Shown here: positions 1 through 49,110 of the stretch, in pieces | How positions within the stretch are numbered: position 1 is the first letter of the stretch | How the letters are laid out: each line of letters begins with the position of its first letter | Notes under the pieces: model-generated | What the model saw: the letters and a program-made list of their open reading frames with translations, nothing else | What the model was told of the DNA's origin: nothing | Databases searched by the model: none | Translations under genes and position numbers: made by a program | Source: Actinomycetales bacterium | GTDB lineage: Bacteria; Actinomycetota; Actinomycetes; Actinomycetales; Kineosporiaceae | Assembly: GCA_012719445.1 (NCBI GenBank) | Contig: JAAYAH010000083.1 | Span: 1-49,110, forward strand | Length of the DNA: 49,110 nucleotides | Reading direction: 5' to 3'

Positions 1-2
1 CG

Positions 3-1214
3 GGGTTGGCCGGCTTCGAGTTGTTCCCCCGGGACGGGGCGGTGTTCTACAACGATCCGGCCAGTCAGCGGGCCGGGGTGATCCTGGTGGACGGTTCGGT
101 GAAGCCGGTGCTCAAGTACGACCCGGCGGACCCGTCCCAGGGGGTGCTGGCGCAGCCGGGTGAGGGCGTGGAGGTCTCCGACCGGACGGGCTCCGGTCCC
201 GCGCTCCCCCGACCGGTGCGGACGACACCCACCGGCACCGAGGAGGCCGCCCGGGTGAACCCCGGCGACCTGGTGGTCCAGGTGTCCACGACCCCCGGGG
301 TGGCCGGGACGCCGGTCGGGCTGCGGGTGAGCGCGCGCCAGGGCCGGGTCACCACGGCCACCTGGTCCTTCGGTGACCGCACCCCCCAGGTCAACGGGGT
401 CGAGGTCTCCCACACCTGGGTCGTCCCCGGCTCCTACCGGGTCTCCGTGCGCGCCCGGCTGGACAACGGGAGGACCGGGTTCCGGGACGTCGTCATGCCG
501 GTCCTCGCCGCGCCGACGGCAACGACGACACCGACGGCACCGGCACCGGCACCGGCACCGGCACCGGCGTCGACCCGGACGACGACCACGACCACCACCA
601 CGACCCGCGCCGACGCCCGGCCGGTCGCCTCGCTGTCCGTGTCCCCGCGGAGTGTCACGGTCGGCGACCGGGTCACCGCCAACGCGACCCGGTCCCGCGA
701 CGACGGGACGAGCCTGAGCTACCGGATCGCCTGGGGTGACTCCTCGACCTCGCGCCCGACGAACGGGACCGCGAGCCACCGCTACGAGAAGACCGGCACC
801 TACACCGTCACGCTCACCGTGACCGACTCCGCGCGGCAGCGGGACACCGACACCGCGACGGTGACCGTCGGTGAGCCGCCGGTGTGGGCCGGTGGGCACG
901 GCAAGTGCTACCACGGGGGCGCCATGGACATCGACAACGACGGGACCACGGACTGGTCCCTCGGCGAGGACGGGCTGACCCTCCGGGGCCCGGGCGGGTT
1001 CACCGCCTTCGCCGCGTCGCAGTCGGACCACTCCTCGAGCTACACCGACTGCGAGTCGGCCTCCTACGAGCGCACCTCGTACACCCTCGAGGAGCACCAG
1101 TGGCTGCGGATCTGCCTGATGACCAGCGGCGGGCGGATGAGCTCGGTCACCGTCGTCCAGGTCCCGGAGGACTACTACGAGACCATGGTCGAGTACGACT
1201 ACGTGGTCTGGTGA
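3..1214 (+). CDS. PKD-domain secreted or surface protein, 5' end outside window
   Basis: The frame is open to the left edge, so this is the C-terminal part of a longer protein; the TTG at position 6 is probably not the true start. About 402 residues are visible. Roughly residues 95-165 and 204-290 look like two PKD beta-sandwich domains (WSFGD...HTW...GSYRVSV and IAWGDSS...HRYEKTGTYTVTLTV). They are joined by an Ala-Pro repeat and an uninterrupted poly-Thr run, typical of exported actinobacterial proteins. The last ~110 residues (with Cys, Tyr and Asp-rich DIDNDGTTDW) are not recognised. PKD domains usually mediate protein-protein or polysaccharide contacts outside the cell. Convergent with the histidine kinase that ends at 1280. 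Function unknown. Confidence 0.75.
   Translation, partial: GLAGFELFPRDGAVFYNDPASQRAGVILVDGSVKPVLKYDPADPSQGVLAQPGEGVEVSDRTGSGPALPRPVRTTPTGTEEAARVNPGDLVVQVSTTPGVAGTPVGLRVSARQGRVTTATWSFGDRTPQVNGVEVSHTWVVPGSYRVSVRARLDNGRTGFRDVVMPVLAAPTATTTPTAPAPAPAPAPASTRTTTTTTTTTRADARPVASLSVSPRSVTVGDRVTANATRSRDDGTSLSYRIAWGDSSTSRPTNGTASHRYEKTGTYTVTLTVTDSARQRDTDTATVTVGEPPVWAGGHGKCYHGGAMDIDNDGTTDWSLGEDGLTLRGPGGFTAFAASQSDHSSSYTDCESASYERTSYTLEEHQWLRICLMTSGGRMSSVTVVQVPEDYYETMVEYDYVVW
536..606 (+). repeat. Ala-Pro / poly-Thr linker repeat
   Basis: Hexanucleotide-like ACCGGC units coding for alternating Ala-Pro are followed by ACC/ACG codons coding for nine Thr. This is an interdomain linker between the two PKD domains and is probably prone to slippage. 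Confidence 0.7.
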
Positions 1215-1279
1215 GGGCCCCGGTCCCGCCAGCCGGTCCGATCCCGGCCATCCCGCCAGCCCGGTCCTGCCCGGTCCCG

Positions 1280-2584
1280 TCAGGACCCGGCGGGACCGAG
1301 GACGAGGCGCACCCTGGCTCCGCCGAGCAGGGGTGAGCGGTCCAGCTCCAGGCGTCCGCCCGAGGCGAGCGCTGTCCGCCGCACGATGTCCAGTCCCAGC
1401 CCGCTGGAGCCGGCCCCGCTGGTCCCCCGGGAGACGACGTCCCGCGACGGCAGGCCAGGACCGGCGTCCTCGACGGTGAGCTCGACGGCGCCGTCCGGGA
1501 GGGTCCGCACCGTGACCGCGGTGCGGACTCCCTCCGCGGTGTGCGCGAAGACGTTGTCGAGCAGGACGTCGACGACGTCGCGGAGCTCGGCGGGGTCGAC
1601 GGCCGCGGCGGCCGGCCCGGCCGGGAGGTCCAGGGTGAGCGTCCTGGCCTGGTCGTCGGCGAGCGGCGTCCAGAAGGCGATCCGTTCCGCGACCACCGCC
1701 GCCACGTCGCCGGACGGCGTCACCGCCGAACGGACCGGCCTCCTGGCGTCGTGGACGATGGCGTCGACGGTGCGCTCCAGGTGCGCGAGATGGAGGTGCA
1801 GGCGTTCGGCCACGTCCGGGTCGGTGACGCCCTCGACGTCCAGCCGCAGCGCGGTGACCGGCGTGCGCAGCCGGTGCGACAGGTCCGCGACGGAGTCCCG
1901 TTCGGCCGCGAGCAGCCCGACGACCCGCGCGGCCAGCCGGTTGAGCGCCCTGGCGAGGGCGACAGCCTCCGGCACCCCGCGCTCCGGGACCCGGGTGGCC
2001 AGCTCCCCCTCCCGCATGGCGTCGGCCGCCGCCGCGAGGTCGTGGAACGGGGCGCTCACCGTGCGGGCGAGCCGGTCCGCGGTCACCATCGCACCGACGA
2101 GCAGGAGCAGGCCGAGCCCGACGATCGTCGCGGTGGCCCGGCCGACGCCGCGGTGCAGCTCGCTCTCCGGGACCCGGCTGCGCACGACCGCGGTCCCCGC
2201 CGAGGTGATCGCGGGCACGTAGGCCGCTGCCCCGTCGCCGGTGCGGCCGACGAACGCCGCACCGGCACGGGCCCTGGCGACGTCCTGGTCGTCGGTGCGC
2301 ACCCCCACCGGCTCGGCAGGCGCCGCCCCGACGATCTCGCCCCCCGGCATCACGACGGTCAGCGACCGCGGCGACTCGGCGTCCACGAGCTCGACGAGGG
2401 TGGCCAGCTCCGCGGGGTCGGTGACGTTGGCGGCGAGCACGGCGATCCGCTGCGCCTCCTGCACGGCGGCGTCCAGGGCCCGGTCCTCGGCCAGGGTGTG
2501 CAGCAGGAGCAGCAGCGGCAGCAGGAAGGCCAGGATCACCGCCGAGGTCGTCGCGGCCATGAGGGTCCACATCCTGCGGCGCAC
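1280..2584 (-). CDS. HAMP-domain sensor histidine kinase
   Basis: 434-residue membrane sensor kinase of the OmpR-partner class. TM1 is near residues 9-32 and TM2 near 152-170, flanking a ~120-residue extracytoplasmic sensor with no recognised fold; a HAMP segment follows. The dimerisation box has the phospho-accepting His237 in SHRLRTP. The ATPase has an N box (VVDVLLDNVFAHTAEG), G1 (VEDAGPGLP) and G2 (GSSGLGLDIVRR), so it looks active. The start was set at GTG 2584, 10 bases downstream of the response-regulator stop and with GAGGCGG upstream; ATG 2572 is the alternative. The same frame stays open further upstream through the regulator gene, but that stretch is a shadow. Cotranscribed with the regulator; the signal is unknown. 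Confidence 0.9.
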   Translation of the reverse strand: MRRRMWTLMAATTSAVILAFLLPLLLLLHTLAEDRALDAAVQEAQRIAVLAANVTDPAELATLVELVDAESPRSLTVVMPGGEIVGAAPAEPVGVRTDDQDVARARAGAAFVGRTGDGAAAYVPAITSAGTAVVRSRVPESELHRGVGRATATIVGLGLLLLVGAMVTADRLARTVSAPFHDLAAAADAMREGELATRVPERGVPEAVALARALNRLAARVVGLLAAERDSVADLSHRLRTPVTALRLDVEGVTDPDVAERLHLHLAHLERTVDAIVHDARRPVRSAVTPSGDVAAVVAERIAFWTPLADDQARTLTLDLPAGPAAAAVDPAELRDVVDVLLDNVFAHTAEGVRTAVTVRTLPDGAVELTVEDAGPGLPSRDVVSRGTSGAGSSGLGLDIVRRTALASGGRLELDRSPLLGGARVRLVLGPAGS

Positions 2585-2594
2585 CGGGACCGCC

Positions 2595-3290
2595 TCAGCC
2601 CTCGGTCTCCGGGGCGGGAGGGCTGAGCCGGACCCCGACCCCCCGGACGCTGTGCAGGTACCGCGGCTCGGCCGCGGTCTCCCCCAGCTTGCGCCGCAGC
2701 CAGGACAGGTGGACGTCGACGGTCCGCTCGCCGCCGCCGTACGGCAGCCGCCAGACCTCCGCGAGCAGGTCCCGTTTGGTGACCACCTCCCCCGCGCGCT
2801 GGGCGAGGGCGAGGAGCAGGTCGAACTCCTTACGGGACAGTTCGAGCGCCCGGCCGTCGAGGGTCGCCGCCCTGGTCCTGGGGTCGACCACCAGCCCACC
2901 CGCCACCAACGGCTGTTCGGCCCGCGAACCGGCCGACCGGCGCAGCACCGCCCGGATCCGGGCGTCGAGGTGATCAGCTCCGAAGGGCTTGGTGACGAAG
3001 TCGTCAGCCCCCGCGTCCAGCGCGGCGACGATGTCCGCGTCGTCGTCACGAGCGGTGATCACGATGACCGGGACGTCGCTGACGGCGCGCAGCATGCCGA
3101 GGACCTGCTGCCCGTCGACGTCCGGAAGGCCGAGATCGAGGAGGACCACGTCGGGCCGGGCGTCGATGACCGACCGCAGGCCGCTCAGCCCCGCCGGCTG
3201 CCACTGCACCGCGTGCCCGCGCTCGGCCATGGCCCGGGCGAGCGCCGAGCGGATGCCCGCGTCGTCCTCGATGAGCAGGATCACGGCCAC
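2595..3290 (-). CDS. OmpR/PhoB-family response regulator
   Basis: 231-residue two-component regulator. The receiver domain shows the acidic pair in LLIEDDAG, phospho-acceptor Asp52 (LLDLGLP), Thr79 and Lys101 (TKPFGAD). A C-terminal winged helix follows (residues ~130-225, with ELSRKEFDLLLALAQRAGEVV and RTVDVHLSWLRRKLG), as in PhoB/MprA-type regulators. The GTG start at 3290 lies 6 bases after a TAGCGT -10 element on the minus strand, which suggests a leaderless transcript. First gene of the operon with the kinase downstream. Regulated genes are unknown; the divergent exported protein at 3546 is an obvious candidate. Confidence 0.93.
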   Translation of the reverse strand: MAVILLIEDDAGIRSALARAMAERGHAVQWQPAGLSGLRSVIDARPDVVLLDLGLPDVDGQQVLGMLRAVSDVPVIVITARDDDADIVAALDAGADDFVTKPFGADHLDARIRAVLRRSAGSRAEQPLVAGGLVVDPRTRAATLDGRALELSRKEFDLLLALAQRAGEVVTKRDLLAEVWRLPYGGGERTVDVHLSWLRRKLGETAAEPRYLHSVRGVGVRLSPPAPETEG

Positions 3291-3296
3291 GCGGTG

Positions 3297-3302
3297 ACGC
3301 TA
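3297..3302 (-). promoter_or_regulatory. -10 element TAGCGT for a leaderless regulator transcript
   Basis: Read on the minus strand, TAGCGT ends 6 bases before the GTG start codon, the spacing expected if transcription begins at the start codon itself. No clear -35 element was identified. The same hexamer recurs before 33648 and before the xylanase gene. Confidence 0.45.
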
Positions 3303-3379
3303 CCCGGTGCCGCCACCGCGCACGAGGGTCGCCGACCCGGCGACACCGCCCCGGTGCCGTCGGTCACGGCGACCGCCGG

Positions 3380-3394
3380 TCACGGCATCCGTGA
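3380..3394. promoter_or_regulatory. Inverted repeat TCACGG-N3-CCGTGA between divergent genes
   Basis: A 6-3-6 perfect palindrome in the 255-base divergent region between the two-component operon and the exported protein at 3546. It could be an operator; no regulator is assigned. GGTCACGG also occurs just upstream. Confidence 0.3.
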
Positions 3395-3545
3395 TCGTGA
3401 CCGTCGCCCGCGGTCCCGACCGGTCGGGGCGACCCTCGGACGCGGATGCGGCAGTACCGTGTCGGCACCGTCGGCAGCGCCGCCGAGGGCCGCCGGGGGC
3501 AGCGGCGGGTCGGCCCGGGTTCTCGGGGCGGAGGAGGTGGTCGGC

Positions 3546-4124
3546 GTGGCGAGGACCGGTCGGTGGACCCGGTGGACACCGCCGTGCCGGGCGCTGCTCT
3601 GGGTGGGTGCCTGGGCGCTGGCGGTCGTCTCGGTGGCCGGCCTGTCCTGGGCGGCGATCGACTCCGCCGGCCGCCAGGTGATCGCGGAGCCGCCGATGGG
3701 TGACGTCGCGCTCGGCGAGCCGTCGGGAGTCCACGGCGGCGTCCCGACCACTTCTCCGACGGAGGGCGCGCCGGAGGCGGAGCGCCCCACGACGACGGCA
3801 GCCCCCACCGCCTCCACCACCGACGAGCAGCCAGGGCGCACCTCCGCCCGGCGGACGGCCACGGTCGCCGCCACGACGGTGAGCAGGATGACCCCCGGGG
3901 GGTCGATGACCGTCACCTGCGTCGGCCCGGCGCTCTCCCGCTGGTCCGTCCTGCCGGCCAACGGCTGGTCCGTCACCCGGAGGTCCGTCGGCTCGGGGCA
4001 GGTCGTGGTGGGACTGGTCAGGAACGGCAGGAGGGGCAACGGCGGCAGGGGCGGGGTGACCGCGGTCACGGTCCGTGGCCGGTGCGAGGACGGCGGTCCT
4101 GCCGTCGACGTCACGGTCTCCTGA
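3546..4124 (+). CDS. Small exported/anchored protein with Thr/Pro-rich stalk
   Basis: 192-residue protein starting at GTG 3546, with AGGAGGT seven bases upstream. After a basic N-terminus (VARTGRWTRW) there is one hydrophobic segment at ~15-37 (ALLWVGAWALAVVSVAGLSWAA), acting as a signal anchor or signal peptide. A Thr/Pro/Ala-rich stalk occupies ~55-100. A compact C-terminal domain (~105-192) has two Cys (VTCVGPALS and VRGRCEDGG), consistent with a disulphide in an Ig-like extracellular domain. Divergent from the two-component operon, so it may be regulated by or related to it. No known family recognised. Confidence 0.75.
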   Translation: MARTGRWTRWTPPCRALLWVGAWALAVVSVAGLSWAAIDSAGRQVIAEPPMGDVALGEPSGVHGGVPTTSPTEGAPEAERPTTTAAPTASTTDEQPGRTSARRTATVAATTVSRMTPGGSMTVTCVGPALSRWSVLPANGWSVTRRSVGSGQVVVGLVRNGRRGNGGRGGVTAVTVRGRCEDGGPAVDVTVS

Positions 4125-4220
4125 CCCGGCCCGGCCGCGCCGGTTTCAGTCACCGCTCGATCACGCCGATGGTCTAGTGCCGAACCGTAGAGCCGCACAG
4201 GCTCCGACCCGGGAGAAACC

Positions 4221-4355
4221 ATGGCTGACAAGTCGCCGCGGCAGCGGATGTCCCAGAAGTCCGGCAAGTCCCTCAAGGAGAAGCGCGCGGCCAAGCAGGC
4301 CAAGGCGCAGGCCAAGAGCAGGGCCCCGATGGAACCGGCCGACGACAAGCACTGA
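4221..4355 (+). CDS. Small basic conserved protein (44 aa)
   Basis: ATG 4221 follows GGGAGAA at good spacing and ends at TGA 4353-4355. The 44-residue product begins MADKSPRQRMSQKSGKSLKE, continues with Lys/Ala-rich sequence and ends in acidic ADDKH. Very similar small Lys/Ala-rich proteins beginning MADKSPRQ are, from memory, widespread in actinobacteria; their role is unknown to me. It is soluble, probably helical, and has no membrane segment. It is followed by a direct repeat and a strong hairpin, so it is its own transcription unit. Confidence 0.75.
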   Translation: MADKSPRQRMSQKSGKSLKEKRAAKQAKAQAKSRAPMEPADDKH

Positions 4356-4377
4356 GCACCGTCCGAAGCACTCAGCT

Positions 4378-4426
4378 CCACCTGGAAGAACCGAACACCG
4401 CGCACCACCTGGAAGAACCGAACACC
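4378..4426 (+). repeat. Two direct copies of a 23-base unit
   Basis: CCACCTGGAAGAACCGAACA(CCG) occurs at 4378-4400 and 4404-4426, in the 3' trailer of the small gene just before the terminator. Function unknown; possibly slippage-derived. Confidence 0.7.
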
Positions 4427-4439
4427 GCCCGGAGGGGGC

Positions 4440-4476
4440 GCGGCCGGGACCCGGTGAGGCCACCGGTCCCGGCCGC
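4440..4476. terminator. Bidirectional GC-rich terminator hairpin
   Basis: GCGGCCGGGACCCGGTG pairs with CACCGGTCCCGGCCGC across a 4-base loop, with a single bulged C. It lies between the convergent 44-aa gene and the gene ending at 4499 and has no T-run, as usual for actinobacteria. Confidence 0.75.
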
Positions 4477-4498
4477 GTCCCCTCCTCCGGGACCCGGG

Positions 4499-6094
4499 TC
4501 ATGCCCCTCCCTGGATCCCGTCGTCCCGGCCGGTGCCTGTGGTGTCCCGCCGGGACGCCCTCCGGACGGTCCCGATCCCCAGCAGCACCAGCACGAGCAC
4601 CCCGAGCGCGGCGGCCGTCCACCCTGCCCACGCCGCAGCGGTCCGGACGGTCTCGCCCGACGGCAGCCCGCGGGTCGCCACGGGACCGTCGTCCGGCACG
4701 TGCACCGTGGTGGCGACGACGTCCCTCGCCACGGCGACCACCGGGACCGCCACCGGTCCCCCGCTGACCACGTCGCGGGAGGTGCTGCCCTCGACGGCGT
4801 CCCCGGCGCCCATGGCGATCACCCGCAGCTCCACCGACCTGGCTCCCTCCGGCACCGTCGCGTCGAGGATCTGCACTCCCAGTGGCCCGTCGACCTCGCC
4901 CTCGTCCAATGCCGCTCCCCGCGGCCCGGTGAAGACCTGGACGACCAGCCCGGTCCCGGTCCAGGCCAGGACCTTCGCGCCGAGGACGTCGGCGCCCTCC
5001 GCCGTGATGCCCCAGCCCGACACGACGCCCTGGTCCATCGTCAGCACGCCCCATGCCCCCGGCGCGACGGTGGCCCGGTCCGTCGCCCAGGCGAACCGGG
5101 CACCGGACGGATCGAGGGCCGGCTCGGCGCCGACGGCGGCCTCCGCATCGACGTCCGACTGCTCGGTCGCGAGCGGGATCCCCGGGATGACTCCGGTCCG
5201 CCCGGCTCCCGATCCGGCGCCCACCTGCACCACGCCCCCGCCGGGTCCGGTGCCGACCGTGACCGGGGCGCACTCGCACAGCACCGAGACCTTCCCCGTC
5301 GCGGTGACGCTCCAGCTCCGCGGTTTGCCGCCGGTGCCGTCGGTCGGCCGGACGTACCCGGTGACCACGACGCCCCCGGTCCTGGTGTCCCAGGCGATCC
5401 GCTCCGCCGTGCCGCCCCGTCCGAGATCGGGCAGCGGCACGTCCACCCGGTCGGCCCCGGCCACCCGGAGCAGGTGCAGGACGCTGGGGTCGCGGCTGCC
5501 GCTGCGCCACCGCTCGCTCGCCCAGGCGACCCACCGGCCGTCGGGGGACAGGGTCACCGCCCGGTCGTCCCTGGTCCAGGGCAGTCGCCGGTAGACCCGG
5601 CCGTCCCCCGACACCACGACGAACCCCTGCAGCCGGTCCGGAGCACCGCGCGACACCCGTGACGCGAGCGCCATCGAGGCGACCTCCATGTCCCCGGCCG
5701 CCAGCTCGGGGGTCGCCCGGGGCGGGCTCCACCACCGGTCGGGCAGCCCGCTCGGCCCGGATGCCCGGTCCGCGGGAACGGGGGACCCGACCACGAGGGA
5801 GACGGCCGCCAGGCCCACCGCGACCACCGCGACGGAGGCCGCGGCCAGCGCCGGCACCAGCAGGTTCCCACCGGCCCTGCGCCGGGGGCCGCGGCCGGTG
5901 CGCATCCGTCCGGCCCGCAGGGAGAACCGGCCGCCGTCAGGCGACGCCGCCCGCTCTGCCGTCCGCCCGGTCGCCTCCCTCGCGGGCGACTCCCCCGCCC
6001 TGCGCCGGATCGCCGCGGCGTCGAGCACCACTCCGGCGACCGCCTCGGCCGCCGCGTCGTCCATCGCCCGGCCCAGCCCGCTGTCGGTCCTCAT
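4499..6094 (-). CDS. Two-TM protein coupled to SigE-type sigma factor, propeller-like exterior
   Basis: 531-residue protein whose ATG (6094) overlaps the sigma-factor stop as ATGA, with GGGAG upstream, so translation is coupled. Domains in order: ~110-residue basic cytoplasmic N-terminus; TM at ~120-145 (LVPALAAASVAVVAVGLAAVSLVV); a ~350-residue exterior with repeated Trp/Ser/Asp motifs (VVSGDGRVYRRLPW, LSPDGRWVAWAS, DPSGARFAWAT) that read like WD40/TolB-type beta-propeller blades; C-terminal TM (WAGWTAAALGVLVLVLLGIG) with a short basic tail. Position suggests an anti-sigma or regulatory partner of the sigma factor, but no zinc-finger (HxxxCxxC) anti-sigma motif is visible. Function is inferred from context only. 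Confidence 0.8.
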   Translation of the reverse strand: MRTDSGLGRAMDDAAAEAVAGVVLDAAAIRRRAGESPAREATGRTAERAASPDGGRFSLRAGRMRTGRGPRRRAGGNLLVPALAAASVAVVAVGLAAVSLVVGSPVPADRASGPSGLPDRWWSPPRATPELAAGDMEVASMALASRVSRGAPDRLQGFVVVSGDGRVYRRLPWTRDDRAVTLSPDGRWVAWASERWRSGSRDPSVLHLLRVAGADRVDVPLPDLGRGGTAERIAWDTRTGGVVVTGYVRPTDGTGGKPRSWSVTATGKVSVLCECAPVTVGTGPGGGVVQVGAGSGAGRTGVIPGIPLATEQSDVDAEAAVGAEPALDPSGARFAWATDRATVAPGAWGVLTMDQGVVSGWGITAEGADVLGAKVLAWTGTGLVVQVFTGPRGAALDEGEVDGPLGVQILDATVPEGARSVELRVIAMGAGDAVEGSTSRDVVSGGPVAVPVVAVARDVVATTVHVPDDGPVATRGLPSGETVRTAAAWAGWTAAALGVLVLVLLGIGTVRRASRRDTTGTGRDDGIQGGA

Positions 6095-6645
6095 CGCGTG
6101 AGCTCCCTCCCGGATCCGGTGCCCAGGTCCTCCCCCAGCCACGGAGCCAGCGTCCGCAACCGCGCCAGCCCGTCCCGGCACTGGGACTTGACGGTGGACG
6201 GCGAGCAGCCGAGGGCGCGCGCCGTCTCCACCTCGGTCAGGTCCTCGTAGAAGCGGAGGACCAGGACGGCGCGCTGCCGGGGCGCCAGCCTGCGCAGGGC
6301 TTCGGCGAGCCCCAGCCGCACCGGGACCTCCTCGACCCCGCCGGTGCCCCCGCCCGGGAACCAGGAACGCTCCCCCGGGTCGCCGGACAGCCCGCCGAGC
6401 GGAACGACCTCCATGCCGCGCCGGCGCCTCCAGGAGTCGATCCAGATCGACCGGACCGCCGCCCTCGCGTAGGCCTCGGGGTTCCCCCCGCCCCCGAGGC
6501 GGTCCCAGCGGGGCACCAGCCGCGCCAGCGCCTCCTGGGCGAGATCCTCGGCGGCGTGGACGTCCGCGGTCAACAGCCAGGCCAGGCGCAGCAGCGCGGG
6601 ACCCCGGGCGGCGACGAACGCCTCGAACCCTGTGACGTCTCGCAT
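6091..6645 (-). CDS. SigE-family ECF RNA polymerase sigma factor
   Basis: 184-residue extracytoplasmic-function sigma factor. Region 2 is LLRLAWLLTADVHAAEDLAQ through SIWIDSWRRRR; region 4 is LAPRQRAVLVLRFYEDLTEV followed by the recognition helix in ALGCSPSTVKSQ. It matches the actinobacterial SigE-family group of short ECF factors. Start ATG 6645 was chosen for GGAGGAG nine bases upstream; the open frame further upstream is non-coding in character. The downstream gene is translationally coupled. It is divergent from the xylanase gene, with a 426-base shared regulatory region. Confidence 0.92.
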   Translation of the reverse strand: MRDVTGFEAFVAARGPALLRLAWLLTADVHAAEDLAQEALARLVPRWDRLGGGGNPEAYARAAVRSIWIDSWRRRRGMEVVPLGGLSGDPGERSWFPGGGTGGVEEVPVRLGLAEALRRLAPRQRAVLVLRFYEDLTEVETARALGCSPSTVKSQCRDGLARLRTLAPWLGEDLGTGSGRELTR

Positions 6646-6786
6646 GCGTCTCTCCTCCGCCCGGTGCCGGCCGACCTGCCTCGTGCCGTTGCCGTGCCCG
6701 ACACCCGTCCGAACGCAGCAGATCGCGATCCGGGTGGGTACGTCGATCACCGTGTCGAACGCGTCTCGTGGAGGGTAGCGCCGGCT

Positions 6787-6798
6787 CGAAACATTTCG
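6787..6798. promoter_or_regulatory. Palindrome CGAAACATTTCG
   Basis: Perfect arms CGAAA/TTTCG around CA. CGAAA...TTTCG inverted repeats are known upstream of Streptomyces xylanase genes. The site lies ~285 bases before the xylanase start and ~142 before the divergent sigma gene, so it could serve either. Confidence 0.45.
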
Positions 6799-6858
6799 AT
6801 GAACACCGAGGGGGACATATGCCGCACGGTCGTTATGAAACCGCAGGCAGAGCCCCTC

Positions 6859-6887
6859 TTGACGCACCAACGGCCGCCGCCTAGCGT
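6859..6887 (+). promoter_or_regulatory. Xylanase promoter TTGACG-N17-TAGCGT
   Basis: Near-consensus -35 TTGACG (6859-6864), exact 17-base spacer and -10 TAGCGT (6882-6887). Predicted start near 6894 gives a ~178-base leader before the GH10 gene. Confidence 0.7.
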
Positions 6888-6899
6888 GCACATTTACAG

Positions 6900-6911
6900 C
6901 GGAAGTTTCCG
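6900..6911. promoter_or_regulatory. Palindrome CGGAAGTTTCCG just after the predicted transcription start
   Basis: Arms CGGAA/TTCCG around GT. It sits ~6 bases downstream of the predicted +1 of the xylanase promoter, where a bound repressor would block initiation. It resembles the upstream CGAAACATTTCG box. Confidence 0.45.
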
Positions 6912-6945
6912 GAACATGATGCTGTCATCCCGGTTACTTCTCGAT

Positions 6946-6957
6946 TAATGATCATTA
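6946..6957. promoter_or_regulatory. Perfect AT-rich palindrome TAATGATCATTA
   Basis: A 12-base perfect palindrome in the xylanase leader, with striking A/T content for this genome. Could be a third operator or an RNA element; unassigned. Confidence 0.35.
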
Positions 6958-7071
6958 CCCACCGTCAGGCCCGGTGACCGGTCGAGCGGCGGTGACGCTC
7001 GCCCTCCGACAAGGCGTCCCGCCACGGAACCCCGTTCATCCGGCCGAAGGCGGCCCGGAAAGGAGAGACCG

Positions 7072-8289
7072 ATGAAGCTCCGACGGTCGACCACAGCTGG
7101 CATCGTCGCCGCGGCGGTCCTCGGCCTGGCGGGCATCGTGCCCGCCGTTGCCACGCTCAAACCCGCCGATCGACCCGCCGACCAGAGCCTCAAGGCCCTG
7201 GGCATGCGGCACGGCCTCTACATCGGCACCGCCGTCGACACGGACGCCCTCGTGGACGAGAGCGATCCCACCTACCGGACGAAGGTCGCCTCCGAGTTCT
7301 CGACGGTGACCGCCGAGAACGTCATGAAGTGGAGCGAACTCGAGCCGACGAGGGGCACGTACAACTGGGAGCCGGCCGACCGGCTGATCGCGTTCGCGCA
7401 GAAGAACCGGCAGCAGGTCCGTGGGCACGTGCTGGTCTGGCACAACCAGCTGCCCGAGTGGCTGACCGAGGGCGTCGCCGACGGCTCGATCGACAAGGAG
7501 GAGCTCCGCGCGCTGCTCAAGAACCACATCACGAATGTGGTCACGCACTTCCGGGGCAAGATCTGGCAGTGGGACGTCGTCAACGAGGCGGTGACCGACC
7601 CCTGGGCGACGTCGGACGGCGTCATCACCTACAAGGGATTCTGGGCCGAGAACCTCGGGCCGGACTACATCGCCGACGCATTCCGCTGGGCCCGGGCGGC
7701 CGACCGGAAGGCCCTGCTCTTCTACAACGACTACAACATCGACGCCTTCGGTGACGAGGGCCCGTCGGACAAGACGTTCTTCGTCTACAAGATGGTCAAG
7801 GACCTCAAGGCCAAGGGCGTCCCGATCGACGGAGTCGGCAGCCAGGGTCACCTCGCCACCCAGTACGGCAACTACGACGCCCTCCAGGCCGCCGCCGCGC
7901 TCCAGCGGTTCTCCTCTCTCGGGCTCGCGACGGCGCTCACCGAGGTCGACGCGCGCAGCCAGCTGACCGAGCAGGTGAAGGCCGGCAACTCCGCAGAGAT
8001 CAACCCCAGGGATCAGGCGTCGGCGTACAACTACAGCGTCCTCATGCAGGCCTGCCTCGCCGACCGGCACTGCCTCTCGTACACGGTCTGGGGCTTCACC
8101 GACAAGCACTCGTGGGTGAGCTACACCGACCTCGGCGACGGCAAGGGGAACGAGGGCATGGCCACCCTGCTCGACGAGAACTACCAGCCGAAGAAGGCCT
8201 ACAACACCCTCAAGGCCGACCTGGCCTTCGCGGGAGGGCCGCTGGTGCAGCCCAGGGTCCCGCAGCGGGCCAACCCCGGCCGCGGCTGA
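7072..8289 (+). CDS. Secreted GH10 endo-1,4-beta-xylanase
   Basis: 405-residue secreted enzyme hydrolysing internal beta-1,4 bonds of xylan. Signal peptide ~1-27 (KLRRS then IVAAAVLGLAGIVPAVA). The GH10 TIM barrel fills the rest (~40-395): TAENVMKWSELEP, HVLVWHNQLPEW, acid/base Glu172 in DVVNEAV and nucleophile Glu291 in TALTEVD, so all hallmark residues are present. There is no carbohydrate-binding module, unlike many actinobacterial GH10 enzymes. Start ATG 7072 follows GGAAAGGAGAG. Monocistronic: own promoter at 6859-6887, palindromic boxes upstream and a strong hairpin downstream. Probably xylan-inducible; the regulator is not in the window. Confidence 0.97.
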   Translation: MKLRRSTTAGIVAAAVLGLAGIVPAVATLKPADRPADQSLKALGMRHGLYIGTAVDTDALVDESDPTYRTKVASEFSTVTAENVMKWSELEPTRGTYNWEPADRLIAFAQKNRQQVRGHVLVWHNQLPEWLTEGVADGSIDKEELRALLKNHITNVVTHFRGKIWQWDVVNEAVTDPWATSDGVITYKGFWAENLGPDYIADAFRWARAADRKALLFYNDYNIDAFGDEGPSDKTFFVYKMVKDLKAKGVPIDGVGSQGHLATQYGNYDALQAAAALQRFSSLGLATALTEVDARSQLTEQVKAGNSAEINPRDQASAYNYSVLMQACLADRHCLSYTVWGFTDKHSWVSYTDLGDGKGNEGMATLLDENYQPKKAYNTLKADLAFAGGPLVQPRVPQRANPGRG

Positions 8290-8360
8290 GCGAGCCCCGC
8301 CAAGCCGGCCGGGCTCGGCGGACGGGTCACCGCGGTGCGCGCCGAGATGACCCAGAGATC

Positions 8361-8395
8361 GCGGGAGGGCGGGTTGTCGGGACCCGCCCTCCCGC
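8361..8395 (+). terminator. Terminator hairpin after xylanase
   Basis: GCGGGAGGGCGGGT pairs perfectly with ACCCGCCCTCCCGC across a 7-base loop, 72 bases after the stop codon. No T-run. Confidence 0.8.
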
Positions 8396-8486
8396 ATCGT
8401 CGTCCCGGGGACGGCCGCCACCACGCCGTCCGGTGCCGACCGCGCGGCCGAGCGCCGACGGGCCCGCGCCGGTACGGCGTCCGGGG

Positions 8487-8903
8487 TCACCGCCCCGGCG
8501 GGGGCTCGATCGATCGTGCGAGGGTGCCGACGGCGGACGCCAGCCGGCCACGGGCACCGGCCCACCGGTCCCTGATCCGGTCGAGCACGCCGTCGATCCG
8601 TACGCCGGCGCCGGCCAGGAGCGGGGTCACCGAACCCACCGCCCCGCCGCCGGAGGCCGACGGCCGGACCGGTACGGGCGACCCCGGCAGGAGGGTGCGG
8701 ACCAGGGCGTCCACCGTTGCCGGGACGTCCCGGGCGGCGAGCCGCACCGTGGCCAGGCAGCGCTGGCCCTGCCAGATGCTGAGCACTGTCCGGTCGGAGT
8801 CCGGGTGGCTGCTGATCCGCAGCGAGCGTCCCGCGGTGTCCCGCCCCACGATCACGGATCCGCGCGGGGGGATGGCGGCGACGGGCAGGGGCGATACGGT
8901 CAC
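8487..8903 (-). CDS. Conserved actinobacterial hypothetical protein
   Basis: 138 residues from GTG 8903. The first ~90 residues form a beta-rich pattern (RSLRISSHPDSDRTVLSIWQ, CLATVRLAARDVPATVDALV), similar to small actinobacterial hypothetical proteins I recognise only by pattern. The C-terminal ~50 residues are predicted helical (DGVLDRIRDRWAGARGRL). No signal peptide or membrane segment. Codon bias supports coding. It lies in the same direction as the peptidase downstream but convergent with the xylanase. Function unknown. Confidence 0.6.
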   Translation of the reverse strand: MTVSPLPVAAIPPRGSVIVGRDTAGRSLRISSHPDSDRTVLSIWQGQRCLATVRLAARDVPATVDALVRTLLPGSPVPVRPSASGGGAVGSVTPLLAGAGVRIDGVLDRIRDRWAGARGRLASAVGTLARSIEPPPGR

Positions 8904-8967
8904 GCCGGCAGTGTGCCCGTCACCGACCCGCCGGTCCAGACCTCACCGGCCACCCGGTGCGAGGACC

Positions 8968-9864
8968 TCACCGGCCGGACGGCGAGAAGTGCATGTAGTC
9001 CCGGCACGAACGGTAGTCACCGCCCCAGGTCCAGCCGAGAGCGCGGAACGCCGCCACCACGGGACCGCCTGCGCGGATCATCCCGGGCCTGACCCTGTCC
9101 CTGCGGGTGTAGGCCGAGGCCAGCTCCGGGAGCACGAGATCGCCCTTGACGTAGGGGTTCTGGAACGGATTGATGTCGAGGGCCGTCCCGGAGGCGTGCT
9201 CCGACCAGCGGGTCGAGCCGACGGCCGGACGGCAGACGAACGCCCCGGTGGTGTTCCCGTCGCCGGTCGGCTCGGCGTCCCGCTCCGCGACGGTGGTGAT
9301 CCGCATCCGCTCGATCGGGAACCGCGCGTCGAACAGGCGGTGGAACGCGGTCACCACGTCCGCGGCGACCCGGCGGTGCACGAGCAGCTCGCCGGTGTGC
9401 GTCCTGGCGTCGAACCCCCAGAACGACACCCGCAGGTAGCGGAGGTCCGCCGCGGCGACAGGGCAGGCGGCCGACCACGTGGACCGGGCGAGCACGTCCG
9501 GCGGGACGGCGTCGACCGAGCCGTGGAACCGGTCGTCCACCGGCGGCGGCAGTTCGTCGACGGTGATGATCTGCCGGACCCGGAGCTCCGGCGGGGTCTG
9601 GCGCGCCCGGGCGTACCGGCCGCCTGCCCGCGGCAGGACCCGCCGGCCCAGCCAGGACGGCGCAGCCGTCGCACCGGTGCCCCGGGTGGACGGCGTCCCC
9701 GACACCGGAGCCGTCGACGTCGCGACACCCACCGTGCCGGGGGACGTGGTGACCGCGGGGGGCGTTGTGACCGTGGAGGATGTCGCGGAGCGGTCGCCGG
9801 ACGCGCACGCCGACAGGGCACACCCGGTGATCACGACCGCCAGGACGGCCCGTCCGAAGATCAT
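8968..9864 (-). CDS. M15-type (VanY-like) D-Ala-D-Ala carboxypeptidase lipoprotein
   Basis: 298-residue predicted lipoprotein with lipobox LSAC (~residues 17-20: GCALSAC), then a Ser/Thr/Pro linker to ~75. The catalytic domain (~90-298) has the M15 zinc signature: EHASGTALDIN supplies the His/Asp ligands and DYMHFSPSG the final His. This fold trims peptidoglycan stem peptides or cross-bridges outside the membrane. The exact substrate cannot be read from sequence. Start ATG 9864. It follows the kinase-like gene at 9896 on the same strand after a 31-base gap, so may be cotranscribed. Confidence 0.88.
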   Translation of the reverse strand: MIFGRAVLAVVITGCALSACASGDRSATSSTVTTPPAVTTSPGTVGVATSTAPVSGTPSTRGTGATAAPSWLGRRVLPRAGGRYARARQTPPELRVRQIITVDELPPPVDDRFHGSVDAVPPDVLARSTWSAACPVAAADLRYLRVSFWGFDARTHTGELLVHRRVAADVVTAFHRLFDARFPIERMRITTVAERDAEPTGDGNTTGAFVCRPAVGSTRWSEHASGTALDINPFQNPYVKGDLVLPELASAYTRRDRVRPGMIRAGGPVVAAFRALGWTWGGDYRSCRDYMHFSPSGR

Positions 9865-9895
9865 GGACGAGTATCCCCCGCAGGGCGGGTCGCTG

Positions 9896-11746
9896 TCAGC
9901 GGGCGTCGGGATCGCCGTGGGCAGGTTCTCCGGTCGCGCCGGGGGGCCGGGGGCCCGGTCCGTCCCCGCCGTCGCGGGGCAGGGTGACGGTGTACACCGC
10001 GCGTCCCATCTCCGTGCCCACCGAGACCCTCCCGCCGTGCCGGTCCTCGACGACGGCCCGGACCAGGGCGAGCCGGGGGCCGGTCCTACCGGCCGAAGGT
10101 GCCACGGCGATGAAGGGGTCGGCGACCCGGCGGTGCACGCCGTCCGACACCAGGATCCCGGTGCCGGACACCACGACGACGACGTTCTCCCCGTCCACCC
10201 CGCAGCTGACCGTGACCGTTCCCGGCCCGCCGCGCTCCTCGACCGCCTCGGCCGTTGTCATGACCAGGTCGAGGACGGCGTGGTTGAGGTCGCCGACGGC
10301 GCAGGTGACCGGGGGCAGCCCGGGCGGATCGACGGCGATCTCCACCTGGCACCGGACCCGGATCCGCGCGACGGTGGCCATGGCCTCCAGCGCCTCGACG
10401 AGGTCCACCGGAGCCTGCGCGTCCTGGCCGGGAGGGCTGAACGCACGCATCGCCCGCACCAGGGTGCTCACCCGGTCCACCCCGTCGAGGACGGCCCGCG
10501 CGGCCGACGGCACCCCGGCGAGAAGCCGGTCGGGGTCCGGGCGCGGATCCGGGTCGGGGTCCGGATCCGGGTCGCGGTCGGGGTCGGGGTCCGATCGCGG
10601 GGCGGGGTCCGGGGCCAGGGCCGGGGCCGGGGCCCGACGGGAGTCCGGGTCCGGGGTGGCCGGTGTCCCCCGGTGGTCGCCCACCAGCTCCGCCATCGCG
10701 GTGCAGGTGTCGGCGAGGACGACGGCCCCGCCGGCGAGCCGCCGGACCGGAGCGTCGAGCTCGACGGCCAGATCGGCGGCGAGCCTGCCGAACGCCTCCA
10801 GGCGCTGCGCGTGCTGCGCCTCCAGCTCCCGCGCCCTGCGCTCCGAGATGTCGGCGATCACCCCGACCAGGCCGAGACGGCGTCCGCTCTCGTCGGTGAG
10901 CGGCCGGGCGGTCACCTCGACCGGGATCTCCTCCTTCGCCAGCCGCAGCAGCTGGCACTCGAAGGTCGACGGCGCGGTCCCGGCGGACATGTCGGCCAGG
11001 TGCAGGGCCACGGTGTCCCGGTCCTCGCGGTGCACGAAGTCCTGCAACTGCCTGCCCAGCGAACGGACCATCCCGTACCCGGTGAGGGCGCTCCAGGTCG
11101 GGGTGAGCGAGACCAGCCGGCACCATCCGTCGAGCTGGAAGACCACGTGCCCGGCGCCGTCCACGACGGCGTGGTAGGACAGCAGGGTCCGCCGCAGCTC
11201 CAGCGCCGTCATCACCTGGCGGGCCAGCGCGGTCAGCGCGGACCGCTCCCGCGGCCCCAGCTCGCCGGGGCGCTGGTCCATGACGAACAGCTCACCGAGC
11301 CGATACCCGTCGGTGGTGACCAGCGGCGCGGCGGCGAGGAACCGGAACACCTCGCCGCCCACCTCGAACTCCTCCTGGTGGCAACGCACCCCCGCCGCCT
11401 CGCCCGAGGTCCGCTCCGCGGGCACCGACCTGCCGGTGGGCCAGTCGTCCCGACGGAGCTGGCGCGGCACGACGCCGAGCCGCGACGTGAACCAGATCCG
11501 CTCCTGGTCGAGGAACCCGATCCCGGCGACCGGATGCCCGGTGACCACCCGGGCCAGGTCCGCCACGTCGTCGAGGGCCGCGTCCGGAGGGGTGTCGAGG
11601 ACGGCGTACCTGGCCAGCGCGCGCAACCTGGCGGTCTCCCCGCGCCGGCGCCTGGCCGGACCGGTCGGGATCCGCAGGCCGGGCAGCCCGGCGAGCCCCG
11701 GCAGCCGGGCGAGGGCGGCGAGGCCGAGCCCGTCGTCCGGGGTCAT
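9896..11746 (-). CDS. GAF-PAS histidine-kinase-like protein lacking the phospho-accepting His
   Basis: 616-residue cytoplasmic protein. GAF domain ~40-185 (RYAVLDTPPDAALDDVADLA, typical of GAF-kinases); PAS ~195-300 ending DISERR; helical pair ~305-450; HATPase-like region ~455-600. In the H-box, family members read LAHE(I/L)xxPV, but here it is LAVELDAPV with Val328 at the His position. G1 and G2 are also degenerate (SGTGILVSD, GRTGPRLALV). Autophosphorylation therefore looks impossible by the normal route. A DP-rich repeat is inserted between the helices. ATG 11746 overlaps the stop of the CheY-like gene (ATGA), so the two are made together; a pseudokinase sensor or scaffold is inferred. 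Confidence 0.85.
   Translation of the reverse strand: MTPDDGLGLAALARLPGLAGLPGLRIPTGPARRRRGETARLRALARYAVLDTPPDAALDDVADLARVVTGHPVAGIGFLDQERIWFTSRLGVVPRQLRRDDWPTGRSVPAERTSGEAAGVRCHQEEFEVGGEVFRFLAAAPLVTTDGYRLGELFVMDQRPGELGPRERSALTALARQVMTALELRRTLLSYHAVVDGAGHVVFQLDGWCRLVSLTPTWSALTGYGMVRSLGRQLQDFVHREDRDTVALHLADMSAGTAPSTFECQLLRLAKEEIPVEVTARPLTDESGRRLGLVGVIADISERRARELEAQHAQRLEAFGRLAADLAVELDAPVRRLAGGAVVLADTCTAMAELVGDHRGTPATPDPDSRRAPAPALAPDPAPRSDPDPDRDPDPDPDPDPRPDPDRLLAGVPSAARAVLDGVDRVSTLVRAMRAFSPPGQDAQAPVDLVEALEAMATVARIRVRCQVEIAVDPPGLPPVTCAVGDLNHAVLDLVMTTAEAVEERGGPGTVTVSCGVDGENVVVVVSGTGILVSDGVHRRVADPFIAVAPSAGRTGPRLALVRAVVEDRHGGRVSVGTEMGRAVYTVTLPRDGGDGPGPRPPGATGEPAHGDPDAR
10530..10620 (-). repeat. Asp-Pro minisatellite inside the kinase-like gene
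   Basis: Tandem GGGTCG/GGATCC-type hexamers encode a (DP)n run with some Arg, between the degenerate H-box helix and the second helix. Probably length-variable. Confidence 0.7.
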
Positions 11747-12117
11747 CGGGGAGCCGGGGCGAGCAGGTAGCCGAGGCAGCGCACCAGTTCCTCCGCGTCG
11801 AACGGCTTGGCCAGGAAGTAGTCGACCCCGCCGTTGCAGGCCTGCCAGGCCTGGGCCTCGTCCGCCGCCGCGGTGAGCATGACGACGGGGAGGTCGGCCC
11901 CGCCGTCGGCCTGCCGCACCCTGGCCAGGACCTCGTGACCGCTGAGCCCCGGCATCATCACGTCGAGCACGACGCAGTCCGGACGCTCCCTGTCGATGGC
12001 CTCCAGCGCGGACACGCCGTCCGCGGCGAAGCCCACCTCGTAACCCTCCAGCTCCAGGAGGTCACCGACGTACTCCCGGACGGCGGCATCGTCGTCGACG
12101 ACCAGCACGTGTGCCAC
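11743..12117 (-). CDS. CheY-like single-domain response regulator
   Basis: 124-residue stand-alone receiver: HVLVVDDD acidic pair, phospho-acceptor Asp in VVLDVMMPG, Thr in VVMLTAA and Lys in LAKPFDAEE. No output domain. Start GTG 12117 was chosen for GGAGGT four bases upstream. The stop overlaps the start of the kinase-like gene (ATGA). Since that protein lacks its His, the phosphodonor is probably another kinase, for example the large kinase at 14215 or one elsewhere. Divergent from the subtilase gene. Confidence 0.88.
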   Translation of the reverse strand: MAHVLVVDDDAAVREYVGDLLELEGYEVGFAADGVSALEAIDRERPDCVVLDVMMPGLSGHEVLARVRQADGGADLPVVMLTAAADEAQAWQACNGGVDYFLAKPFDAEELVRCLGYLLAPAPR

Positions 12118-12329
12118 GGTGACCTCCAACGGTGGTCGACGGGGGTCGCGAGGGCGGTCCTCTTCGTATCGGCAGCCCGGCGCGGGCAAGGATGCGCCGG
12201 GCGGGTGATCCGGGTGCCGCGGGGAGGCTCCTGCGCTGCGGGGGTGTTGCCCGGCTCTCGAACGGTCGACAGTGGAATGACCGTTCGCGGCGCGGGCTGG
12301 CGGAGGAGCACTGGACCAGGGAGACGGCC

Positions 12330-14159
12330 ATGTGGGTGCTATGCCGATGGACCCGATCGGGAATCCCGGCCCGGCACGGGCCGAGAGGACGGCTCCTGGT
12401 GTCCCCCGTCGACACGCTGCCGACAGAGCAGGCCCTCCCCTGCGGCGGCTCCCGGACCGATGTCACCTTCCGGTCCCGGATCACGGCCCTGGTCAGCGGC
12501 GTCGTCCTGGCCTGCGGTGCTGCCGCGACCGGATCGGCGGTCCCGGCCGGTGCTGCGGGCGCCGTCCCGTCGGCCGACGAGCCGCCGGTCCGCGTCGTCG
12601 TCACCGGTGCCGGGGCCGTCTCCGCGGCAGGGGCCGTCGAACGGGCCGGCGGCCGGGTCACCTCACGACTGCCGCTCATCGGCGGTGTCGTGGCCGAACT
12701 GCCGGCCGGAGCCCGGCTGCCGGCCGGTCTGCGGGTCACCGAGGACCGGCCGGTCACGTTCGCCTCCGCCGCGCCGTCACCATCCGTCGCGAGTTCGACG
12801 GTGCGGGCCACGATCGGGCTGCCGCCGGACGGCGACGACGGTCACGGGGTGACCGTCGCCCTCGTCGACACCGGGGTGACCGAGGTCGGCGACCTGGCCG
12901 GCCGGATCGTCGGGCACGTCGACGTGACCGGCACCGCCGACGGCGCCGTCCGCGACGGGCACGGTCACGGCACCTTCACCGCGGGACTCATCGCGGGCAC
13001 CGGCGCGACGTCGGCCGGCGCCCACCGCGGGGTCGCGCCGGGTGCGCGGATCCTCGACGTGCGGGTCGCCCGGCCGGACGGGACCACCGACCTCAGCTCC
13101 GTCCTGCAGGGGCTGCAGGCTGTCGCGGACCGCGAGCGCCGGGACCGGATCCGGGTGGTCAACCTCTCCCTCGCCTCGGGCAGCCCGGTCCCCTACCAGC
13201 TCGACCCGCTGAACCGGGCGCTGCGGGGGCTGTGGCGGCGCGGGATGACCGTGGTGGTGGCCGCGGGCAACGGCGGACCGGCCGACGGCACCGTCTCGGC
13301 CCCCGGCAACGACCCGGTCCTGCTCACCGCGGGCGGCCTGGACGAGAACGGAACCCCGCTCCGGGACGACGACATCGTGCCGGAGTGGTCGGCGAGGGGT
13401 CCGACCCGCCAGGGCGTGACCAAACCGGACCTGGTGGCCCCGGCGGCATCCGTGATCGGCCTGCGCACCCCGGGCAGCGTCATCGACACGGCCTACCCGC
13501 AGGCCAGGGTGGGCGAGGCGTACCTGCGCGGGTCGGGGACCTCGATGGCAACCGCCGTGGTCTCCGGCGCAGCCGCCGCCCTGGTCGCGGAGAACCCCCG
13601 GCTCCGGCCGGACGACGTGAAGGCGCTGCTGGCCGGGAACGCCTACCGGGTGCCCGGGCTGGCCGACCCGCACGCGGCCGGCAGCGGCGGGCTCGACCTG
13701 GCCGCAGCGCTGGCCGCGGCCGGCTCGTACCGGGGCCGGGGAGCGACGGCCGAAGGACCCGTCCCGGGGAACCCGGCGACCTGGCGGGCACTGGCCGCGG
13801 GCATCGAGGCCGGGGACGCCGCCGCCGCGGCCCGTGCCTGGCGGGCGCTCGACCCCGCGGCCCGGTCCTGGGCCGCCCGGTCCTGGGCCGGACTGGACAC
13901 CCCGGCCAGGGCCTGGGCGGCGCGCTCGTGGGCCGCAAGGTCCTGGGCGGGGAGGGAGGGCGCCGACGCGGAGGAGTGGGCCGCGCGCTCGTGGGCCGCG
14001 CGGTCCTGGGCTGCTGACGACTGGGCCGCGCGGTCCTGGGCCGCCCGGTCCTGGGCCGCGCGCTCCTGGGCCGCCAGGTCCTGGGCCGCCGACGACTGGG
14101 CCGCGCGCTCCTGGGCGGGCGACGTCTGGAGCGCCCGGTCCTGGACGGCCCGGTGGTGA
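12330..14159 (+). CDS. Secreted S8 (subtilisin-like) serine protease with SW-repeat tail
   Basis: About 609 residues from ATG 12330 (GGGAGA upstream); GTG 12399, with GAGAGGA upstream, is a good alternative that shortens the N-terminus. Signal peptide [21 protein letters not shown]. Catalytic triad: Asp in VALVDTGV, His in [10 protein letters not shown], Ser in [11 protein letters not shown]; oxyanion Asn in AAGNGG. After the catalytic domain (~to residue 470) comes an Ala-rich region. The last ~100 residues are a degenerate pentapeptide repeat (A-R-S-W-A), with D/E breaks. Followed by a membrane kinase gene 55 bases later, probably the same unit. Substrates unknown. Confidence 0.9.
13858..14156 (+). 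repeat. Pentapeptide ARSWA tail repeat of the protease
   Basis: About 15 imperfect 15-base units (GCCCGGTCCTGGGCC and variants) code for repeated ARSWA, interrupted by ADDWA and GADAEEWA. Confidence 0.85.
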
Positions 14160-14214
14160 CCGCGCCGAGGTGGTGACGGAGGACTGATCGCACTGGAGGA
14201 CCGGAGGTGACCCG

Positions 14215-16536
14215 GTGAGCGGGGGGAGCCGCCGCACCGCCGAGGGCGGTGCGGCCGCTCGCCGCGCACTCCCGCGATGGTGGTCACCGGTGCACGGAAC
14301 GGTCGCCGGAGTCGGGGGCGCCGGGGCGCTCGCCGGTCTCTGGGTGCTCGTCGCCCCGTCGTCCGGTGCCGGGCCGGTGCTTGCGGTGGACTGGCTCGGC
14401 GGGGCCCTCGCCGTCTGCGTGCTGACCCTGGTGACCTGTGCCGCCGAGATCGCCGCCGTCCGCCTCCGACACGGTGACGAGACCGAGGAGATCACCCTGC
14501 TCGACCCGGCGGTGCTGCTGAACGTGCTGCTGCTGCCCCCGCGGCAGGCGCTCCTGGTGTCCCTCGCCGGGCTCGTCCTCGCCTACGTCCTCCGCCGCAG
14601 GGCCGTGGTCAAGGCGGCGTTCAACCTCGGCACCTACGCCGTGGCGACGTCCCTGCTGATCGTGCTGCTGCGGGCGACGGCAGGGGACGCGGGCCGGACC
14701 GACCTGCGGCTGGTGGCGGCGATGGTGCTGGGCACGGCGGGCTTCGTCGCCGTGAACGTGCTGTTCCTGTCGCTCCTCTTCGCGGTGCGGGGAGCCGGCA
14801 GGCCGCTCGCCCTGATCCGCGAGGACCTCCGGCTCTCCGCGCTGACCCTCGGCGGCACCGTCGGACTCGCCGCCACCACGGTGGCCCTGCTGCGGACGCC
14901 GACGTTCCTCCCCTTCGCCGCGCTTCCCTCGGCCGCGCTGACCTACGCGTACCGGGCGACGGTGACCGAGGCGGAGGAACGGCAGAGATCCTCCCGGGTG
15001 CTCGCCTTCTCCCAGATCCTGGCCGCGAGCCCGGGCCGGGACGCCGCGGTGTCCGCGTTCCTGCGGCTCGTCCGGGAGGGCTTCTCGGCCGACGACGCGC
15101 TGGCGATCTTCGACAGCGGTGAGGTGCTCGCCCTGTCGGGGAGCGGTGACGCCGAGCCGCGCACGCTGCCGATGACCCCGCTGCACCGGGAGCTGTCCCG
15201 GCTCGCCGCGGACGGCGCCCTGCTCGTCGGGGGCGACCGGCTGCCGCCGGGATGGACGAGGGCGATGGCGGCGCCGCTGGACGGCGACGGCGGCCCGGTC
15301 GGCGCCGTGGTGGTGGGACGGCGCGACAGCGCCCCGCTCCGGCCGAGGGACCTCACCGTCCTCAGTCCCATGGCGAGCGCGCTGGCGGAGGCCCTGGGCC
15401 GGGAACAGCACCTTGCCCAACTGGTCGAGGAGACCAGCAAGCTGCGGGCCGTCGTCGCCCAGTCCGGGGACGGGATCCTGGTCCTCGACGGCGACGGCGT
15501 GGTCCAGCTGTGGAACCCGGCTCTCGCCCGGCTGTCCGGCCGCTCCGAGGAGGAGGCGCTCGGCCGGCCCCTCGGCGCCCTGCTGGAGACCCGGGACCTG
15601 CAGGGGAACCCGGTGGACGCGTTCGCCGAGGGGCTGCGCCTGCTGTCCCCGGCGACCCCGGAGGTCGCCGTGGACCTGGAGGTGACCCGCCCGGACGGCG
15701 AGCGGCGGTCGGTCCGCTGCGCCCACGCGGCGACCTTCGACGAGCACGGCCTGGTCCGGGACGTCGTCAACGTGCACGACCTCACCAGGGAGCGCCAGGT
15801 CGAGCGGCTGAAGTCGGACTTCGTCGCCACGGTGTCCCACGAGCTGAGGACCCCGATCACCCCGATCAAGGGCTACGCCGACCTGCTGCGCAGGCGGGGC
15901 GACGGCCTGCCTGCGCAGAAGCGGACCAAGGCCCTCGACGTCATCGCCGACCGGGCAGCCCACCTGAGCCGGCTGGTCGAGGACCTGCTCCTCGCCTCCC
16001 GGATCAGCGGTGACCAGGAGCCGGTCCGGTCCCTGGTGATCTCGGAGACCGAGCTGACGGCCCTGGTGACCCGGGCGATCGAGGACTTCTCGGCCGACGC
16101 CGACCGGCTGCGGTACACGTCCGGCCCCCCGGTGCGGGTGGACTGCGACCCCACCCGGGTCATCCAGGTGCTCACCAACCTCGTCGCGAACGCGCTGAAG
16201 TACTCCCCCGGCACCTCGGTGGTGCGGCTGGGGGTGACGGTCCGGGGCGACCGGGGGTGCGTCGAGGTGCGCGACCAGGGCCGGGGCATCCCCGCCGACG
16301 AGCTCGAACAGGTCTTCGAGAAGTTCCACCGGGTCGAGGACCCCATGGTGATGTCGACCAGCGGCACCGGTCTCGGGCTGTACGTCGCCCGGCACCTGGC
16401 CCGCGGCATGGGCGGGGATCTCACCGTCGACTCGGTGCTCGGGCAGGGCTCGGTGTTCACCCTCCACCTCCCCCTCGCCCGCTCGGACGGGGGGCAGCCG
16501 ACCCCTCCTCCCGGGGGCTCAGCACCCCTCTCGTGA
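14215..16536 (+). CDS. Multi-TM sensor histidine kinase with GAF-like and PAS domains
   Basis: 773 residues from GTG 14215 with GGAGGTGA upstream. An N-terminal membrane module of about eight hydrophobic segments (~25-250: VLLNVLLLPPRQALLVSLAG, ATSLLIVLL, GFVAVNVLFLSLLFAV) resembles MASE/7TM sensors. Then GAF-like ~265-395, PAS ~405-520, HisKA with His542 in TVSHELRTPITPIKG, and HATPase with LTNLVANALKYSPG, VRDQGRGIP and TGLGLYVAR, all intact. It is an active membrane kinase without an adjacent regulator in its own direction. The orphan CheY-like protein (11743-12117) is a possible partner. It follows the subtilase in the same direction. Confidence 0.93.
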   Translation: MSGGSRRTAEGGAAARRALPRWWSPVHGTVAGVGGAGALAGLWVLVAPSSGAGPVLAVDWLGGALAVCVLTLVTCAAEIAAVRLRHGDETEEITLLDPAVLLNVLLLPPRQALLVSLAGLVLAYVLRRRAVVKAAFNLGTYAVATSLLIVLLRATAGDAGRTDLRLVAAMVLGTAGFVAVNVLFLSLLFAVRGAGRPLALIREDLRLSALTLGGTVGLAATTVALLRTPTFLPFAALPSAALTYAYRATVTEAEERQRSSRVLAFSQILAASPGRDAAVSAFLRLVREGFSADDALAIFDSGEVLALSGSGDAEPRTLPMTPLHRELSRLAADGALLVGGDRLPPGWTRAMAAPLDGDGGPVGAVVVGRRDSAPLRPRDLTVLSPMASALAEALGREQHLAQLVEETSKLRAVVAQSGDGILVLDGDGVVQLWNPALARLSGRSEEEALGRPLGALLETRDLQGNPVDAFAEGLRLLSPATPEVAVDLEVTRPDGERRSVRCAHAATFDEHGLVRDVVNVHDLTRERQVERLKSDFVATVSHELRTPITPIKGYADLLRRRGDGLPAQKRTKALDVIADRAAHLSRLVEDLLLASRISGDQEPVRSLVISETELTALVTRAIEDFSADADRLRYTSGPPVRVDCDPTRVIQVLTNLVANALKYSPGTSVVRLGVTVRGDRGCVEVRDQGRGIPADELEQVFEKFHRVEDPMVMSTSGTGLGLYVARHLARGMGGDLTVDSVLGQGSVFTLHLPLARSDGGQPTPPPGGSAPLS

Positions 16537-16603
16537 CGATCTGCTCGGCCCGATCCTCCGAAAGCCCTGGTGGCCCGGAGGGATGACCAGCACAATGGGC
16601 CGC

Positions 16604-18412
16604 ATGCGCCTACCCGCCCCCGTCGACCGTCTCCTCACGGCCCGGCGTGAGGCAGCGGCCCGCCGGGCGATGGCGGGGATCGGCGATCCCGGGGAGGTGG
16701 TGCCCGTGACGGCGCGCCGTCCCCCGGTGGTGCGCCGACGGCCGGGATTCGCCGGGATCGCCGGGGCTGTGGTGCTCTTCGCCCTGGCCCAGACCCCGTC
16801 ACTGCTGCCCAGGTCGTGGTTCCTGCAGGGGATCGTCGCCGGGTTCACGGCCGCGATCGGCTACGGCGTCGGCGCCACGGCCGGGGCGGTTGTCCGGTGG
16901 ACCGTGCGCCGGCTCCGCCACCTCGACCCCCGCCCCGGGACCAGGGCGTGGCTGCTCCTCGGCCTCGCCTCGGCGGCGGTGGTGGCTGCGGCGCTGACCC
17001 AGGGGCTGGCATGGCAACGCGAGGTGCACCGGCTGGTCGGGATCGACGGCCCGGCGACCTGGCACCCGGTCCGGTTGTCCCTGCTGGCGACGGGCGTGCT
17101 GGCGGTCTGCCTGCTCCTGGCACGGGTGGTGCGACTGGCGGCCAGGTCCCTCGGTCGCGGACTGTCCCGGTTCGTCCCGGTGCAGGCGGCCAACGCGGTC
17201 GCGACGCTCGTCGTCGGGATCATGCTGACCGGGTTCGTCCAGGGATTCCTGTTCGAGGGGTTCGTGGACGGGATCGGCCGGATGTGGTCGCTGCGGGACG
17301 ACACCATCCCCCCGGGGCTGACCCCGCCCACCTCACCGACGATCTCCGGCGGACCCGGCTCGCTGGTGGACTGGTCGACCCTCGGCTACAAGGGGCGGGA
17401 GTTCACCGGCATCGTGACCGAGACGGCCGACCTGAGGGCGTTCTCCGGCCGGGAGCCGACCCCGCCGATCCGGGTCTACGTCGGGCTGAGGTCCGCCGAG
17501 AGCGCCCGGGACCGGATCGCCCTGGCCATGGCCGAGCTGGACCGGACCGGGGCCTGGGACCGCGACGCGCTCGCGGTGGTCACGACGACGGGCACCGGCT
17601 GGGTCGACCCGCGCCTGGCGGCGTCCCTGGAGTACCTCTGGGGCGGGAACAGCGCCATCGTGGCCATGCAGTACTCCTACCTGCCCAGCTGGATCTCGTT
17701 CCTCAACGAGAAGGACGAGGGAGCGCGGGACGGCACGATGCTCATCGACGCCGTGCGCGAACGCTGGGCCGCCCTCCCCAAGGACCACCGGCCGAAGCTG
17801 CTGCTCGCCGGGGAGAGCCTGGGCTCCCTCGGCATCGAGTCGACCTTCGCCGACCTCGACGACCTCGCGAGCAGCGTCGACGGCGCCCTGCTCGTCGGGC
17901 CGACCAGCGCCAACCCGGTGTGGAACGACGCGACGCGGACCCGTGACCCAGGATCGCCGGTCTGGCGTCCCGTCGTCGACGACGGGACGACGGTCCAGTT
18001 CCTCGAGGCCCCGGGCGACCTGGACCGGGTGGGCGCCGCCCCGGCAGCCCCCCGGGTGGTGTACCTGCAGAACTCCTCCGACCCCGTCGTCTGGTGGAGC
18101 TCCGACCTGCTGTGGCGGCGCCCGGCGTGGCTCGAGGGGACCAGGGGCCCGGACGTCTCCTCCTCGATGCGCTGGTACCCGGTGGTCACCTTCTGGCAGG
18201 TCGCCGTCGACCTGGTCTTCGCGATCCAGGTGCCGCCGGGGCACGGCCACTGCTACGGGGCCGAGATGGTCGACGGGTGGGCAGCCCTCGCCACCCCGCC
18301 GGGATGGTCGGCGACGGACACCGCCCGGCTGCGCGTCGTCATCGACGATCCCGACCTGCCGCACCACCGCGAGCAGCCGTACGAGAAGCTGTTCCGTCCC
18401 TCGGGCGAGTGA
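16604..18412 (+). CDS. Membrane alpha/beta hydrolase (Abhydrolase_9 type)
   Basis: About 602 residues. Four to five N-terminal TM segments (~40-230: GFAGIAGAVVLFALAQTPSL, WLLLGLASAAVVAAALTQG, LSLLATGVLAVCLLLARVV, ANAVATLVVGIMLTGFVQ) are followed by a C-terminal alpha/beta hydrolase domain with nucleophile Ser in AGESLGS. The layout matches the actinobacterial Abhydrolase_9_N/Abhydrolase_9 family, whose substrate is not established to my knowledge. Start: ATG 16583 directly abuts a GGAGGG motif, too close to use. ATG 16604 lies 7 bases after CACAAT, consistent with a leaderless start. Followed at 45 bases by a patatin-like gene. Confidence 0.88.
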   Translation: MRLPAPVDRLLTARREAAARRAMAGIGDPGEVVPVTARRPPVVRRRPGFAGIAGAVVLFALAQTPSLLPRSWFLQGIVAGFTAAIGYGVGATAGAVVRWTVRRLRHLDPRPGTRAWLLLGLASAAVVAAALTQGLAWQREVHRLVGIDGPATWHPVRLSLLATGVLAVCLLLARVVRLAARSLGRGLSRFVPVQAANAVATLVVGIMLTGFVQGFLFEGFVDGIGRMWSLRDDTIPPGLTPPTSPTISGGPGSLVDWSTLGYKGREFTGIVTETADLRAFSGREPTPPIRVYVGLRSAESARDRIALAMAELDRTGAWDRDALAVVTTTGTGWVDPRLAASLEYLWGGNSAIVAMQYSYLPSWISFLNEKDEGARDGTMLIDAVRERWAALPKDHRPKLLLAGESLGSLGIESTFADLDDLASSVDGALLVGPTSANPVWNDATRTRDPGSPVWRPVVDDGTTVQFLEAPGDLDRVGAAPAAPRVVYLQNSSDPVVWWSSDLLWRRPAWLEGTRGPDVSSSMRWYPVVTFWQVAVDLVFAIQVPPGHGHCYGAEMVDGWAALATPPGWSATDTARLRVVIDDPDLPHHREQPYEKLFRPSGE

Positions 18413-18457
18413 CCCGGGGCGGCGACAGGTTGCGGGGGACGTCATCGGGGAGGCGGC

Positions 18458-19294
18458 ATGCCGGAGACCACCAGGGCGCTCGTCCTCGGCAGCGGCGGGA
18501 TCACCGGGATCGCCTGGGAGCTCGGGATCCTCGCCGGGCTCGCCGAGGCCGGCGTCCGCCTGACGGAGGCCGATCTCGTGGTCGGCACCTCGGCCGGTGC
18601 CGTGGTCGGCGCCGAACTGGCCCTCGGCCGGCCCGTCGAGGAGCTGTACGCACGGCAGTTCGAGCCGGCCGACACCGACCGCCCGCTGCGGACGACCCCC
18701 GGGATGATGGTCCGGTACGCCGGGGCGATGCTGCCGGTCCGGAACGCCACCGCCGGCCGGGTCCGGCTGGGCCGGCTGGCGCTGGAAGCCCGCGACCTGC
18801 CGATGGCCTGGCCGCCGAGGGACTCCGGCTCCCCGTCCCCCGCCTGGCCCGCCGGGCGTCGGCTCGTCGTGGCCGCCGTCGACGCCGGGTCGGGGCGATT
18901 GCGTACCTTCGACGCGGCCAGCGGGGTCGACCTGACGGACGCCGTGTCCGCCAGTCACGCCGTCCCGCTGATCTGGCCGCCGGTCGCGATCGACGGACGG
19001 CACTACCTCGACGGCGGGATGCGGTCCCCGGCGAACGCCGATCTCGCGGCGGACGCGGACCGGGTGGTCGTACTCGCGCCGCTGACCAGGGCCTGGCGTC
19101 TCGCCGACCGGCCGCAGCGGCAGGTGGCCGCACTGCCGTCCGGGGTCGCCCGGCTGCTGGTCACCCCGGATCGAGCCGCCCGGCGGGCGACCGGCTGGAA
19201 CACCCTGAACGCCGGGAAGCGGCCCGCCGCCGCGCTGGCCGGCCGGGCCCAGGCGGCCGCCGTCGCGGACGCCGTCCGCGCGGTGTGGAGCTGA
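18458..19294 (+). CDS. Patatin-like phospholipase
   Basis: 278-residue cytoplasmic or peripheral serine lipase-like protein. The oxyanion loop GSGGITG, nucleophile elbow GTSAG and catalytic Asp in DGG (HYLDGGMRSPAN) form the Ser-Asp dyad of patatins, so it should be an acyl hydrolase of phospholipids or related lipids. Start ATG 18458 follows GGGGAGGCGGC. It lies 45 bases after the Abhydrolase_9 gene; the two may act on membrane lipids together, which is inference. Confidence 0.93.
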   Translation: MPETTRALVLGSGGITGIAWELGILAGLAEAGVRLTEADLVVGTSAGAVVGAELALGRPVEELYARQFEPADTDRPLRTTPGMMVRYAGAMLPVRNATAGRVRLGRLALEARDLPMAWPPRDSGSPSPAWPAGRRLVVAAVDAGSGRLRTFDAASGVDLTDAVSASHAVPLIWPPVAIDGRHYLDGGMRSPANADLAADADRVVVLAPLTRAWRLADRPQRQVAALPSGVARLLVTPDRAARRATGWNTLNAGKRPAAALAGRAQAAAVADAVRAVWS

Positions 19295-19401
19295 GCGGCT
19301 GGTTCCTCCCCCGGCCGAGGCCGACCGCATCGAGGTGTCGCGGATCGCTGTCGCGGGCGGGAGGCCCAGATGCCCGGATGCCCGAATAGGTTGTCAGGTT
19401 C

Positions 19402-19414
19402 GGACATGATGTCC
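19402..19414. promoter_or_regulatory. Palindrome GGACAT-G-ATGTCC
   Basis: Perfect 6-1-6 inverted repeat in the 279-base region upstream of the CBM2 protein. It may be the operator of that gene; no regulator assigned. Nothing else is recognised in this gap. Confidence 0.35.
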
Positions 19415-19573
19415 CATTGGTGACGCCGAAGAAGCACGATGCGGTCGTGCCCCTGGGACCGGGACGCCGTGATTCCTACCCTCCGTGGTATCACCCGTCG
19501 CCCGGCCTGATCCGGTTCAGGGCCCTGTGCCGTGACCCCGACCAGGACGGGCAGGAACAGGAAGGACCCGGAG

Positions 19574-20071
19574 ATGAGAATCTCCTCCATCCGCAGACGA
19601 CCGCTCTCCCTCGGCAGCCTGCTGCTGACCCCGGTCCTGGCATTCACCGGGCTGCTCATGGCGTCCGCCCCGAGCAGCGCCGCACCCGTCTGCAGCGCGA
19701 ATGTCAGAGTGAACGGGCAGTGGTGGGTCGTCGTCGACGTCACGCTCACCAACGTCGGCGACCTGCCCTCACCCGGCTGGCGGGCCGAGGTCGCCCTCCG
19801 GACGCCGCTCACGAGTTACTCGGTCTGGGGCGCCGCGGCGGACGGGGTGCTCCCCGACGTGGACGGCTCGGCCACCTACGTGTTCACCGAGGCCGGCTGG
19901 AACGGACAGGTGCCTCCGAACGGTGCCGCGGGGTTCGGCTTCTACGGTTTCCTCACCCAGCCGATGAAGGACCCCTTCCTCGGGGCCTCCTGCACGATGA
20001 CCGAGGCCCACTACACCCCGCCCCCCACCCCACCGACGGTCGTCACGACCACTACTACCACCCGGTCCTGA
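19574..20071 (+). CDS. Secreted orphan CBM2 protein ending in a Thr linker
   Basis: 165 residues; ATG 19574 follows AGGAAGGA. Signal peptide (~1-35: ISSIRRRPLSLGSLLL... APSSAAP). One domain ~37-140 matches CBM2: Cys near each end (VCSANV, ASCTMT), GW in SPGWRAEV, WNGQ...GAAGFGFYG. CBM2 modules bind crystalline cellulose or xylan. After the domain it enters a Pro/Thr linker (PPPTPPTVVTTTTTT) and stops at once, with no catalytic domain. Such linkers normally join CBM2 to an enzyme, so the gene may be the remnant of a bimodular enzyme or a genuine stand-alone binder. Its 3' end overlaps the GGDEF gene by 17 bases. Confidence 0.8.
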   Translation: MRISSIRRRPLSLGSLLLTPVLAFTGLLMASAPSSAAPVCSANVRVNGQWWVVVDVTLTNVGDLPSPGWRAEVALRTPLTSYSVWGAAADGVLPDVDGSATYVFTEAGWNGQVPPNGAAGFGFYGFLTQPMKDPFLGASCTMTEAHYTPPPTPPTVVTTTTTTRS

Positions 20072-22061
20072 CGGGCCTCGCGGCGCCGTGACCGCTGCCG
20101 GCCGGCTGCTCGGGCAGCAGTGACCCGGCGGCGAGGTCGGTGTCCGCGACGGTGCGGTCCCGGCCCTGTGCCTTCGCCCGGTACAGGGCCTGGTCCGCGG
20201 CGTGCAGCAGGGTCTCCGGCCCGTCCGCGCCACCCGGGAGCGCCGCCGCGAGGCCGATGCTCGCGGTGACGACGGGGGCGATCGTCGAGGCGTCGTGCGG
20301 GATCGCCTCCGCGGCCAGCAGCCGGTGGATCCGCCGGGCCACGGACGACGCGCCGTCCCGGCCGGTCCGCGGCAGCACCACGACGAACTCCTCGCCGCCG
20401 AACCGGCAGGCCAGGTCATCCGAGTGGCCCACGGCCGCCGCGACGCAGGCGGCAACGGCGCGCAGGGCCCGGTCCCCGAGCACGTGCCCGTACCGGTCGT
20501 TGTAGAGCTTGAACAGGTCGACGTCCACCATGAGCAGCGCCAGCTCACCGCCGTCGGCGGCGTGGAGGCACCACTGGTCCGCGAGGTGGCGCTCGAAGGC
20601 GGCCCGGTTGGCGATCCCGGTCAGCCCGTCGATCTCGGCGGACCGGCGCAGCTCGGCGTTGGCCCGGCGCAGCTCCTCGGTGCTCAGCAGTGCCTCGAGA
20701 GTGCGGACCAGGTCCCACTTCACCGGTTCGGCCACCGGGGGCGCGTCGAGCGGGAGCTCGGTCAGCAGGTAGCCCAGGACGCCACTGGCCCTGTTCAGCA
20801 ACTGGCAGGCGAGGAACCCGGCGCCGAGTTCCCCGCGCAGGGTGTCCGGCAGCAGCGCGTCCCGGGGGAACGGGGCGTCGGGGAGCGGATGCAGCCGCCC
20901 GTCCCGGTAGTCCATCACCAGCCGGGAGACGAGGGTGCCCGTGCCGTCCGGACACCGGCCCTGCTGGAACCCCTCCTCGTGCAGAACCAGGAAGAACCGC
21001 GGGATCCCGAGCAGCGGCAGGCAGGACGCCAGGGCGGTGGTCACGTCGTCGACGGACCGGCAGTCGGTGAGCGCCCTGCTCACCCGGCGGACGGCGCTGT
21101 GCGCGTCCAGGTGTCCCCGGGCCAGCCGGGCGATGCCCGCCGCGGTCATCTGGTCGTCCAGCTCGCCGCCCCGGACGCTCGACCCCCGCACCACCAGCCG
21201 GCACGGGACGAGCACCCGCTCGGGTGCCGGTCGGCCGGCGACGGCGTCGAGCAACGCCCTGGCCGCGGTCGCGCCCTGTTCGACGAGGGACTGGTCCACC
21301 GAGGTCAGCCCCGGCCAGTGCAGGGCAGCCGCCGGGTAGTTGTCGAAACCGGTCACCGCGACGTCCTCGGGTACCCGCAGCTCGGCCTCGGCCAGAGCGT
21401 CGATCGTCGCGAGCGCGCACCAGTCGTCCGTGGTCACCACGGCGTCCAGGTCCCTGCGTCGGCGCAGCAACCGGGACACCGCGTTCCTGGCGACCTCACG
21501 CTCGGCGCGCCCGTCGACGACGAGCCCCTCGTCGACCGTGAGTCCCCGCCGGGCGACCTCCTCGCGGAACACCGCCTCCCGCACGACGTGGTCGGGCTGG
21601 TGCGGCAGGCCACGGACCAGGGCCGGGCGCCGGGCCCCGTACTCGTCCAGCAGGTGACCCATCACCGCCCGGAAGCCCTGGTCGTTGTCGGCGCGCACCG
21701 ACATCTGCCCGGACCTGCCGTCCCCGACGTGCACCACGGGGATCCCCAGCGAGCTCCGCAGCCGCTCGAGCGCCTCCGCCTGGACCGGTGACAGCGCGGG
21801 GGTGAGGATCAGTCCGATCGCCTCGGGGTGCCGGAGCAGGCCGGCCAGCGACGGCGGCACGGCCTCGACGGCGTTGACGTCGACCTGGGAACCGCGCACG
21901 GCCTCGGCGCTGTTGGCGTAGTTGGCGTAGGCGACGAGCGAGACACCCTCGGCGGCGAGGATGTCCCGCGCTCCCCGCAGCAGTTCCATCTGGTAGGTCT
22001 CGACGCAGGTCACCACGGCCACGACCATCCGCCCAGACCGCACGGTCATCGCCGTCACCAC
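20055..22061 (-). CDS. LacI-type sugar-binding domain fused to GGDEF diguanylate cyclase
   Basis: 668 residues, no signal peptide or TM, hence a cytoplasmic sensor. Residues ~10-290 are a LacI/GalR-type periplasmic-binding fold without the HTH (VVAVVTCVETYQMELLRGAR, GIPVVHVGDGRSG, AVVTTDDWCALATIDALAEA, VAVTGFDNYPAAALHWPGLT). Residues ~310-470 are an uncharacterised GAF-like segment. The GGDEF domain (~485-645) has DGLTGIANRAAFERHL and an intact active site FGGEEF, so it should make c-di-GMP; no RxxD inhibitory site was identified. A small ligand, probably a sugar, may control c-di-GMP synthesis directly. Start at 22061 is uncertain; ATGs a few codons inside are possible. Convergent with the CBM2 gene. 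Confidence 0.9.
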   Translation of the reverse strand: MVTAMTVRSGRMVVAVVTCVETYQMELLRGARDILAAEGVSLVAYANYANSAEAVRGSQVDVNAVEAVPPSLAGLLRHPEAIGLILTPALSPVQAEALERLRSSLGIPVVHVGDGRSGQMSVRADNDQGFRAVMGHLLDEYGARRPALVRGLPHQPDHVVREAVFREEVARRGLTVDEGLVVDGRAEREVARNAVSRLLRRRRDLDAVVTTDDWCALATIDALAEAELRVPEDVAVTGFDNYPAAALHWPGLTSVDQSLVEQGATAARALLDAVAGRPAPERVLVPCRLVVRGSSVRGGELDDQMTAAGIARLARGHLDAHSAVRRVSRALTDCRSVDDVTTALASCLPLLGIPRFFLVLHEEGFQQGRCPDGTGTLVSRLVMDYRDGRLHPLPDAPFPRDALLPDTLRGELGAGFLACQLLNRASGVLGYLLTELPLDAPPVAEPVKWDLVRTLEALLSTEELRRANAELRRSAEIDGLTGIANRAAFERHLADQWCLHAADGGELALLMVDVDLFKLYNDRYGHVLGDRALRAVAACVAAAVGHSDDLACRFGGEEFVVVLPRTGRDGASSVARRIHRLLAAEAIPHDASTIAPVVTASIGLAAALPGGADGPETLLHAADQALYRAKAQGRDRTVADTDLAAGSLLPEQPAGSGHGAARPVRTGW

Positions 22062-22300
22062 CCGCCCGCGCCGAGCACGCTGTGGTGGTGGTCTCGGTGC
22101 CGGACGGGGGGACCTTGACGGCGACGCGACCCCGTGTCACCCGAGCGGGCCGAGTCCCCCCGTTCGCGGGAGACAGCCTGCTCCGGTCGGGGGATCCCTC
22201 GACCGGGCGAAAGGTCAGGACACCGGGCGGACGGTGATCGCCCGTCGTCCCGGTCCGTGCGGGACGCCGCCAGGCCTTCCCGTCTCGGTCGCGTCCCGGC

Positions 22301-22729
22301 TCACGACTCGATCAGGGCCGGGTGGTCCTCGTCGTCCACCGTGGCCGCGAGATCCGCGACGCCGAGAGGCCCGACCTCACGCTCGTAGCGCTCGAAGGCG
22401 GGGAGCGTCCACCGCCGGTCGGGATCCGTCCGTCGGGCGAGGGCCGCCGAGGACAGCCACAGGTGAACGGTCAGGTCGACGGGAAGGCGACCGCCGAGCA
22501 GCAGCGACCCGCTGAGGACGCAGACCCCGCCCGCCGGGACCCGGGTGAACGGTGCCCGGCTCGCCCTGTCGGTCGCGCTGTCCCACAGACTCGCCACGAT
22601 CACCCCGGAGCCGCCCGGCGCCAACGGATCGAGAACCGTCCGCCGCAGCCCTCCCGTGTCCAGCCACTCCTCGTAGTAGGCGTCGGGATCGGTCCTGCCC
22701 CGCTCGAACCGCCTGCTCGTGCCCTGCGC
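22301..22729 (-). pseudogene. Uridine kinase-like remnant lacking the P-loop half
   Basis: The minus-strand frame from 22729 reads RRFERGRTDPDAYYEEWLD and continues through SLWDSATDRASRAPFT, GGVCVLSGSLLL, LPVDLTVHLWLSS and WTLPAFERYE. This is the C-terminal half of actinobacterial uridine kinase-like proteins. Upstream in frame is a TGA (22732-22730). The ~90 residues that should carry the Walker A motif are absent, replaced by the start region of the divergent phosphatase gene. No ATG or GTG precedes the conserved segment; the TTG at 22624 lies inside it. Best read as a 5'-deleted pseudogene. It cannot bind ATP as it stands. Confidence 0.7.
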
Positions 22730-22833
22730 TCAGCCCGAACGACCACCGCGGCTCCGACCGGTTCCGGTGCCATGGCTAGGATGCGAACCCGCTGGGCAGC
22801 TCTGCTGCGTCGCCGCCTCGGGGAGGTGCGGGG

Positions 22834-25032
22834 ATGCGACCCTCGTCACCATCGGCACCACGACACCTGCCCGCGCCGTCGCCGGAACCCTCGGTCCCGC
22901 GGATCCTCGTCCCGGCCCTCCCGCCGGGAGCCGGCGGCCCGGCCTGCGGCGGGGTGGACCCCCACCGTGGCGACCTCCAGGCGGCCATGGTCGCGTTCGG
23001 GCGGTTGGCGCTGGAGTCCCGTGATCTCGGCGAGCTCACCACCAGGGCGGTGGCCGTGGCGAGGGAGAGCCTCGGCACGGCGGCCGCGACGCTGGTCCGG
23101 TGGACGACGCTCAACCGGGGGCGGTTGGTGTGCGCCGAGGGAGCGGTGGATCCGGCCGCGGAAGACGAGTTCGACCTCCCCGAGGAGACCATCCCGTGGT
23201 GGACGAGCCCTGAGCCGGTCCTGGCCGAGGGCCGATCCTCCCCGACGATCCGGTCCGGCCACGAGGGGGGCACAGGTGCCCAGGGCATCAGCTCGCTCAG
23301 CGCCGCGGTGCTCGTCGGTGACTGGCCGTGGGGACGGCTGATCGTGCACGAGACCCGGCCGCGACGTTGGCTGGACACCGAGGTCGACTTCCTCCGCTCG
23401 CTGGCGACCGTCCTGGCCGTGGCTCTGGACCGGGTGACCGCCGACGCGGCGCAGGCGGCGGTGGCCGGGTTCGGGCGGTTCGCGCTGCAGACCCACGACC
23501 TCGACCTGACCGTCGGCCGCGCCGTCGAACTGGCGATGGAGGGGCTCGACGCCCCGCTCTGCACCCTGTCCCGCCGGGTCGGCCGGAGCAGGCTCCGCTC
23601 GATCTGCGTCCGGGGTCCGTCCGTGGTCGTCCCCGGGCAGGAGTTCGAGATCTCCCCAGCACTGGAACGCGCCTGGGACGTCACCGAGCCGCTGCTCGTC
23701 GAGGACTGGAGCAGGGAGACCCGGTTCCCACGGCCTGCCGTCGGGACGGCGGACGGGGTGATGAGTGCCCTCCAGGTGTCGGTGCTCGTCGGCGGCAGGC
23801 CATGGGGTCGGCTGATCGCGCACGACCTCCGGCCGAGGCACTGGCGGGAGATCGAGGTCGACTTCATCCAGTCGCTGGCGAACGTCCTCGCCGCGGCGGT
23901 CGAACGGGACCGGATGGAGTCGCGGCTGTGGGCGAGGACCCGCCAACTGCAGCAGGTCCTCGTGCCGGCGGCGCTCCCGGTGCTGGAGGGGGTCGAGCTG
24001 GCCGCCCGGTACGTGCCGACCAACGACCTGGAGGTCGGCGGCGACTGGTACGACGTCCTCGGCCTTCCCGACGGCGGCATCGCCCTGGTGATGGGGGACG
24101 TCGAGGGGCACGACAGCACGGCGGCCGCGGTGATGGGTCAGGTCAGGACCGTGCTGGGCGCCTACGTCGCCGAGGGGTACCCGCCGGCCGAGGTGCTGGC
24201 CCGCACCAGCGCCTTCGTCACCGGCCACACCGACCGCCTGGTCAGTTGCTGCTACGCCGAGCTGTATCCCGACCAGAGAACCCTCACCTGTGCCAGCGCG
24301 GGGCACCCGGCGCCGGTCCTGCTGACGCCGGACGGGGCGGCACGGGAGCTGCCCCTCGAACCGGGGCTGCTGCTCGGGGTCGAGGACACCCCCGGGTACC
24401 CGGAACGCACGACGGTGCTCCCCGCCGGTTCGTGCCTGGTGATGGTCACCGACGGGATGCTCGACGGACTGCCCGGGGTCATGTACTCCGACGTGGACAG
24501 TCTCGGCACGACCGCGCGTCCCGCCGTCGACGGTCCCGTCGAGGCGCTCGCCGATCTGCTCGTCCGGCGGCCGCCGGGCGCCCCGGCGCTGCGCGACGAC
24601 GCCGCGCTGCTGCTGGTCCGGCTCGTCGACGGGCCCGGGGGCTGCGTCGGGACCGTCAGCAGGGTCTTCGGTTCCTGCCCCAGCGCCTGCCACTCCGCCC
24701 GCGCCTTCACCCACGACCTGCTCACCGCGTGGGACCTGGGTGACCTGTGTCAGGACGCCGTCCTGGCCGTCTCCGAACTGGTCACCAACGCCCTCGTGCA
24801 CACCACCAGCCCGATCCGGCTGATCCTGAGCCGGACCGACCACGACCGGGTCCGGATCGGCGTCAACGACACCAGCGACAGCCTGCCGCAGCCGACGCCG
24901 CCCCTGGTCGACGCGCTCGGTGGCAGGGGGCTGTTCATCGTCAGGAAGCTCGCCGACTCCTGGGGCGTCGACCCGACCCCGCACCGCAGCGGCAAGACGG
25001 TGTGGCTCGAACTCGCCGCCTCCGCCTCATGA
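22834..25032 (+). CDS. GAF-GAF-SpoIIE phosphatase with C-terminal HATPase
   Basis: 732 residues; ATG 22834 follows GGGAGGT. Two GAF domains (~50-205 and ~210-365) are internal repeats of each other (AFGRLALESRDL / GFGRFALQTHDL; PWGRLIVHETRPRRW / PWGRLIAHDLRPRHW). The PP2C/SpoIIE domain (~375-600) has metal-binding Asp motifs VGGDWYDV and VMGDVEGH, plus SAGHPAP. The end (~615-732) is an anti-sigma-type HATPase (AVSELVTNALVHT, GGRGLFIVRKLAD). This architecture belongs to Rsb-like partner-switching: the kinase phosphorylates and the phosphatase dephosphorylates an anti-sigma antagonist. No antagonist gene is adjacent. It is convergent with the gene at 25050, 17 bases away. Confidence 0.95.
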   Translation: MRPSSPSAPRHLPAPSPEPSVPRILVPALPPGAGGPACGGVDPHRGDLQAAMVAFGRLALESRDLGELTTRAVAVARESLGTAAATLVRWTTLNRGRLVCAEGAVDPAAEDEFDLPEETIPWWTSPEPVLAEGRSSPTIRSGHEGGTGAQGISSLSAAVLVGDWPWGRLIVHETRPRRWLDTEVDFLRSLATVLAVALDRVTADAAQAAVAGFGRFALQTHDLDLTVGRAVELAMEGLDAPLCTLSRRVGRSRLRSICVRGPSVVVPGQEFEISPALERAWDVTEPLLVEDWSRETRFPRPAVGTADGVMSALQVSVLVGGRPWGRLIAHDLRPRHWREIEVDFIQSLANVLAAAVERDRMESRLWARTRQLQQVLVPAALPVLEGVELAARYVPTNDLEVGGDWYDVLGLPDGGIALVMGDVEGHDSTAAAVMGQVRTVLGAYVAEGYPPAEVLARTSAFVTGHTDRLVSCCYAELYPDQRTLTCASAGHPAPVLLTPDGAARELPLEPGLLLGVEDTPGYPERTTVLPAGSCLVMVTDGMLDGLPGVMYSDVDSLGTTARPAVDGPVEALADLLVRRPPGAPALRDDAALLLVRLVDGPGGCVGTVSRVFGSCPSACHSARAFTHDLLTAWDLGDLCQDAVLAVSELVTNALVHTTSPIRLILSRTDHDRVRIGVNDTSDSLPQPTPPLVDALGGRGLFIVRKLADSWGVDPTPHRSGKTVWLELAASAS

Positions 25033-25049
25033 CCCACTCGCGGGCCTGA

Positions 25050-25373
25050 TCACGCTTCGGACGTCGGCAGGCTGTCGGCGAGCTCGGCGATCACCTCGGC
25101 GTGGCACGGCTCCGGTACGCACCAGCAGCCGAGTCTCCGGCCGCGCAGACCGGGCAGCAGGGCGAGGAGGTCCTCCCGCCGGAGCAGGTAGGCGCGGTAC
25201 CGCGCGACGACCTCCGCCCGGGCACCGTCCCGCCCCGGGCGGAACGGGCAGGCCAGCGGGGAGGCGTCGAGGTGCCAGCCACCCCGGTGCATGGCCCGCC
25301 CGACGTAGACCACGTCGGCGTAGGCGGGATCGTCCCGGTGCCCCTTGAGGTTGACGACGGTGGTCGGATTCAC
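25050..25373 (-). CDS. DUF4326 domain protein
   Basis: About 107 residues from GTG 25373 (GTG 25391 or 25406 also possible; the upstream codons repeat RVNPGLVAETGRVNP). The pattern TTVVNLKGH, VYVGRAMHRGGWHLDASPLACPF, YRAYLLRREDLLALLPGLRG, RLGCWCVPEPCHAEVIAELAD is the DUF4326 signature with its CWC...CH cysteine/histidine cluster. Function of the family is unknown; the CWC/CH motif may bind metal. The frame upstream of 25406 belongs to the next gene's shadow. Convergent with the SpoIIE phosphatase. Confidence 0.8.
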   Translation of the reverse strand: MNPTTVVNLKGHRDDPAYADVVYVGRAMHRGGWHLDASPLACPFRPGRDGARAEVVARYRAYLLRREDLLALLPGLRGRRLGCWCVPEPCHAEVIAELADSLPTSEA

Positions 25374-25402
25374 CCTCCCAGTCTCGGCCACGAGTCCTGG
25401 GT

Positions 25403-25861
25403 TCACTCGCCGCGCCGGCTGCCCCGCTGCAGCAGTCCGAGCTGCTCGGCCGCCAGGACGGTGGCGCGGGCGTCCCGGTCGAGGGCCGCCTGCTCGTGCC
25501 CGGCGCTCAGCCCGAACTGGAACTCCAGGAACTCCCCCGCCGCGGTCTCGATCGTGATCTCGTCGCTGACGCACCCCGAGGCGGTGTGCCGCTGCGGGTA
25601 GACGGAGACGATGTCCCCCGGTGCCACCCACTGGTCACAGGTCGAGAAGACGCCGACCCGGGTGATGTGAACCCCCTCCGTGGTGATGACCAGGTATCTC
25701 CGGCGGTCCACGTGGCTGCGGTACAGGTCGACGAGCTCGGCCCCCGCGGAGACCTCGCCACGGACCACCCGGAGGAGCCTGTCCGCCGTCGAGCGCCTCG
25801 CCCCCTGCGCTCTCGCCGCACGGCGGAGATCGGCCGGGAGGCCACCGTCACGCACGCCCAT
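25403..25861 (-). CDS. Hypothetical protein, possibly PH-like
   Basis: 152 residues from ATG 25861 with GGAGAGG upstream. The N-terminal helix is basic (LPADLRRAARAQGARRS). The central region is beta-rich (RRYLVITTEGVHITRVGVFS, GDIVSVYPQRHTASG, DEITIETAAGEFLEFQFG) and reads like a small PH-type domain ending in a helix (DRDARATVLAAEQLGLL). No TM or signal peptide. It lies immediately upstream of and codirectional with the DUF4326 gene. Function unknown. Confidence 0.65.
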   Translation of the reverse strand: MGVRDGGLPADLRRAARAQGARRSTADRLLRVVRGEVSAGAELVDLYRSHVDRRRYLVITTEGVHITRVGVFSTCDQWVAPGDIVSVYPQRHTASGCVSDEITIETAAGEFLEFQFGLSAGHEQAALDRDARATVLAAEQLGLLQRGSRRGE

Positions 25862-26013
25862 CGCCTGCGCCTCTCCTGCCGTGGCCACCGCTGGTCGCCG
25901 CACCGAGAAACGAATCCGGACATGAAGCCCGCGGAATACTACCCCTGGGTCCCGGCCCTCTCAAGATCGAGTGGAACGGCGTTCATCGTCACGGCGCCCC
26001 CGTGACCCCTTCC

Positions 26014-27087
26014 CTACGACCCCTTCCCCGTGGCCTCTTCACCCGTGGCCTCGTTCCCCGGGAGCCGGATGAGCTGCTCGATCGCGGGACCGCAGTCGGG
26101 ATTCGGGGAGATGTAGTGACGGTTCCGCAGCCGATCGAGCAGCGGGATCCGCCCCCGCAGCTGCGTGCTCTCGTTGTGACAGACATAGCGGTTCAGGACC
26201 AGGGACTTCTCCAACCGCATGACGTACCGGGTCCCGCTGTGCAGGACCGTGTAGTCGGTGAGGCTCTCGTCGACGACGTGTCCGATGAAGGGCTCACCGG
26301 ACGAGGCGATCTCCACCGGCCCGTACGCCCCGGTCTCGAGCTTCTGACCGGCGGAGACGACCGGCGCCTTGACGACGAACACCTCGGCCGAGGTCCACGG
26401 CGACTCCAGGGTGTCGACGAACCCCAGCAGCAGCAGGCAGCCGCCGAGGTAGAGGAACGAGTGACCCCGCAGGATCCGCAACCGCGCGGTGGAGACCCGG
26501 TGCCTGCCCAGCCGGAGGGACGCCGGCACCCGCCTCACCCAGAACTCGATCGACGTGGACACGGCGAGCAGGGCGAGACCGAGGAGGTGGTACTCCACCG
26601 GGGTCATCAGCGCGGTGATCACCACGATCGCGACGATGAGGGGCCAGGTCTCCCGATGGATCCGCCGGTTCCACACCCCGGTGAACCACACGGTCCCGTA
26701 GGCCAGGATCGCCATGGTCGGGTAGACGTAGAGGGCGAGGGTGCCCAGCACCACCTGCTCCGGCGCGCTGACGATGAGCGCCGTGGTCGTCGTCGTCGAG
26801 AACCGGGAGACCCCGTAGACCTTGATCAGGCAGAGCAGCCCGATGAAGGTCGAACTGTAGGCCGCGAACTCCTTGATGCTGATCCCGGGAACCCGGGCCC
26901 CGGTGGTGGAGGCGTCTCTCATGGTGGAGGCGTCTCTCGTGGTGGAGGCGTCTTCCGTGGTGGAGGCGTCTTCCGTGGTGGAGGCGTCTTCCGTGGTGGA
27001 CGGCCGTGCGAGGAGACCCTGGCCCGTCGTCGCCGCGCTGCGGGGCTTCGGCGGCCCGGGAGTTGCGGGCCTCCTACCTGTTCCCAC
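26014..27087 (-). CDS. Integral membrane protein with N-terminal (ASTTED)n repeat
   Basis: About 357 residues. Start GTG 27087 was chosen because AGGAGA lies six bases upstream; no SD precedes the internal ATG 26922. A cytoplasmic N-terminus (~1-65) ends in a hexapeptide repeat ASTTED/ASTTRD. Then come about five TM segments (AYSSTFIGLLCLIKVYG, VVLGTLALYVYPTMAILAYG, WPLIVAIVVITALMTPVEYHLLGLALLAV, FLYLGGCLLLLGFV), followed by a C-terminal soluble domain of ~150 residues with a CHNES...PDCGPAIEQL Cys pair. No family recognised. Short poly-Thr (FSTTTTTAL) lies between TMs. Function unknown. Confidence 0.75.
   Translation of the reverse strand: MGTGRRPATPGPPKPRSAATTGQGLLARPSTTEDASTTEDASTTEDASTTRDASTMRDASTTGARVPGISIKEFAAYSSTFIGLLCLIKVYGVSRFSTTTTTALIVSAPEQVVLGTLALYVYPTMAILAYGTVWFTGVWNRRIHRETWPLIVAIVVITALMTPVEYHLLGLALLAVSTSIEFWVRRVPASLRLGRHRVSTARLRILRGHSFLYLGGCLLLLGFVDTLESPWTSAEVFVVKAPVVSAGQKLETGAYGPVEIASSGEPFIGHVVDESLTDYTVLHSGTRYVMRLEKSLVLNRYVCHNESTQLRGRIPLLDRLRNRHYISPNPDCGPAIEQLIRLPGNEATGEEATGKGS
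26903..27000 (-). repeat. 18-base minisatellite, five units plus partial
   Basis: Units GTGGTGGAGGCGTCTTCC (plus strand) at 26903, 26921, 26939, 26957 and 26975, with a partial unit at 26993. Three units are identical; the two nearest the TM region read CTC instead of TCC, and one of these also starts with A. They encode ASTTED/ASTTRD/ASTMRD. Confidence 0.9.
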
Positions 27088-27325
27088 CACGGTTCTCCTC
27101 ACGGGACGGTGCCGTCCGGTGCCGGGAACCGCGCAGTCCCCAGCCGCCCCGCCCCCATCCGGTCCTGGCCGGATGCCGTCCGGTCCGGCCGTCGAGGACC
27201 AGCACGTCGGAGGGCGCCGCCGGGTCGGAACGGAGCCAGGCGTCCGGTTGCGACCGGCGGAGGACGGCAGGGAACGGATGGGAGTTGTCCGTTCCGTCGC
27301 GGCCGGTGGTGTCGCTGTCGAACAC
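27074..27325 (-). CDS. Possible small protein overlapping the membrane-protein start
   Basis: 83 codons from GTG 27325 with AGGGGGG eight bases upstream. It ends at 27074, overlapping the start of the membrane protein gene (27087) by 14 bases, an arrangement suited to translational coupling. The N-terminal ~50 residues (HPFPAVLRRSQPDAWLRSDP) look protein-like; the Arg/Gly-rich C-terminal part does not. No family recognised; may be spurious. Confidence 0.35.
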   Translation of the reverse strand: MFDSDTTGRDGTDNSHPFPAVLRRSQPDAWLRSDPAAPSDVLVLDGRTGRHPARTGWGRGGWGLRGSRHRTAPSREENRGGNR

Positions 27326-27640
27326 GGCTCGATCCCCCCTGAGGCACGCGTCCGGCGCCCCCGCCGGACCTGGTCCCTACATCGGCCCGCGGGCAGGTGA
27401 CTTGAGACGTGGGCAGACACCCCGGTCCGGCGACCCGGTCCGACGCCCCCGTCCGGCGGCCCTGTCCGGCACGCCGATCCTGCACGCCGATCCGGCACCG
27501 CGCGGATCACCCGGCGCGACGCCCTCGGGCCGGTCCGGCACGGCGACCCGCCGGCGGCGTCCTGCGCCGGCGGGTCGGGCACACCCCTGCCACCACTGGT
27601 GACTTTTCGTGATGGCTCCGGTCGACAGCCTAGTGACGAC
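27326..27640. other. Non-coding GC-rich spacer
   Basis: Irregular CGGTCCGGC / GCCGATCC motifs repeat without a clear period. No convincing gene, hairpin or promoter was seen; it separates the membrane-protein unit from the GH26 regulatory region. Confidence 0.5.
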
Positions 27641-27644
27641 GATG

Positions 27645-27657
27645 TGGAAGCCTTCCA
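27645..27657. promoter_or_regulatory. Upstream palindrome TGGAAG-C-CTTCCA
   Basis: Perfect 6-1-6 arms identical to those of the 14-base palindrome at 27774. Likely a second LacI-family operator half-turn variant, ~470 bases before the GH26 start. Confidence 0.5.
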
Positions 27658-27711
27658 GTCTGATCAGAACGATCGCAAGATCATCTAGAGGGAGATCCAT
27701 TCGGCCCCCTG

Positions 27712-27717
27712 TTGACA
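27712..27717 (+). promoter_or_regulatory. Consensus -35 hexamer TTGACA upstream of GH26
   Basis: Exact TTGACA lies between the two TGGAAG palindromes. A convincing -10 is not obvious (CATGCA at a ~20-base spacing is the nearest), so the promoter is tentative. Confidence 0.35.
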
Positions 27718-27773
27718 CAGGTCACTGCGGTGTTCCACCATGCATTCTCGACGCCGCTGAATCGCAAACTCTA

Positions 27774-27787
27774 TGGAAGCGCTTCCA
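27774..27787. promoter_or_regulatory. cre/CebR-like operator TGGAAGCGCTTCCA
   Basis: Perfect 14-base palindrome with a central CG, the hallmark of LacI/GalR-family operators. It resembles Bacillus cre (TGAAAGCGCTTTCA) and streptomycete CebR-type sites. Located ~340 bases before the GH26 gene and ~57 after TTGACA. A repressor released by manno- or cello-oligosaccharide is inferred; no intact LacI regulator gene lies in the window. Confidence 0.7.
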
Positions 27788-28126
27788 CATCCATACCCCT
27801 GATGCGATTCGGAGAGACCCTCTTGTTCGCCAGTTCCTCACCGCATGGTCACGAAGCGTGATGCACATGCGTCCGCTGCACGACCCCGGTGAGGCCCGCC
27901 GCATGGCCGGGCCACGAGGCACCCCCCGCCCCTCGGTCCCTGGTTCCGCTCCCCGACGGAGCCGACCGGGCAGAGGGCAGGGGGCCGTCGCGGCAGCTCG
28001 GCCGTGCCCCGGACGTGAGGGGCCGCCGTCTCCGGCGGCCGGACTCGCGCAGGTCCTGACCTGTGGCCGCAACGGCCTCGGACACGTGCACGGCCCGTCT
28101 CGTCGTGCCCGAACGATGGAGGAGAC

Positions 28127-29635
28127 ATGACCCGCTGGATCAGGTTCGGGCACGCCCGGACCGTGGTCGCCGTTCTCACGGCAGGCCTGGTGCTCGGCTC
28201 CGGCCTGAGCATGTCCGCACCAGCAACGGCCGCGGACGCCTCGACGAAGTACTTCGCGGCGTTCCGGGAGGCGACGCCCACGTCGATCGCTTCCCAGGTG
28301 ACCGCTCAGAACGGCATCGCTCCCGCGAGCGTCATGTGGTTCGACTCCTGGTCGACGAACAACGCGTTCCCCGTGTCCGAGGCCAAGGCCCTGTGGGCCC
28401 AGGGCATCCTCCCCCACTACACCTGGGAGCCCTGGAACCCCAGCCTCGGGGTCAGCGACACCGGACAGATCCACCTGCAGGACATCATCAACGGCAGCTG
28501 GGACAGCTACATCAGGGCGCGGGGTGCCGAGTTCGCCTCGGCCGGCGTGCCGCTCATGGTGCGCTGGGGCCACGAGTTCAACGGCAACTGGTACCCCTGG
28601 GGCATCGCCAACAACAGCAACAACCCGGCGCTCTACGTCAGTGCCTACCGCCACGTGCACGACGTCGTGACGGCGGCCGGTGCCACCAACGTGCAGTGGA
28701 TCTGGGCGTACAACAACGGCTCGTCCCCCAACGAGTCCTGGAACGACCCGGCGCGGGCCTACCCCGGTGACGCCTACGTCGACTGGGTCGGCATCGACGG
28801 CTACAACTGGGGCATCGCGCCGTCCTGGGACCCCTCCGGCAACTACTGGACCAGCTTCGACTCCATGATCTCCAGCGCCTACTCCCAGGCCCGCAGCATC
28901 GCCCCGCGGCGTCCGGTGACGGTCTCCGAGTTCGCCTCCACCGAGGACGGCGGCAACAAGGCCCAGTGGATGAACGAGATGAACTCCACGCTGGCCTCCG
29001 GCCGCTACCCCGACCTGAAGCTGCTGACCTACTTCGACATCAACAAGGAAGAGATGTGGTCGGCCGCCTCGTCGTCCGCCAGCCTCTCCGCCTTCCTCTC
29101 CTGGGTGAAGCAGCCGTACATGAACGGCAGGGGCAGCGACCTGGCCCAGGTGGCCGGTCAGTACAAGGGCACCACCACGACCACCACGACCACGACGCGG
29201 CCCACCACCACGACCACCACGACCACGACGCGGCCCACCACCACGACCACCACGACCACCACGCGGCCCACCACCACCACGACCACGACGACCACGACGC
29301 GGCCCACCACGACGACAACCACGACGACCTCCGGTGGTGGCCGGAGCTGCACGGCGGCGTACACCCTGAACAGCTCGTGGCCGGGCGGGTTCGTCGCGAA
29401 CATCACCGTGACCGCGGGTAGTTCTGCGATCAGCGGCTGGCGGGTCACCATGACCCTGCCGAGCGGCGCGTCGGTGAACAACCTGTGGAACGGCACCGCC
29501 TCCGGCACCACAGGCACCGTCACGGTCAGCAACGCCCCCTACAACGGCCAGCTGTCGGCCGGACAGTCGGCCTCGTTCGGCTTCGTCGGCGGCGGCACCG
29601 GCAGCGGCGCGACCGTCAGCTGCACCGTCGGCTGA
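28127..29635 (+). CDS. Secreted GH26 beta-mannanase with C-terminal CBM2
   Basis: 502 residues; ATG 28127 follows GGAGGAG. Signal peptide ~1-36 (TVVAVLTAGLVLGSGLSM...ATA). GH26 catalytic domain ~40-335 with acid/base Glu150 in RWGHEFNGNWYPW and nucleophile Glu268 in TVSEFAS; HYTWEPWNP is also typical. Expected activity is endo-1,4-beta-mannan hydrolysis, though some GH26 enzymes act on other beta-glucans. A linker of five Arg-Pro-separated poly-Thr blocks (~345-405) leads to a CBM2 (~407-502: SCTAAYTLNSSWPGGFVANI, SGWRVTMTLPSG, NAPYNG, SFGFVGGG, VSCTVG). Single-gene unit with cre-like operators upstream and a terminator downstream. Confidence 0.96.
   Translation: MTRWIRFGHARTVVAVLTAGLVLGSGLSMSAPATAADASTKYFAAFREATPTSIASQVTAQNGIAPASVMWFDSWSTNNAFPVSEAKALWAQGILPHYTWEPWNPSLGVSDTGQIHLQDIINGSWDSYIRARGAEFASAGVPLMVRWGHEFNGNWYPWGIANNSNNPALYVSAYRHVHDVVTAAGATNVQWIWAYNNGSSPNESWNDPARAYPGDAYVDWVGIDGYNWGIAPSWDPSGNYWTSFDSMISSAYSQARSIAPRRPVTVSEFASTEDGGNKAQWMNEMNSTLASGRYPDLKLLTYFDINKEEMWSAASSSASLSAFLSWVKQPYMNGRGSDLAQVAGQYKGTTTTTTTTTRPTTTTTTTTTRPTTTTTTTTTRPTTTTTTTTTTRPTTTTTTTTSGGGRSCTAAYTLNSSWPGGFVANITVTAGSSAISGWRVTMTLPSGASVNNLWNGTASGTTGTVTVSNAPYNGQLSAGQSASFGFVGGGTGSGATVSCTVG
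29170..29330 (+). repeat. Poly-Thr/Arg-Pro linker repeat in the mannanase
   Basis: Four CGGCCC (Arg-Pro) punctuation marks separate runs of eight to ten ACC/ACG Thr codons, spacing ~33-36 bases. Extended, probably O-glycosylated linker and a likely hot spot for length change. Confidence 0.9.
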
Positions 29636-29675
29636 CCACGGCAGAGTCGTCACGGTGCTCCGGGGTGCCGTGACG

Positions 29676-29723
29676 GTGGGGCGGGACGAGGAGCGACGCC
29701 GGTCGGCTCCCGTCCCGCCCCAC
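29676..29723 (+). terminator. Terminator hairpin after mannanase
   Basis: GTGGGGCGGGACG pairs with CGTCCCGCCCCAC; inside, GGAGC pairs with GCTCC, with one bulged base. Located 40 bases after the stop. Confidence 0.8.
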
Positions 29724-29806
29724 GCGGTCTCCCGCCCGGTCCCGACGCCGGACGTCGTCCGGGGGAACGGGAACCGACCGCCCGGGTGCTGCCTAGGGTT
29801 GGCGAC

Positions 29807-30910
29807 GTGGTCGACGATGTCGCGATGGTCCCGCTGGAGCGGTTCGCCCGTCGCCTGCGGGACTGGCGCCGACGCTGCGGCCAGCCGTCGCTCCGGTCCC
29901 TGGAGGCCCTGACCGCGCAGGTCGGACGGCGCTACGCGCGGGCGACGATCGCCGCGGCGCTGGCTGCCAGGAGCCGACCCGACTGGACGTTCGTCGAGGT
30001 GTTCGTCCGCGCCTGCGCCCGGCACGGGGGGCGGACGACCGAGGCGGGAGGGCTGCCGGACCTGGGCGACTGGCAGCGGGCGCACCAGCAGCTGCTCTGG
30101 GACCTCAGCGCGAGCCTCGGGGACGGGCCGAGCCGTCGCCCCGCCGGGGCGCTGCGGTGCACGCTGCCGCCGTGCACCTCAGCGTTCACCGGCCGGGCCG
30201 GTCAGGTCGAGGCGGTACTCGCGGCCCTGGACCACGGGACCGGCGAGCGCGCCCCGGTGCGATGCGTCACCGTGCACGGACGGGCCGGGGTCGGCAAGAC
30301 CGCGTTCGCCGTCCAGCTCGCCCACCGGCTCCGGACCGGCTACCCCGACGGCCAGTTCTTCCTCGACCTCCACGGCAGCGACCCCGGTCGCCCGGCGACA
30401 CCGGCCACCGCGCTGGCGAGCCTGCTCGGGGGAACCGGCGACGACCCCGGCTCCCTGCCCGACGCCCTCGGACGTCGCACCGCCGCGTGGCGGGACCGGG
30501 TCCGCGACCGCCGGGTCCTCCTGGTCCTCGACGACGCCGCGAGCGCCGACCAGGTGATCCCCCTGCTCCCGACCGGCGCGTCGCTGACCCTGGTCACCAG
30601 CCGCGCTCCGGTGACCGGGCAGCTCCCGGCGACCCTTCCGGTGCCCCTGGACGCCCTGCCCCCGGCGGAGGCCGGGCAGTTGTTCCTTCGCCTCGCCCCG
30701 CACGTCGCCGCCGACCCGGAGGACGTCGCCGGGCTGGTGACGTTGTGCGGATGCCTCCCTTCGGCGATCTCACGCCTGGCCGGGCAGGCCGTCCGGCATC
30801 CCACCTGGACGATCGCCGAGCTCGCCGGTGAGGCCCGGTCAGCCGATCGCCGCGATCTCGGCGGCGAGCTCGGCGGCCTCGCCCGCTCCGATGCGCCGGA
30901 AGATCTCTGA
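29807..30910 (+). CDS. Truncated NB-ARC regulator lacking WHD/TPR half
   Basis: About 367 residues. GTG 29807 lies 7 bases after TAGGGT (29794-29799), consistent with a leaderless start. The N-terminal ~100 residues (CGQPSLRSLEALTAQVGRRY, SRPDWTFVEVFVRACARHGG) form the XRE-like domain of AfsR-type NB-ARC proteins. P-loop HGRAGVGKTAFAVQL is at ~155-170; kinase-2 RRVLLVLDD and GLP-like GCLPSAIS follow. Homology to the facing paralogue stops at GEAR, precisely where that gene's stop codon begins (30839). The last 24 residues are antisense to the paralogue's 3' end. The winged-helix and TPR parts are missing, so it is probably non-functional or a dominant-negative fragment. Confidence 0.8.
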   Translation: MVDDVAMVPLERFARRLRDWRRRCGQPSLRSLEALTAQVGRRYARATIAAALAARSRPDWTFVEVFVRACARHGGRTTEAGGLPDLGDWQRAHQQLLWDLSASLGDGPSRRPAGALRCTLPPCTSAFTGRAGQVEAVLAALDHGTGERAPVRCVTVHGRAGVGKTAFAVQLAHRLRTGYPDGQFFLDLHGSDPGRPATPATALASLLGGTGDDPGSLPDALGRRTAAWRDRVRDRRVLLVLDDAASADQVIPLLPTGASLTLVTSRAPVTGQLPATLPVPLDALPPAEAGQLFLRLAPHVAADPEDVAGLVTLCGCLPSAISRLAGQAVRHPTWTIAELAGEARSADRRDLGGELGGLARSDAPEDL

Positions 30911-33553
30911 TGCCTCGCCCAGCCTCCGGCGCGCCTCGACGAGGTCTCCGTCGGCGAGCGCGCACCGCCCCAGCCCGGCGAGGGCATGGGCCTGGTCCCA
31001 CGGGCTGTCCATCGTCCGGCAGACGCCGAGGGCCTGCTCGTGGCGGCGTCTCGCCTCCGCCACGTCCCCGCGGAGCCGCTGCGCCCACCCGAGGTCGTTG
31101 AGGGCGACCACCTCCCCGCCGCGGTCCCCCAGCTCGCGGTAGCCGGCCACGGCGGTCTCCAGGTCGCGCACCGCGTCCTCGTGCTCGCCCTCGAGGCACC
31201 GGACCGCCCCGAGGGCGGTGATGCTGTTCGCCCTGCCGAGCCGGTCGCCGAGGTCGGTGTAGAGCTCCAGCGCCCGCAGCAGTGCCCGACGGCTGTCCAC
31301 GTGCTCCCCCACTCTGCGGAGCACCGTGCCGAGGAAGAAGAGGACGTTGGCCTGGCCGCCCCGGTTCCCCAGGCCGACATGGAGCTCCAGGGCGCCGTCC
31401 AGGCACTCCCGCGCCCCCTGGTGGTCGCCGGTGAAGCGCCGGACGGCGCCCAGGTGGGTCAGGACGTTCGCCTCGCCGCCCCTGTTCCCGCAGCTCCGGT
31501 AGATCTCCAGTGCCTCGGCCAGGGCCGTCTCGGCCCCCGGGTAGTCCCCGCTCAGCCGGCGCAGGTCCCCGAGATCGGCGAGCACGTTCGCCCGGCCCAG
31601 CGGATCGTCCAGCCGCCGGTAGGCCGCAAGGGCACGGTCCAGCCGTTCCGCGGACGCGGCGTAGTCCCCGGTGACCAGCCGCACGTTGCCGATCAGGGCG
31701 AGGGCGTTGGCCTCGCCCCGCCCTTCGGCGACGTCCCGGTAGCCGGCCAGGGCCGCCGTCAGGGCCGCCACCGCGCCGTCGTAGTCACCCGCGAGACGCC
31801 GGACGGTCCCGAGCGCCGTCAGGGCGTTGGCCTCCTCGACACCGTCCCCGAGGGACCGGGCGAGATCGGCGGCGACGGCGTGCAGGGCCAGGGCCCGCGT
31901 CCAGGGACCGTCCAGCCGGAGGAGCTCGGTGAGCCCCGCCGTGAGCGCGAGGACCCGGCGTGGTTCCCGGGTGGTCCCGAGGCAGGAGAGCAGGTTGTCC
32001 CGCTCCGCCCGGAGCCAGGCGAGCGCCCGGTGGGCGTCGACGAGGTCGGGCAGCTCGACCCCTCGTCCCGGGACGGCGGCCCGCCCCGGTGCCGGTCGTG
32101 CCGGTCCCACCGGCCGGGTCTGCCGCGCGAGGCGAGCGTCCGCGACGGCGGCGGCCTGCTGGTAGTGGTCGAGCAGGCGGGCCTCGGCCGCCCGCCGCTC
32201 CGGCTCCGGGTCGGCGGCGACGAGCCGGCGCGCGAACGAGCGGATGAGGTCGTGCATGGCGTAGCGGCGGTAGCCGCGTTCCACCAGCAGGCGGTCGTCG
32301 TGCAGCGCGTCCAGGTGGTCGAGGACCTCAGCCACCGGGACGCCGACCAGCGCGGCCGCGGCGTACGGGTCGGTCTCGGTGCCCGGGTGCAGCGCCAACC
32401 GCCGGAAGAGCAGCCGTCGTTGCTCGGGGAGCCGACGGTAGGAGAGGTCGAACGCGGCCGCGACCGACCGGTCGTCGTCCGCAGGGACCGTCAGCAGCCG
32501 GGACCGGGCGTCACCGATCAGCTCGGACAGGTCGGCGTCGGGGTCCCTGGCCGCCAGCCGGGCCAGGAGGGAGATCGCCAGAGGCAGCCGCCCGCACACC
32601 TGCACCAGCTCGGCGACCCGGTGCCGCTGCCGGGTCACGTGCGGCGCCAGCCGCAGGAACAGCCGGACGGCCTCGTCGGCGGACAACACGTCCAGCTGCA
32701 CCGGCACGACGCTCACCGGCAGCCCGCCGAGGAACCGGCGACTGGTCACCAGGACCAGGCAGGCAGCTCCGCCGGGCAGCAGCAGCGGTGCGACCTGGTC
32801 CCCGTCGACGGCGTCGTCCAACACCAGGAGGACTCGCCGGCCCGCCATCCGGTCCCGCCAGGTCCGGACCCGTTCCTCCACGCCGTCGGGCAGGTGGCGA
32901 GGATCGAGCCCCTCGCCGACGAGCAGCGCCCCGAGGGCCTCCCCCGGGGAGACGGGGACGCGCCCCGGCGTGTGGGCGTGCAGGTCCAGGAACAGCTGAC
33001 CGTCGGGGAACCGCTCCCGCAGCAGGTTCGCGACGTGGATCGCGAGCGCGGTCTTGCCGACCCCGGGCATCCCGTCGATGGCGTGGATGGCCACGACCCC
33101 GCCTGCGCCGGCGATCTCCACCACCGATCGGGAGATCGCCTCCACCTGTTCCTGCCGGCCGACGAACAACCGGGGATCGGCGGCGGGCAGGGAGCAGCGG
33201 AGCGCCGTCGCGGCCTCCGTCGCCTGCCGCCGGCCCTCGCGCTGCTCACGCAGCTGCACCAGCATCTCCCGGTGGGCATGGCGCCACGGATCGAGGTCGA
33301 GGCGCTCGAGCTCCTCGGCCCGCAGGCCGCCGTGCAGCGCGCAGGCCCGGACGAACACCTCGACGAACTCCCAGTCGGGCCGGCTCCGGCCCGCGAGGAC
33401 GTCGGAGAGCGAGGAGCGCCCGTACCGCCAGCCCACGCGCTCGGTCAGTGCCTCGAGGGTACGCAGGGAGGGGTTGCCCGCCTGCTCACGGCAGGCACGC
33501 AACCGGGCGGCGAGACCGGCGGCCTCTCCGGACGGCACCGGGTCCGCACTCAC
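30839..33553 (-). CDS. NB-ARC/TPR signal-transduction ATPase (AfsR-like, no SARP domain)
   Basis: About 904 residues from GTG 33553 (33559 possible). XRE-like N-terminal domain ~10-100 (GNPSLRTLEALTERVGWRYG, SRPDWEFVEVFVRACALHGG). NB-ARC: P-loop GMPGVGKTALAIH at 161-173, RRVLLVLDDAVDGDQV, VLVTSRRFLGGL, GRLPLAISLL. Winged-helix region ~350-450 contains MHD (RYAMHDLIRSF). TPR repeats from ~500 to the C-terminus have periodic ANALTALGTVRRLAGDYDGA-type motifs, about nine of them. STAND-family switch proteins of this type couple ligand sensing to regulation; the target is unknown. The frame is open upstream, but that stretch shadows the HEAT-EF-Ts gene. Convergent, 72-base overlap with the truncated paralogue. 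Confidence 0.93.
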   Translation of the reverse strand: MSADPVPSGEAAGLAARLRACREQAGNPSLRTLEALTERVGWRYGRSSLSDVLAGRSRPDWEFVEVFVRACALHGGLRAEELERLDLDPWRHAHREMLVQLREQREGRRQATEAATALRCSLPAADPRLFVGRQEQVEAISRSVVEIAGAGGVVAIHAIDGMPGVGKTALAIHVANLLRERFPDGQLFLDLHAHTPGRVPVSPGEALGALLVGEGLDPRHLPDGVEERVRTWRDRMAGRRVLLVLDDAVDGDQVAPLLLPGGAACLVLVTSRRFLGGLPVSVVPVQLDVLSADEAVRLFLRLAPHVTRQRHRVAELVQVCGRLPLAISLLARLAARDPDADLSELIGDARSRLLTVPADDDRSVAAAFDLSYRRLPEQRRLLFRRLALHPGTETDPYAAAALVGVPVAEVLDHLDALHDDRLLVERGYRRYAMHDLIRSFARRLVAADPEPERRAAEARLLDHYQQAAAVADARLARQTRPVGPARPAPGRAAVPGRGVELPDLVDAHRALAWLRAERDNLLSCLGTTREPRRVLALTAGLTELLRLDGPWTRALALHAVAADLARSLGDGVEEANALTALGTVRRLAGDYDGAVAALTAALAGYRDVAEGRGEANALALIGNVRLVTGDYAASAERLDRALAAYRRLDDPLGRANVLADLGDLRRLSGDYPGAETALAEALEIYRSCGNRGGEANVLTHLGAVRRFTGDHQGARECLDGALELHVGLGNRGGQANVLFFLGTVLRRVGEHVDSRRALLRALELYTDLGDRLGRANSITALGAVRCLEGEHEDAVRDLETAVAGYRELGDRGGEVVALNDLGWAQRLRGDVAEARRRHEQALGVCRTMDSPWDQAHALAGLGRCALADGDLVEARRRLGEASEIFRRIGAGEAAELAAEIAAIG

Positions 33554-33608
33554 GGGCACGCAGTCAACTGCGACGCCCCACCCCCCGGCAAGAGTCGGCG
33601 GTTCGGCC

Positions 33609-33639
33609 TTGAACCTCTCGCTGGGTGAGGTCCTAGCGT
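33609..33639 (+). promoter_or_regulatory. MerR-type promoter: TTGAAC-N19-TAGCGT with spacer dyad
   Basis: -35 TTGAAC (33609-33614) and -10 TAGCGT (33634-33639) are separated by 19 bases, the abnormal spacing typical of MerR-activated promoters. A dyad ACCTC-N9-GAGGT (33613-33631) fills the spacer. The ATG at 33648 lies 8 bases after the -10, suggesting a leaderless mRNA. A MerR-family gene (36285-35179) belongs to the same locus. Confidence 0.65.
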
Positions 33640-33647
33640 CCACCGGC

Positions 33648-35243
33648 ATGGACACGACGAGCCCCCTGATCGCAGGCCACCCGGACGAGGACGCTGAGCA
33701 GGCGCTGCTCCAGCTCGACCTGCTGGACGACGTCGACCCGAACGTCCGGCTGCAGGCGGCACTCGACCTCGGCAGACGGCAGGTGGCGACGGCCGCGCAG
33801 ACCCTGGTGGATCGGCTCGGCACCGAGCGGGAGTTCCTGGTCCGGGAGGCCCTCACCTGGGCGGTGCTGCGGATCGCCGACGACGCGATGCCGTTCGTGC
33901 ACCAGGCGCTGTCGAGCGGACGCTGGCTGGCCAGGGTGCAGGCAGCGCACGTCGTGGGCAAGCTGGGCCGCCGCACCGACGCCGGACGGCTGGTCGCCCT
34001 GATCGGCGACGAGGTGGACGCCGTGGCCGCCAGGGCGTACCAGGCCGCGGCGCGGACCGGCGACCCCGTCGTCGTCCCGGCTCTCGTCACCCAGTTGTCC
34101 CGCGGAGGGCCGGAGCACCAGGACACGCTCACGAGGGCTCTCGCGGCCTTCGGGGAGGCCGCCGTGCCCGCGCTCGTCGACGCCCTGCGCACCGGGCCGG
34201 GCCCGGGGGCGCGACGTCATGCCGCGGACATCCTCGGGCTCCTGGGATCGCCCCCGGCCGACCGGGCGGCGCTCCCCCTCGCCGAGGCGCTGGACGACGG
34301 GGACCGGGAGGTCCGGCTGGCCGCGCTCAACGCGCTCGGCCAACTGCGACTCCCCTTCGCCGACCGGACGGTGGACAGGGCCACCGGATCCGCGGACCCG
34401 CTGCTGCGCCACCTGGCTCGCCGGCTCGCCGACCGCAGGTCGACGGGTGCCCCGGCGACCCGGCTCCGACCGTCGACCACCCGGCCCGTCACCCCGACGG
34501 TCACCACGGACCCGGACGGTGACACCCCGTGCGGGATGATCGCCACGGCCCCCGGGGTGCTGGTCGAGCTCACCTGCGAGACGACCGTCGTCGCCGCGGG
34601 CAGGACCTTCCGCGAGCTGGGCCGGCTCCTCGCCGACCTCGCGGCGGCCACCCCGGACGCCGGAGCGGAGGACCTGCCCGACGTCCGGCTCCCCAGGGCG
34701 CCGCACGGTGGGCGTCCGGTGGCGACGGTGGACGGCGAGACCCTGCGCGACCTCCTCGTCGCGGTGTCGTCGGCGTCTGGCGAGCGGATCGGCGTCGGCC
34801 GGGTCGCCCGCCTGCCCGGACGCACGGTGTCGCACCTGGCCCGCACCCGGTCGGGGCTGCCGCCGCAGCTCGGTGCCCTGGTCGGCGTCGACGGCGGCCG
34901 GGCGGCCGAGGAGCTCGCCACCCCGATCGCCCGCCACGTGGCGACGGCGGCGCCGCGGTACCTGAGCAGGGACGACATCCCCGCCGACGTCCTGGCAACG
35001 GTGCGTACCCGGGCCGAGGAGCTGGCCAGAGCCCAGGGCACGCCCGAGGCGATCCGGCCGCGGGTCGTCGCCGGGAGGGCGGAGCGCTTCGTCCACGACA
35101 CGGTCCTGCTGGAGCAGGTCAGCGTCCTGGACGCCGGTCAGACGATCGCCGGCCTGCTGTACGGCACCGGCGTCCACCTCACCGGCTTCGCCCGGCTGGA
35201 GGTGGGGTCCGGTCGGCGGTCAGGCGCAGCGCCAGGGCTCTGA
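33648..35243 (+). CDS. HEAT-repeat/EF-Ts fusion protein
   Basis: 531 residues, leaderless ATG 33648. Residues ~20-265 are HEAT repeats (DPNVRLQAALDLG, FLVREALTWAVLRIADDAMP, AFGEAAVPALVDAL, DREVRLAALNALGQL). After a Thr/Pro hinge (~266-293), residues ~294-520 follow elongation factor Ts: GVLVELTCETTVVAAGRTF corresponds to GVLVEVNCETDFVA; then RIGVGRVARLPG, LATPIARHVATAAPRYLSRD, DIPADVLATVRTRAEE, VVAGRAERFVHDTVLLEQ and FARLEVG. The N-terminal UBA-like EF-Tu-binding domain of true EF-Ts is absent, and the TDFV motif that perturbs the EF-Tu nucleotide site is TTVV. It cannot simply be the housekeeping EF-Ts; an EF-Tu-binding effector is inferred. Its 3' end overlaps the MerR-HEAT gene by 65 bases. 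Confidence 0.88.
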   Translation: MDTTSPLIAGHPDEDAEQALLQLDLLDDVDPNVRLQAALDLGRRQVATAAQTLVDRLGTEREFLVREALTWAVLRIADDAMPFVHQALSSGRWLARVQAAHVVGKLGRRTDAGRLVALIGDEVDAVAARAYQAAARTGDPVVVPALVTQLSRGGPEHQDTLTRALAAFGEAAVPALVDALRTGPGPGARRHAADILGLLGSPPADRAALPLAEALDDGDREVRLAALNALGQLRLPFADRTVDRATGSADPLLRHLARRLADRRSTGAPATRLRPSTTRPVTPTVTTDPDGDTPCGMIATAPGVLVELTCETTVVAAGRTFRELGRLLADLAAATPDAGAEDLPDVRLPRAPHGGRPVATVDGETLRDLLVAVSSASGERIGVGRVARLPGRTVSHLARTRSGLPPQLGALVGVDGGRAAEELATPIARHVATAAPRYLSRDDIPADVLATVRTRAEELARAQGTPEAIRPRVVAGRAERFVHDTVLLEQVSVLDAGQTIAGLLYGTGVHLTGFARLEVGSGRRSGAAPGL

Positions 35244-36285
35244 TCCGCGGCTCCTCCGACGCGGCCGCGCCACGGATCGCGGCGTCCGCCTGCTCGCCCT
35301 CCAGACGGCCGAGGGCGAGCAGGGCCGCGAGCCGGACACCGGGGTCCGCGTCGGCGAGGGCCGCGGCCAGGGCCGGTGCGGACCCCGCACCGGCGACGAA
35401 GCCGAGGACCTCCGCCGCGTGCTCGCGGACGTCCCGGTCCCCGGCCGCCAGGGCCTCGGTGAGCGGACCGACCGCCTGCTCGCCGAAGCAGGCGATCGCG
35501 TCGCCGAGGCTGTCCCGTCCCGAGTCCGGGTCCCGGCCCAGCCGCCCGACCAGCGCGGCGAGCGCGTCCGGACCACCGATGCGGCCCAGCGCGAACGCCG
35601 CGGACGAGACGACCTCCCGGTCGGCGTCGTCGAGCAGCCCGACCAGGGCCGGGACGGCACGCGCGTCGGCGAGCTTGGCGAGCACGATCGACATCCGGAC
35701 GCGCACCGCGGGATCCGGCTCGACGAGGTGCTCGACGACGAGCGGGACGGCGTCCGGCCCCTGCTGGACGACGGCCCAGGCGAGGACGTCCTGGACGGCG
35801 GGATCGGGCTCGGCGGCGAGGTTGGCCACCAGCAGGGCGAGCGGCGCCGCCGTCGGCGCGTCGAGGGCGGCCCGCAGCCGGACGGCCGACTCCCGGTGGC
35901 CCAGCCGCTCGGTCAGGGCGACGAGGGCGAGGACCTCCTCCCAGCCGGAGTCGGCGGCGTCGCGGAGGCTGCGCAGCCGTCCGAGCAGTTCGTGCTCCGC
36001 GGCGAGCCGCTGCTCGACCAGCGCGATGTGCGCCGCCAACGTGTCCGCGGCGTCGAACGCGGGGTCGTCGAGAGCCGCCCCGACCTCGGCGAGGCTCAGT
36101 CCGAGGGATCTCAGCTGCTGGACGGCCAGCAGCCTGCGGACGTCCTCGGCCGAGTAGAGCCGGTGGTCGCCGTGGGTCCTGTCGCTCGGCACGAGCAGCC
36201 CGAGGTCGTCGTAGTGACGCAGGGTCCGCACGGTGAGGCCGCTCCTGCGGGCCACCTCGCCGATCCTGAGCGACGCCTCCGGCAC
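35179..36285 (-). CDS. MerR-family regulator with C-terminal HEAT-repeat domain
   Basis: 368 residues from GTG 36285 (GTGAGG just upstream). MerR winged HTH ~5-75 (LRIGEVARRSGLTVRTLRHY, YSAEDVRRLLAVQQLRSLG), then a helical dimerisation arm ~80-135. Instead of a small ligand pocket it carries ~200 residues of HEAT repeats (AWAVVQQGPDAVPLVVEHL, DADREVVSSAAFALGRIG, ACFGEQAVGPLTEALAAGDR, DADPGVRLAALLALGRL). These align repeat by repeat with the HEAT part of the facing EF-Ts fusion. It is the probable regulator of the MerR-type promoter at 33609. HEAT-HEAT contact between the two proteins could be the sensing step (inference). Divergent from the flavin monooxygenase operon. Confidence 0.9.
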   Translation of the reverse strand: MPEASLRIGEVARRSGLTVRTLRHYDDLGLLVPSDRTHGDHRLYSAEDVRRLLAVQQLRSLGLSLAEVGAALDDPAFDAADTLAAHIALVEQRLAAEHELLGRLRSLRDAADSGWEEVLALVALTERLGHRESAVRLRAALDAPTAAPLALLVANLAAEPDPAVQDVLAWAVVQQGPDAVPLVVEHLVEPDPAVRVRMSIVLAKLADARAVPALVGLLDDADREVVSSAAFALGRIGGPDALAALVGRLGRDPDSGRDSLGDAIACFGEQAVGPLTEALAAGDRDVREHAAEVLGFVAGAGSAPALAAALADADPGVRLAALLALGRLEGEQADAAIRGAAASEEPRIRALALRLTADRTPPPAGRSR

Positions 36286-36342
36286 GGCCTCACGGTAGCC
36301 GGTGAGCGGGCATATCCACGGCGACGGGACCGTTGGACCTTC

Positions 36343-36362
36343 ATAGTTGAGCCGTCAACCAT
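36343..36362. promoter_or_regulatory. Inverted repeat ATaGTTGA-N4-TCAACcAT
   Basis: GTTGA/TCAAC arms are perfect around GCCG, with outer AT/AT, 12 bases before the ATG of the monooxygenase. MarR/HxlR-type regulators commonly bind such AGTTGA...TCAACT sites. It lies between the divergent MerR-HEAT and monooxygenase genes and could serve either. Confidence 0.55.
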
Positions 36363-36374
36363 AGGGGCGAGACC

Positions 36375-37532
36375 ATGCAGTTCGGAGTGTTCTCGGTCAG
36401 CGACCTCACCGTCGACCCGACCACCGGGCGCGCGCCGAGCGAGGCGGAGCGGATCAAGGCGATCGTCACCATCGCGACCAAGGCCGAGGAGGTGGGCCTG
36501 GACGTCTTCGCCCTCGGCGAGCACCACAACCCGCCGTTCGTCTCCTCCTCGCCGACGACCACCCTCGCCCACATCGCGGCCAGGACGACCCGGCTGCAGC
36601 TCTCCACGGCCACCACGCTGATCACCACGAACGATCCCGTGAGGATCGCCGAGGACTACGCCATGCTCCAGCACCTGGCCGACGGCCGGGTCGACCTCAT
36701 GCTGGGGCGCGGCAACACCGGCCCGGTCTACCCCTGGTTCGGCAAGGACATCCGCGACGGGATCCCGCTGGCCGTGGAGAACTACGCACTGCTGCGCCGG
36801 CTGTGGGACGACGACGTCGTCGACTGGTCCGGCCGGTTCCGCACCCCGCTGCAGGGCTTCACCTCCACGCCCCGGCCGCTGGACGGCGTCCCGCCGTTCG
36901 TGTGGCACGGCTCGATCAGGACGCCCCAGATCGCCGAGCAGGCCGCCTACTACGGCGACGGCTTCTTCCACAACAACATCTTCTGGCCGAAGGAGCACAC
37001 GGCCCGGATGGTCGAGCTGTACCGGCGGCGCTTCGAGCACCACGGGCACGGCGCCGCCGACCAGGCGATCGTCGGCCTGGGCGGCCAGGTGTTCATGCGC
37101 CGGAACAGCCAGGACGCCGTCCGCGAGTTCCGGCCGTACTTCGACGACGCACCGGTGTACGGGCACGGCCCCTCCCTGGAGGAGTACAGCCGCGAGACGC
37201 CGCTGACGGTGGGCAGCCCGCAGCAGGTCATCGAGCGGACCCTCGGCTTCCGCGAGTACGTGGGCGACTACCAGCGGCAGTTGTTCCTCGTCGACCACGC
37301 CGGCCTGCCGCTGCGGACAGTGCTGGAACAGCTCGACCTCCTCGGCGAGGAGGTCCTGCCGGTGCTCCGCCGCGAGTTCGCCGCCCTCCGGCCGGCGCAC
37401 GTTCCGGACGCGCCGACGCACGCCGCCCGGGTCGCCGCCCGCGGCGGGAGCCGGGACGCCACCGTCCGCGCTGCGGCGGACGACGTCACCGACCAGGCCC
37501 GGCACAGCGAGACGGAGGTGAGGGTCCGATGA
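36375..37532 (+). CDS. LLM-class flavin-dependent oxidoreductase
   Basis: 385-residue luciferase-like monooxygenase. TIM-barrel motifs: MQFGVFSVSD start, VGLDVFALGEHHNPPFVSSS, TTLITTNDPVRIAEDYAMLQ, GRVDLMLGRGN and PPFVWHGSIRTPQIAEQAA. It should use reduced flavin (FMNH2) and O2; the substrate is not predictable. The last ~50 residues are an Ala/Arg-rich extension of no known role. ATG 36375 with GGGGCGAGA upstream. The next gene, an FMN reductase, overlaps as ATGA and presumably supplies the reduced flavin. Operator-like repeat lies just upstream. Confidence 0.94.
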   Translation: MQFGVFSVSDLTVDPTTGRAPSEAERIKAIVTIATKAEEVGLDVFALGEHHNPPFVSSSPTTTLAHIAARTTRLQLSTATTLITTNDPVRIAEDYAMLQHLADGRVDLMLGRGNTGPVYPWFGKDIRDGIPLAVENYALLRRLWDDDVVDWSGRFRTPLQGFTSTPRPLDGVPPFVWHGSIRTPQIAEQAAYYGDGFFHNNIFWPKEHTARMVELYRRRFEHHGHGAADQAIVGLGGQVFMRRNSQDAVREFRPYFDDAPVYGHGPSLEEYSRETPLTVGSPQQVIERTLGFREYVGDYQRQLFLVDHAGLPLRTVLEQLDLLGEEVLPVLRREFAALRPAHVPDAPTHAARVAARGGSRDATVRAAADDVTDQARHSETEVRVR

Positions 37533-38146
37533 GCGGACGCAGGCTCGCGGTGGTCACCGCCGGGTTGTCCGTCCCGTCCTCGACCCGGCTGCTCGCGGAC
37601 CGGCTCGCCGCCGCGACGACCGACGCCCTCGACCGGCACGGACAGGCGACGGCAGTGCAGGTCGTCGAACTCCGGGAGTATGCCCGCGACCTCGCGGACA
37701 ACCTGCTCACCGGGTTCCCGAACGGCCGTCTCCGTGGAGCGGTGGACCCGGTCATGACCGCCGACGCCCTCATCGCGGTGACGCCGGTCTTCTCCGCCTC
37801 CTACAGCGGGCTGTTCAAGACCTTCTTCGACGTCCTCGACGAGGACGCGCTCGCCGGGATGCCCGTGCTCATGGGCGCCACCGGTGGGACCGCCCGGCAC
37901 TCCCTCGTCCTCGACCATGCCGTGCGGCCGCTGTTCGCCTACCTGCGGGCCGTGACCGTGCCCACCGCGGTCTTCGCCGCCGCGGAGGACTGGGGCGGGG
38001 GCGACGCGTCCGGCCGGGCGTTGGCCGAGCGGATCCGGCGGGCGGGCGGCGAACTGGCCGACCTCGTCGCGGCCCGGCCCGCGACCGCCGCGGCAGACCC
38101 GTTCCGGGACGTCGCCGAGTTCGAGACCCTGCTCAACGGCGGCTGA
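37529..38146 (+). CDS. NAD(P)H-dependent FMN reductase
   Basis: 205 residues, flavodoxin-like: LAVVTAGLSVPSSTRLLADR (phosphate loop), ADALIAVTPVFSASYSGLFK and VLMGATGGTARHSLVLDHAVRPL. It matches the NADPH-dependent FMN reductase family found beside LLM monooxygenases (MsuE/SsuE type). ATG overlaps the upstream stop (ATGA) and has GGAGGTGAGGG upstream, so it is translationally coupled to the monooxygenase for which it likely makes FMNH2. Confidence 0.94.
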   Translation: MSGRRLAVVTAGLSVPSSTRLLADRLAAATTDALDRHGQATAVQVVELREYARDLADNLLTGFPNGRLRGAVDPVMTADALIAVTPVFSASYSGLFKTFFDVLDEDALAGMPVLMGATGGTARHSLVLDHAVRPLFAYLRAVTVPTAVFAAAEDWGGGDASGRALAERIRRAGGELADLVAARPATAAADPFRDVAEFETLLNGG

Positions 38147-38238
38147 CAGCACGCACGGATCCTCGCGACCCTGGCATCTGCCAGGGGAACAACCAGCTCC
38201 TCACCGCACCTGCATCAGGAGCGGTTGCCATGGAGGTG

Positions 38239-38274
38239 GCCGTTCCCGACCCTCACGTCCGGACCGGGAACGGC
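38239..38274 (-). terminator. Terminator hairpin between FMN reductase and cspA
   Basis: GCCGTTCCCG pairs with CGGGAACGGC across a 16-base loop, between convergent genes and just after the cspA stop on the minus strand. May serve both. Confidence 0.6.
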
Positions 38275-38288
38275 GGTGAGGTCCCTGC

Positions 38289-38492
38289 TCAGATGACGCG
38301 GACGTTGGCCGCCTGCAGCCCCTTCTGCCCTGGCGTCACCTCGAACTCGACACGCTGGTTCTCCTCCAGGGTGCGGAAGCCGTCGGACTGGATGGCGGAG
38401 AAGTGGACGAACACGTCGTCCGCGCCGCCGTCCGGGGTGATGAAGCCGAAGCCCTTGTCGCCGTTGAACCACTTCACGGTGCCCTGTGCCAT
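38289..38492 (-). CDS. cspA: Cold-shock protein, CspA family
   Basis: 67-residue single cold-shock domain. RNP-1 is KGFGFIT and RNP-2 is VFVHFS, after the canonical start [14 protein letters not shown]. Binds single-stranded RNA/DNA as a chaperone. ATG 38492 follows AAGGAG. It is preceded by a ~310-base intergenic stretch, in line with the long leaders of csp mRNAs, and followed by a hairpin. The conserved core is complete and length is normal. Confidence 0.97.
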
Positions 38493-38804
38493 GCGAGTCT
38501 CCTTGACGAGTACCGGCGGAGGCCGATCCGGCTCCACGCCGCGGTGCGGACCGGGACGGCCTGCCCCGGTCCGTTGGCAGTTGCACTCGGCAGTCCGTGC
38601 AGACCCGGAAGGGCGCCCAAAGAGAAAAGTGCCCGGCGGAGACAACTCCGCGGACACCAGGAACATATGCGGGAGTGCGACTGCAACCGAGGGTGACGCT
38701 ACCACGTCCACCACCGGGGGTGCCCGGCCGCGGGAGCCCACCGATCCGGTATCTCCCGCGTGCCAGGTCTGGCCGACAGGCCCGCGACCTGCCACCGTGG
38801 TGAG
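38493..38804 (-). other. cspA upstream region
   Basis: Gene-free 312 bases shared by cspA (minus) and the small gene at 38805 (plus). It contains an A/T-rich patch (CATATG near 38670) that could hold the cspA -10 and a purine-rich AAAGAGAAAAG near 38620. A long leader for cspA is likely by family precedent. No cold-box or riboswitch could be identified with confidence. Confidence 0.35.
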
Positions 38805-39035
38805 GTGACCCGATCGCGTCCCGCACGCCGCAGGCCCCTGCCCACCAGCCCGTTCCCCCAGGACGAGGTGACAACCCCCCCGGTGCTGTCGTTCTCCCCC
38901 GGCGACCGGGTCACCCACGATCATCTGGGGCTGGGACGCGTCGTGGCCGTCGACGTCGGCTTCGTCAGCGTCGACTTCGGGGAGGGGACCAACGTCACCT
39001 TCCCCGCCGACACCCAGGTTCTTCATCCCCTGTGA
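38805..39035 (+). CDS. Small SH3/Tudor-like protein
   Basis: 76 residues from GTG 38805, or 55 from GTG 38868 (AGGA four bases upstream); the start is uncertain. The core [22 protein letters not shown]...[13 protein letters not shown] matches small actinobacterial proteins with a GDRVxHDxxGLGxV beta-barrel, reminiscent of the CarD/Tudor fold. Role unknown; possibly nucleic-acid or protein binding. Divergent from cspA; a very strong hairpin follows. Confidence 0.65.
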
Positions 39036-39088
39036 CCACGCCGTCCCCCGGGACCACGCCGTCATCCGACGCCCGGACGGGACACCGA

Positions 39089-39137
39089 CGGCAGGCTGGG
39101 CACTGCTCCGGGGTACGGAGCAGTGCCCAGCCTGCCG
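39089..39137. terminator. 22-bp perfect-stem bidirectional terminator
   Basis: CGGCAGGCTGGGCACTGCTC (then CG) pairs perfectly with its complement across the 5-base loop GGGTA (39111-39115). Located between the convergent small gene (stop 39035) and the NYN gene (stop 39177). Confidence 0.85.
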
Positions 39138-39176
39138 AGACCCAACCCTCACCGGGAGCGGCGACGGTGGGGCTCG

Positions 39177-39815
39177 TCAGGCGACGGCGGGGCGGAGCTC
39201 GTCGGCGATCCGCAGCAGGGAGCGAGCCGTCGCCAGCTCCGGAACGGTGACCAGAACGACCCGCCGGACCCCCGGCAGCTTGGCGAGCGCCCGGAAGGCG
39301 TGATCGTTGCTGGCCAGGATGATCTCGCAGTCCCCTGCCTGGGCGAACCGACGCGCAGCCCGGAGGAGGGCCCGGTCCGCTGTGTCGGGACCGTTCCTCA
39401 CCCGGGTGTGCACGTGGACCCCCACGCTCTTGAGGATCACGTCCAGGCGTGCGTGCTGGCTCGCGGCGGAGGCGGCGATGACCTGGTCCACCGGACCGGC
39501 GGCACGCAGTACCGAGCGCAGTCGCGTCAGCGCTCGCCGGACGCGTCGGGAACCGGGGCAGACGTTCTCCACGTCCAGGATCAGCACCCTGCGGACGGAC
39601 GGCGCAGCGCGGCGCGGCTCCCGAACCTCGGCTCCGCCGCCGGACGCCATCGGGAACCCGGCACCGTTCGCGGCGTGCCGCGAACGGTGCCGGCGACGCC
39701 GCCTCCCCCTCCGGCCGTGGTCGTCACCTGCCGGAGCAGGGTGCAGCGGCTCCCAGGCCAGGTCGTGATCGCAGCCGAACCAGTCGACCCCGTCCCAGGT
39801 CACGGATGTGTCCAT
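39177..39815 (-). CDS. NYN/PIN-like domain protein
   Basis: 212 residues from ATG 39815; the frame is open to 40013 but that part is Arg/Pro-rich and shadow-like. The N-terminus (TWDGVDWFGCDHDLAWEPL) and a basic linker (~40-75) precede a PIN-like NYN domain (~77-212): VRRVLILDVENV, GPDTADRALLRAARRFA, CEIILASNDHAFRALAKL. The three Asp clusters fit the metal-binding site of NYN ribonucleases. RNA cleavage is likely but unproven; the target is unknown. Convergent with the small SH3-like gene. Confidence 0.78.
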   Translation of the reverse strand: MDTSVTWDGVDWFGCDHDLAWEPLHPAPAGDDHGRRGRRRRRHRSRHAANGAGFPMASGGGAEVREPRRAAPSVRRVLILDVENVCPGSRRVRRALTRLRSVLRAAGPVDQVIAASAASQHARLDVILKSVGVHVHTRVRNGPDTADRALLRAARRFAQAGDCEIILASNDHAFRALAKLPGVRRVVLVTVPELATARSLLRIADELRPAVA

Positions 39816-40098
39816 GCTGATCGCCGCACGCTCGGCCTCGTCGAGCGCGCCCCGCCGCCTCGACGGCGGGCAGGCGCGCAGGACGCCGGCGCGGCGTTCC
39901 TCCTCGTGTCGGTGAACTGGGCCAGGGCCCCGCCCTGGCCGCGAACCGGTCGGGAATCGACTCGACACGAGATCATCGGCAGGTAGTCCGTGATCTTGAG
40001 GCGCACCCGTCACCGGCCCGGCCAGTGTGTCACACCTCCGATCAGGGGACCGGCTCGTCGATCCGGCCGGCCGTCGATGTCACAGCCCCTCGACAGGA

Positions 40099-41598
40099 AT
40101 GCCACCCGGAGACGCCGCCCCGCACGCCCCGATGCCGACCTCGCCGATCGCCGGACAGGGTGGAGCCTGCGGCACCGGCCCGCACGTCCTGGTCGTCGGA
40201 GCGGGTATCAGCGGGCTGGCCGCCGCCGACCGGCTGGTGTCCCGCGGCGCCCGGGTCACCCTGCTGGAGGCGGGCCGGCGTCCCGGAGGAGTGATCGCCA
40301 GCGAGCGGCTCGGCGGGTTCGTGGTCGAGGCCGGGCCGGAGACCCTGCTCACGGCCCGACCCGAGGTCGCCCGGCTGGTGACCGCGCTCGGCCTGGCCGA
40401 GCGCGTGGTCCCGGGGCGGCGAACGGTCCCCCCCGCACAGGTCCTCCGGGACGGCGAACGGGTACCCCTGCCGGACGGCCTCGCGGTACTCGTGCCCCAG
40501 CGGCTGCTGCCCGTGCTCACCAGCGAGCTCCTGCCGTGGCGGGCGAGGCTCAGGGCGGCTGCGGAGATCCTCGTCCCCCGGTGCGCGGACACCGCCGACG
40601 AGTCCCTGCGCTCGTTCGTCACCCGGCGGCTGGGACCCCGCGCGTACGAGTGGCTGGCCGAGCCCCTCGCGGGCACCCTCCACCCGGGCGAGGTGGGCGA
40701 GCTGAGCCTCCGGGCGACCTTCCCCCAGCTGCACCGCGACGAGGCCGTCCACGGCGGGCTGGCCAGAGCGGTGCTGCACCGCCGTCGCACGTGGGGGCGG
40801 TCTCCGGTACCTCGTGAGGGCGAGCCGGGCCTCCCTCCGGCCAGCACCCTGCGGACAGGGACTGCCGAACTGGTCGAGGCACTGCACCGGCGACTGGCCG
40901 ATCGCGCGGAGGTGCGCCTCGGCACCCCGGCCCTGTCCCTGCACCGGATGGACGGCGGCTACCTGGTCAGGATCCCCGGGACGGACCTTCCCGCGGATGC
41001 CGTCGTCCTCGCCGTACCCACGCCGCGGGCGGCCCGGATCTGCGCCGCCCTCGACCCGGAGCTCACCGCCCTGCTGGACCGGATGCCGGTCGCCACGTCC
41101 CTGTCCGTGGTCCTCGCCTTCCGCGAGGCCGACCTGCCCGGTGCCGCGCTGCCGGTGTGCTGCCACGTGGCCGCGACGGAGGGCCGTGCCACCCGCAGCA
41201 TCTCGATCCCCTCCCTGCGCTATCCGGGTCGCGCCCCCGGGGGCACCGTCCTGGTCCGGGTGGCCCTTCGCGCCGACAGGGCCGGTCAGGACGACGACGC
41301 ACAGCTCGTCGCCCGTGCCCGCGACGAGCTGCGGGAGATCCTCGGCCTGTCCGTCGGCCTGCTGTGGAGCCGGGTGCACCGCCACGAGGACGTCCTCCCC
41401 CGCTACACCGTCGGTCACCAGGACCGGGTCCTCGCCGTCCGCGACCGCCTGCGGTCCCGGCCGGGACTGGCGGTGGCCGGCAGCGGCTACGACGGAGCCG
41501 GCATCCCCGACTGCATCGCCTCCGGCCGGCGCGCCGCCGACGCGGTGCTCGACCGGTCGACGGAGCAGTGTCACCCGGTCGCGCTGACCACCGCCTGA
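40099..41598 (+). CDS. hemY: Protoporphyrinogen/coproporphyrinogen oxidase
   Basis: About 499 residues from ATG 40099 (ATG 40132 possible). FAD-binding Rossmann motif VVGAGISGLAAADRL, then EAGRRPGG and VEAGPETLL. Substrate-domain motifs include EWLAEPLAGTLHPGEVGELS. The C-terminal FAD motif is VAGSGYDGAGIPDCIASGRR. This is the oxygen-dependent HemY/PPOX family; actinobacterial members mostly act as coproporphyrinogen III oxidases (CgoX) in heme synthesis. No other heme gene is adjacent, which is unusual, so it may be a second copy. Tail-to-tail with the methyltransferase. Confidence 0.92.
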   Translation: MPPGDAAPHAPMPTSPIAGQGGACGTGPHVLVVGAGISGLAAADRLVSRGARVTLLEAGRRPGGVIASERLGGFVVEAGPETLLTARPEVARLVTALGLAERVVPGRRTVPPAQVLRDGERVPLPDGLAVLVPQRLLPVLTSELLPWRARLRAAAEILVPRCADTADESLRSFVTRRLGPRAYEWLAEPLAGTLHPGEVGELSLRATFPQLHRDEAVHGGLARAVLHRRRTWGRSPVPREGEPGLPPASTLRTGTAELVEALHRRLADRAEVRLGTPALSLHRMDGGYLVRIPGTDLPADAVVLAVPTPRAARICAALDPELTALLDRMPVATSLSVVLAFREADLPGAALPVCCHVAATEGRATRSISIPSLRYPGRAPGGTVLVRVALRADRAGQDDDAQLVARARDELREILGLSVGLLWSRVHRHEDVLPRYTVGHQDRVLAVRDRLRSRPGLAVAGSGYDGAGIPDCIASGRRAADAVLDRSTEQCHPVALTTA

Positions 41599-41614
41599 GC
41601 TGCGGCCGGCGGCG

Positions 41615-42199
41615 TCAGAACGTGTAGCGCGTGTACAACGGGACCGGGAACCACTTGGTCCCGACACGGTCCCGCCCGGGGCTTCGGTCCGCGAGGGCCG
41701 CGGACGCCGCCACCACCGCGTCGAGACGGTCGAACGGGGCGACCCGCACGTCGTAGATCCACACCTGCCCGCCCGGCCGCAGCACCCGCCCGAGCTCCGG
41801 CAGCGCGTGATCGACGTCCGGCCAGTGGTGCATGCTCAGGGTGGACACGACCAGGTCGAAGCGATCGTCGGGGAACGGCAGTTCGACCACGTCCCCGAGC
41901 ACCGCCTCGACCCGGCCGTTGAGACCTGCGGCATGTCCCCCCGCCAGGGCGACCATGTCGGGTGCCACGTCCACCCCGGTCACCCGAAGGTCGGGACGGC
42001 GCCGGGCGATCTCGACCGGCAGCCACCCGGGGCCGGTCCCCACGTCCAGCACCCGCCCACCCGTCGGTGCGACCGCGGCGACCTCCTCCGCGACCCGCCG
42101 GTACAGTCCCCCGACCACCCACCGCGAGCAGCGGTCATACACCCGGGCGTGCCATCCGGTGAACACCCCGCCGTGCAGAGACCCGTGCCACGCGACCAT
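41615..42199 (-). CDS. SAM-dependent class I methyltransferase
   Basis: 194 residues from ATG 42199 with GAGGAGGGT upstream. Motif I is VLDVGTGPGWLPVEIARR, followed by VTGVDVAPDMVALA, LGDVVELPFPDDRFDLVVST, SMHHWPD and LGRVLRPGGQVWIYDV: a UbiE/Methyltransf_11-type fold. The substrate is unknown. Divergent from a MarR gene, with two GTTGC/GCAAC-type repeats in the shared 86-base region, so probably controlled by that MarR protein. Confidence 0.93.
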   Translation of the reverse strand: MVAWHGSLHGGVFTGWHARVYDRCSRWVVGGLYRRVAEEVAAVAPTGGRVLDVGTGPGWLPVEIARRRPDLRVTGVDVAPDMVALAGGHAAGLNGRVEAVLGDVVELPFPDDRFDLVVSTLSMHHWPDVDHALPELGRVLRPGGQVWIYDVRVAPFDRLDAVVAASAALADRSPGRDRVGTKWFPVPLYTRYTF

Positions 42200-42213
42200 G
42201 CCACCCTCCTCTG

Positions 42214-42267
42214 AGTTGCTCCCTGCAACTATCCTGGAGGGTAGCCGCGATAGTTGCGTTACACAAC
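42214..42267. promoter_or_regulatory. Two MarR-type inverted repeats
   Basis: AGTTGC-N5-GCAACT (42214-42230, perfect) and AGTTG-N7-CAAC (42252-42267) lie in the divergent methyltransferase/MarR promoter region, the classical layout for autoregulation by a MarR dimer. Confidence 0.65.
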
Positions 42268-42285
42268 CGTTCGGGAGGCCGGCCC

Positions 42286-42807
42286 GTGGAACCCGCCGAG
42301 ACCCGGGTGTTGCACGACCTGCTGATGGACCTGGTGCGGGTCGCGGGGCTGCTCCAACCCGACCGACCGGAGGCCGGGGTGCCCGTGTCGTTGTCGGAGG
42401 CCTACGCGATCCACGAACTGGACACCTCGACCGCCCCGACCCAGCAGGATCTCGCAGAACGCCTCCGGCTGGACAAGAGCACGGTCAGCCGCCTGATCGC
42501 CGGACTGGAGCACAAGGGACTCGTGGCCAGGGAACGCGACCCGGGGAACCGGCGCTCCTACCGCCTGCGCCTCACCGATCGCGGACGCGCCGTGCACGCG
42601 TACCTGGCCGAGGTGTTCCACCGCCGCCACGCCCACATGCTCTCCGCCATGACGGCCGCCGAACGCCGGTGCCTTGCCACAGGACTGGCCGCTCTGCTCC
42701 GAGCCCTCGGCGTGCACCGACCACCAGCCGATCATGCCCACCGGGACCACACCCGTCGGGACCACGCCCACCGGGACCACGGCGGCGACACCGCCCCGAC
42801 CCCCTGA
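42286..42807 (+). CDS. MarR-family regulator with His/Asp-rich tail
   Basis: 173 residues from ATG-equivalent GTG 42286. MarR winged HTH: TQQDLAERLRLDKSTVSRLIAGLEHKGLV, then the wing ERDPGNRRSYRLRLTDRG. The last ~30 residues are unusual, with the repeat ADHAHRDHTRRDHAHRDHGG, rich in His and Asp. This could bind metal or be a simple microsatellite product. Likely represses itself and the divergent methyltransferase through the two inverted repeats upstream. Confidence 0.92.
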   Translation: MEPAETRVLHDLLMDLVRVAGLLQPDRPEAGVPVSLSEAYAIHELDTSTAPTQQDLAERLRLDKSTVSRLIAGLEHKGLVARERDPGNRRSYRLRLTDRGRAVHAYLAEVFHRRHAHMLSAMTAAERRCLATGLAALLRALGVHRPPADHAHRDHTRRDHAHRDHGGDTAPTP

Positions 42808-42852
42808 GGGACGGGGGTCGGCCGCACCGTCGGCCGCGCCACCGGCCGCGGG

Positions 42853-42923
42853 TTGACGTCCTCCTCACCCCCAGTCATTATGAACACACGTTCATGAGCG
42901 CTCGCTCATGAACAACTGCTCAT
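42853..42923 (+). promoter_or_regulatory. ABC-operon promoter with three abutting TetR operators
   Basis: Promoter TTGACG (42853-42858), 17-base spacer, CATTAT (42876-42881). Overlapping the -10 and running downstream are three 16-base palindromes at 14-base period: ATGAACACACGTTCAT (42880), ATGAGCGCTCGCTCAT (42894) and ATGAACAACTGCTCAT (42908), each sharing its terminal AT with the next. The TetR gene of the same operon is the probable binder. Confidence 0.8.
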
Positions 42924-42941
42924 GATGGGACGTGGAGGGAC

Positions 42942-43658
42942 ATGGAGATCGAACTCACCGGCCTGACCAGGACCTACGGCAGGGTGCACGCCGTACGGGA
43001 CCTCTCGGCCCGGGTGGTCCCGGGACAGGTCACGGCGTTCCTCGGCCCCAACGGCGCGGGCAAGACCACGGCGTTGCGGATGCTGCTGGGACTGGTCAGG
43101 CCGGACCGGGGACGGGCGCTGTTCGACGGCCGCCCCTATCGTGACCTGCCGGAGCCCCGCCGGACGGTCGGCGCGGTGCTCAGTCCGGACGGTTTCCACC
43201 GTGGCCGGACCGGTCGCAACCAGCTGCGCACCATCGCCCTGGCGGCGAGCCTGCCCTCCCGCCGCGTCGACGAGGTGCTCGACCTCGTGGAGCTCACCGA
43301 CGCCGCGGACCGGCGGGTCGGCGGCTACTCCCTCGGCATGCGCCAGCGGCTGGGGCTGGCGTGCGCGCTGCTCGGCGACCCACCGGTCCTCGTCGCCGAC
43401 GAGCCAGCCAACGGGCTGGACCCCGAGGGCATCGCCTGGCTGCGGGATCTCCTGCGCCGGGTGGCCGGGCAGGGCCGCACGGTGCTGGTCTCCAGCCACC
43501 TGCTGGCCGAGGTCGCGCGCACCGCCGACCGGGTGCTCGTCATCGCCCACGGCCGGCTGCGCTTCGACGGTCCCCTGACCGACCTCGCCGGCGGCACCAC
43601 CGACGCCGACGCCCTCGAAACCGCCTTCCTCCAGCTCACCTCGGGAGCCGCGGCATGA
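42942..43658 (+). CDS. ABC transporter ATP-binding protein
   Basis: 238 residues; ATG 42942 follows GGAGGGAC. Walker A GPNGAGKTTALRM, signature YSLGMRQRLGLA, Walker B PPVLVADEPANGLDPEG, H-loop VSSHLL. DrrA/CcmA-like single ATPase of drug or lipid exporters. First gene of the operon; the permease overlaps as ATGA. Controlled by the triple operator just upstream. Substrate unknown. Confidence 0.95.
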   Translation: MEIELTGLTRTYGRVHAVRDLSARVVPGQVTAFLGPNGAGKTTALRMLLGLVRPDRGRALFDGRPYRDLPEPRRTVGAVLSPDGFHRGRTGRNQLRTIALAASLPSRRVDEVLDLVELTDAADRRVGGYSLGMRQRLGLACALLGDPPVLVADEPANGLDPEGIAWLRDLLRRVAGQGRTVLVSSHLLAEVARTADRVLVIAHGRLRFDGPLTDLAGGTTDADALETAFLQLTSGAAA

Positions 43659-44389
43659 TTCCCCTGATCCGGTCCGAACTCCTCAAGCTCACCAGCGTCC
43701 GCGCCCCGTGGTGGACGGCGGCCGCTCAGGTCCCGCTGTTCGCGATGGCGGCCAGCGGTGCCGTCGTCTCCGGTGCCCTCACCGCCGAGGACCTGGCCAC
43801 CGAGGCCGGGCTGCGCCTGCTGCTCTCCCACGGCGGGGTCGGGGCGATCCTGTCCCTGTGCGTCGGGGTCCTGCTCGGTGCCGGGGAGTTCCGCCACGGA
43901 ACGGTCCTGGACACCTTCCTCTCCGAACCCCGTCGGGAGCGGGTCGTCGCAGCCAAGCTCGCCGTCGCCGGGATCGCGGGCCTGGTCATCGGGATGGTGA
44001 TGGCCGTCGCGACCGTCGGCGTCGGGCTGGCCTGGTGCACGGCGAAGGACGTGACCATGGACTGGTCCGTCGCCTCCCGCAGCGCGTTGGGCATCGTCGC
44101 CTGGCAGGCCCTGTTCACCGTGCTCGGGGTCGCCCTCGGCGCGATGCTCCGCTCGCAGGCCGTCGCCGTCACCACCGCCGTGGTCTGGTTCTTCATCGCC
44201 GAGACCGCCCTGGCCCAGCTGATGAGCACCGTGGCCAGGTGGCTGCCGGCCAACGCCGCCTCGGCGCTGGGGTACGCCTCCTCCGACGGGCTCCTCTCCC
44301 AGACCGGCGGCGGGTTGGTCCTGCTCGGCTGGACCCTCGCGGCCGCCCTCGGGGCGGTGGTCCTGACCCGCCGGCGTGACCTGGCCTGA
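43655..44389 (+). CDS. ABC transporter permease (ABC-2 type)
   Basis: 244 residues from ATG 43655 (ATGA overlap with the ATPase). Starts MIPLIRSELLKLTSVRAPWW, typical of actinobacterial ABC-2 permeases. About six TM segments: VPLFAMAASGAVVSGAL, GVGAILSLCVGVLLG, VAGIAGLVIGMVMAVATVGV, VAWQALFTVLGVALGAML, VAVTTAVVWFFIAETAL and LLGWTLAAALGAVVL. GAGEFRHGTV, before TM3, is a common motif of the family. Works with the ATPase as an exporter. Confidence 0.94.
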   Translation: MIPLIRSELLKLTSVRAPWWTAAAQVPLFAMAASGAVVSGALTAEDLATEAGLRLLLSHGGVGAILSLCVGVLLGAGEFRHGTVLDTFLSEPRRERVVAAKLAVAGIAGLVIGMVMAVATVGVGLAWCTAKDVTMDWSVASRSALGIVAWQALFTVLGVALGAMLRSQAVAVTTAVVWFFIAETALAQLMSTVARWLPANAASALGYASSDGLLSQTGGGLVLLGWTLAAALGAVVLTRRRDLA

Positions 44390-44411
44390 ACCCGGATGGT
44401 TGTATCGGCTC

Positions 44412-45146
44412 ATGGCCGCCCGACGCGCCCGAGTCCTCCGTGACCACCACGACGGTGGGCACCCCCAGGCGCTGCGCCACCACCTGATCGCGGTGACGCA
44501 GCGCCTGCTGGCCGCCCACGGACTGACCGGCCTGACCACGCGGGGGATCGCCAGGGAGGCGCAGGTCTCCGACGGCGTGCTCTACAACCACTTCGCGGAC
44601 AAGGACGAGCTCGTCGTCACGGCCCTCGCCGAACGCATCGTCGAGCTGAGCACCCGGTTCCGCCACGACTGCCCCCGCCCGGGAGCCCAGGACCTGCGCA
44701 CCGGGCTGAGCGCGCTGGTGCAGCTGTGCTGGGACCTCCAGGCCCAGGCCCTCCCGCTCATCGGGGTGCTTCTCGGCCGACCGGACCTGGTCCACCGGTT
44801 GCTCCAACGGCTGCACGCCGAGGACTCGGCGCCACAACTGCTGTGGCAGGAGGCCTGCGCCTACATCACCGGCGAACAACGACTCGGGACCATCTCCCCT
44901 GACGTCGACCCCTACACCCTCGCCGAGGTGGCGTTCAGCGCCTGCCAGCTCCACGTGCTGACGGCTCTGCTCAGCGGCAACGGAGACGTCCCCCCGCCCC
45001 CGAACCAGCCGGCGACTCCCCCGACCGAACGGCTCCTCACCTTCCTGCTCCATGCCTGCCCCCCCGCCGCCGACGGAACCGAAGCACCCACGACCGGATC
45101 GGACCAGGGAACAGCAGGAACCGGCCCTCGATCCGGTCCCGGCTGA
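44412..45146 (+). CDS. TetR-family regulator of the ABC operon
   Basis: 244 residues from ATG 44412; GTG 44376, overlapping the permease, is an alternative but has no SD. TetR HTH: LTTRGIAREAQVSDGVLYNHFADKDELV. The C-terminal ligand-binding helices include ALVQLCWDLQAQALPLIGVL, and a Pro/Thr-rich tail of ~40 residues ends the protein. Last gene of the ABC operon, so feedback repression via the three palindromes at 42880-42923 is expected; the transported compound may be the inducer. Confidence 0.92.
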   Translation: MAARRARVLRDHHDGGHPQALRHHLIAVTQRLLAAHGLTGLTTRGIAREAQVSDGVLYNHFADKDELVVTALAERIVELSTRFRHDCPRPGAQDLRTGLSALVQLCWDLQAQALPLIGVLLGRPDLVHRLLQRLHAEDSAPQLLWQEACAYITGEQRLGTISPDVDPYTLAEVAFSACQLHVLTALLSGNGDVPPPPNQPATPPTERLLTFLLHACPPAADGTEAPTTGSDQGTAGTGPRSGPG

Positions 45147-45165
45147 TGTAGGGCACGATCCAGCC

Positions 45166-45366
45166 GTGGTCCTGGAGCTCTCAGTGCTGCTCGGCGTCGC
45201 CCCCGAGTCGCCCAGGGGACCGCACCTGGTCGAGGTCAGGACGAGGCACGGCCAACTGGACGCCCTCGCCGTGATCTCCGCTGCCGACCGACCGGTGGTC
45301 ACGGTGCTCGACGACCGCTCGCGCCAGTCGATCACCGGTGTCGTGGTTCTGACGGCCCACCGGTAG
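45166..45366 (+). CDS. Small hypothetical protein
   Basis: 66 residues from GTG 45166 (VVLELSVLLGVAPESPRGPH...LVEVRTRHGQLDALAVISA). It is 19 bases after the TetR gene. TAGGGC (45149-45154) lies 11 bases before the start. Beta-rich, no TM. Its TAG stop falls in the loop of the terminator hairpin. No family recognised; coding is supported by codon bias and position only. Confidence 0.5.
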   Translation: MVLELSVLLGVAPESPRGPHLVEVRTRHGQLDALAVISAADRPVVTVLDDRSRQSITGVVVLTAHR

Positions 45367-45385
45367 CCCGATGGGCCGTCAGAAC
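45346..45385. terminator. Bidirectional terminator, 18-bp stem
   Basis: GTTCTGACGGCCCACCGG pairs with CCGATGGGCCGTCAGAAC (one G-T wobble) across the loop TAGC. Separates convergent genes ending at 45366 and 45393. Confidence 0.88.
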
Positions 45386-45392
45386 ACGACCG

Positions 45393-45938
45393 TCAGTACT
45401 TGTAGGCCTTTTCGTAGGTCGGCGCCCACTGGTTCCAGGGCCAGGGGGACGGGTTGTAACCCCTGAAGAAGCCGTGCCCGCGTGCCCGGACCCACACCAC
45501 GGCCGCTGAGTCGACGCCGTTGAGCTGGCGCGTGTGGCACTGAGTGGGAACCGGGTAGGTCTTCGTGTTGATGTAGCAGGAGTAGAGCGTCTCCTGGGAG
45601 CCGGTCCGCACAACCTGCCCCTGGACGATGTCGAGGTCCTCACCCACCGACCACATGCGGTGGTTTTCCGCCCGAGTCACCCGCGCCCACGAGGCGCCGC
45701 AGTCCGTCGACGGCACGGGGCCCGGCGGCTGGGGGCGGTTGCGGTGCTCGACCTTCCCCAGGTAGGACCCGTAGTCGTCGTGGAACTCCACCGTGCTCAG
45801 CGTCCTCGACGAGGTGACGCACCGGCTGTAGTTGGGATCCACGCCATCACCCTGGTAGGCATTCGCCGGGAGCGCGTTCCCCAGCACGGCGCCGACCCCG
45901 AGCACGATCGCGAGTCCCGCTGTTCTCGTCCTTGTCAC
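45393..45938 (-). CDS. Secreted protein, DUF2690-like
   Basis: 181 residues from GTG 45938, AGGAGGT five bases upstream. Signal peptide 1-28 (TRTRTAGLAIVLGVGAVLGNALPANA). The mature part begins YQGDGVDPNYSRCVTSSRTL and contains STDCGASWARVTRAE; this pairing of an early Cys with C-x-A-x-WAR is reminiscent of DUF2690, though the second half is atypical. Four Cys suggest two disulphides. Aromatic-rich C-terminus (GFFRGYNPSPWPWNQW). Function unknown. Same strand as the two genes upstream but 125 bases away. Confidence 0.8.
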   Translation of the reverse strand: MTRTRTAGLAIVLGVGAVLGNALPANAYQGDGVDPNYSRCVTSSRTLSTVEFHDDYGSYLGKVEHRNRPQPPGPVPSTDCGASWARVTRAENHRMWSVGEDLDIVQGQVVRTGSQETLYSCYINTKTYPVPTQCHTRQLNGVDSAAVVWVRARGHGFFRGYNPSPWPWNQWAPTYEKAYKY

Positions 45939-46062
45939 GTTCTACCTCCTGATCTCGGTCTACCTCTCGCCGGGAGGCCGTGCCGGCGCACGGGAGCGTC
46001 CGGGCGGGTCGTGACCCTCCGTCCCGAAGCGGCCGTTCCCTGACGGCACGGCATCCCGTCGT

Positions 46063-47001
46063 TCACCCGCCACCGAGGAGCCGGTCGATCCGGTCCGCGT
46101 AGCCAGGGAATCTCCGGGCGAGCGAGCGCAACAGGTCTCGCTCCTCGCGCTGTTGTGTGTCCCGCTCGTGCACCAACTGGCAGCCGAGGTCGACGACGGC
46201 GATCTCACGTTGGCGTCGCCACTCCCTGCTCCCGGCCAGTTGCGCAGCCCACGGCGTCACCTCGGCCCGCAGCGCCCGGCGGTCGGCGTAGCGGTACCCC
46301 GCCGCGCTCATGCACCGCGACCAGGCATCATGCGCCCGGCGCAGGGCCTCGCTCTCCTGGGTGGAAGACCGGTCGAGCCAGGCCGTCAGGTCCTCGTCGT
46401 AGCGCGGGATCGTGCTCCTGACCGTGTGCTCGGCAGCCGGGCGGCAGCCTGTCGCCTTCGGCCCGGGCACACCCGCAGCTCCGCCTTCCGCAGGCTGTCC
46501 GTCGGCTCCCCACATGGCGAGCTGGTAGCGCTCGAACTCCGCTCGGGACAGGGTTGCGATGACGGCGTCGTTGGGGTCCGTCGGCAGCTGGTCGGGGTGC
46601 TCCGGCTGGGTGTAGCCCATGCGCTCCCGGTACCGCCGGAGGTCACCGACGGTGCGCATCTCCCCGCTAAACACGCCTGTGAAGGGCTGGTACCGCCAAC
46701 CGGCCGCCCGCATGCAGGTCGCGACCTCGTTCTCGATCCGGGTGGCCTCCTGCTGGTTGGACATGCCACCGGAGAGGAACTCCGTCAACAGACTCAGCGG
46801 CTCGTCGTCCCCCGGCACCGCCGTCGCGCTTGTCGCCGGCGCGACCGCGCCCGCCGCCGGCGCGACCGCGCCGGGGTTCGCACTCGTGCACCCGGAGGCC
46901 GACCACAGCAGCGAGACCACCCCGAGGACCGTGACCGCATGACGGACACCTCTCGGACCTTCATGGTGAGTCGCCGGACCGAGGGCGGGAGTCCCGGTCA
47001 C
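46063..47001 (-). CDS. Predicted lipoprotein, unknown function
   Basis: 312 residues from GTG 47001, overlapping the stop of the upstream SGNH gene (GTGA). Signal sequence VRHAVTVLGVVSLLWSASGC with a Cys at ~38, probably lipidated; then an Ala/Pro/Thr stretch and a mainly helical domain with conserved-looking Cys motifs (VATCMRAAGW, WSRCMSAAGYRY, VDLGCQLVHERD). CMxxxGW-type motifs occur in actinobacterial lipoproteins of unknown role. Cotranscribed with the SGNH remnant. Confidence 0.8.
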   Translation of the reverse strand: MTGTPALGPATHHEGPRGVRHAVTVLGVVSLLWSASGCTSANPGAVAPAAGAVAPATSATAVPGDDEPLSLLTEFLSGGMSNQQEATRIENEVATCMRAAGWRYQPFTGVFSGEMRTVGDLRRYRERMGYTQPEHPDQLPTDPNDAVIATLSRAEFERYQLAMWGADGQPAEGGAAGVPGPKATGCRPAAEHTVRSTIPRYDEDLTAWLDRSSTQESEALRRAHDAWSRCMSAAGYRYADRRALRAEVTPWAAQLAGSREWRRQREIAVVDLGCQLVHERDTQQREERDLLRSLARRFPGYADRIDRLLGGG

Positions 47002-48995
47002 AGGCCCATCACCTGCAGGGTGTCGTTGAGGGACCGGGCGTAGAGCTGTGCCCCGAGGAGGTTGGGGTGGTAGGACTGCTGGGACACCGGCAGCCCTCCT
47101 TCGATCAGGACGGCTTTCTCCGCCGGTGTCTTCCCGCTGATGTCGTTGACGAAGGGAAGGTCACCGAGGATCGCCCCGTGGATACCGGGCGTCTCCGCGC
47201 ACACGTCGTGACCGCGGAAGTCGTTGATCGGGTCGGAGAAGAACACCTGGACTCCCTCCTCCTCACGGAGCTCCTCGGCAGCGGAATGGAACATGTCGTT
47301 GAGGTTCCTGCTCACGCTGTTGGCGAAGTCGCCCTCCTTCACGCTGAACAGCGTGTTCTCGATGCTGTGGAGGCTCGCGAGGCTGGCCGTCGACAGGAGC
47401 ATGCAGACTCCCGGGTTGCATTCGGGGTAGTCGTGGTCGATCTGTGCCAGCTCCTCGGCCGTCCTGGCGGGGAATGCCTCGGGGTAGCCCATGAGCACGA
47501 TCTTCGCGTTCGGGGCGCGCTGATGGATCTTCATGAGGGTGGTGGAGATCGCGGGCCATACCGTGTGCGTGATGTGGTAGGGGACGAGTTCACTCATGAC
47601 GCCGGTGGTCTTGTCCGCCGAACTCTCGTCGCAGTCGCCGTTCAGATCACACTTCCTGATCTCCTTGTCCTGGCAGTTGGAACCCGTGAGGCACTTCTCG
47701 ACGATCTTTCCGAATCCGGTGTCGTTGCCGCCGATGGAGATGGTGACCAGGGTGGTGTTCTCGTCGAGATAGCCCTTGTCGATCTGGGCGACCTCCTGCC
47801 ACTGGCCGTACCCGCCGGGGATCACGTTGTTCGTCACCGCGCCGGAACAGGCCAGGAACTGGTAGTCCAGGGTCGGGTCGAGGTCGTCGGAGCGGGACCC
47901 GATCGATCTCGGGGAGTCGTTCAGGACGCCCTGGCGGGACCAGGCCTGGGTGGAGCGGTGGCACATGTTCATGAGGCCGGCGCGGTTGTTGAAGTCGGTC
48001 TCGGGGTAGTAGTCGTTGCTCTGCAGTTCCTCGGTCTTCTTGTCGGTGACACCCTCGCCAGAGGAGTAGGAGTCGCCGAGGGCGACGACGAAGTGCCTCG
48101 GCTTTACCGGCAGCGGGGTGAAGGCCACCGCGTCCCATGCCACGGAGGGGTTCCAGCTGACGGGCGGGTCGTCCTCCAACCTGGCCTTATCGATCGGTTC
48201 CCGGGAGATGTTGTCCAGGTCGATCGAGGGGGTTCCGGCGAACTGCATCACCCCGAGGCTGACCCAGGTGTTGCGGTCGGCGGCCCCGGCGGTGAGCTGG
48301 ACCGCGTAGCGGGTCTTCTTCTTACCGTTACCCAGGTTGATCACGTACCGGGCGCGTTGGGTCGCGGCGTGGTGGGCGGGCAGGTGCACCATGACCCGTG
48401 CCCAGCCGTTCAGCGACCTGCCCAGGGTCCAGGTTCCGGTGACCTTGCGCCGGTTCCCCTCTGTGGTGTTGGGCTGGGTGTGGGCGAACCAGTTGTGCCC
48501 GCCGTACCCGGTCCCGACCTGATGGAAGTCGATCTTCGAGGGGTGTTCGCCGTACCCGTCCTTGGCTCCTGAGCTGAACCGCAGGGAGAACCTGCCGTGG
48601 TTGGGCACCGCGGTAGCGCACTCCGGGCGCACCGAGGGGACACCGGACGCGACATCGTCGACCACCAGGGTCCCGGCCGGTAGGTCGGACAAGTCGCACT
48701 CCGGGGGGTACAGCACGCCGTCGGGTTGCTCGGGGTAACTGGTGTTGAATCGCATGAACTCGTACCCGCACTCGCCACGGGCGCAGCCGTTGAACTCCGC
48801 GTGGGCGTTGTACCAGCACTTCAGGTCGTACTGGCCTGCGGCGTTCTTATGGCGGCACGGCCCAGGGGGATCACCCTTCACGCCTTCGGCGTTGGGCTGG
48901 ACGTAGGCCGACAACAGGTCGCAGTCGTTGCTCTCGTCGCAGAATGCACCAATGTAGGGCTTGGAGTTGGTCTTGTAGGCCTCAGCCTCGATGAT
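46998..48995 (-). CDS. SGNH-family esterase/lipase, 5'-truncated
   Basis: Coding character runs to 48995 (IIEAEAYKTNSKPYIGAFCD upstream of the first possible start, TTG 48914), where an in-frame TGA (48998-48996) ends it. There is no ATG/GTG start and no signal peptide, though the protein looks secreted (many Cys). N-terminal ~270 residues: beta-sandwich, golvesin/carbohydrate-binding-like (YGGHNWFAHTQP, GRSLNGWARVMVHLPAHH). SGNH domain from ~290: block I ALGDSYSSGEG, block III IGGNDTGFG and catalytic His in SYHPN. From TTG 48914 the product would have 638 residues. Probably inactivated by rearrangement at ~48995. Overlaps the lipoprotein gene as GTGA. Confidence 0.75.
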   Translation of the reverse strand: MIEAEAYKTNSKPYIGAFCDESNDCDLLSAYVQPNAEGVKGDPPGPCRHKNAAGQYDLKCWYNAHAEFNGCARGECGYEFMRFNTSYPEQPDGVLYPPECDLSDLPAGTLVVDDVASGVPSVRPECATAVPNHGRFSLRFSSGAKDGYGEHPSKIDFHQVGTGYGGHNWFAHTQPNTTEGNRRKVTGTWTLGRSLNGWARVMVHLPAHHAATQRARYVINLGNGKKKTRYAVQLTAGAADRNTWVSLGVMQFAGTPSIDLDNISREPIDKARLEDDPPVSWNPSVAWDAVAFTPLPVKPRHFVVALGDSYSSGEGVTDKKTEELQSNDYYPETDFNNRAGLMNMCHRSTQAWSRQGVLNDSPRSIGSRSDDLDPTLDYQFLACSGAVTNNVIPGGYGQWQEVAQIDKGYLDENTTLVTISIGGNDTGFGKIVEKCLTGSNCQDKEIRKCDLNGDCDESSADKTTGVMSELVPYHITHTVWPAISTTLMKIHQRAPNAKIVLMGYPEAFPARTAEELAQIDHDYPECNPGVCMLLSTASLASLHSIENTLFSVKEGDFANSVSRNLNDMFHSAAEELREEEGVQVFFSDPINDFRGHDVCAETPGIHGAILGDLPFVNDISGKTPAEKAVLIEGGLPVSQQSYHPNLLGAQLYARSLNDTLQVMGL

Positions 48996-49110
48996 TCACG
49001 CCGGTGCGGTGGGGCTTGATCGGTTCCGGGAGGGGCTGTCGGGGGCGTTACGGCGTGGGGCGGGCGTGAGTGGATGCCCGATGTGCTCGGGTGGGCGCCG
49101 GTTCCACGGA
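48991..49110 (+). other. Junction and open frame running off the window
   Basis: Beginning at the point where the SGNH coding sequence ends, a plus-strand ATG (48991) opens a 40-codon frame to the window edge (MIHAGAVGLDRFREGLSGAL...). It might be the start of a mobile-element gene that truncated the SGNH gene, but too little is visible to assign. Confidence 0.25.

Follow-up and report, generated by a model that had tools for sequence, protein, structure and literature searches.

The locus described here raises two questions: what switches on a gene whose product joins HEAT repeats to an EF-Ts domain, and what such a product might be for. The gene lies on the plus strand of a 49,110-nucleotide stretch of DNA (the window). 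The evidence presented below makes it likely that the promoter of this gene is switched by a MerR-HEAT regulator encoded beside it, that the promoter drives a HEAT-pseudo-EF-Ts protein, and that the system is a diverged relative of an actinobacterial HEAT/MerR-HEAT module.

The predicted promoter and its gene pair

The HEAT-EF-Ts gene (33648..35243, plus strand) encodes a protein of 531 amino acids, with HEAT repeats at approximately residues 24-260 and a degenerate EF-Ts domain at residues 303-520. This architecture, which had been proposed in the first-pass annotation of the sequence, is borne out by Pfam, with matches to HEAT_2 (3.5e-21) and EF_TS (5.5e-31; 108 bits against a cut-off of 27). 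Converging on it from the minus strand, and overlapping its 3' end by 65 bp, is the gene for the MerR-HEAT regulator (35179..36285; 368 amino acids). The regulator has an N-terminal MerR helix-turn-helix and a dimerisation helix, and its C-terminal part consists of HEAT repeats; the corresponding Pfam matches are MerR_1 (1.8e-19), MerR-DNA-bind (4.4e-6) and HEAT_2 (1.4e-29). The HEAT domains of the two proteins are related to each other (36% over 135 residues).

Upstream of the HEAT-EF-Ts gene, and on the same strand, a -35 element TTGAAC (33609..33614) and a -10 element TAGCGT (33634..33639) are separated by a spacer of 19 bp (33615..33633). The putative operator is the dyad ACCTC-N9-GAGGT (33613-33631), whose left arm (33613..33617) overlaps the final two bases of the -35 and whose right arm is found at 33627..33631. 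When the columns of the 31-base promoter are counted from the first T of the -35, the dyad is centred on column 14, and seven of the nine symmetric positions around that centre are paired. The ATG (33648-33650) is situated eight bases downstream of the -10. All of these elements had been pointed out in the first reading of the sequence, and every base was confirmed at its position. The MerR-type geometry attributed to them was upheld as well. The 19-bp spacing, with a dyad inside the spacer and centred approximately 2 bp toward the -35, is conserved in a second genus of the family (G005, described below), where seven of the nine symmetric positions are likewise paired. In the mer promoter, as presented in an excerpt of PMC11049809, both the symmetrical sequence and the spacer begin at -31, the former ending at -16 and the latter at -13, coordinates that would place the dyad centre at column 14.5, as compared with column 14 in the window. 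Since the spacer length and the off-centre dyad are both as in the mer promoter, 33609-33639 is taken to be a MerR-type promoter, and its binding and activation by a MerR protein are predicted.

The same convergent gene pair is present in G005, with proteins that are 56% and 65% identical to those of the window. Its HEAT-EF-Ts gene is preceded by the promoter TTGAACCTCTCACCGCGTGAGGTTCTAGCGT, which agrees with that of the window at 27 of 31 bases; the -35 hexamer, the length of the spacer, both arms of the dyad and the -10 are all the same. It is apparent that this agreement does not extend into the surroundings. Only 14 of the 40 bases upstream of the promoter agree, the gene that lies upstream encodes a histidine kinase in G005 (by eye) and an NB-ARC/TPR regulator in the window, and the distance from the -35 to the start codon is 39 bases in the window, as against 43 and 52 for the possible starts in G005. 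No reading frame across the promoter is preserved between the two, so the conservation of the promoter is not that of a coding sequence.

Among 11 other genomes of the family, 10 had no MerR-HEAT match at E<=1e-15, and one had a short match to the MerR domain only. Genome contigs were also scanned for the HEAT part of the fusion with two peptide patterns, a procedure that possibly left out records of the window's own genome. One of 506 candidate stretches was confirmed, JAUPKQ010000033.1 (an Actinomycetota bin), which is taken to be the G005 contig. As the fused pair with its promoter was found in only two genomes, it represents one evolutionary event and not many.

The chance expectation of the promoter pattern was estimated in the window, in whole genomes and across the order. 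With up to three mismatches, TTGAACCTCN9GAGGTNCTAGCGT has one match in the window and none in any of 100 shuffles. Under a loose rule (TTGNNN-N19-TANNNT with a contiguous dyad arm of at least 5), the promoter at 33609 is the sole match in the window; 200 simulated windows gave a mean of 0.02, and one site was reached in 4 of them. Across the order, TTGAMCCTC-N9-GAGGTNNTANNNT was matched twice in 297 genomes, both times upstream of a HEAT-EF-Ts gene that is convergent with a MerR-HEAT gene, and the reversed control of TTGAMCCTCN9GAGGTNNTANNNT had no match in the same 297 genomes. When three mismatches were allowed in the window's own genome, one further site was found, upstream of a TipAL-like MerR gene. 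The short dyad core occurs at 40 sites per strand in that genome, compared with 27 for its reversed control, and at 28 sites in G005, compared with 24. The significance belongs to the whole promoter; the dyad core, being common, is unconvincing alone.

The first-pass annotation had also described the HEAT-EF-Ts gene as leaderless. For the window this is plausible: the ATG stands where the RNA would begin, and the spacing would allow a leaderless mRNA or a leader of one or two bases. It is not, however, a conserved trait. In G005, GGAGG and an ATG are found further downstream of the promoter, and 71 of the 72 unfused relatives introduced below have a Shine-Dalgarno-like run within 44 bases past the -10 (by a permissive test), the exception being L037, whose ATG comes six bases downstream of the -10. 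If the window gene is in fact leaderless, that is peculiar to this locus and does not belong to the mechanism.

Several further features of the region were recorded. The divergent neighbour of the promoter, the NB-ARC/TPR regulator gene (30839..33553, minus strand; start 55 bp from the -35), is outside the system; its product resembles HaaT of cyclophane-RiPP clusters and AfsR, with scores under both cut-offs. A frame of 502 residues at 28127-29635 (plus strand) contains a long linker rich in threonine, built of repeating TTTTTTT-RP units, and would, by eye, encode a secreted protein. Between the MerR-HEAT gene and the divergent gene for a CE1758-family luciferase-like monooxygenase (36375, plus strand) there is a dyad, GTTGA-GCCG-TCAAC (36346-36359), which is possibly the operator of some other regulator. 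As a MerR operator for the MerR-HEAT gene itself, CTCAC-N8-GTGAG, noticed by eye just before the start codon, was considered and rejected; it has no counterpart in G005. The convergent 3' overlap measures 65 bp in the window (35179-35243) and 46 bp in G005 (L004:1516-1561), and antisense coupling of the two genes through it is possible.

The unfused module and the reader of the operator

Full-length MerR-HEAT proteins were found in 72 genomes besides G000 and G005, namely in 7 of 58 relatives and in 65 more of 394 genomes of the class. The class survey itself yielded 91 genomes over threshold, of which 67, including G000 and G025, had full-length matches; the 24 with N-terminal matches only were excluded. 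With the five best candidates of each genome scored, the number of sampled class genomes that carry the two-gene module is at least 67 of 394 (the window's own included). The 72 pairs, in which the HEAT protein is not fused to EF-Ts, are not independent of one another, many of them being from one genus; ten families are represented, and the counts are lower bounds.

The two genes share a strand in all 72 pairs, the HEAT gene coming first and the gap between them ranging from -14 to 162 bases, and in every pair the HEAT gene is preceded by a related MerR-type promoter. The sequence T....T occurs exactly 19 bp from the -35 in 71 of these promoters, and at 15-18 bp in none of the 72. A strict search recovered TTGACC together with the left half-site in 65 pairs. 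The remaining seven have a changed -35 (TTTACC four times, and TTGCCC, TTGACA and TTGACT once each), which was read from the upstream sequence and its position verified. A typical unfused promoter resembles TTGACCTTGACACGGTGACAAGGTCTTCACT. Around column 14, at least seven of the nine dyad positions are paired in 55 promoters, six in 13, five in three and four in one. Shuffled spacers gave a mean of 2.3 of 9 paired positions, and for 71 of the 72 promoters the pairing is best when centred on column 14. A MerR-type promoter before the HEAT gene is accordingly an old feature of the module.

The relationship of the window proteins to this module was assessed with two HEAT models derived from it, which sort 144 of 144 of their own training sequences correctly (a lenient control). 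The HEAT part of the window HEAT-EF-Ts scores 106 bits with the model of the partner HEAT proteins, compared with 47 for that of the MerR-HEAT repeats. The HEAT part of the window MerR-HEAT scores 80 bits with the former and 86 with the latter, and on this measure it belongs to the family only distantly. Plasmids have MerR-HEAT homologs of the unfused type as well (20 records), and the annotations given to plasmid copies of the pair go no further than 'HEAT repeat domain-containing protein' or 'MerR family transcriptional regulator'. A search of plasmids with HEAT-EF-Ts returned 33 records, none of them covering 80% of the protein; among the 10 shown, either HEAT or EF-Ts was matched alone.

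The gene neighbours of the module give no function for it, since no conserved third gene was found among the 722 reading frames flanking the 72 unfused pairs (up to approximately 1.5 kb on each side), the largest cluster comprising 5 loci. In the open-access literature searched, no description of a HEAT/MerR-HEAT module was recognised. HEAT repeat, MerR and EF-Ts occurred there jointly only in work on yeast eEF3, and no article was found that joins HEAT repeat, EF-Ts and actinobacteria, or HEAT repeats and an EF-Ts domain. Ccr1 of Streptomyces was considered as a precedent for the combination of HEAT and MerR and was set aside, the excerpted text of PMC11272600 being concerned with a different protein.

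Recognition helices and operators were then compared. The helix of the unfused regulators reads RML in 71 of 72 and RVL in one, and 65 of the 72 operators match TT[GC][ACT]CA[CT] at columns 7-13; none of the 72 has CTC at columns 7-9 together with GAG at columns 19-21. The regulators of the fused branch (window and G005), in contrast, have the helix VRTL, and their operators have CTC and GAG at those columns. Recognition helix and operator have thus changed together in the fused lineage, a co-change that favours MerR-HEAT, on balance, as the reader of the new operator. In metal-responsive MerR proteins, according to an excerpt of PMC5045206, 23 of 32 protein-DNA correlations fall in the recognition helix, with the strongest at its second residue. 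By our own alignment, this residue is V19 in the window MerR-HEAT; the 72 unfused regulators have A there in 51 cases, T in 14, S in four, P in two and V in one. The V alone does not explain the change of operator, since L120, which has it, retains RML and an operator of the unfused type. Assignment of MerR-HEAT to a metal-sensing family was tried and rejected, as its scores fall well short of what the CueR, CadR-PbrR, ZntR and MerR models require.

The link between MerR-HEAT and the EF-Ts fusion that had been suggested at the outset has thereby gained in substance: the pair and its promoter are kept in G005, related promoters precede the HEAT gene in all 72 unfused pairs, and helix and operator differ from theirs in concert. 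Taken together, the conserved pair, the promoter geometry and the co-change make control of the HEAT-EF-Ts promoter by MerR-HEAT well supported by sequence. The best rival is a TipAL-like protein, since the VRTL helix and the CTC/GAG operator are common to TipAL-like loci also. The promoter would in that case belong to a TipAL-like regulator encoded elsewhere, HEAT-EF-Ts would be part of a thiopeptide or multidrug regulon, and MerR-HEAT would control something else. Nine TipAL-like regulators were scored, eight with the helix VRTL and one with VRAL. At four of these nine loci (L133, L138, L141 and L144) the operator has exactly the layout found in the window, TTG-N3-CTC-N9-GAG, and three others (L134, L135 and L142) have the variants CTG..GAG, CTC..GAC and CTC..CAG; for L136 and L137 the printed stretch ends short of the operator, and these figures refer to the nine of 21 loci that were caught by the helix pattern. 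The window's own genome has two TipAL-like genes, one of which, on contig C71, is preceded by a promoter similar to that of the window, TTGACCCTCACGCAGGGTGAGCCCCTAGCGT; its -10 is identical and its CTC and GAG occupy identical columns, so that cross-regulation is conceivable. The S. lividans tipA promoter is presumably similar as well. In G005, however, the operator is retained although no TipAL-like gene was found at E<=1e-40 in a genome that is 96% complete; the regulator adjoining the promoter in both genera is MerR-HEAT and not a TipAL-like protein; and the recognition helix of MerR-HEAT is itself VRTL, as in the TipAL-like proteins, rather than RML. We regard ownership of the promoter by a TipAL-like regulator as unlikely.

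It would be more surprising still if 33609-33639 were an ordinary sigma-70 promoter in which the dyad is fortuitous, or were controlled by an unrelated protein. Palindrome cores of similar size do occur elsewhere in the genome, and with the start of the divergent gene so close to the -35 the region could serve several proteins. Against this, G005 retains both the dyad and the 19-bp spacing despite different flanks, the geometry recurs in 71 of the 72 relatives, and the reversed pattern had no matches; we consider such an explanation very improbable. Control by MerR-HEAT is the reading adopted in what follows.

The EF-Ts domain of the fusion

The window's own genome has an ordinary tsf gene as well, on another contig. 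The score of HEAT-EF-Ts with the tsf equivalog model is 91.4, below the cut-off of 104.05, and a UBA-like N-terminal domain was not found in the protein by Pfam. The motif TDFV, present in all 27 canonical EF-Ts sequences that reach the region, is replaced by TTVV in the window fusion and by SEVI in that of G005, and the His of YLH, present in 29 of 29 canonical sequences, is replaced by Ala and Val, respectively. Counted along the alignment with 1efu_B, the replacements fall on E. coli residues Asp80, Phe81 and His147. Canonical EF-Ts has 41 near-invariant columns; both fusions depart from it at 10 of these and one of the fusions at a further 10; single canonical sequences have between 0 and 5 columns changed, the gap-shortened rows L024 and L027 showing 14 and 12. 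In an EF_TS tree of the C-terminal half (unrooted, and with one long row), six fused domains are split from 29 canonical domains by a 100/99 branch.

The scaffold has thus been kept by selection and the exchange centre lost, and it is on this ground that the EF-Ts part is read as a docking domain. It is probably a docking module and not an exchange factor, and the partner on which the pseudo-EF-Ts docks is probably EF-Tu or another translation component. HEAT-EF-Ts might instead still be a working nucleotide exchange factor, i.e. a stress-induced second EF-Ts, and it is consistent with this that Pfam finds a full-length EF_TS domain in both the window and G005, aligning over both subdomains. 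Such a role is doubtful, given the score below the equivalog cut-off, the replacements at Asp80, Phe81 and His147 in both fusions, and the existence in another class of HEAT-EF-Ts relatives without the N-terminal EF-Ts subdomain. The docking role remains the preferred one. Structure prediction of HEAT-EF-Ts, from a two-row alignment, gave a mean pLDDT of 46.5, too poor to use; that of MerR-HEAT gave a pLDDT of 75.9, and as the PDB entries that match it best are artificial alpha-Rep HEAT scaffolds, the model indicates only a HEAT fold.

The relatives in question were found in 4 of 66 genomes of another class of the phylum. They are 47-52% identical to the window protein (three aligned), and what they retain of the EF_TS model is its C-terminal part alone, beginning at position 104-109 (three scanned, the fourth by eye). 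Full-length MerR-HEAT was not found in those four genomes at E<=1e-10, the matches being MerR domains alone or HEAT-EF-Ts, and in the three upstream stretches that were read there was neither a MerR-HEAT neighbour nor a recognisable MerR promoter. HEAT-EF-Ts can therefore exist without the MerR-HEAT switch, and the branch to which the window belongs may have put an older effector under its control. In one of them, G886 (L155:1007-1477), the gene for a small HTH_17 protein ends two bases before a HEAT-EF-Ts gene with the C-terminal half of EF-Ts only, so that an effector of this kind has another type of regulator as its neighbour there.

Proposed mechanism and relation to known systems

In the mechanism proposed, a MerR-HEAT dimer would bind ACCTC-N9-GAGGT within the over-long 19-bp spacer and hold the promoter idle. 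A signal read by the HEAT domain of MerR-HEAT would cause the spacer to be untwisted, whereupon RNA polymerase would start at approximately 33645-33648 and HEAT-EF-Ts would be made, perhaps without a leader. The pseudo-EF-Ts of this HEAT effector would then dock on EF-Tu or another translation component, without nucleotide exchange. Binding by MerR-HEAT, activation by twisting and the start of transcription are what we infer from the arrangement of the locus; the signal and the target of the effector are speculative. As the HEAT domains of sensor and effector are paralogous, the two may see the same ligand or partner. With operator, regulator and expected start named to the base, the system is directly testable.

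A hint of drug sensing is provided by two Deinococcus plasmid proteins, P0006 and P0007 (genes L159:2233-3777 and L160:2233-3765), in which MerR, TipAS and HEAT are combined in one chain. The MerR domain of P0006 is 51% identical to that of the window MerR-HEAT, the HEAT repeats of the two proteins are 41-42% identical to those of the window HEAT-EF-Ts, and their TipAS domains, with 25.0 and 37.7 bits, pass the cut-off of 23.8. A TipAS domain is also present in the TipAL-like protein P0005 of the window's own genome; by Pfam, it is absent from the window HEAT-EF-Ts and MerR-HEAT, and it is absent from the one unfused regulator scanned (L068). By eye, the Deinococcus genes start behind TTGACT-N19-TACNGT.

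As stated in an excerpt of PMC3917276, TipAS sequesters thiopeptides, and thiopeptides with a 29-membered ring bind EF-Tu. These facts and the Deinococcus chains lead together to a ligand-trap reading, in which HEAT-EF-Ts would be an antibiotic- or toxin-induced shield of EF-Tu, its HEAT repeats trapping the ligand that MerR-HEAT senses and its dead EF-Ts tethering the trap to EF-Tu. The proposal is offered tentatively, and we think it unlikely to hold. If true, it would describe a TipAS-like trap, made by duplication of a sensor and delivered to the drug's own target, EF-Tu. In more general terms, the putative MerR-HEAT switch, with an over-long promoter of the type found with drug and metal sensors, and its effector suggest that translation is the target of a stress or antibiotic response that has yet to be characterised. 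The module to which they are related is common in the actinobacterial class sampled and, as far as the open-access literature was searched, undescribed; that one lineage has joined its effector to an EF-Ts apparently unable to work as such would be a first clue to the module's target.

Among known systems, the metal-responsive promoters of MerR, CueR and CadR share with the window promoter an over-long spacer (19-20 bp) with a palindrome within it, according to excerpts of PMC11049809 and PMC1526738. With canonical EF-Ts (tsf), the fusion has the EF_TS domain in common, and differs from it in its HEAT repeats and in the replacement of catalytic residues. The unfused HEAT/MerR-HEAT pairs resemble the window pair in having paralogous HEAT domains in sensor and effector and a MerR-type promoter before the HEAT gene; unlike those pairs, the window genes converge, the HEAT protein carries EF-Ts, and there are differences in the half-site of the operator, in the -10 and in the recognition helix. 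The TipAL/TipAS regulators, at the loci scored, are like that of the window in their VRTL-type helix and in a CTC-N9-GAG operator within a 19-bp spacer. They are also like it in their logic, a copy of the sensor domain being made from the controlled promoter (for TipAS, as excerpted from PMC3917276); unlike them, the window proteins have no TipAS domain and carry HEAT repeats.
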